Virus record (IMG/VR): IMGVR_UViG_3300013101_000071 | Location: 1-26,456 of that record | Source of the DNA: a virus | Length of the DNA: 26,456 nucleotides | Strand: one strand, 5' to 3' | Shown: positions 1 through 26,456 of the stretch, in pieces | Numbering within the stretch: position 1 is the stretch's first letter | Layout: every line of letters begins with the position of its first letter | The notes under the pieces: generated by a model | Database searches by the model: none | The model's input: only the letters and a program-made list of their open reading frames with translations | What the model was told of the DNA's origin: nothing | Translations under genes and position numbers: made by a program

Positions 1-1
1 C

Positions 2-475
2 ACTGGGGCACCGGCTTATGTTATGGACTCTATTGTTGAGTCTTTCAATGATGCTGTGAATCAGCATATTGGCTTAGTTTGGCCAAGCGCTTCTTATCAA
101 CTTAAATCCTACAAGGAGAAGAAAACAGGTGATTTAGTGGCTAAATTCTCTGAAACTCTTATAATAAATGGTCACATTACCTCTATTGGTGCGTTATCTG
201 GTGGCGAAGAGAGAGCATTCTCTCTATCTATTGATTTTGCAATAGCTGATATATTAAGTAAGCAATTTGGTATGCCACTCAACCCCATTGTAATGGATGA
301 GCCCTTTGAAGGATTGGATGCTACAGGTAGAGAAGTGGTGGTGGAGTTGTTAGAAAAACTAGCAGTAAATCGTCAGATATTCGTAATTGACCATGCCAGT
401 GAAGCTAAGTCTATGTTTTCACAGATACTTCGTGTGGAAAAGAGAAACGATACCTCTGTTATCTGCGATACCTGA
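2..475 (+). CDS. SbcC/Rad50/gp46-like recombination ATPase, C-terminal part (cut by window start)
   Basis: This is the C-terminal lobe of an SMC-like ATPase that pairs with an SbcD/Mre11/gp47 nuclease to process DNA ends. The frame is open from the first bases of the window, so the gene starts upstream; the ATG at 23 is internal. Visible ATPase motifs, in order, are the ABC signature LSGGEERAF (about nt 199-225), Walker B with catalytic Glu in IVMDEPFEGLD (about 289-321) and the H-loop DHAS (about 391-402). Walker A and the coiled coil would lie outside the window. The likely partner, the SbcD-like gene at 10595, is about 10 kb downstream, with the replication genes between them. I see the motifs directly; the partnership is inferred from the family. 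Confidence 0.93.
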   Translation, partial: TGAPAYVMDSIVESFNDAVNQHIGLVWPSASYQLKSYKEKKTGDLVAKFSETLIINGHITSIGALSGGEERAFSLSIDFAIADILSKQFGMPLNPIVMDEPFEGLDATGREVVVELLEKLAVNRQIFVIDHASEAKSMFSQILRVEKRNDTSVICDT

Positions 476-481
476 TATAAT
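476..481 (+). promoter_or_regulatory. Extended -10 promoter, leaderless arrangement
   Basis: TATAAT is preceded by TGA, giving an extended -10 (TGnTATAAT), and followed by exactly six bases before the ATG at 488. That spacing puts the predicted transcription start on the A of the ATG. No SD is visible upstream of 488. No clear -35 box. Confidence 0.5.
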
Positions 482-487
482 TAAACT

Positions 488-751
488 ATGGAACCACTTG
501 AGAAAAAATTAAATAAAATTAAGAATATGTTCTCAGATATCAAGGCATCTATCCAAATGCCCGCCATGCCTAAGCCTCCAGCTGCATCTAAGACGTCTGG
601 TGTTGCCCCTAAAACACAAAAAGATCCAACTAAGGTTGCTGAACAGATTAAGGATCCAGATACTAAGGATCAGGTTATGGACTCTGCTAAGAAGATCAAA
701 GAGTCTATGACTACTTCAAAACTTGGACAGTGGTCAATTAAAAACAAGTAA
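488..751 (+). CDS. Small Pro/Lys-rich phage protein ending in GQWSIKNK
   Basis: An 87-residue hydrophilic protein of unknown function. It has an N-terminal amphipathic stretch (residues 1-25), a Met/Pro/Ala-rich linker (about 23-48), and a charged Lys/Asp region. It ends in GQWSIKNK (residues 80-87). That ending resembles GQWSLEK in the protein at 23577 and SWSLEK at the end of the protease at 19049, so the tail may be a shared signal. The gene has no SD; a TATAAT ends seven bases before the ATG, so the mRNA is predicted to be leaderless, as for the other two tagged proteins. It follows the SbcC gene after 12 bases. It could be a head-internal or scaffold-associated protein, but this is only inference from the tag. 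Confidence 0.7.
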   Translation: MEPLEKKLNKIKNMFSDIKASIQMPAMPKPPAASKTSGVAPKTQKDPTKVAEQIKDPDTKDQVMDSAKKIKESMTTSKLGQWSIKNK

Positions 752-761
752 AATAGCCTCT

Positions 762-1205
762 ATGGCTAAAAAGAAAAGAAAAAAACCCAAATACAATGTG
801 AATTCTGCCACTAGATCAGCCATGAGACGAGTCTTTAGTCGCTCCCCTCTTGTAAGGGAAGTTCTAAGTGCTGCTAGAAGAGAGCGCCCTAGATACAAAA
901 AAGATGGAACTTTAGCTAAGCGCCCACATGTTGAATTTTTATGCGCAGAATGCAAAGGGTGGTTTCAAGGGACTAAAGTGGCAGTGGATCATATTGATCC
1001 AGTTATCTCTATAAAACACGGATTCATCGATTGGAACACCTTCTACGATAGGTTGAATTGCGACAAAGCCAATCTTCAAGTGGTTTGTTCCTATTTACTA
1101 AAACACATACATCTTCATGGTGATAAACCATCGTGTCATCATCGCAAAACTCAAGAAGAGAGAAAACTAAGAAAAGAAATTGAAAATGGTAAAATATCTT
1201 TATAA
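762..1205 (+). CDS. HNH endonuclease (phage type)
   Basis: A 147-residue basic protein with an HNH nuclease core. An N-terminal Lys/Arg stretch (MAKKKRKKPKY) and a conserved-looking SPLVREVL segment precede a zinc knuckle, CAECKGW (about residues 55-61). Then come VDHIDPV (the catalytic His region), an N-rich loop with NLQVVC, and SCHHRKT near the C-terminus, so two Cys pairs flank the HNH fold. I chose the ATG at 762 rather than the in-frame TTG at 723, because 723 lies inside the previous gene and has no SD; the start at 762 also lacks a clear SD. Such nucleases may act as homing enzymes or in phage DNA processing; the sequence does not decide which. Confidence 0.82.
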   Translation: MAKKKRKKPKYNVNSATRSAMRRVFSRSPLVREVLSAARRERPRYKKDGTLAKRPHVEFLCAECKGWFQGTKVAVDHIDPVISIKHGFIDWNTFYDRLNCDKANLQVVCSYLLKHIHLHGDKPSCHHRKTQEERKLRKEIENGKISL

Positions 1206-1226
1206 AAACAATTAACAGGAGGAAAT

Positions 1227-1529
1227 ATGTCCATTGATATCGGTAAAGCAAAGAAAGTATTAAGTAAGTCATTTCAAGAGAATCATGAGGATGTCAATGA
1301 AGATACTGCAAAAGATCTTATCGCTTCATCCCTAAAGAAGATTAAAGGCCTTAGAGATGAAAGAGATGCTAATGATCGCCTAACTGCTGCTAAACAGATT
1401 GTAAAAGATCTTACGTCGGGGTACACTTCCACTATTAAGTATGAGGAAGCAAAAATATCTTTTCTTTTAGAGAAAATTGAGGAAATTGAAAGTGGAGAAG
1501 TTAATCCAGAATCCGCAGTCACACTTTAA
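1227..1529 (+). CDS. Small helical phage protein, unknown function
   Basis: A 100-residue charged, probably all-helical protein. A strong SD (AGGAGG, 1216-1221) lies five bases before the ATG. Residues about 55-95 contain DLTSGYTSTIKYEEAK followed by a Glu/Ile/Leu-rich helix likely to form a coiled coil. No catalytic motif is visible. Its 3' end is overlapped by the start of the following HNH gene in another frame, as often seen when a mobile nuclease gene sits next to a host gene. I do not recognise a function. Confidence 0.75.
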   Translation: MSIDIGKAKKVLSKSFQENHEDVNEDTAKDLIASSLKKIKGLRDERDANDRLTAAKQIVKDLTSGYTSTIKYEEAKISFLLEKIEEIESGEVNPESAVTL

Positions 1530-2187
1530 TAATTGCAAGGTATGTAGTGCGCTTTTTAAAAAGCGCACTTGGAATTCATCAGTGTGTTCTAGTGATTGTA
1601 GGCAATTAAAAGAAAAAAGCGCTCAAGCACTTTGGTATTATAAAAATAAAGAGTCTGAAAATGCAAAAGCAAAGAAGAGATCCTCTCTTTATTCAAAAGA
1701 AGAATTAAAAAACACACAACGCAGGTCACGAAAAAAACTTGGCAAAGCAATTCTCCTCAATAAAGGGTGCTTTATTTGCAAAAAAATATTTATGCCAAAA
1801 TCTCATAATAGTAAGACTTGCTCTAGTGTCTGTGCCCTAGTTCAAGATAGATTACGTAACAATGCATACACTAAAAATAAATATAAAAATGATATTAATT
1901 ACAAACTTGCACATAATTTAAGAAACAGATTAAGTAAAGTAATTAATTGCGGTTCAGCTGTAGATAATCTGGGGTGTACAATATGTGAGCTCAAGACTCA
2001 CCTTGAGACTCAGTTTCAAACAGGTATGACTTGGGATAATTATGGTAAGTGGCATGTAGATCACATTAAGCCATTAAGTAGGTTTAACTTACAAAACATG
2101 GTAGAATTTAATAAAGCCTGCCACTATGCCAACTTGCAACCATTATGGGCTAAAGATAACTTAATAAAAGGAAATAAGGAGAAATAG
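1492..2187 (+). CDS. HNH homing-type endonuclease with two N-terminal Cys pairs
   Basis: The frame opens at a TTG (1477), but a GAGG at 1479-1482 is correctly spaced (nine bases) from a GTG at 1492, which I take as the start; the first ATG codons are far inside. Two putative zinc knuckles come first: CKVC...CSSDC and CFIC...CSSVC. A basic linker follows, then an HNH domain at the C-terminus with HVDHIKPLSRFNL (catalytic His) and HYANLQPLWAKDNLIKGNK, the ending typical of free-standing phage HNH homing nucleases. The gene overlaps the previous one by 38 bases and stops directly against the ATG at 2188, which looks like a compact mobile insertion. Function as a homing nuclease is inferred from the family. 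Confidence 0.83.
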   Translation: MEKLIQNPQSHFNNCKVCSALFKKRTWNSSVCSSDCRQLKEKSAQALWYYKNKESENAKAKKRSSLYSKEELKNTQRRSRKKLGKAILLNKGCFICKKIFMPKSHNSKTCSSVCALVQDRLRNNAYTKNKYKNDINYKLAHNLRNRLSKVINCGSAVDNLGCTICELKTHLETQFQTGMTWDNYGKWHVDHIKPLSRFNLQNMVEFNKACHYANLQPLWAKDNLIKGNKEK

Positions 2188-2535
2188 ATGAGTTTAAGAA
2201 CTACTTACACTGGAACTTTAGATAGCAAATTAGCTGAGGCTAGAGTTGAAGGGCGAAAGATTGTTATTGATGTCAGCAACGAGCCAAACCCTGTAACCAG
2301 TTTAAGTGCTGAGTTAACTGCGGCAGCCAACAAGGGTGAAAAGAAATTTATCTACAATGCCTCGGTTGGGTATCAACCACAAGATTTACGTTTAGATGGT
2401 GCATTATGGGAAGCCTTTAGAACTGGTGTTCTTCAAGGGTTATCTGAACAAGATGTTATGTTTAACGAAGTTGAAGTTGTTTTAAATACATCCGACGCCT
2501 CAGCCACATCTGTAGACTTAAACTTCACCTTTTAA
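2188..2535 (+). CDS. Small phage protein, unknown function
   Basis: A 115-residue protein whose ATG directly follows the stop of the HNH gene, with the SD (AAGGAG) inside the end of that gene. The sequence alternates polar and hydrophobic residues and ends in VDLNFTF, with no Cys, no membrane segment and no catalytic motif. The pattern suggests a mixed alpha/beta fold with a C-terminal beta strand. A hairpin with a T-rich tail follows the stop, so it may be the last gene of its transcript. No function can be assigned. Confidence 0.72.
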   Translation: MSLRTTYTGTLDSKLAEARVEGRKIVIDVSNEPNPVTSLSAELTAAANKGEKKFIYNASVGYQPQDLRLDGALWEAFRTGVLQGLSEQDVMFNEVEVVLNTSDASATSVDLNFTF

Positions 2536-2559
2536 TACATATTTAAAAACATATTGCGT

Positions 2560-2597
2560 AGGCCTTTTGTATAATATACATGAGGCCTTTTCTTTTT
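2560..2597 (+). terminator. Stem-loop with T-rich tail before the polymerase gene
   Basis: AGGCC (2560-2564) pairs with GGCCT (2584-2588). Inside the loop TGTAT pairs with ATACA around AAT, and TTTTCTTTTT follows. This resembles an intrinsic terminator closing the upstream genes. The loop also contains TATAAT (2570-2575), so the element may instead or also be a promoter for the polymerase gene. Confidence 0.45.
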
Positions 2598-2606
2598 GGG
2601 AGCGAT

Positions 2607-5600
2607 ATGAATTATTTATGGTTAGATGCAGAGACAACTGGATTAGATTCTAATAGAAACGATATTATCCAACTAGCTTGTATACCTATTATTGGAGACA
2701 AGCGTCAAAAATCATTTAATGAATTCTGTCAACCAACGAACTGGGACGCTATTGACCCTGGAGCCACTAGGGTTCATGGTATTACAGAATCTAGAATGAG
2801 AACATTCCAAGAGCAATCGATTATGTTAGATAAACTAATTATCTATCTTAGATCTTTTGGAATAAAATTTGTAATTGCCGGTTTCAATGTGGCTTTTGAT
2901 AAAGGGTTTATCAGTAGTACCTTTATTAAGCATGGTAAATCTAAAGAGTTCTTTGAATTATTTACATTAGATATACATGATACGTTTAAAAGAGCTAAAC
3001 TTGTAAAGTCACAAATATCCACCCCCAATCTAAAGTTAGAGACATTAGCAAATCATTACGGTATTAAAATTAATGCGCATGATGCTCTTTCTGATATAGC
3101 TGCAACAATTGAAGTAGATGATAAAATTGGAACCTTATTAGGTGAGACGATTTACACAGAAGAACAAGAGCAAGAAATAGAAATAAAAATATCAAGAAAG
3201 TTCAAAGAACCGGCTCAACTTCACGTACATTCAATGTACGGAATGGTCGATTCAATTCCTTCCCCCAAAGAGTGGGAAAAATGGTGTGATGATAATGATG
3301 TTCCAGCATTTTCTATAGTTGATCATGGTAACGTTATAGCACTCAACGGTGCCTTAAAGGTTGGTAAGGCTATACCTGGAGCTGGACTATATATTAAATT
3401 CAAAGATGAGGGATTCTTTGCTCTGAATGCCTGGGCAAGTACAGAAAAGGGATACTACAATCTAATGAAACTATCCTCACTAGCTCATCACGATACAGTT
3501 ATGGACCGTGGAAGATCAACTCCGTTAAATACACTTGAACAGTTGTTAGAGTATTCAGAAGGACTTTTATTTGGTGCCCCAGGTGTTGATGGACCAGTTG
3601 GTAAGTATTTACTAGATGGGAAGTTCGATAAAGCTGGAGATATATTTAGAGAGTTGAATATGTTTTTAGGTGAGAGATTGTGGTGGGAATTTACACCAGT
3701 AGACATTAGTCATGAGTTTGTAGCGAATGCTGGGTTTAAAAGGGTATCATATGAAGGCGGAAACTCACAAAAATATTATAATAAATTTCTATCTACATTA
3801 ATAGATAAGTCTGGTGGTAAGTTTATACCGACAAGCGGTGCTCATTTTATAAATCCAGATGATAAATCTATTCAAGATTGTATCTCTAAGACATCCAGAA
3901 AAGATGGTGGATACTATCATCAGTCTTATCACGTTCTTAAAGCTGATGAAATGTATCGTGGATTAAAGAGGCACTTAGGAGATTGGCTCTCTGAAGAGAG
4001 ATATGAATCTATGATAGAGGAAACTCTCTATATAGCAGGTTTAACTAAAGACATAGAAATAAAAAAGGACTTTCATCTTCCTAAGATAGACATCCCTCAG
4101 CACTTAAAAGATAAGACTGATGATTATGATATGCAAATTTACTACTTTATGATGGAAAGAATAAAAGAGCATGGAAGATGGAAAGATGACCCCATATACG
4201 TAGAGAGGTTTAAAAGAGAAGTGGATGTCATTATGAAGAATGAGGCACTAAACTTCATACCTTATTTCTTAGTTTACGAAGACATCTCGACTTATGCACG
4301 TTCAATAGGAATTCTACAGAATATCGCAAGGGGTTCTGCAGGTGGTTCTCTAATGAGTTACTATCTCAAAATCATCCATGTCGATCCCATAAAGGCAGAA
4401 CTGCCTTTCGAAAGGTTCTTAAGTCATGCTCGTATCAGATCAGGTTCATTCCCTGATATTGATATGGATATTGGAGACACTGCTAGGCCAGATGTAATGA
4501 AGTATTTGCAAAAGAAATATGGACTTGGATTTGCTCAAATATGTACTTTCTCTAAAATGAAAACAAAAAATGCAATAAAGGATGTAATGCATGCGCTATA
4601 CGGAAAAAATAGAAACGATCCTGAAGTTAGAGATGTATGTGATACTATACCGGATTCTCCCCAAGGAGTTAGGGAAAAAGATTTCTTATACGGCTTCACT
4701 GATAAAGAAGGAGAATATCACCCTGGACAGATGGATACCAATCAGCACCTTAAGAACTTTTTTGAAATCCATCCGCAAGTAGAAAAGATGGTAGCAGGTA
4801 TGATTGGCTTAATAAGGGGTTGGTCTCGTCATGCTTCTGCTTTTGTTATAGCCACAGTTGATTTGGCATCAGAGAGAGTTCCAACATTAGTAATGGATGA
4901 TGCAAACTTAGGAAAGATATTGGTTACTCAGTATGATGCCGGTATGTGTGAAGAATCAGGTTTGGTTAAGGCTGACATTCTTGGATTAAAGACTTTAGGT
5001 GCAGTATCTGAGTGTCTAGATAGAATTAAAAAGAGCACTGGTTTTGATTATCTTGAAGAAGATGAGAATGGAATGGCACTAATATATAGACTCCCAGAAG
5101 ACGAAGGTGTTTATAATGATTTCTACAATAAAGATACAGATTCATCCTTTCAGTTTAACACTTCGTTAATTAAGGGGTATGTACAAGAGTTTGTGCCAAC
5201 TAAGCGTAAGCATCTTGCAGATATGACTGCCTTATGTAGACCTGGTACTTTAGATGCTGAATGGGAACCTGGAGTTTCAGCAGCTCAATACTATATGGAT
5301 GTGAGAAACGGTAAAACTAAGATGTCATTTATTCATGAAGATTTGCGCCCAATTCTTGGTAGTTCCAATGGGGTATTTGTATATCAAGAAGAGGTGATGC
5401 AATTTCTAGTTGAAATGGGTGGATATACTGCTGAAGAATCAGATCAGATAAGGAATGCAATTGCTAAAAAGAAAGAAGAAGTCATGTTGGCTTCTTTTGA
5501 TAAAATTAGGGTTGAAACTAAAAAACGCGGATGGACGGGAGAACAAACAGAAAAAGTATGTAATCATATCTTAGCATTCTCTAGGTATTCATTTAATAAA

Positions 5601-6548
5601 TCTCACTCATATGCATATGCAGAACTTGGATATATCACTATGTACCTAAAACATCACCATAAATTAGAGTGGTGGGCTAGTACTTTAAGTGCAGAGAAGA
5701 ATGAAGAAAAGATGCGTAAATATGTAGCATATCTTGGTAATGCTATAGCTCCCCCATCAATGAAGAATCCCTCTGATAACTTTGAAATACACGGAGATAA
5801 GATTACTGCACCGATATCTGTAGTTAAGGGTGTTGGTCCAAATACAGTAAAGGAATTAGTTTCTAAAGGGCCATTTGTTGATTTAGATGATTTCAATAAA
5901 AAGGTTAATCACACAAAGGTCAACATAGGTCACGTTGGTCACATGATTAAATCTAGAGCTGCCGATAGTTTTATGGACTTATCACTTCCTTATCCTGAAG
6001 CTAGACGTCATTTTATGGAAGAGTATAAGAGAATAAGAAAAACAAGAAGCGATTTTAAAGAGGAGCTTCTTTCAAGTGACCCAATTGAGTTATTTATTAT
6101 GGAGAGAGATAGCAATGAATGTTTCAACAGACACCTACTCAGTGATGTGGCAATTCTTGATATTATTAAGAAAGCTTGGCCTGGTCTTAAAGAAACTGGA
6201 AGAAAAGGAATTCCTCTTACGATGGGTGGGGTGCCGATCTTGAACGATCTTAGGGTTGCAGCAGGTTTGGTTAAAAAAGAATGGGAGCAAGAAGTTGGAA
6301 TGATTATGCTATACGAAGGTTCCAACACTAAGAGTGGAGAGTCTAAAAAGACAGGTAAACCATGGGCATTAACCTCAGTATCCTTATCAGATGGATATAA
6401 TTTAGTTGAGGCAGTCAAGTGGGATCAAACTAAGGCATTTAGATGGCCTGTAAATAGCATAATCTATGTAAGAGGAAAACTTAAAGAAGGTTGGAGAGAT
6501 CCAGTAAGCATGACTATAAAAGAAATAGAAAAGGTAGATAAGACCTAG
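2607..6548 (+). CDS. dnaE: DNA polymerase III alpha subunit (C-family) with fused DEDDh proofreading exonuclease
   Basis: Replicative polymerase of 1313 residues. Residues 1 to about 175 form a DnaQ-like 3'-5' exonuclease (DAETTGL at 7-13, then VHGIT, and HDALSDIAAT late in the domain). A PHP domain follows from about 203 (HVHSMYG, later DHGN). The polymerase core contains GSAGGSL, FERFL and PDIDMDIGD (616-624, with D617 and D619 as the metal-binding pair) and the third Asp in KADILGLKTL (D790). Next come FNKSHSYAYAELGY, a helix-hairpin-helix VKGVGPNT (about 1073-1080) and a C-terminal OB-like domain (about 1228-1311). The frame is open from an ATG at 2580, but the ATG at 2607 has GGGAG at a proper distance and sits just before the first exonuclease motif. 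No intein or break is seen. Confidence 0.96.
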   Translation: MNYLWLDAETTGLDSNRNDIIQLACIPIIGDKRQKSFNEFCQPTNWDAIDPGATRVHGITESRMRTFQEQSIMLDKLIIYLRSFGIKFVIAGFNVAFDKGFISSTFIKHGKSKEFFELFTLDIHDTFKRAKLVKSQISTPNLKLETLANHYGIKINAHDALSDIAATIEVDDKIGTLLGETIYTEEQEQEIEIKISRKFKEPAQLHVHSMYGMVDSIPSPKEWEKWCDDNDVPAFSIVDHGNVIALNGALKVGKAIPGAGLYIKFKDEGFFALNAWASTEKGYYNLMKLSSLAHHDTVMDRGRSTPLNTLEQLLEYSEGLLFGAPGVDGPVGKYLLDGKFDKAGDIFRELNMFLGERLWWEFTPVDISHEFVANAGFKRVSYEGGNSQKYYNKFLSTLIDKSGGKFIPTSGAHFINPDDKSIQDCISKTSRKDGGYYHQSYHVLKADEMYRGLKRHLGDWLSEERYESMIEETLYIAGLTKDIEIKKDFHLPKIDIPQHLKDKTDDYDMQIYYFMMERIKEHGRWKDDPIYVERFKREVDVIMKNEALNFIPYFLVYEDISTYARSIGILQNIARGSAGGSLMSYYLKIIHVDPIKAELPFERFLSHARIRSGSFPDIDMDIGDTARPDVMKYLQKKYGLGFAQICTFSKMKTKNAIKDVMHALYGKNRNDPEVRDVCDTIPDSPQGVREKDFLYGFTDKEGEYHPGQMDTNQHLKNFFEIHPQVEKMVAGMIGLIRGWSRHASAFVIATVDLASERVPTLVMDDANLGKILVTQYDAGMCEESGLVKADILGLKTLGAVSECLDRIKKSTGFDYLEEDENGMALIYRLPEDEGVYNDFYNKDTDSSFQFNTSLIKGYVQEFVPTKRKHLADMTALCRPGTLDAEWEPGVSAAQYYMDVRNGKTKMSFIHEDLRPILGSSNGVFVYQEEVMQFLVEMGGYTAEESDQIRNAIAKKKEEVMLASFDKIRVETKKRGWTGEQTEKVCNHILAFSRYSFNKSHSYAYAELGYITMYLKHHHKLEWWASTLSAEKNEEKMRKYVAYLGNAIAPPSMKNPSDNFEIHGDKITAPISVVKGVGPNTVKELVSKGPFVDLDDFNKKVNHTKVNIGHVGHMIKSRAADSFMDLSLPYPEARRHFMEEYKRIRKTRSDFKEELLSSDPIELFIMERDSNECFNRHLLSDVAILDIIKKAWPGLKETGRKGIPLTMGGVPILNDLRVAAGLVKKEWEQEVGMIMLYEGSNTKSGESKKTGKPWALTSVSLSDGYNLVEAVKWDQTKAFRWPVNSIIYVRGKLKEGWRDPVSMTIKEIEKVDKT

Positions 6549-6559
6549 GAGGAAACATT

Positions 6560-7024
6560 ATGGCAAAATTTGTAGTAGTAAAAGAAGAACCTAAAAATCT
6601 TAAAGTAGGTGAGATTGTAATCTCTATGCCTGACTTTATAGAGGAAATTGAGGCATCAGAGCGCTTCGCATCAAAATTAGGTAAGCGTAGACTTACCTCG
6701 TTATTTCATCTTAAAAATATAGCTGGAAATATTGGGAGAGCATATGACCCAGAAGAGTTCAATCCTATTAGTAGCATTCCTTATTCTCGTTATGAGGGTA
6801 TTGAATTCGAATCTGCGAAAGACTTATCTGAGAAAGTTGTACTCAGAATGTTCAACAAACATCACCCACAAATCGTAGATAAGTATTTAGATAAGAAAAT
6901 CAAAACTCGTCCAAAGGATACAAAACTCATATACTTCGTTGGATCTAATAACCATTTAACTCCCTTTTTAGAAAATGGAATTGACCAAGAAAATTCAAAG
7001 AAAAAGGTTGTTAATAATAATTAA
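6560..7024 (+). CDS. Phage protein of unknown function in replication cluster
   Basis: A 154-residue protein with a strong SD (AGGAGG, 6547-6552) that overlaps the stop codon of the polymerase gene, so the two are probably translated from one message. The N-terminal part (MAKFVVVKEEPKNLKVGEI) looks like a small beta-rich module, the middle is basic, and the C-terminus is Lys/Asn-rich. There is no Cys pair, P-loop or nuclease motif. Its place between the polymerase and SSB suggests a DNA-replication role, but nothing in the sequence defines it. Confidence 0.75.
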   Translation: MAKFVVVKEEPKNLKVGEIVISMPDFIEEIEASERFASKLGKRRLTSLFHLKNIAGNIGRAYDPEEFNPISSIPYSRYEGIEFESAKDLSEKVVLRMFNKHHPQIVDKYLDKKIKTRPKDTKLIYFVGSNNHLTPFLENGIDQENSKKKVVNNN

Positions 7025-7029
7025 TTTGG

Positions 7030-7035
7030 TATAAT
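7030..7035 (+). promoter_or_regulatory. Extended -10 promoter before SSB, leaderless for a short ORF
   Basis: TTTGGTATAAT is an extended -10 (TGnTATAAT). A weak -35-like TTGTTA (7008-7013) lies 16 bases upstream. Six bases after the hexamer is an ATG (7042) opening an 18-codon ORF. Confidence 0.55.
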
Positions 7036-7041
7036 AGAATC

Positions 7042-7098
7042 ATGCCGATTACGGTAGTTAGAAATTACGATGCCTTTCGAGGTAGAAGGAGAAAATAA
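7042..7098 (+). CDS. Possible 18-residue leader peptide coupled to SSB
   Basis: An ATG exactly six bases after the -10 hexamer opens an 18-codon frame encoding MPITVVRNYDAFRGRRRK. Its TAA overlaps the SSB ATG as TAATG. It has no SD and would be translated from a leaderless transcript. A hairpin with a TTCG loop (TGCCT/AGGTA, 7071-7084) lies inside it, just before the SSB ribosome site. Translation of the leader could open this hairpin and couple SSB synthesis to it. The peptide's basic end (RGRRRK) is partly a by-product of the SD sequence it spans, so it may not be a real product. Confidence 0.35.
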   Translation: MPITVVRNYDAFRGRRRK

Positions 7099-8117
7099 TG
7101 AGTAATATTAAGATCAATCCCGATGCACTTCAGCCAAAAAGAGAATGGGTACGACATAAGGTCGTCGAAGGAAGCAATATCTTTCGTTTCTTGCCCCCTT
7201 TTGGAGAGCAAGCCAATGGTTACCCTTACAAAAGATGGATGGTTACGTGGGGTCTTTTAGATCCAGATAGTAATCGCTTACGTCCATACGCTAGTTCAAT
7301 TACAACTTCAGAAAAAGCATGTCCAGTGATGGAATTTGTTAAAATTCTTTCAGAAAAAGCTGAAGTTATTGGTGCTGAACTAAAAGCCAGCGGGGCAACA
7401 TCAGATGCAGTTAAGGAGCGCTTAAAGTCTCTCAATAAGACTATTAGCAATCTTCGCCCTAAAGGATCATATGCATGGAATGCTGTAGATAAGGCTGGTA
7501 AACTTGGCTTACTTGAATTGAAATCAACAGCTAATAAGAAGTTAAAAGCCTTGATGAGTGAATATATCAATGATTACAATCAAGATCCTACTTCAGTGAA
7601 CAGCACAGATGATGATTCTGGAATCTGGTTCAATATTAAGCGTACAGGTACTGGATTTGATACCGAGTATGATGCTGAAAAATTCCAATCTAAGACTAAG
7701 ATCAATGGTCAAATTGCATTTGTAGATGATCGCTCTGCATTACCAGATGATATCGCTGCAGAATGGGAGAAGAATGCTTATGATCTTAATTCTATCTATC
7801 AGGTTAAAACCTATGATGAGTTAAATGCAATACTTCTTGCAAATATGCCTCGTATTATCAAAGAATGTCCAGATGCCCTAATTCCTGGTTTTGAATCAAC
7901 AGTGGTTGCCACCGAAGCAGTGTCAACTACTGTCATCACTAAGCCAGCAAATGCTCCAACTGGACCAGCAATTACAACTAAATTCGATGACGAAGACGAT
8001 CTAGTTGAAGCTAGTGCTCCGGCACCAGTTACTGCTCCAGCGCCAGTTGCTGCAGCAGCTCTTGCTAGTAATTCTGAAGATCTTTTAGCTATGGCGGATG
8101 ATATTCTAAACGGCTAA
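7098..8117 (+). CDS. Single-stranded DNA-binding protein, T4 gp32-like
   Basis: A 339-residue protein with the gp32-like layout: a short basic N-terminal arm, then IFRFLPPFG (28-36) and a Trp/Tyr-rich patch (YKRWMVTW), a lone Cys in EKACPVMEF (72-80), WFNIKRTGTGFDTEYD in the OB core, and an Ala/Pro-rich linker leading to a strongly acidic tail (DDEDDLVEA, EDLLAMADDILNG). Acidic tails of gp32-type proteins contact other replication and recombination proteins. A full zinc-binding set is not evident. The SD AAGGAG (7086-7091) is well spaced from the ATG. It is next to a possible UvsY-like gene and RecA/UvsX, as expected for presynaptic filament assembly. Confidence 0.85.
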   Translation: MSNIKINPDALQPKREWVRHKVVEGSNIFRFLPPFGEQANGYPYKRWMVTWGLLDPDSNRLRPYASSITTSEKACPVMEFVKILSEKAEVIGAELKASGATSDAVKERLKSLNKTISNLRPKGSYAWNAVDKAGKLGLLELKSTANKKLKALMSEYINDYNQDPTSVNSTDDDSGIWFNIKRTGTGFDTEYDAEKFQSKTKINGQIAFVDDRSALPDDIAAEWEKNAYDLNSIYQVKTYDELNAILLANMPRIIKECPDALIPGFESTVVATEAVSTTVITKPANAPTGPAITTKFDDEDDLVEASAPAPVTAPAPVAAAALASNSEDLLAMADDILNG

Positions 8118-8127
8118 AGGAGCAGTT

Positions 8128-8598
8128 ATGAGCAGCAATGAACTGATGGTACTCGAAGAGCGCCTTCAAAAAATTGATGTAACTAGACTGGTCGAGTTTA
8201 CGAGAAAAATTAAAGATATTGGAGGGCTCAACCATATGTTGGCCCCTCAATACTTAAGAGATTTTATCTTAGCATACGACCACACTAACTCTATGCTTTC
8301 ATTAGCAGTTCGCTATGATTCTGAAGCAGGGTCACACCTAGATACAGCCAAATCAATAGCTTTCCTAGATAGAGCAGGTGATTATCTTAAAGAAAGAGAT
8401 ATCAAAGACTCAGCTGAATCTAGAAAGCGCTACATAGATATGGATGTGGATGTTAAGCGAGCAGCTAATATAAAAGCAAAGACAACGGCGCTAGTTGTAT
8501 TTCTTAAGAATAAACTACAAGCATTTCGTATGTCACACGATGATGTGAAAAAGATGGTATATACAGATTCATACCAAACTCCCGAGGAGGGTTTCTAA
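8128..8598 (+). CDS. Small helical protein between SSB and RecA; possible UvsY-like mediator
   Basis: A 156-residue, mostly helical, charged protein with SD AGGAG five bases before the ATG. The C-terminal half (NIKAKTTALVVFLKNKLQAF followed by MSHDDVKKMVY) has the look of a UvsY-type C-terminus, where a helix of hydrophobic residues precedes a short basic end. It lies between the gp32-like SSB and RecA/UvsX genes, the place where a loader that swaps SSB for recombinase would be expected. No motif proves this, so the mediator role is inference from position, size and charge pattern. Confidence 0.65.
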   Translation: MSSNELMVLEERLQKIDVTRLVEFTRKIKDIGGLNHMLAPQYLRDFILAYDHTNSMLSLAVRYDSEAGSHLDTAKSIAFLDRAGDYLKERDIKDSAESRKRYIDMDVDVKRAANIKAKTTALVVFLKNKLQAFRMSHDDVKKMVYTDSYQTPEEGF

Positions 8599-9714
8599 AT
8601 GAGTACAGATAAATGGATGTCAAAATTGACAAAGGATTTTGGAAAGGTAGCAGAAGATCTTCCAGCTCCATCGGATTCAGTTATTCCAATGGCTTCTCCA
8701 TCATTGAATTGGGCAATAGGTAACGGAGGACTTGTAGAGGGAAAAGCTGCATGCTATTTTGGTCCAGAGTCTGGTGGTAAATCATTATTAATGCAATGCA
8801 ATCTAATAGATATTCAACGTAAACACCCTAAAGGTATTGTCGTGATACATGATGCAGAATACTCTTTTAACAAGATTTGGTTTCAGAAATTAGGTGGAGA
8901 TTTAAGTAGACTTATTGTACGTCAATCTAATAATCCAGTTAAGATTTTTGACTATATGTCACCTGAAGGTGAAATGTACGAGCAATTACAAGAAGGAGCT
9001 CCAATTAAAGCTGTAGCAATAGATTCTGTTAAATCTATTCGCTATCCTAAAGATGTAAAGAAGAAGACAACTGATCTCACCATGGGTGGCGGAGGTGCTT
9101 CCTATCTTGGTCCAGCTTTAAAAGGTTTATTGCCAGTTATTCGTGAATTTAACATCACCACTTTGCTTGTTCAACAAGTGTACGAAGAAATGGATCAATA
9201 CAAAAAGATGGCTAATCCGTGGATTATCCCAGATGGTAGAGCATTAAAGCATTTTTGCGACTATATGATTCAAGTTGAGAAGTTAGAAACAAAGGCAGGA
9301 AGAATTGAAGACGGAAAGGATATTGCAGGAAACACTGCTCAGATCGGACATATCGTTAGGTGTAAGATTAAAAAGAACAGACTCGCTGCGCCATATCGTG
9401 TTGCTCAATTTTCTCTTTCTTATGAACAAGGTATTGTCGACACGGGGAACGAAGTCTTTGAATTGGCAAAAAGTTTGGGCATCGTTTATCACCCCGTAAA
9501 CGACGAAACAGGTAAAATAAATTCTCAAATGTGGAAAGTAGGCAATCACGATGCCATTCGTGGAGAGGCAAACATTAAGCAGTTTATTGTTGAGAGTCAG
9601 AGTGTTCAGCAGGAGATCATATCATTATTAAATAATGTAAATGATAGTGTTATTGATAATCATAATAAATCCTTGATAATGGAGGACGTTAACCTTGACC
9701 CAGACGATTTGTGA
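8599..9714 (+). CDS. uvsX: RecA/UvsX-like recombinase
   Basis: A 371-residue strand-exchange ATPase. Walker A is GPESGGKS (55-62), close to the bacterial GPESSGKT. DAEYSFNKIWFQKLGGD follows (85-101, catalytic Glu region). Walker B is AVAIDS (138-143, D142), a Gly-rich loop MGGGGASYLGP follows, and TTLLVQQVYEE is the strand before loop L2. The C-terminus is acidic (LDPDDL). The SD GAGGAGG is eight bases from the ATG, inside the preceding gene. A GGAGG near its own 3' end serves the next gene, which overlaps it by 20 bases. Confidence 0.93.
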   Translation: MSTDKWMSKLTKDFGKVAEDLPAPSDSVIPMASPSLNWAIGNGGLVEGKAACYFGPESGGKSLLMQCNLIDIQRKHPKGIVVIHDAEYSFNKIWFQKLGGDLSRLIVRQSNNPVKIFDYMSPEGEMYEQLQEGAPIKAVAIDSVKSIRYPKDVKKKTTDLTMGGGGASYLGPALKGLLPVIREFNITTLLVQQVYEEMDQYKKMANPWIIPDGRALKHFCDYMIQVEKLETKAGRIEDGKDIAGNTAQIGHIVRCKIKKNRLAAPYRVAQFSLSYEQGIVDTGNEVFELAKSLGIVYHPVNDETGKINSQMWKVGNHDAIRGEANIKQFIVESQSVQQEIISLLNNVNDSVIDNHNKSLIMEDVNLDPDDL

Positions 9715-10075
9715 TCATCTCATTGGGTTAGTGTGTGGATACTGTGAGCGTCATAAGATAGAGCCAACCCATGTGTGGTTAGCTTTAGATGTATATAGAG
9801 TAATGATTTATGAAAATTACTCTAAAGATCGCAGTACGCTAATTGCACATAATGCCATAGTAACTGGATCAACTAAGTTGCATCTAATATGTACGAGTTG
9901 TTCAGTTGGCTTAGTAGTTCAAGGGACTTCAGAGTTAGAAACTGGTGAAATAATTTTAGGACGAGAAATGGATCTGATAAATCATATAGCAGAAAGGGTA
10001 TTATTATGCGATACTATTGGTGTGTCAACTGTGGATACAGTCACGACTATGGAAAAGATAAAAAAAGAGGAATAG
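9695..10075 (+). CDS. Small Cys-containing phage protein, unknown function
   Basis: A 126-residue protein starting at a TTG with a well-placed GGAGG (nine-base gap) inside the end of the recombinase gene. It has CDHLIGLVCGYCERH at the N-terminus and CTSC in the middle, a plausible zinc site made from CxxC pairs. The last 70 bases overlap the next gene in another frame. Function unknown; position suggests a recombination or repair role. Confidence 0.68.
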   Translation: MTQTICDHLIGLVCGYCERHKIEPTHVWLALDVYRVMIYENYSKDRSTLIAHNAIVTGSTKLHLICTSCSVGLVVQGTSELETGEIILGREMDLINHIAERVLLCDTIGVSTVDTVTTMEKIKKEE

Positions 10076-10275
10076 GAATCTGCCACAATTGCTCTTATGA
10101 AGACACCTTAGAATTAGAAGAAGATGAATGGGATGAAGATTCAGTTAAACTCCGTAACCAAGGGATTATTAAAAATGGTAAAACTTCTATAGGGGGTATC
10201 AAAAAGATTTCCGACGAGCAACTACAGCAGTGGTTAACTGATATTAAAGCAGGAAAGGACATACCATGCATTTAA
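10006..10275 (+). CDS. Small zinc-ribbon protein
   Basis: An 89-residue protein with two Cys pairs at its N-terminus (CVNC at residues 6-9, then CHNC), forming a rubredoxin-like or zinc-ribbon knuckle. An acidic patch (ELEEDEWDEDS) and a helical C-terminus (SDEQLQQWLTDIKAGK) follow. It overlaps the previous gene by 70 bases, but the first Cys pair is so close to this ATG that a later start is unlikely. It overlaps the following gene by 10 bases. Such ribbons bind nucleic acid or proteins; the target here is unknown. Confidence 0.72.
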   Translation: MRYYWCVNCGYSHDYGKDKKRGIGICHNCSYEDTLELEEDEWDEDSVKLRNQGIIKNGKTSIGGIKKISDEQLQQWLTDIKAGKDIPCI

Positions 10276-10595
10276 ATTATCCATTTACTGAGCACATGTG
10301 TCAGGAGAATATATCTGATGCAGTGAATGCATTTTTAGAAAAAGAAAAGATCTTTCCAGATGTAATTTATCTTCCAAATCATGTAATGGGCGAATTTGTT
10401 AGAGCGGCTGAGCCGTATATAACTACTATGGTATATAAAGATGAGCCAGAGATGTTCGTTCTCACAGGTGTTGGTGTTTTGCCAGTAAAAATCATTAAAG
10501 ACCACATATATTGCGGTAAAGATGATAAATTTATAAGAATTGCCAATGAGAGCGTAGAAAAAGAAGTAAATGGCATCTTATTGGGAGGCAGATAA
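10266..10595 (+). CDS. Small phage protein, unknown function
   Basis: A 109-residue mixed alpha/beta protein with an SD-like AGGAAAGG seven bases before its ATG. The pattern of DVIYLP, MFVLTGVGVLPVKII and KFIRIA suggests beta strands, with no catalytic motif. Its GGGAGG near the 3' end is the likely ribosome site of the next gene, and its TAA shares its last A with that gene's ATT start. No function assigned. Confidence 0.75.
   Translation: MHLNYPFTEHMCQENISDAVNAFLEKEKIFPDVIYLPNHVMGEFVRAAEPYITTMVYKDEPEMFVLTGVGVLPVKIIKDHIYCGKDDKFIRIANESVEKEVNGILLGGR
10583..10588 (+). promoter_or_regulatory. SD supporting an ATT start for SbcD
   Basis: GGGAGG lies six bases before the ATT at 10595 (or three before the ATA at 10592). 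No ATG, GTG or TTG exists in this frame between the stop at 10547 and the GTG at 10682, so this SD decides the start. Confidence 0.6.
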
Positions 10596-11638
10596 TTAAA
10601 ATCTTATTCATTGGTGATCCACATTTAAAAATAACTAGATTTGATTTAGCTCTTAAGTTTTTAAGTTGGGTCAATGATGTTGTGGCTGATAAGAGACCAG
10701 ATATTGTTGTCAACCTAGGTGATACGTTCGACACACATGCCGTATTGCGCTCAGAGATTAAGAATGAAGTCATGGATCATATTCAGCACTGCATTAAGCA
10801 CACATCACAAAATAAATACTATTATATCCTTGGTAATCATGATTTCTATACACCTAAGTCTAGTAAGTACCATGCTCTAAAGGATTGGAAAACAATAGCC
10901 AACTTGCATATAATAGATAAGAGATTTGATATTGAAAACATTACGATGGTGCCATATATGTATAAATACTCAGAGTTTCCGAAAGAGACTCGAGAAATTT
11001 GTATTTGCCACCAGACAATTATTGGTGCTAGCTATGGATATACACGACCTGATGCAGGGGTTGAAGCCGAAGCAGTGTCGGCAGAGATTATGATCAGTGG
11101 ACATGTTCACCTCAAACAAGAGTTTGGCAAGGTTATTTACCCTGGAAGTCCATTCTCACAGAGCGTTAATGACATAGACCAAGTTAAAGGGCTAATGTTG
11201 TTCGACACAGAGACATATGAAAAAGAGTTTATTGAGTGTCCACTGCCTATGTGGATTGGTAAGAAATTTGAACTTACAAAAGATTTTAATGCATTAAACA
11301 TGCATGCTGAATTAGAACTCATGTTGGGTGTAGGCATGGGAGCTGGAAGTGATGATCACTGGGTTGTAGAAGTATCTGGTCCAAAGGCAGAGATATTAGC
11401 ATATCAAAGCTCTAATGAGCATAGTGAGCTCTTGAAATATTTTGATATTCAATTTAAACCTATCTTTACTGATAAAGAAAAGAAGAAAGTAGAGATTAAA
11501 GGGTTATCAATGGGTCATGTAGTTGGGGAGTACTTCAATAAGGTGTACAAGGGATCAGCTGATAAGGATTTATTAATAGCTAAGTCTTTAGAAATACTAG
11601 ATAAAGTTAAGCAAAGATCAGCAAAGGCAAAGATGTAA
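10595..11638 (+). CDS. SbcD/Mre11/gp47-like DNA exonuclease subunit (ATT start)
   Basis: A calcineurin-type metallophosphatase that would work with the SbcC/gp46 ATPase at the left edge in DNA end processing and recombination. From the ATT start it is 347 residues long. Metal-binding motifs are GDPHLK (D8, H10), GDTFDTH (D43), GNHD (81-83 for N-H-D) and SGHVHL (H170, H172). The first canonical start, GTG at 10682, would remove the D8-x-H10 motif, which is essential in this family. The ATT at 10595 places KILFIGDPH exactly where family members begin with MKIL...GD.H, and has a good SD. ATA at 10592 is the other option. The family assignment is secure; the start codon is a reasoned choice. Confidence 0.9.
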   Translation: MKILFIGDPHLKITRFDLALKFLSWVNDVVADKRPDIVVNLGDTFDTHAVLRSEIKNEVMDHIQHCIKHTSQNKYYYILGNHDFYTPKSSKYHALKDWKTIANLHIIDKRFDIENITMVPYMYKYSEFPKETREICICHQTIIGASYGYTRPDAGVEAEAVSAEIMISGHVHLKQEFGKVIYPGSPFSQSVNDIDQVKGLMLFDTETYEKEFIECPLPMWIGKKFELTKDFNALNMHAELELMLGVGMGAGSDDHWVVEVSGPKAEILAYQSSNEHSELLKYFDIQFKPIFTDKEKKKVEIKGLSMGHVVGEYFNKVYKGSADKDLLIAKSLEILDKVKQRSAKAKM

Positions 11639-11650
11639 GTCAGTTCCTGG

Positions 11651-11656
11651 TATAAT
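11651..11656 (+). promoter_or_regulatory. Extended -10 promoter before packaging genes
   Basis: CTGGTATAAT fits an extended -10 (TGnTATAAT) in the 43-base gap after SbcD. No -35 is recognisable. It could start the transcript that runs through the terminase genes. Confidence 0.5.
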
Positions 11657-11681
11657 AAGGTTAAGAGAGTGTGGAGGCACA

Positions 11682-12119
11682 ATGGAAAATAGTGAATTAG
11701 CTAAATATGTAGATAATCAAAGATGGCTCATGAATAGTGGTCTGTTTACTGATGCGGCTAAAAATATGCTTTTCATGTATGGCTCAATAGCTCACCCCCA
11801 GGTGAAAGCTGTTGATCTAAATATAGATGTAGAAAATAAATCTGTAGACTTTAAGATTTATCTTCCCAAGCCAGTTATGAAAAAAATACTTAAGTACTAT
11901 AAGCTCTCAAAATCAACCAATTTTTGGGGACTAAGGTGTTTCAAGAATTTCTTAAAGAAAGAGGGTGATATGAACTTTAAGAATATTCTTAGTGGTTTCG
12001 TAAGAGACTACTGTGGTCCCAATTGGTCTGCGAATGTAGAGATTTTTGATTTCGCAGATTACGAAGAAGGATATGATGAAAGCGAGGAGAGCATCAGAGG
12101 TACAACAGAGTATCAATGA
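11682..12119 (+). CDS. Phage protein of unknown function upstream of terminase
   Basis: A 145-residue protein with SD GGAGG four bases before its ATG and its own promoter-like TATAAT upstream. The N-terminal half alternates strands and helices (VKAVDLNIDVENKSVDFKIY looks like a beta hairpin), the middle is basic and aromatic, and the C-terminus is strongly acidic (FDFADYEEGYDESEES). It overlaps the next gene by about 44 bases. No motif allows a function to be named; position at the head of the packaging cluster suggests a virion or packaging role. Confidence 0.72.
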   Translation: MENSELAKYVDNQRWLMNSGLFTDAAKNMLFMYGSIAHPQVKAVDLNIDVENKSVDFKIYLPKPVMKKILKYYKLSKSTNFWGLRCFKNFLKKEGDMNFKNILSGFVRDYCGPNWSANVEIFDFADYEEGYDESEESIRGTTEYQ

Positions 12120-12462
12120 GTTAACTAATAATGAGGACTATCAACAGGACTTATGGTTGCATCATATAAATGGTAACCAACCATCCACTTTTGCGCAAAA
12201 ATTAACAAGCATAAGACATGAACATGATAAGCAAGAACGATTTATGCATGCCCTTTCGGGTTTCTTTATTGATCCACCTTCTTCTAAATTAATCAAATTA
12301 TTAGATAGTTTTTCAGATTTTGAAAGATCTATAATGTTTTTATTACTTTTAGGTTTTTCAGTTAATGATGTATCTGAGTATAAAGGTATAAGTTGTATTA
12401 GGATTAAACAATCTATTGCATCTATTAAGAAACACACAGTTTGGAAGGAATACGGTGTTTAA
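12076..12462 (+). CDS. Small helix-turn-helix protein before terminase
   Basis: A 128-residue helical protein. The frame opens at a TTG (12046), but an AGAAGG (12065-12070) just upstream of ATG codons at 12073 and 12076 makes 12076 the better start. The C-terminal 55 residues (SDFERSIMFLLLLGFSVNDV, then EYKGISCIRIKQSIASIKKH) fit a helix-turn-helix like sigma region 4 or LuxR-type domains, with GF-x-VNDV as the first helix and turn. The stop overlaps the next ATG as TAATG, so it is translationally coupled to the small-terminase-like gene. It could be a regulator of late genes or an extra DNA-recognition part of the packaging machine. Confidence 0.68.
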   Translation: MKARRASEVQQSINELTNNEDYQQDLWLHHINGNQPSTFAQKLTSIRHEHDKQERFMHALSGFFIDPPSSKLIKLLDSFSDFERSIMFLLLLGFSVNDVSEYKGISCIRIKQSIASIKKHTVWKEYGV

Positions 12463-13082
12463 TGGCTTTAAAACGAGATTTTAATGAAGAAGAGCGATAT
12501 GGACTTACTCAAGAAGAGATTAAGATAGGTCAAAGATATCTTCGCAAGCATAAGACTGCTGGTAAGATTGCAAATCCTCAAGCTCTCAAGCTATTTGAGA
12601 TGTATCTAATAGGTCATAGTTTTCATGAAATACAACAAAACTTTACTCAACATCCCGTTGAGCAGATAATACTCACTGCTGCACTTAATAAGTGGGCCAC
12701 AGATAGAGATAGCATGATGCACACACTTAGAGATCGTGTACAGGCAAAGGTTGTTAAATCTGTAATTGAGCAAGTTGACTTCTTAACAGCCATGCTATCT
12801 GTAAGTAGTGCTGAACATGTGGATGTTATGCGTAAGTATGCACAAGATCCCCAAAGCAATCCTAAACCCAAATTACGCGTTGAGTCAATTAAAGAATATA
12901 GAGAAGTAGTTGAAACACTTTATAAAATAGTAGCCGGATCTACAACAGGATCCAAGACTAAAGAGTCTGCTCTATTTGGGGCATTACAGCCTAAACAAGA
13001 GGCTGTTTCGGCCTCAGGCGGCAACGAAGAAGAAGATGTAGCCTCTATGATAGAAGCGTCAATGGAATCTGAAAATGGCTAA
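12462..13082 (+). CDS. Terminase small subunit-like DNA-binding protein
   Basis: A 206-residue protein directly upstream of, and overlapping by eight bases, the large terminase gene. I chose the ATG at 12462, which overlaps the previous stop, over the in-frame TTG at 12441. Residues about 35-80 (NPQALKLFEMYLIGHSFHEI, then a short turn and a helix ending in ALNKWATDRD) look like an HTH; a long helical region follows (AKVVKSVIEQVDFLTAML). The C-terminus is acidic and Ala/Ser-rich. Small terminases bind packaging-site DNA and control the large subunit. The call rests mainly on position and HTH pattern. Confidence 0.72.
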   Translation: MALKRDFNEEERYGLTQEEIKIGQRYLRKHKTAGKIANPQALKLFEMYLIGHSFHEIQQNFTQHPVEQIILTAALNKWATDRDSMMHTLRDRVQAKVVKSVIEQVDFLTAMLSVSSAEHVDVMRKYAQDPQSNPKPKLRVESIKEYREVVETLYKIVAGSTTGSKTKESALFGALQPKQEAVSASGGNEEEDVASMIEASMESENG

Positions 13083-15003
13083 AAAGAAAAAACTATCACT
13101 TATTGAAAAACAGAAATTGATGCTGTTGACACCGTGTAAGACGCGTAAAGAGTTGTATAAGTGGATTCAATACCATCTTGGTCTATCGTTACCAAATGTG
13201 ACCGTATCTAGGTACGCTGACTCTAATCCTTTTGAGATTGTGTGGGAACTATATGACTTAATGGTTTTAAAGAACAACCCCAATGGTTTGCAAGAGGTAC
13301 TTTGTGTTGCCGGTAGAGGATCTGGAAAGACATTGGGAATGGCTATCTTAGAGTTATTAGTTATCTTGCATGATCAACGAGAAGCTGTTCATGTAGGAGC
13401 TACACAGTCACAGGGTGATCGCTGCTATCTCTATATAAAAAACTTTTTATATAATAGAAAAATAAAACCTATTGTATTACCTTCAAAGACCTCTGAGGAT
13501 GAAAGAATCCTCATGAACGCTAATATTACAAAGTCAAACTTTAATATCAATGGGGAGAGGGTTTCATTAGAAGTTCTTCCTTGTACATTGAAAGCGCTCA
13601 ATGGTCCTCACGTTCCACTAGTTGTAGTTGATGAGATTGACACTGTCTCGGGTGAAGGAGCTAAAGCGTTCAAAGAGATATCTGGGATGCTAGATAGCAA
13701 GAACGGTAAGCAGTTCATGCGAGTTGGTATTTCTACACGTAAAAGTCGCTATGGACTAATGAATCAACAGATTGAAACCGCCGAAGAGCAAGATAGAGAA
13801 GTCAGACGTTGGACAGGTTTTGAATTTTCTGAGCGCTGTGCTGATAGTAGATCTGGAACAGATCCCGTTGATCTGTATATACTTCAAGATGACATGGTTG
13901 CATTGACAGAGGAAAAATGGAAAAACAAAGATAAGAAAAAGCAACAAGAGTATATTAAATACACAATGCCTGGGTCTGGTTGCATTACGTGTCCACTAGC
14001 TAGTATATGCCTTGGTGATGCAAAGAATCAAACTGGTACATCTCCTATGCTTAAACCGATTGCAGATATGGCTAAGAAGGTGAAATCAGAAGGAGCTGAT
14101 TGGGCACTTGCTCAGTTGATGAATCTAAAACCATCTGTAGAAGGGATAGTATATAGAGAGTTTGACAATAAGGTTCACGTCCACGATTGGAACTTTATGT
14201 GGCAAAGGCTTACCGGTAGAGTGTTTCCAGGTGAATGCACGCACGATCTGTTTGTAAGTAAGTGTAACGAATTAGGTCTTCCTTGTTATTCCGGTATAGA
14301 TTGGGGTTTTAACTCCCCAAACACTGTTGTTTATTTTTACGTTGACCCTCATGAGAATATATATGTGGTTAGAACTGACGGAATGACCCAATACAGTCAA
14401 CCTATGTGGATCAATCATATTAAAACTAAATGGCACCACATATATAGATGTCAACTCTATTTTCCCGATCAAGCAGATCAAGGTGCCATCGTAGAAATGA
14501 AGAAAGCAGGTTTACCTGCTGCAAATGATAAAAAGAAAGCGGATATCAATGTCGGCGTTCAGGTTGTTAAGAAATGGTTAAGGACTCCAGGCACAGAGGA
14601 TACTAAGTTACTTATTGCTAAAGAGACATGCACTCACATAATTGAAGAATTTAGCATGTATCACTATAAATTAGATGCAGCAGGATTGGTCACTGAGGAT
14701 ACTGCAAAAGAGTTCGATCACTGGCTTGATGCCTTTAGATATGCACTCTTGGGACTATTTGGAAGTAGTACATTAATAATGTCAGAAGATAATTCGTCTT
14801 ACCTATCTAGTGACTTAGCGACAAATAATGGAAATTACCATAGAACTCCAACTCCTTCTGAATTTGCTAAACAGCAGGGATTGAACTTCAATGATGAAGT
14901 TGATACATCAAAACTGGGTAAAATTGGCAAAATAAGTGAATTAGAGGATGATGACGACAGCGATGGTTTCGGCGGAAATGGTGGCTTTTTATGGTCATTT
15001 TAA
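13075..15003 (+). CDS. Terminase large subunit (packaging ATPase/nuclease)
   Basis: The 642-residue motor protein that cuts concatemers and pumps DNA into proheads. ATPase part: Walker A AGRGSGKT (79-86), Walker B VVVDEID (183-189, D186/E187) and coupling motif VGISTRKS (217-224). RNase H-like nuclease part: YSGIDWGFN (D409), YFPDQADQ (D465), and DHWLDAFRY (D548, D552). A Cys cluster CITCPLASIC (303-312), with C255 as a possible fourth ligand, sits between the two domains and suggests a metal-binding insertion seen in some phage terminases. The C-terminus is Asp/Gly-rich. The start overlaps the small subunit and has no strong SD, so translation is probably coupled. Confidence 0.95.
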   Translation: MAKKKKLSLIEKQKLMLLTPCKTRKELYKWIQYHLGLSLPNVTVSRYADSNPFEIVWELYDLMVLKNNPNGLQEVLCVAGRGSGKTLGMAILELLVILHDQREAVHVGATQSQGDRCYLYIKNFLYNRKIKPIVLPSKTSEDERILMNANITKSNFNINGERVSLEVLPCTLKALNGPHVPLVVVDEIDTVSGEGAKAFKEISGMLDSKNGKQFMRVGISTRKSRYGLMNQQIETAEEQDREVRRWTGFEFSERCADSRSGTDPVDLYILQDDMVALTEEKWKNKDKKKQQEYIKYTMPGSGCITCPLASICLGDAKNQTGTSPMLKPIADMAKKVKSEGADWALAQLMNLKPSVEGIVYREFDNKVHVHDWNFMWQRLTGRVFPGECTHDLFVSKCNELGLPCYSGIDWGFNSPNTVVYFYVDPHENIYVVRTDGMTQYSQPMWINHIKTKWHHIYRCQLYFPDQADQGAIVEMKKAGLPAANDKKKADINVGVQVVKKWLRTPGTEDTKLLIAKETCTHIIEEFSMYHYKLDAAGLVTEDTAKEFDHWLDAFRYALLGLFGSSTLIMSEDNSSYLSSDLATNNGNYHRTPTPSEFAKQQGLNFNDEVDTSKLGKIGKISELEDDDDSDGFGGNGGFLWSF

Positions 15004-15005
15004 AC

Positions 15006-15024
15006 TAACTGCTTATAGTGGTTA
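15006..15024 (+). terminator. Weak stem-loop after large terminase
   Basis: An eight-pair, AT- and wobble-rich hairpin with a three-base loop follows the terminase stop. There is only a weak T run after it, so termination would be partial at best. It lies directly before a promoter-like TATAAT. Confidence 0.25.
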
Positions 15025-15029
15025 TTTGG

Positions 15030-15035
15030 TATAAT
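15030..15035 (+). promoter_or_regulatory. Extended -10 promoter before portal gene
   Basis: TTTGGTATAATAGA closely matches the one before SSB at 7030. TG is one base before the hexamer and no -35 is visible. The portal TTG start lies 23 bases downstream of the hexamer. Confidence 0.5.
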
Positions 15036-15057
15036 AGAGACAATATTAGGAGATAAT

Positions 15058-16995
15058 TTGGCAATCTGGGACGACTGGTTTAAAGATAACGATGACTTAC
15101 AGCAAGAAATCAATGAAATGTTGATTAAGGCTGATGATGTACCAGGAGATCGTGTGCCTGATATTAAAGAAGGGGATATGTCTCCAGACGATCAAATAGG
15201 CAGAAAAGCCATTCTGGAAGATCCTTATTTTCAACAAATGAGCAATACAGTAGTCTTTAGGCATAAAATGTCTCGTCTTTCTAATAAGACACTAAAAGAC
15301 GTATCTGTAAGAGATTGGCTCATTTCAGCTATTATTCAGGTGCGAGTAGATACTCTTTTGAGATTTTCTAGGGTTTCCCATGATAAATTCAAAGAAGGTT
15401 TTCGCATTGTTAAACGCAACGATAAAGAAGACACCACCGATGAAGAGCGCGAAGAAATTCATAATTTAGAAAATTTTATTTATCATTGCGGGCGAGTTGA
15501 GAATACTCCAAATGACGACAGAATGTTATTTGGGGAATTTATGAAACTCTTAGGTCGAGATGCGCTTACATTTGGAAACACAGCAATTGAAAAAATCAAA
15601 ACAAGAAGAGGTGGTCTACATAGATTCCGCCCTCTACCGGGCGAGTCAATTTACTTAATTAATAAGCAAGCTAGTCGTAAAATGCTAGAAGATGAAATGA
15701 GAAGTGTTCGTGATCTATATGAACCTGGAGATAATGATCCCGCTAAAGATCACATAAAGAATATTGAAAAACTAGATTATATTAAGTATGTGCAAGTGTC
15801 TTACGACAATCGGACATTGGCTGAATTTGGTGACGAAGATATGATCTGGTCACTGTTTAATCCTCAGAATTTTTCAGATTCTTTAGGATACTGTTATTCT
15901 CCTTTAGAGTTAGCTATAGTTAATATTACTAATCACTTAAATGTAGAGAATTATAATGCAAACTTCTTTACACACGGTTATGCCGCAAGAGGGGTTCTTC
16001 ATCTTAAGGGAACAGTCACTCAACAACAACTTCACTCTTTTAGAAGACAGTATTACAACACTATTTCAGGTACACAAAATGCATGGAGAACTCCAATCAT
16101 AGCTGGCCTTGATGAGGTTCAGTGGGTTCCATTAGCCGGTAATGCTCGTGAGATGGAATACATAAACTTTAACAATCATCTATTACGTGCAATATGTGCT
16201 CAATTTCAAATTGATCCAATTGAGGTTGGTCTTGATTACTTAGTGAGCGGAACCGGTAAAGCACCGAGTGGACAAAACAGTGTTGAGCAAAAAATTGAAT
16301 ATTCTAGAGAAAGAGGGTTGTTCACGTTATTGATGTACTTTGAAGACATCATGAATAGACATATCATCCCAGCAGTTGATAAGGAATTATCAAATAAGTA
16401 TAAATTTGAATTTGTTGGATATAGTGATGAGACTCCACAGACACAGGTTGCGCAGTTGCAAGCTGAAATGACAGTTCACAGTTCAATGAATGATCTTTTA
16501 AGATCTGGTCAAAAAGAAGAACTTAAAGATATGGAGATCGCCGATCTTCCTCTTAATCAATCCTTCTGGATGCAGGTAGAAAAGAACCTAACTAAGGGTG
16601 AAATCAGAGAAATATTCTTTAAAGATAAAGGGGCATCTAAGAGACGCGAACTGCAGTATTTTCCTGGAGATCCAGCATTCATGGGATGGCAACAGTTGTT
16701 GATGACATTAGATCGTCAGAAGATTCAAGATAGAATGATGAAGCAACAACAAGAAGCCGAATCAGATACACAGGAGCAAGAAAGCGGACGTCAAGATGGT
16801 GAACATCAACGTGAGCAAGAAAAGCATGACGCAGAGATGGATGCTAACAAAAATGCGCAAGCTCATGCTGTTGCTCAGCAGTCTGTTCAGGATATTGCAA
16901 AACAAGAAGGTCTTGGATCTAGTCCATTAGTGATCGGTGGAAAACCCGTAGCTAACCCTATAAATAAGAGCAAAAATCCTAAAGAAGATAATTAA
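15058..16995 (+). CDS. Portal protein
   Basis: A 645-residue portal, the ring through which DNA enters and to which tails attach. It starts at TTG with AGGAG (15048-15052) five bases upstream; the next ATG is 20 codons in. Supporting sequence includes WSLFNPQNFSDSLGYCYSPL (the usual NP...GxSPLE region), NVENYNANFFTHGYAARGVL, and CAQFQIDPIEVG (the portal-typical Q-IDP-x-E-G segment). A long helical crown region and a Gln/Glu-rich C-terminal tail (about 560-645) follow. It sits directly after the large terminase, the usual gene order. The exact family (gp20-like or HK97-like) cannot be settled by eye. Confidence 0.9.
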   Translation: MAIWDDWFKDNDDLQQEINEMLIKADDVPGDRVPDIKEGDMSPDDQIGRKAILEDPYFQQMSNTVVFRHKMSRLSNKTLKDVSVRDWLISAIIQVRVDTLLRFSRVSHDKFKEGFRIVKRNDKEDTTDEEREEIHNLENFIYHCGRVENTPNDDRMLFGEFMKLLGRDALTFGNTAIEKIKTRRGGLHRFRPLPGESIYLINKQASRKMLEDEMRSVRDLYEPGDNDPAKDHIKNIEKLDYIKYVQVSYDNRTLAEFGDEDMIWSLFNPQNFSDSLGYCYSPLELAIVNITNHLNVENYNANFFTHGYAARGVLHLKGTVTQQQLHSFRRQYYNTISGTQNAWRTPIIAGLDEVQWVPLAGNAREMEYINFNNHLLRAICAQFQIDPIEVGLDYLVSGTGKAPSGQNSVEQKIEYSRERGLFTLLMYFEDIMNRHIIPAVDKELSNKYKFEFVGYSDETPQTQVAQLQAEMTVHSSMNDLLRSGQKEELKDMEIADLPLNQSFWMQVEKNLTKGEIREIFFKDKGASKRRELQYFPGDPAFMGWQQLLMTLDRQKIQDRMMKQQQEAESDTQEQESGRQDGEHQREQEKHDAEMDANKNAQAHAVAQQSVQDIAKQEGLGSSPLVIGGKPVANPINKSKNPKEDN

Positions 16996-17001
16996 TCTTT
17001 G

Positions 17002-17007
17002 TATAAT
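17002..17007 (+). promoter_or_regulatory. -10-like element before kinase-fusion gene
   Basis: TTTGTATAAT in the short AT-rich gap after the portal gene. TG abuts the hexamer, and no -35 is visible. Confidence 0.4.
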
Positions 17008-17042
17008 CCTTTTATATATTTAAATAAATAAAGGGAATACTC

Positions 17043-17885
17043 ATGTCATGGATAATTTTAGAAGGATTAGATCGTACTGGAAAAACTAGTGTTGCTAATC
17101 TATATAAATCTAAAGGTTTTGAAGTTATTCATTTCTCAGCTCCAGATAAAAAATACAAAGAAGATGGGTACATAGGGCCTTCATATTTTGAAGATATCAT
17201 GGAACTCTATGTTAGGTGCTCTGGTTTAGATATAGTTTTTGACAGATCGATTCATGGCGAATTGGTGTGGCCTCAGGTATATGATCGCGAATCTGTATTA
17301 GAAAGAGATGAAATAACAGAACTAACAGAGATGGAAAATCAAAACGGTGCACAACATATTATGATGTATGATTCTGATGTTAAAAAACATTGGGAGCGAT
17401 GTGTTAAAAATAATGAACCCTTAACAGAGAAACAATTCAGACATGCTAGAAAACTGTTTGATGAAGTGGCGGTAAAGAATGGCTTTGCAAGGAAAAAACT
17501 TACCGATTTTGGACTTCTCCCTACGGAAAGATCTTCCAGTGACAGCGGTGATAGCAGTGGAGATGATACTCTTAATGGTGAAACTGTGTCCACACGAACT
17601 TCGCAGAAAGATTCGGTATCAGGTAAAGAAAAGAGCAACAGCAATGGCGCAGCCAAGTATAGATTGGAAAAGGCGAATGCTATCAATTCTGTATTGCAAT
17701 CTCGATTGATTAAGAAAAAAGGTGAAATCTATGATTTGCTAGAGCAAGACTTAAGAAATCATTTAGAAGAAAGACTTGGTGTGATCCTTGGTGGAGAGTT
17801 AGAAAAAGGTTTCACAAAAGATGAAGTACAAATACTTAAACTATTTTGTAAAAGAACTAAAAAGAAAGCAGAGGAGAACAGATGA
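17043..17885 (+). CDS. P-loop deoxynucleoside monophosphate kinase-like protein with extra C-terminal domain
   Basis: A 280-residue protein in three parts. Residues 1 to about 160 are a small P-loop kinase of the thymidylate kinase group: ILEGLDRTGKTS (5-16, with K14) and FDRS (66-69, the DR(S/Y/F) motif). A typical lid is hard to place and the domain is short. Residues 163-203 are a Ser/Asp/Gly low-complexity linker. Residues 205-280 form a helical domain ending in FTKDEVQILKLFCKRTKKK. It lies between portal and protease genes, an unusual place for nucleotide metabolism. The following gene overlaps it as ATGA. Activity on a nucleotide is inferred; the C-terminal domain may be a separate morphogenesis protein joined by the linker. 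Confidence 0.75.
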   Translation: MSWIILEGLDRTGKTSVANLYKSKGFEVIHFSAPDKKYKEDGYIGPSYFEDIMELYVRCSGLDIVFDRSIHGELVWPQVYDRESVLERDEITELTEMENQNGAQHIMMYDSDVKKHWERCVKNNEPLTEKQFRHARKLFDEVAVKNGFARKKLTDFGLLPTERSSSDSGDSSGDDTLNGETVSTRTSQKDSVSGKEKSNSNGAAKYRLEKANAINSVLQSRLIKKKGEIYDLLEQDLRNHLEERLGVILGGELEKGFTKDEVQILKLFCKRTKKKAEENR

Positions 17886-18490
17886 GCGAAGCTAAACCAG
17901 GATTCAGACAACCAAAGCAGAAAACAGTAAAGCAACAGGTTGCAGAGTTGCATGCAGCGGTTGCTAATATTCAACAAGCATTGAGTATCCAAAAGATTGT
18001 ATTTGAGCAGTTTGCCTCTGGTTTTGGTAAGTTAGATAAAGATATGCATAATGCTATGGGTGTCCTTAATGATCTTCAATACCGCACATTGGCCTTAGTT
18101 GAAGCATCTAGTAATACAGCAGCTATAGATAAAATAGCAGAAGATTTTAAATTGAAAGATTACAATGATGCCTCTGATAAAGAGGATTTAAGTAAAGGGT
18201 ATGTGCTTGATGACATAGTAAAAGAAGATAGCATTGTCACTTTATCTTCTAAGTGTGAAAAGAATCCAGAATATGCTATATTTAGAACTAAGTTTAAGTT
18301 GAACGACGAGGTTGTTCTTCCTGAATTAAAAGGTAAAATTCTTGGTTTAAAAGCTGGAGATACAGTTGAAACTAAGTTACCTGATGGAATGACTCACCTA
18401 CTCGAGGTTATATGTGTTAAGAAACTTATCCCATCTCTTTCTCCTGTTAAAGATACTGCAGCTAGTGAGAAAACAGACAGTAAGCAGTAA
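17882..18490 (+). CDS. Coiled-coil protein with GreA/FKBP-like C-terminal segment
   Basis: A 202-residue protein with SD GAGGAG five bases before the ATG. Residues about 15-65 form a long helix likely to make a coiled coil (KQQVAELHAAVANIQQALS). After a charged linker, residues about 110-185 look like a small beta domain; ILGLKAGDTVETKLPDG and LLEVICVKK recall the (L)GxKxGD pattern of GreA C-terminal and FKBP-type folds. The tail is low complexity. It could be a chaperone-like or transcription-binding protein, but I cannot decide. The gene lies in the head region between the kinase fusion and the Cys-HTH gene. Confidence 0.7.
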   Translation: MSEAKPGFRQPKQKTVKQQVAELHAAVANIQQALSIQKIVFEQFASGFGKLDKDMHNAMGVLNDLQYRTLALVEASSNTAAIDKIAEDFKLKDYNDASDKEDLSKGYVLDDIVKEDSIVTLSSKCEKNPEYAIFRTKFKLNDEVVLPELKGKILGLKAGDTVETKLPDGMTHLLEVICVKKLIPSLSPVKDTAASEKTDSKQ

Positions 18491-18502
18491 TGCAAGCAGC
18501 CT

Positions 18503-18928
18503 ATGAAGAAACCTACCGTAAAGCATCGCAACATGGACAAAAGATGTCCACGAAAGCTAAAAGGACACCCAAAGTCGTGGTGTCCTTTAGCTGTAATGAG
18601 ATTAAAAGCTCTTAGGAATGCAGGTAGGGAGTTGACTGAAGAAGAAGAGGGTAATCTTCCGGGTTGCCCATGGGCAGTAAATCATCAACTTGCAAGTTAT
18701 TGTTTTTTTAATTATATCTCAAAATTCATGAACTCTGATGAGCCACCATCTGAATCAGAGATAGCCCACTTCAACAACCTCTCAAAAGAAACAGTTAAAA
18801 AGCTAATAAAAAAATCTATCTCTAAAATAAGAACAAAAACTAGCTTTAAAGAGATAATCGATTCACATGATGGTGATAGTATCATGACTGAACGCGATGA
18901 TCAAACTCCATATAACATAATAGATTAA
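18503..18928 (+). CDS. Cys-pair helix-turn-helix protein, possible late-gene regulator
   Basis: A 141-residue protein with four Cys arranged as two C-x11-C pairs (C15/C27 and C55/C67), three of them in a CP context, suggesting a zinc or iron-sulfur site. A helical segment follows (SESEIAHFNNLSKETVKKLI, 83-102) that fits the HTH of sigma region 4-like proteins, then a basic helix. No SD is visible; translation may depend on the upstream stop, 12 bases before. A terminator and a promoter for the head genes follow directly, so a role in switching on late genes is plausible but unproven. Confidence 0.7.
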   Translation: MKKPTVKHRNMDKRCPRKLKGHPKSWCPLAVMRLKALRNAGRELTEEEEGNLPGCPWAVNHQLASYCFFNYISKFMNSDEPPSESEIAHFNNLSKETVKKLIKKSISKIRTKTSFKEIIDSHDGDSIMTERDDQTPYNIID

Positions 18929-18935
18929 CTCATAG

Positions 18936-18941
18936 TATAAT
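18936..18941 (+). promoter_or_regulatory. -10-like TATAAT just before a terminator hairpin
   Basis: TATAAT lies eight bases after the stop of the Cys-HTH gene and 17 bases before the terminator stem. It has no TG extension or -35. If active, it would make an RNA of only about 55-60 bases. Confidence 0.25.
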
Positions 18942-18958
18942 ATAGGTACGTTCCCTCC

Positions 18959-19005
18959 AGGGGTCACTTAGTATGCTATAGTTGAAAAGTGACTCCTATT
19001 TTATT
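18959..19005 (+). terminator. Intrinsic terminator before head module
   Basis: AGGGGTCACTT (18959-18969) pairs with AAGTGACTCCT (18987-18997) over 11 pairs, one of them G-T. The loop is 17 bases and ATTTTATT follows. It separates the 17043-18928 genes from the head module. Confidence 0.75.
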
Positions 19006-19036
19006 CCAATTAGTTATGCTTAAGGTCAATTTATGA

Positions 19037-19042
19037 TATGAT
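19037..19042 (+). promoter_or_regulatory. Extended -10 promoter, leaderless arrangement for protease
   Basis: TATGAT preceded by TGA, followed by six bases and then the ATG at 19049. No SD precedes the ATG, so the transcript would begin at the start codon. Confidence 0.5.
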
Positions 19043-19048
19043 CATAAC

Positions 19049-20710
19049 ATGGCCAAAGATAAAGTACTATGGATAGATTGTGTTGCTGGATCGCAACTTA
19101 GAGATACGCAGGGAGAAATGCTATCTGTTGAGGGAGCTGACATATCAGACTTACAGGCTGGTAAGGGTCGCTGGAATGATAACCACGGTAAGGGTTTCTT
19201 TAATTCACTTGGAACTGTCACAGAAGCTAAAAAAATATTTAAAGCTGAAGATTGTGAAAACAGTAGGCACACTTACTATTGGGATAAAATCAAAGCACCA
19301 TATATCTATGCAGCTGGTTATCTATACAATGATGAAGACCACCAGAATGCCAAAGCAGCAGCGGCTATTATTAGAAATATTCACAAGAAAGATTCACCGT
19401 TAAAGCTTAAAGCATCCGTTGAAGGTGGTGTTGTTGCAAGAGGGATTAAGGACGAGAGTCTACTGGCACGAACTAAGATACATTCAGTTGCGTTAACCTT
19501 TACTCCAGCAAACCAAGCAACTCTAGTCGAACCTACTTCCTTACAGAAATCTAGCCCAGAGCCAGGAGATGAAGAGTTAATCAAGTCAGTTATGCATTTG
19601 GCTCAGGAAAATGTACCATCATTTAGACATATAGTTAGACACGGATCGGCGAAGAGAATACACGAGAACCTACATAAGATTGCAGAATTAACTAAACTAA
19701 TAAAAGGTGATAATTCAGATATAGCTATCCCATCACCTAAGGACATCTTAGAGTCTGCAATAGAAGCAAAAATCGCTAATAACGTAAGTAAGATTCATAA
19801 AGCTTTTGCTTGTGAAGAAAATCTAGATAAAGGTATTAAAAGTACTATAGCAGGTGCAGCAGCAGCTGGCATGATCGCTTCATCCCCTGGACAAATATCT
19901 ACAGAGCAAATAAAACCTAAGCAGGCTATAGAGACCGAAGTTAAGCAGCCTCCGCATCAACAAATGGTATCTGGCTTGAAGAAAGATCATCCTCATTTAT
20001 GGGCACTAGCTCATGTAGAAACATCTGGTGGAAAAGACTTAAAACATGTAAAGATAAATAATAAAAAGTCTATGCACCATGGGCATACAGCTGGAGGACC
20101 TTGGGGATTAATGCCCCACACGGTTCAGTATGTGTCATCTATGAGTAAGGCATTGCGTTCTCGACATCCAGAGGTAACTAAGATGGCAAAGGACTCTAGC
20201 AGTGTCAAAGATAATCACGAGAAGATAACTAATCTCATGAATAGTGATCCCAATAGAGCCTTAGATTATGCAAATACTCTATATAATAAGCTTCACAAGG
20301 TCCATGGTGGTGATAAGGATAAGATAGCTCATTCTTGGTATCACGGAATTGGTGGTACAAGGAAAGCTATTAAAGCTGGAAAAGATATATCAAAACATGA
20401 TTATGTTAGTAAATTTAATAATTTACTAGAGCATGGCGATAAACGAGGCAATGTTAAAAATTTACTAAAGAGTGGTAGTGTTGAAAAAGCTATGATGGCT
20501 GGTTATGGAGGAGCTGGTGCTCCAACTGCACAAGTTCAGGGAGCAGTAATTCAATCAGAATCTTTAGATGACGGACGAAACCATAAAGGTTTTAAGTATG
20601 CTGTCTGTGATAAGTGTGGTGAAGAGCAAATATATGGCAAACACCAAGTTAAATGTAGAAAGTGTAATAAATCTTGGAGCTTAGAGAAGCTTTTTAGGTT
20701 TATGGAGTGA
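19049..20710 (+). CDS. Prohead protease fused to lytic transglycosylase domain, capsid-like peptide and zinc ribbon
   Basis: A 553-residue polyprotein. Residues 1 to about 165 are a gp21/S78-like prohead protease: NDNHGKG gives the catalytic His (H46), KASVEGG the Ser (S123), and IHSVALTFTPAN closes the domain. A helical, scaffold-like stretch follows (about 170-300). Residues about 305-465 resemble a soluble lytic transglycosylase: AHVETSGG (catalytic Glu E324), GPWGLMP (350-356) and SWYHGIGGT (429-437). Residues 484-506 repeat the N-terminal capsid motif AGYGGAG-x-PT...VIQ-x-ESL. The end is a zinc ribbon (C520, C523, C536, C539) followed by SWSLEK (542-547). The transcript appears leaderless. 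Self-processing after assembly, leaving the glycosidase inside the head, is inferred. Confidence 0.88.
   Translation: MAKDKVLWIDCVAGSQLRDTQGEMLSVEGADISDLQAGKGRWNDNHGKGFFNSLGTVTEAKKIFKAEDCENSRHTYYWDKIKAPYIYAAGYLYNDEDHQNAKAAAAIIRNIHKKDSPLKLKASVEGGVVARGIKDESLLARTKIHSVALTFTPANQATLVEPTSLQKSSPEPGDEELIKSVMHLAQENVPSFRHIVRHGSAKRIHENLHKIAELTKLIKGDNSDIAIPSPKDILESAIEAKIANNVSKIHKAFACEENLDKGIKSTIAGAAAAGMIASSPGQISTEQIKPKQAIETEVKQPPHQQMVSGLKKDHPHLWALAHVETSGGKDLKHVKINNKKSMHHGHTAGGPWGLMPHTVQYVSSMSKALRSRHPEVTKMAKDSSSVKDNHEKITNLMNSDPNRALDYANTLYNKLHKVHGGDKDKIAHSWYHGIGGTRKAIKAGKDISKHDYVSKFNNLLEHGDKRGNVKNLLKSGSVEKAMMAGYGGAGAPTAQVQGAVIQSESLDDGRNHKGFKYAVCDKCGEEQIYGKHQVKCRKCNKSWSLEKLFRFME
20498..20566 (+). repeat. Protein-level copy of capsid N-terminal motif within protease gene
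   Basis: Encodes AGYGGAG, PT, VIQ and ESL in the same spacing as the major capsid protein at 22147-22215. About 17 of 23 residues match, while many codons differ, so it is conserved as protein rather than as a recent DNA copy. Confidence 0.8.
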
Positions 20711-20748
20711 CAGTAATAGTCGGGTGATGTTTAGGTATCCACTTGTGA

Positions 20749-20754
20749 TATAAT
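20749..20754 (+). promoter_or_regulatory. Extended -10 promoter before head genes
   Basis: TGTGATATAAT fits TGnTATAAT. It leaves a leader of about 58 bases containing a GCC-TTTC-GGT hairpin and a strong SD before the gene at 20819. Confidence 0.5.
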
Positions 20755-20818
20755 TAGACGTATATCAGCCTTTCGGTTTGGTGTGCACCTTAATTTAAAA
20801 AATGAGGAGAGGTAAGAA

Positions 20819-21208
20819 ATGGCTCAAAGACAACAAATGCTTGATAAAATCAAGAGAAATTTAGATATTCTAAAGATCGCTGCTACACGAAATGCAAACG
20901 ATGTTACTTTAAATAACTCTAGTCGTGTGATTAGTTATGTTGATGCAGATATCCAAGCCCCTATGGGTGGAATTGATGGAACGATTAATCCATTTTTAGG
21001 AATCGGTCAGGGTAATCCTGGAAAACTTAAGTTTAAAGGCGCAGGCGGAGAAAACACAATTGCTGCAATCGTTGATGATGCAGAAACTTTACGTGTACTC
21101 GGCGTACTTGGTAACTTTGCAAACGATAAGGTTATCGAAGCTGGCGATACTACAGCAGAATTAGCTGCAATTGAAGGACATACTGATCTTATCGGTATGG
21201 GTCAATAA
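20819..21208 (+). CDS. Small head-region protein, possible decoration protein
   Basis: A 129-residue protein with a strong SD (GGAGAGG, six-base gap) that is nearly identical to that of the major capsid gene, suggesting high expression. The N-terminus is a basic helix; the rest is Gly- and Ala-rich with predicted strands (IQAPMGGIDGTINPFLGIGQ). There are no Cys and no membrane segment. Its place between protease and capsid genes suits a capsid decoration, cement or stabilising protein, but I cannot match it to a known family. Confidence 0.72.
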   Translation: MAQRQQMLDKIKRNLDILKIAATRNANDVTLNNSSRVISYVDADIQAPMGGIDGTINPFLGIGQGNPGKLKFKGAGGENTIAAIVDDAETLRVLGVLGNFANDKVIEAGDTTAELAAIEGHTDLIGMGQ

Positions 21209-21235
21209 TTAACTTTAGCAATAAGGAGTTAGAGA

Positions 21236-22039
21236 ATGAATGAAGAACTCGTAAAAAATCTAACGTCTCTTATCGATGAGACTTTGGTAGAAATTGAAGA
21301 TCTTAAAAAGTCTCGCTATTCTGCCGCTGAAGTTGATATGGGCAAGATGGAAAGCGGAGTCGCTAATCAAGATGCAAATGGTGACATGGGCAAGAAAGAT
21401 GATGACGATGACGATGATGACAAAGACGACAAAGACATGGATAAGGGTGAAGGTAAGAATTCTGAATCTGATCCTGGCACACGTGGAGTAACTCCACAAA
21501 GTGAGTGTGGTGTCCCTAGTAAATCTAGTCTTCATCAAGAAGCTAATAAAGCGGAAGATGATGATGACGATGATAAAGATGACAAAGATAAGGACGATAA
21601 AGATATGGACAAAGGTGAAGGTAAGAATTCTGAATCTGATCCTGGCACACGTGGAGTAACTCCACCTAGTGAAAGCGGTGTCCCTAGTAAATCTAGTCTC
21701 ATGGCTGAAGCTAAAAAATCAGTTAATGAAGATGATAGTCTTATGAAATCTTATATTGATAGTAAAGTTGGCGGACTTGAGAGTAAACTTGATAGTATTG
21801 CCACATTAGTTAAAGAATTAGCTGATACCCCTGTTCAAAGAAAAGGAACTCCAGCCACCGCTGTGCCTCTTGCAAAGAGTGAAAGCGAAGGTGCTGGATT
21901 ACTATCTAAGGCAGATGTATCCAATAAACTGTTAGAAATGAAAAAGTCAGATACTAGTTCTGTCGATACAAACGATATTATCGCTGTAGAGACTGGAATG
22001 GGTCTTCAACCAATCATTGATAAATACAACCTAAAGTAA
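21236..22039 (+). CDS. Acidic repeat protein upstream of capsid, possible scaffold
   Basis: A 267-residue protein with SD AAGGAG seven bases before its ATG. The N-terminus is helical. Residues about 55-155 hold two copies of a unit made of an Asp/Lys run, KGEGKNSESDPGTRGVTP and SGVPSKSSL; the first copy has a Cys where the second has Ser. The second half is helical and Ser/Lys-rich, with a likely coiled coil (KVGGLESKLDSIATLVKELA). Position directly before the major capsid gene and its strong charge suit a scaffolding or core protein. No motif proves this, and an internal structural protein is the other option. Confidence 0.72.
   Translation: MNEELVKNLTSLIDETLVEIEDLKKSRYSAAEVDMGKMESGVANQDANGDMGKKDDDDDDDDKDDKDMDKGEGKNSESDPGTRGVTPQSECGVPSKSSLHQEANKAEDDDDDDKDDKDKDDKDMDKGEGKNSESDPGTRGVTPPSESGVPSKSSLMAEAKKSVNEDDSLMKSYIDSKVGGLESKLDSIATLVKELADTPVQRKGTPATAVPLAKSESEGAGLLSKADVSNKLLEMKKSDTSSVDTNDIIAVETGMGLQPIIDKYNLK
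21446..21532 (+). repeat. Direct repeat, copy 1 (acidic protein gene)
   Basis: Matches 21614-21700 at an offset of 168 bases (56 codons). The first 52 bases are identical and the rest differ at a few positions. Confidence 0.9.
21614..21700 (+). repeat. Direct repeat, copy 2 (acidic protein gene)
   Basis: Second copy of the repeat at 21446-21532. Near-identity at the DNA level points to a recent in-frame duplication. Confidence 0.9.
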
Positions 22040-22053
22040 GGGAGAGGTAAAAG

Positions 22054-23505
22054 ATGTACAGTGAAAATGTAAATCAAATCCTACAAGGAATCGAGCAAGG
22101 AATTGTTTCACCTGAGGATGTTGAGGCCTTGAACAAAGCCATTACTGCTGGTTACGGTGGTGCTGGAAAACCTACCGACCTAGTGTATGGTGGAGTAATT
22201 CAAGCCGAATCATTGGAAGCAACTCTTAAGAGTGTGACCTTTGATATGAAAAATCTTAAGTTCTGGCCTGCGGTTAGCGTAGACAAAGCTTACAATCTAT
22301 TTGAACAATACAATCGTTTGATTGGTTATGGTTCGGATTCTAGTCCATATATTGGTGAAGGTGGAGCTCCTCAAGAAGAAGATTCTACTTACATCCGTGA
22401 CGGACAAAAAATCGTGTTCTTCGGAACTAAGCGTAAAGTGTCTCATCAAATGACACTTGTTCGAACTACAGTTGGTGATATCGTTACCCAACAAGCTAAA
22501 GAGGGTACTATGAATCTTCTTAAGAATGTTGAGCGTGAAATGTACTGGGGGCATGCCCACTTTGCAGGAAATGCTGATGGTGCTCAAGACGGTTCCGACT
22601 CAGCTATCCCAAATAATTCAATCGCAATGAGTGGTTTATTGAAGCAGTTACTTAAAGGTGACCAAGATTCTCAAACTCGAAGCATCGACTTTGAAGGATA
22701 TGGAGATTTTTCTTCTATCTCTCAAAACTTGGACGGAAACGTTCTTACTCAAGACGATGTTGAAAGATTGACAGTTATCGCTTTGGAAAACTTTGGTGAG
22801 CCAAGTGAACTTCACATCGAACCAATCGCGTTGTCTGCCTTTGTTAGACAATTCTATCCACAATTTAGGTCAGCTCCTGGTCTTAGTAATCAAACAGTCG
22901 GTTACGACGTGTCTAAGATTACTACTACCGCCGGTACTGTTGATCTTAAGCCTAACTTGTTCTTACGTCCACGTGCCGGTGTTCGATCTAAGGGCGTTAA
23001 CGAGAATGCTCCTGCTGCTCCAACTGTAGGTGCTACTTCTAACGGACCTGGTGGAACTCTTGAAGAAGGCGATTACAGATATGTAGTTACTGCAGTTAAC
23101 GATCATGGTGAAGGTGCTCCCGCAGCAGCTGTAATTAGAACCGTTGGTGGTGGTGAGACCTCTGTAAATGTTGTGGTCACTTCAGCTCCACCTAATACTA
23201 AGTATGTTAAGGTTTACCGCTCTGAAGTTGGTGGTGCTGCTGGATCTGAAAGATTCATCGCAAACTACAAGTACACAGGTGCTGGTATGAGTTTTGTGGA
23301 CGCAGGTGCTAAGAATCCTGGTCTTGGTGAAGCATTCTTGCTTGACCTTCGTGCAGAGAATATCAAGTTTAAACAACTTGCTCCTCTCTCTAAGATCAAC
23401 TTCGCGATCGTAGCCACTGCATTAGAATTTGCCATTGTTCTTTATGGAGCATTGTTCGTGTATACTCCACGATTCAACTGCTTATTTAGAAATATCGGTA
23501 AGTGA
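22054..23505 (+). CDS. Major capsid protein with Ig/FN3-like domain
   Basis: A 483-residue capsid protein with SD GGAGAGG. The N-terminus is a short helix followed by the AGYGGAG-x-PT...VIQ-x-ESL motif (32-54) also found in the protease polyprotein. The body (about 56-315) has KFWPAVSVDKAYNLFEQYNR, an N-arm/E-loop-like region with YIGEGGAP, and WGHAHFAGNADG. Residues about 316-418 form an Ig- or fibronectin III-like insert (DYRYVVTAVNDHGEGAPA, YVKVYRSE, FVDAG). The last 65 residues return to the capsid fold, ending in LYGALFVYTPRFNC. The call rests on position, expression signals, size and the surface-domain insertion. Residues up to about 55 may be cleaved at maturation. Confidence 0.87.
   Translation: MYSENVNQILQGIEQGIVSPEDVEALNKAITAGYGGAGKPTDLVYGGVIQAESLEATLKSVTFDMKNLKFWPAVSVDKAYNLFEQYNRLIGYGSDSSPYIGEGGAPQEEDSTYIRDGQKIVFFGTKRKVSHQMTLVRTTVGDIVTQQAKEGTMNLLKNVEREMYWGHAHFAGNADGAQDGSDSAIPNNSIAMSGLLKQLLKGDQDSQTRSIDFEGYGDFSSISQNLDGNVLTQDDVERLTVIALENFGEPSELHIEPIALSAFVRQFYPQFRSAPGLSNQTVGYDVSKITTTAGTVDLKPNLFLRPRAGVRSKGVNENAPAAPTVGATSNGPGGTLEEGDYRYVVTAVNDHGEGAPAAAVIRTVGGGETSVNVVVTSAPPNTKYVKVYRSEVGGAAGSERFIANYKYTGAGMSFVDAGAKNPGLGEAFLLDLRAENIKFKQLAPLSKINFAIVATALEFAIVLYGALFVYTPRFNCLFRNIGK
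22147..22215 (+). repeat. Capsid N-terminal motif shared with protease
   Basis: Encodes the counterpart of the motif at 20498-20566; see the protease and capsid entries. Its end, ESLE followed by Ala, is a candidate protease cut site. Confidence 0.8.
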
Positions 23506-23528
23506 TTCTAAAAGTAATCTAGAAATTT

Positions 23529-23560
23529 AAAAGGGTTAGTCTTTGACTAGCCCTTTTTTT
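23529..23560 (+). terminator. Intrinsic terminator after major capsid gene
   Basis: AAGGGTTAGT (23531-23540) pairs with ACTAGCCCTT (23546-23555), with one G-T pair, a CTTTG loop and a run of seven T. Upstream A residues can extend the stem. This is the clearest terminator in the window. Confidence 0.88.
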
Positions 23561-23564
23561 ATTG

Positions 23565-23570
23565 TATAAT
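23565..23570 (+). promoter_or_regulatory. Promoter overlapping terminator, leaderless arrangement
   Basis: TATAAT with a good -35, TTGACT (23543-23548), 16 bases upstream; the -35 lies in the loop and 3' arm of the terminator. Six bases separate the -10 from the ATG at 23577, predicting a leaderless mRNA. Confidence 0.65.
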
Positions 23571-23576
23571 AGAGAT

Positions 23577-25007
23577 ATGGATAATAGATTAGAGCGAGCT
23601 GCAAAGACATTGTTAGTGATCAAAGAGATCTTAGAGAAAGCGAAACCAAAAGGCGTTAAAGCCAACATGTTTAAGCTTAAGCAGATGGTTAATGCGAACT
23701 TCATTAAAGATCCTAAACTCTTACTTGAGCTAAAGGATCACATAAAAGAGACAGAAGGCAAACTTAAAGCTGGAAAGTTAAAAGACAACCGTGACCCAGA
23801 TATAATCAAAAAAGAAAGAGAAATAAAGCGCACAGCCTCAATTAAAGCCGCAAAAGTTCACCATAGAGATATTAAAGCTCTTAAGGCTGCCGGTGTGGAT
23901 AGAGATCATCCTCAAGTAAAAGAATTAAGAGATAAATTAGACAAACTTAGGGATTCAATTACTAAAGGTAAAACTGCTGATCAAGTGAGAGCAAAAATAA
24001 AAGAACATCTAGAGGGTATTCAAACACATGTTGCTAAAGGCGGACGAGCATCACAAGAAAAGATAGCAAGTTTAAGAGATAAAATCTCAGATATGCATCC
24101 TCACTTAACTGTCCATGAAGATGTTGATCATGATTCATTGATTGCTCATAAGTTAAACTACAAACTAAAAGACACTAAAGAATATAAAGAGCTTTTTGGT
24201 AAAAAACCAGATAAAGCGCCAATCAAAGCTGAAGCACGTAAACAAAATGCTGAAGCACTTGATAGCGATAAGGGTAAGAAAGCGATAAGAGTAATGCCAA
24301 AAGGTGAAGCTGATCCAGAGCAAAAAATAAGACCTAGATCTAAAACTAAATCAACGGCCAGCGGTAACATATATGATTTAGCGAATTACAATAAGACAAC
24401 CAAAGAGAAGAAGCAAACAGTTGCTGGTGCTAAAATTGCACTAAGTGATCCTGTACAAGATGTAATAAATGAAAAAAATCCTGCATCTGATGCACCAACC
24501 TCAACCAAAGCATCATTTAAAAATACACCAGTTATCACGCGCAAGAAGATGGCTAAATCTGATGATTTACAAAAAGACTCTTCTAATCCTAATTTAGCAC
24601 CTAAAGATGTAAAGGTTAAAGAGTTGCAACGTCAGATTGATGCGGGAACTTATAAACCAGATCCTAAAAAGATTGCAGATAAAGTTGTTGAAAGAGTTAA
24701 GTTTGCCAAGAACGGCCAGTGGTCTTTAGAGAAGAGTAACTATGGTCCTAAGGGTGCTGGTGCTTATAGTGCTATAGATAATGCTAAACGAAAGGAAACT
24801 CGTACAAGCGAAGTAAGAGAAGATATTGGGCAAAATAAAGCAGTAAGGCAATATACAACCACTGGTTCTTCTACAGATAAGGCAAGAACAGACGTAGAAT
24901 TAAATAGGCAAAAAGCCCTTAACAGAAAGGCACCTGTTAAAAACATTACCCTAAGTCCTGAAGAAAAGGCAAAGATAGAAGCGCGTTATAATGCTAAAAA
25001 ACCTTAA
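23577..25007 (+). CDS. Basic, low-complexity protein with FlgM-like anti-sigma motif
   Basis: A 476-residue Lys-rich, mostly helical protein. The frame opens at a TTG (23562) inside the promoter, so the ATG at 23577 is preferred. N-terminal helices (1-200) include likely coiled coils; the middle is basic and disordered. Residues about 346-376 (VKELQRQIDAGTYKPD, then PKKIADKVVERV) strongly resemble the C-terminal motif of FlgM-family anti-sigma factors (V..L...I..G.Y..D...IA). GQWSLEK follows at 380-386, and the C-terminus is again basic. No SD. It lies directly after the capsid terminator. It could be an internal head protein injected with the DNA to bind a host sigma factor; that is inference, while the motif is visible. 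Confidence 0.75.
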   Translation: MDNRLERAAKTLLVIKEILEKAKPKGVKANMFKLKQMVNANFIKDPKLLLELKDHIKETEGKLKAGKLKDNRDPDIIKKEREIKRTASIKAAKVHHRDIKALKAAGVDRDHPQVKELRDKLDKLRDSITKGKTADQVRAKIKEHLEGIQTHVAKGGRASQEKIASLRDKISDMHPHLTVHEDVDHDSLIAHKLNYKLKDTKEYKELFGKKPDKAPIKAEARKQNAEALDSDKGKKAIRVMPKGEADPEQKIRPRSKTKSTASGNIYDLANYNKTTKEKKQTVAGAKIALSDPVQDVINEKNPASDAPTSTKASFKNTPVITRKKMAKSDDLQKDSSNPNLAPKDVKVKELQRQIDAGTYKPDPKKIADKVVERVKFAKNGQWSLEKSNYGPKGAGAYSAIDNAKRKETRTSEVREDIGQNKAVRQYTTTGSSTDKARTDVELNRQKALNRKAPVKNITLSPEEKAKIEARYNAKKP

Positions 25008-25038
25008 TATTATTTAATATTCGTACAATGAATCTATG

Positions 25039-25044
25039 TATTAT
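25039..25044 (+). promoter_or_regulatory. -10-like element before thymidylate kinase
   Basis: TATGTATTAT lies in the 54-base gap before the kinase. TG abuts the hexamer, and a clear -35 is not seen. The downstream GGAGG is a strong SD. Confidence 0.35.
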
Positions 25045-25061
25045 ATTGTAACGGAGGTTGA

Positions 25062-25703
25062 ATGAAGAAAGCTATATATATATGTCTTGAAGGAACAGAA
25101 GGTGTTGGCAAGACTACACAGACACAAAATCTTGTAAACTATCTAAAAGACAAGGGGTATAAGGTACTACAAACAAAAGAACCTGGAACACCCTTATCAC
25201 CACTAACTATGACTCTTCGAGGTATCATGTTAGATAATCAATATGATAAAGAGTTAACAGCTCCCGCAAGAGAACTTATCAGTCAAGCAATCAGATCAAT
25301 ACATTTAGAAAGAGTAATTAAACCTGCAATGAATAAGTATGACTTTATCATTCAAGATCGTGGGGTATTATCTGGTTATGCATATGGAACAGCATGTGGT
25401 AACAGTTTTGCAGAAATACGTAATTTAGCAGAGTATGTGGCTGGATCTCCATGTCCAGAAGGTTTATACGATAAAGTTCTATACCTAAGAGGGGATGTCT
25501 CTAAGGGGTTGGAGATTGCGAAATCTTCAAAACAAGAATTTAAGCAGGGTGATGCAATGGAATCTCGTGGAGATTCTTTTATGCATAAGGTATCTGATAA
25601 TATGGATACTATGTCATGTAACTTTAATACGGGCATAGTTGATGTAGATGGTAAGGGGATTGAAGAAGTATTTTCAGAAATACGAAACATATTAGAGGTC
25701 TAA
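25062..25703 (+). CDS. tmk: Thymidylate kinase (dTMP kinase)
   Basis: A 213-residue P-loop kinase that phosphorylates dTMP to dTDP for phage DNA synthesis. Motifs: P-loop LEGTEGVGKTTQ (9-20, K17), KEPGTP (39-44, in place of the usual REPGGT), and QDRGVLSGYAYG (the DR motif and the AY-containing nucleotide site). Length fits the family. SD GGAGG is four bases before the ATG. A second kinase-like gene lies at 17043, but this one is the complete, canonical copy. The following gene starts three bases after its stop. Confidence 0.92.
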   Translation: MKKAIYICLEGTEGVGKTTQTQNLVNYLKDKGYKVLQTKEPGTPLSPLTMTLRGIMLDNQYDKELTAPARELISQAIRSIHLERVIKPAMNKYDFIIQDRGVLSGYAYGTACGNSFAEIRNLAEYVAGSPCPEGLYDKVLYLRGDVSKGLEIAKSSKQEFKQGDAMESRGDSFMHKVSDNMDTMSCNFNTGIVDVDGKGIEEVFSEIRNILEV

Positions 25704-25705
25704 GT

Positions 25706-26456
25706 ATGGCTATTAAAAAGAAAACTATCAAGAAGATAATTAGAAAAAAAGTAGTTAAAAAGATAGTTAAAAAGGTTGATCGCAAAGAGGAGCTGGTTAA
25801 GAAGTACGCTACACTTTGTAGTAAGTTGCAACGTTATGCTACAGCTAGCGAATTCAAAGATGATACTGGTCTTACGAAAGATATGGTTTCTCATCACTAT
25901 GGTTCTCTTGGTAAGTTAAAGCAAGTAGCAAGGAAACTTTATCCTGCTAAATTTAAAGCAGTATTAGATCATACAATTTTTAACACTAAAGCCGTTAAGC
26001 AGCTTGATGCAAAGATAAAAGGATGTAAGCGTTTTATAATTACTACCGCTGTTACTGGATGCCCTGTTGATAGAGGTTTTTTAGCTAGTATAGAGAACTA
26101 CTGTAAGGTTAAGGATGCAGAATTATTAGTTCTTTTAGCTACAGACCCAGCCGCAGCAGTGTCAGAGCAACGTGATGAAAATGGTAATTTAAGACGAGTC
26201 AAAAATCAAAGAAAAACTTTCACATGTGATCCTTTAATTCCTAGGGGTTCTATTGTTGTTGCTCCATCTAGTTTAAATACCAAGATACATGTAAAGACAG
26301 TAAAACTCAGTGCTAAGCATATAGATCCAGCTACTGGATTCACTCGCATAGGTCGAAGAGAAGGATCTTTTATATATGCATCGCCTAAGCAGAGACTTAA
26401 ATACACAAGGAATGCGAAGGGTAAAACACCCCATGCTGTCATGACAACTGGATCTA
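25706..26456 (+). CDS. Lys-rich N-terminus protein with HTH-like region (cut by window end)
   Basis: An open frame of 250 codons that runs off the window. ATG at 25706 with AGAGG upstream. The first 25 residues are almost all Lys, Ile, Val and Arg, a strongly basic, DNA- or RNA-binding-like arm. Residues about 27-75 (TASEFKDDTGLTKDMVSHHY, then GSLGKLKQVARKLYP) fit a helix-turn-helix. A new domain then begins with RFIITTAVTGCPVDRGFLAS and AELLVLLATDP, an alpha/beta pattern. I recognise it as a phage-type protein but not its function. Confidence 0.78.
   Translation, partial: MAIKKKTIKKIIRKKVVKKIVKKVDRKEELVKKYATLCSKLQRYATASEFKDDTGLTKDMVSHHYGSLGKLKQVARKLYPAKFKAVLDHTIFNTKAVKQLDAKIKGCKRFIITTAVTGCPVDRGFLASIENYCKVKDAELLVLLATDPAAAVSEQRDENGNLRRVKNQRKTFTCDPLIPRGSIVVAPSSLNTKIHVKTVKLSAKHIDPATGFTRIGRREGSFIYASPKQRLKYTRNAKGKTPHAVMTTGS

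Follow-up and report, generated by a model that had tools for sequence, protein, structure and literature searches.

The nuclease gene lies at 10595–11638 of the window, by which we mean the whole stretch of DNA that was analysed, a record of an uncultivated virus, 26,456 bases long and with no other contig; the gene and all the features of its junction described below are on the plus strand. Its product, an SbcD/gp47-like nuclease of 347 amino acids, matches the Metallophos domain PF00149 (calcineurin-like phosphoesterase, E = 9.9e-14) and the SbcD-like subunit family PHROG 100 (E = 6.4e-34). The metal-site motifs GDPH, GDTFD, GNHD, HQT and SGHVH are all present, and the key metal-binding residues are invariant in the alignment with homologues. 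Other genes of the window code for a DNA polymerase, a UvsX-like recombinase, a single-strand binding protein, a terminase, a portal and a major head protein. The stretch is therefore a fragment of a large tailed phage. No SbcC/gp46 ATPase partner was identified within this 26-kb fragment; an AAA_23 (gp46-like) protein of about 580 amino acids is found in 11 of 11 long relatives.

Two other regions of the window deserve mention. PHROG 761, a phage thymidylate kinase family, is matched by separate genes at 17043–17885 (E = 1e-4) and 25062–25703 (E = 5e-19), one of which may be a diverged copy. Directly upstream of the DNA polymerase gene, positions 2555–2610 hold two copies of AGGCCT followed by TTTTCTTTTT, which together fold into a strong hairpin (60 nt, -21.9 kcal/mol) resembling either an intrinsic terminator or an operator of translation. 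The polymerase itself probably starts at the ATG at 2607 and not at 2580, since its relatives align from residue 10.

At the 5′ end of the nuclease gene, our reading of the window bears out the preliminary description. The stop of the upstream ORF and an ATT codon are joined as TAATT (10593–10597), the last A of the upstream TAA (10593–10595) being the first base of the ATT (10595–10597), a stop-start overlap of the kind expected in a translationally coupled gene pair. A Shine-Dalgarno-like (SD) site, GGGAGG (10583–10588, core GGAGG), ends six bases before the ATT, and the same type of junction is written TAATG elsewhere in the window, at 12460–12464. The upstream ORF (10266–10595, 109 amino acids) has no family match and no clear homologue in the loci of relatives, and RNA folding around the nuclease start is nothing unusual (z = 0.74). 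A TGA at 10547–10549 precedes the nuclease frame, which stays open over 10550–11638 and, as had been claimed, is devoid of ATG, GTG and TTG until position 10682, where the first canonical codon is a GTG (10682–10684). That GTG was rejected as the start, since it would remove the D-P-H catalytic motif, which was found where it had been described, at 10616–10624; no canonical in-frame start thus retains the conserved N-terminus.

The overlap of the two frames at 10550–10592, and the position of 10682 as the first canonical codon, could also suggest that a -1 frameshift from the upstream ORF yields the nuclease as a fusion, or that it exists only as a truncated protein from the GTG. We regard this as very improbable, given that the truncated form would be deprived of the D-P-H motif, that by eye the overlap contains no classical slippery heptamer (A GAA AAA G would slip only at the A site), and that the relatives start independently with ATG at the corresponding position.

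Homologues with about 35–58% identity were gathered by IMG/VR searches, and 58 distinct complete sequences (window included) were collected regardless of their start codon. The best relative stands at about 58% identity and no close relative was found; a search of cultured phages by DNA similarity to the window gave no match, and a scan of genome contigs gave a single locus of 146,658 bp, the length of one contig present in IMG/VR. Among cultured T4-like phages, 692 records carry a homologue of gp47. The ATT falls exactly in the Met1 column of the homologues, where 48 have ATG, five GTG, two TTG and three a non-canonical codon. The presence of ATG, GTG or TTG in 55 of the 58 indicates, from the alignment, that the placement of the ATT in this column is more than chance, and the window TAATT corresponds to a TAATG-type junction in which the third base of the start has been altered.

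The in-frame codon directly before the ATT, an ATA at 10592–10594, would likewise be a rare start, and the resulting protein (fMet-Ile-Lys-Ile-Leu...) would fit the M-x-K/R N-termini that are common in the nuclease family. However, the main point against initiation at this AUA is that it lies only 3 nt from GGAGG, versus 6 nt for the ATT; in addition, the TAATT/TAATG overlap agrees with many relatives, and in none of the other rare-start genes described below (L164, L014 and L232) is the start immediately preceded by AUA. We therefore consider initiation at 10592 to be quite unlikely.

The three non-canonical cases among the 58 are the window (ATT), the L164/L207 nuclease, in which an ATT follows AAGAGGTG, and the L014 nuclease, in which a CTG shares bases with the upstream stop (CTGA, against ATGA in relatives). 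Two metagenomes, 3300031673 and 3300031578, each yielded an assembly of the L164 sequence; the two contigs are without mismatch over 2,527 nt across the junction, ATT included, and differ elsewhere by one base in 8,264. A further ATT, preceded by AAGGAG at 8 nt, was found in L232 by a directed pattern search for ATT, ATC or ATA before the N-terminal motif, whose only other hits were unrelated short frames and both contigs of L164. L232 was omitted from the rate estimate given below, its search being start-specific. Upstream of the L232 ATT the same frame also has ATA and GTT (4593–4623), and other codons are possible as the exact start.

One phage contig from the clade, 146,658 bp long (LNEN01000305.1), is binned in a Cytophagales genome. 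Strong Shine-Dalgarno sites are rare in Bacteroidota, and the window genes have strong ones despite that binning.

To evaluate whether the loss of the canonical start is special to the nuclease family, every stop-to-stop frame of 150 codons or more in the same contig pool was assigned to a family, and each gene was examined for a canonical codon no more than two residues from the consensus start of its relatives. Three of the 53 evaluable nucleases have no canonical start, compared to none of the 556 evaluable genes in 19 other families once N-terminal extensions are taken into account (Fisher p = 0.0006; p = 0.007 without the window). The comparison allows each gene five codons, so that by our estimate a rare start would be masked by chance in about a fifth of cases. 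For every flagged gene of the other families, a canonical codon is present further up the open frame, mostly 3–8 codons away and in a few cases only at a much greater distance (N-terminal extensions).

These counts bear on the second option that the preliminary description had offered, that an ATG was changed by mutation or by sequencing error. An assembly or sequencing error at a true TAATG junction with an ordinary ATG start would need a single base, TAATG is a common junction of the nuclease gene in relatives, and the window sequence is known from a single assembly. However, independent ATT and CTG cases occur at the same codon in other phages, one of them (L164) in two assemblies, no comparable loss is seen among the 556 other gene starts, and the SD sites are stronger at the rare-start genes, so that an error now seems unlikely. 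Although this class of event is real, the window's own ATT could still be an error, because it has only distant relatives (at best about 58% identity) and a single assembly. As for mutation, the claim is true in the evolutionary sense, as most of the close kin have ATG.

An SD core of at least 5 nt precedes all four rare-start genes, compared to 12 of the 48 ATG homologues (p = 0.007; p = 0.02 without L232). The rare-start cores are GGAGG, GAGGTG, GAGGT and AAGGAG, located 4–8 nt before the start. A stop-start overlap of the TAATG or ATGA type is found at 27 of the 58 junctions, window and L014 included, and also in the cultured Myxococcus phage Mx1 (TAATG) and Vibrio phage KVP40 (ATGA). The L164 and L232 starts have no overlap with the upstream stop, and coupling is thus not common to all the rare-start cases.

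A tree of 59 nucleases requires four changes to explain the four rare starts, each of which has ATG-started sister lineages, and this suggests that the canonical start was lost at least four times in this family. The three ATT cases are inside one supported group of 15 rows (98/98), and an older ATT in that group followed by several returns to ATG could also have produced the pattern, although such a history needs more steps on the tree. Most relatives of the nuclease keep ATG, and hence a weak start is not something that the clade needs.

Taken together, these comparisons of sequences make it quite likely that the ATT at 10595 is a genuine but inefficient nuclease start, aided by its SD site and by coupling, and by analogy with other AUU-started genes it would keep the nuclease at a low level. 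Of the two options first proposed, a rare codon that limits the nuclease level is thus the better supported. A decayed start in a gene turning into a pseudogene would be consistent with the fact that a change away from ATG is a usual first lesion. However, the 347-codon frame is intact with every catalytic motif and a good SD site, and the L164 and L232 frames are intact as well, which makes decay hard to believe.

If the ATT is the start, the fMet-tRNA would read AUU with a third-base mismatch and initiation would be inefficient. The GGAGG at 6 nt could partly rescue it, and ribosomes terminating the upstream gene on the overlapping UAA could also assist; an SD within the overlap helps reinitiation, and an excess of IF3 reduces it (PMC2268962). 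In Staphylococcus aureus, AUU and AUA starts with an extended SD give about 10% of the AUG output (PMC13009471), and IF3 represses non-canonical starts, the studied cases being infC (ATT) and sigR (GTC) (PMC5472188). We therefore expect that AUU would yield a small, possibly IF3-dependent share of the nuclease that AUG would give, and a level that is low relative to its neighbours. Initiation would probably be IF3-sensitive, as in infC and pcnB. No phage-encoded IF3 was detected in the 11 long relatives and no tRNA in the window, and therefore no phage-supplied initiation machinery was found.

The gp47 protein degrades DNA together with gp46. An excess of the two might harm the phage's own DNA ends, and a low level might therefore suit the phage, which we offer as conjecture. 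A broader and more doubtful proposal, which we advance tentatively, is that in this clade of large T4-like phages the nuclease repeatedly and independently gains AUU or CUG starts together with compensating strong SD sites, and that these would act as a convergent IF3-sensitive throttle, keeping the nuclease below its SbcC partner or delaying it in infection.

ATT is an extremely rare start codon and the documented AUU-started genes are very few. A switch from AUG to AUU was counted once among 61,358 ancestral AUG starts in a survey of close genomes of bacteria and archaea (PMC5622118). In the literature searched, which included few subscription papers, no phage gp47 gene had previously been described as starting with ATT. 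A phage gene family that appears to have lost the canonical start four or more times, with no such loss in neighbouring families, would offer a natural experiment on start-codon strength. In addition, gene callers limited to ATG, GTG and TTG would cut the catalytic N-terminus off such nucleases.

In regards to known systems, the nuclease shares its AUU codon with Escherichia coli infC, which begins with ATT, is controlled by IF3, and is kept at a low level by discrimination against its start codon (PMC5472188 and references therein). However, infC encodes the discriminating factor, such that its AUU closes a feedback loop, which the phage nuclease cannot do. E. coli pcnB, also with an AUU start and, as far as it is cited in PMC13009471 (Binns and Masters 2002), translationally limited by it, similarly codes for an enzyme acting on nucleic acids, but it is a bacterial chromosomal gene whereas the phage gene lies in a stop-start overlap. 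The S. aureus genes cvfC1 (AUU) and ccpN (AUA) combine a non-canonical start with a strong SD as seen here (PMC13009471); their starts are conserved over species, whereas the rare nuclease starts are scattered among mostly ATG relatives. In Streptomyces sigR, a rare start of a different codon (GTC) sets protein ratios and repression by IF3 was shown (PMC5472188), the partner ratio being demonstrated for sigR and conjecture for the nuclease. Finally, the T4-type gp47/SbcD genes, such as KVP40 gene 47, belong to the same protein family and have the same kind of stop-start junction but, unlike the window, the cultured relatives Mx1 and KVP40 start their nuclease with ATG.

Follow-up and report, generated by a model that had tools for sequence, protein, structure and literature searches.

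The nearest known ideas to the arrangement analysed here are the capsid targeting sequences of phage T4, the C-terminal autocleavage of giant-phage proteases and the domain study of the HK97 protease. The herpesvirus protease has a docking segment in common with another head protein. Functional domains and encapsidation of HK97 gp4 are reportedly among the subjects studied by Duda in 2013, as cited in PMC12749128. The protease of phiKZ and SPN3US cuts its own C-terminus (PMC5694885), and how giant-phage proteases come to be packaged into the prohead in the proper copy number, and why they remove their own C-terminus, has been called unresolved (PMC5694885).

The window, meaning the whole stretch of DNA analysed, is one IMG/VR virus contig of 26456 bases. 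Its head gene block encodes a protease polyprotein that carries, near its C-terminus, a second copy of the N-terminal arm of the major capsid protein (MCP).

Head gene block of the window

The block comprises a putative terminase large subunit (13075-15003, named from its sequence), a portal (15058-16995), a head maturation protease polyprotein of 553 aa (19049-20710, plus strand; phrog_1028, Foldseek and an alignment of 29 relatives), an ORF of 129 aa (20819-21208), a probable scaffold protein (21236-22039, plus strand) and an MCP of 483 aa (22054-23505, plus strand; phrog_752 and SPO1 gp6.1 in the PDB). The MCP is a member of the SPO1/Twort family (phrog_752), which it matched over residues 17-482 in a whole-protein profile search (E=3.2e-60); it also matched SPO1 gp6.1 in the PDB (E=1.2e-61) and is ~31% identical to the SPO1 MCP. 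A search with the window protease returned no Herelleviridae record and only Myxococcus phage Mx1 (36% identity over 28%). MCP relatives were present in three Bacteroidota MAGs (L102, Flavobacteriaceae; L103, Cytophagales; L104, Saprospiraceae), hinting at Bacteroidota hosts for the window clade. On the basis of the MCP and protease distances and of these MAGs, the window phage was judged to have no close core-gene kinship to Herelleviridae.

The 129-aa ORF had no Pfam or PHROG match and is possibly a head decoration protein. Two thymidylate-kinase-like ORFs lie in the head region (17043-17885 and 25062-25703), the former having only a weak kinase N-terminus fused to a serine-rich and helical tail. 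A basic ORF of 481 aa (23562-25007) contains numerous K-A and K-S dipeptides and could be a further processed head protein; its FlgM match (E=2e-7 across ~27 residues) is possibly spurious.

A shared arm in the protease and the MCP

Protease residues 484-506 read AGYGGAGAPTAQVQGAVIQSESL, starting at position 20498, and MCP residues 32-54 read AGYGGAGKPTDLVYGGVIQAESL, ending at position 22215, with 17 of 23 residues identical. In both proteins K-A-x-x precedes this core (K480-A481 in the protease, K28-A29 in the MCP), exactly where the initial annotation had placed the motif and the K-A before it. With its flanks, the shared stretch spans protease residues 480-507 (K480 to D507; 20486-20569, plus strand) and MCP residues 28-55 (K28 to E55; 22135-22218, plus strand), and the two have K-A-x-x-AGYGGAG-x-PT...VIQxESL in common. 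Identity begins at the Lys and ends ~27 residues on; before the Lys there is no likeness. Local alignment of the protease with its own MCP N-terminus scored 95, as against a mean of 30.9 (sd 4.3, maximum 47) for 200 shuffles. Chance resemblance was ruled out by the shuffles together with the conservation described below.

Of the 28 codon pairs in this stretch, 18 encode the same residue, 7 of them by the same codon and 11 by synonymous codons, and synonymous differences between the arm copies were also present in Mx1, LysYB1, Twort, LMSP-25 and SPO1. Recent duplication or gene conversion was ruled out by these differences. They bear out the earlier proposal that the peptide is held by selection at the protein level, and the pair is conserved across the family.

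Conservation of the pair

A query with the 76-aa protease tail in viral_contigs retrieved no relatives, the patterns being too specific, and MCP loci were used instead. Close MCP relatives were collected from 80 IMG/VR loci and 3 MAG loci, giving 84 loci with the window, and an HMM built from 26 distinct MCP arms only was run on 13,238 ORFs. This HMM found a second arm copy in 77 of the 84 window-clade loci, in the protease ORF; the other 7 end just upstream of the MCP, so that the pair was present in 77/77 loci with enough upstream sequence. A strict motif pattern caught 64 loci, a difference due to the pattern and not to biology. Each of 13 large relative contigs (108-177 kb) had exactly two arm matches, one in an MCP-length ORF and the other in an ORF of 312-572 aa, and no third arm-bearing protein was seen in these 13. 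The arm is kept even in six loci (L015, L020, L036, L037, L047 and L069) where the protease gene lies on the strand opposite to the MCP. K480 and A481 are invariant in the alignment of 29 proteases; over 60 distinct protease segments the processing site has K in 100% and A in 96%, and the arm is near-invariant.

The SPO1/Twort MCP family comprises 416 public phage records. An arm copy was found in the protease of 16/16 Herelleviridae-type phages sampled (SPO1, Goe16, Goe26, LysYB1, EalM-132, AVP, phiRNIID, Alsa_1, Lpa804, 015DV004, Fi4S2, EF24C, CM1, LMSP-25, Twort and Lbab1) and also in Mx1 and Bordetella phage PHB04, and in each of these 18 phages the protease scored higher against its own MCP arm than all 200 shuffles. 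The arm pairs are KAMEAGNFNAAPSTL / KAMEAGNFNAKPSTL in Mx1, KALEAGYATTPETQVDGGALRKESL / KALSAGYATSPETQVNGGAFRVESL in LysYB1 and KSLEAGYEVDPEKMEGGDVFRKESL / KALEAGHTVNPLDLEGGGAFRVESL in SPO1. A PDB search with a whole staphylococcal protease led to the phage 812 capsid protein through the arm segment alone (E=6.7e-7), and whole-genome scans of SPO1 and Mx1 found the arm only in the MCP and the protease. The motif search in relatives that the initial annotation had suggested thus recovered both copies across the family. Scans of Bacteroides phage DAC19 and Chryseobacterium phage MA9V-3 returned the MCP only, with no second copy, and the arm device is therefore dispensable there. HK97, D3 and T4 (gp21/gp23), checked as other head families, had no arm copy, with scores inside the shuffled range.

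Tracking between the two copies

Among 14 representatives, own pairs had a mean score of 96.8, compared with 62.4 for swapped pairs; after row and column effects were removed from the own-pair scores, the observed trace was reached by 0 of 100,000 permutations. Arm length from the Lys is matched by lineage (25/25 in Herelleviridae, 26/26 in Mx1 and 27/27 in the window clade for the two proteins), the Herelleviridae figure referring to phages matched on both sides, since the automatic match missed one or both sides in several. Exceptions were Lpa804 (25/28) and PHB04 (26/25). Co-variation at a finer scale, within the window clade, is weak: arm residue 8 is G or Y in the MCP, and MCPs with Y keep G in the protease, with no co-variation.

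Cut site and scaffold

In the PDB, the mature MCP chain of phage 812 (9row) has 439 aa, and its first residue is the Ser that immediately follows the conserved Lys; the precursor entry (5lii) has 463 aa. An alignment of 36 MCPs, reaching down to ~20% identity, has 7 invariant columns, and MCP Lys28 is among them. Because the mature 812 protein begins directly after the equivalent residue, the Lys before the motif is likely to be cut. By this analogy, cuts are predicted at MCP K28|A29, removing a pro-region of residues 1-28 (22054-22137, plus strand) and making A29 the mature N-terminus, and at protease K480|A481, with Lys480 (20486-20488, plus strand) as the P1 residue of a self-cleavage. The motif itself would then lie on the retained side as the N-arm of the mature MCP. 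The suggestion of a protease cut site thus holds for the location, just behind the conserved Lys, and fails for the motif as the site itself; cleavage near MCP residue 55, also envisaged initially, finds no support, since the mature 812 chain starts right after the Lys and retains the motif. A Glu-type cut IQxE|SL as in T4 was rejected, the motif being kept in that chain.

The window scaffold ORF (acidic, 267 aa) is placed between the protease and the MCP, like SPO1 gp3.3, and most relatives have these genes in the order protease-scaffold-MCP. K-S dipeptides exceeded expectation in the putative scaffolds of SPO1 (12 observed, 3.2 expected), LysYB1 (9 and 1.8) and the window (7 and 3.7, with K-A sites as well), and tail sheath controls had no K-S enrichment. 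The window scaffold-like ORF contains two units of an internal repeat, DDKDMDKGEGKNSESDPGTRGVTPxSExGVPSKSSL, each of them with K-S sites. The MCP-arm HMM found no arm motif in scaffold proteins or in any other ORF searched. Because the scaffold K-S sites occur without it, the arm appears unnecessary for cutting, and a protease recognition sequence, as first proposed, is unlikely to be the whole story when scaffolds are rich in K-S yet never carry the motif.

Domains of the protease and the predicted fragment

The protease domain is of the HK97-type (S78-like) head maturation class: it matched phrog_1028 (head maturation protease) over residues 89-161 (E=6.5e-8), and in 29 relatives H46 and S123 are invariant and H145 nearly so, forming a putative catalytic Ser/His set. 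The nearest Foldseek matches were herpesvirus assemblins, at a weak E=0.015. Alignment of the 29 proteases showed conservation of the protease domain and of the tail of arm plus zinc ribbon, but not of the middle. In the window clade this variable cargo domain (in the window, residues ~303-462, 19955-20434, plus strand) is lytic-transglycosylase-like, with a Pfam SLT match in 3/29 relatives, AF2 pLDDT mostly 89-97, and Foldseek matches to MltD, SLT70 and phi6 lysin at a probability of up to 0.89 but E>0.2. This likeness suggests that the head packages an enzyme that cuts peptidoglycan. In other relatives the middle domain consists of HEAT or LRV repeats (L013, L038, L071 and L082), is GNAT-like (L015) or is nearly absent, and protease ORFs reach ~1007 aa.

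The arm region of the protease is predicted by AF2 to be disordered (pLDDT <50 at residues 465-512), and the C-terminal CxxC...CxxC zinc ribbon behind it (residues 517-553, 20597-20707, plus strand) has pLDDT mostly about 85. The ribbon rests on Cys conservation, with Cys 520, 523, 536 and 539 invariant in 29 relatives, and on weak Pfam zinc-ribbon matches; it was present in 64/64 tabulated motif ORFs. In L013 (3784-6753), LRV/HEAT-like repeats are inserted between arm and ribbon and K-S-L precedes the ribbon, a sequence that suggests a second cut there. Herelleviridae have a different domain behind the arm, a helix-rich-looking segment. The AF2 model of the MCP was poor (pLDDT 44) and was left unused.

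In ten phages the predicted arm-bearing fragment would comprise 73-99 aa (8.1-11.3 kDa). For SPO1 gp3.2 the new N-terminus is predicted at S170 (SLEAGYEV...), which would give a fragment of 87 aa and 9.9 kDa; in the LMSP-25 protease the corresponding Lys is Lys170. Three mass spectrometry studies of purified Herelleviridae virions detected the protease (PMC5618024, PMC3601020, PMC12282133); these peptides are compatible with a retained fragment and are not proof of one. For CKA15, 4 peptides covered 29.5% of the protease (PMC12282133). The 812 and SPO1 capsids have been solved and the PDB has no chain for the fragment, which therefore does not belong to the mature shell as a stoichiometric component with icosahedral order and, if kept, would be low-copy or off symmetry.

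Proposed capsid-arm mimicry and its alternatives

Our best explanation, to which we give about an even chance, is that the protease polyprotein carries a capsid-arm mimic and a small C-terminal domain that dock the protease in the prohead, and that a cut severs this anchor. It is favoured because the pair is present in all window-clade loci with enough upstream sequence and in the sampled phages with this MCP family; because identity is confined to the Lys and ~27 residues, and the mature 812 MCP starts after that Lys; because own pairs score higher than swapped ones and arm lengths correspond lineage by lineage; because the arm is kept while the cargo varies (SLT, HEAT, LRV, GNAT or none) and the rear domain is swapped; and because scaffold K-S sites and the other ORFs searched lack the arm and protease peptides occur in Herelleviridae virions. 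Against it count the missing PDB chain for the fragment, the single copy in DAC19 and MA9V-3, the behaviour of arm residue 8 in the window clade and the unequal arm lengths of Lpa804 and PHB04.

We infer the docking by mimicry, the cleavage at K480|A481 and the fate of the fragment as follows. Near its C-terminus the protease would present a mimic of the mature MCP N-arm, preceded by the same Lys processing site and followed by a small independent domain (a zinc ribbon in the window clade, a helical domain in Herelleviridae). During assembly, arm and domain would dock the protease and any cargo at a prohead site able to bind a capsid arm, the protease copy occupying, or competing for, the arm's place on the shell. 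Once switched on, the protease would cut both the MCP and its own chain after the same Lys, and the scaffold at K-S/K-A sites. The self-cut would free the enzyme from its anchor and leave an 8-11 kDa arm-bearing fragment whose N-terminus would be that of the mature MCP.

The main rival is that a protease exosite reads the capsid arm as an extended substrate, and that the enzyme's own copy is a pseudo-substrate keeping it inactive until cut in cis. Conservation of the arm together with the processing Lys in both proteins would fit such an autoinhibitor, and co-variation is also expected if both copies fit one exosite. The match, however, lies almost wholly on the P' side and extends over ~27 residues, beyond the usual reading of a protease cleft; a separate conserved domain follows the arm; and the scaffold sites, which most simply would be cut by this enzyme too, are without it. 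We regard this reading as unlikely. In a further reading, the arm is a scaffold-binding tag, the uncut MCP arm and the protease copy binding the same scaffold site so that the scaffold recruits both. A scaffold core must gather both proteins, and most relatives have the scaffold gene between theirs; but the arm stays as the mature N-terminus after the scaffold is gone, pointing to a role on the shell, and the acidic scaffold sequences are strongly variable where the arm is not, which makes the tag improbable. The initial annotation had proposed a scaffold-binding tag that brings the protease into the growing head: bringing the protease in remains the best idea, and scaffold binding gives way, as the likeness is to the capsid arm. 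Finally, part of the capsid gene could have been duplicated long ago onto the protease gene and have survived there as a relic with no present role, and one-way sharing of a short segment would be the expected trace of such an event. A relic is highly improbable: the peptide is kept although 11 of the 18 identical residues differ at synonymous sites, it hardly varies among 60 distinct proteases, and the two copies track each other across very distant phages. Own pairs scoring above swapped ones, with lineage-matched length, are not expected from the independent decay of an old duplicate.

Arm mimicry may have a further consequence, which we consider rather doubtful. The protease gene could yield a hidden minor head protein: a self-cleavage piece of 73-99 aa that begins like the mature capsid protein and has a domain of its own. 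This piece would stand in for a capsid arm at particular positions of the lattice, such as those around the portal vertex, and would in this way set the number or position of proteases and cargo enzymes in the head. The arm would then be a general packaging address, with cargo (transglycosylase, HEAT/LRV repeats, acetyltransferase-like) differing between phages.

Comparison with known systems

No report of a protease copying and tracking the arm of the capsid protein was found in the open literature, and subscription papers may hold one. Arm mimicry would give a simple answer, testable in SPO1 and 812, to how proteases enter the prohead and why they cut themselves: the protease would mimic a protein of the shell, and the severing of the enzyme's anchor would obey the same rule as shell maturation. 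Such pairs occur widely, therapeutic staphylococcal and Listeria phages included, and the arm could be used as a tag to direct chosen proteins into phage heads.

The Herelleviridae pairs (SPO1 gp3.2/gp6.1 and Twort ORF040/ORF016) are like the window in MCP family (phrog_752), gene order and arm copy, and differ in having a helical domain after the arm instead of a zinc ribbon, no SLT cargo and an arm of 25 instead of 27 residues. The HK97 gp4 and D3 proteases are similarly capsid-internal enzymes that remove an N-terminal region of the MCP, but they have no capsid-arm copy, and the scaffold is fused to the MCP. T4 capsid targeting sequences carry proteins into the prohead and are then removed, which resembles the role proposed for the arm; they are N-terminal and are not copies of a mature MCP arm, T4 gp21 and gp23 have no shared arm, and in T4, phiKZ and SPN3US the cut falls after Glu and not after Lys. 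Herpesvirus assemblin (UL26/UL26.5) has a protease fold weakly like that of the window protease, and there the segment is common to protease and scaffold, whereas in the window phage it is common to protease and capsid protein.
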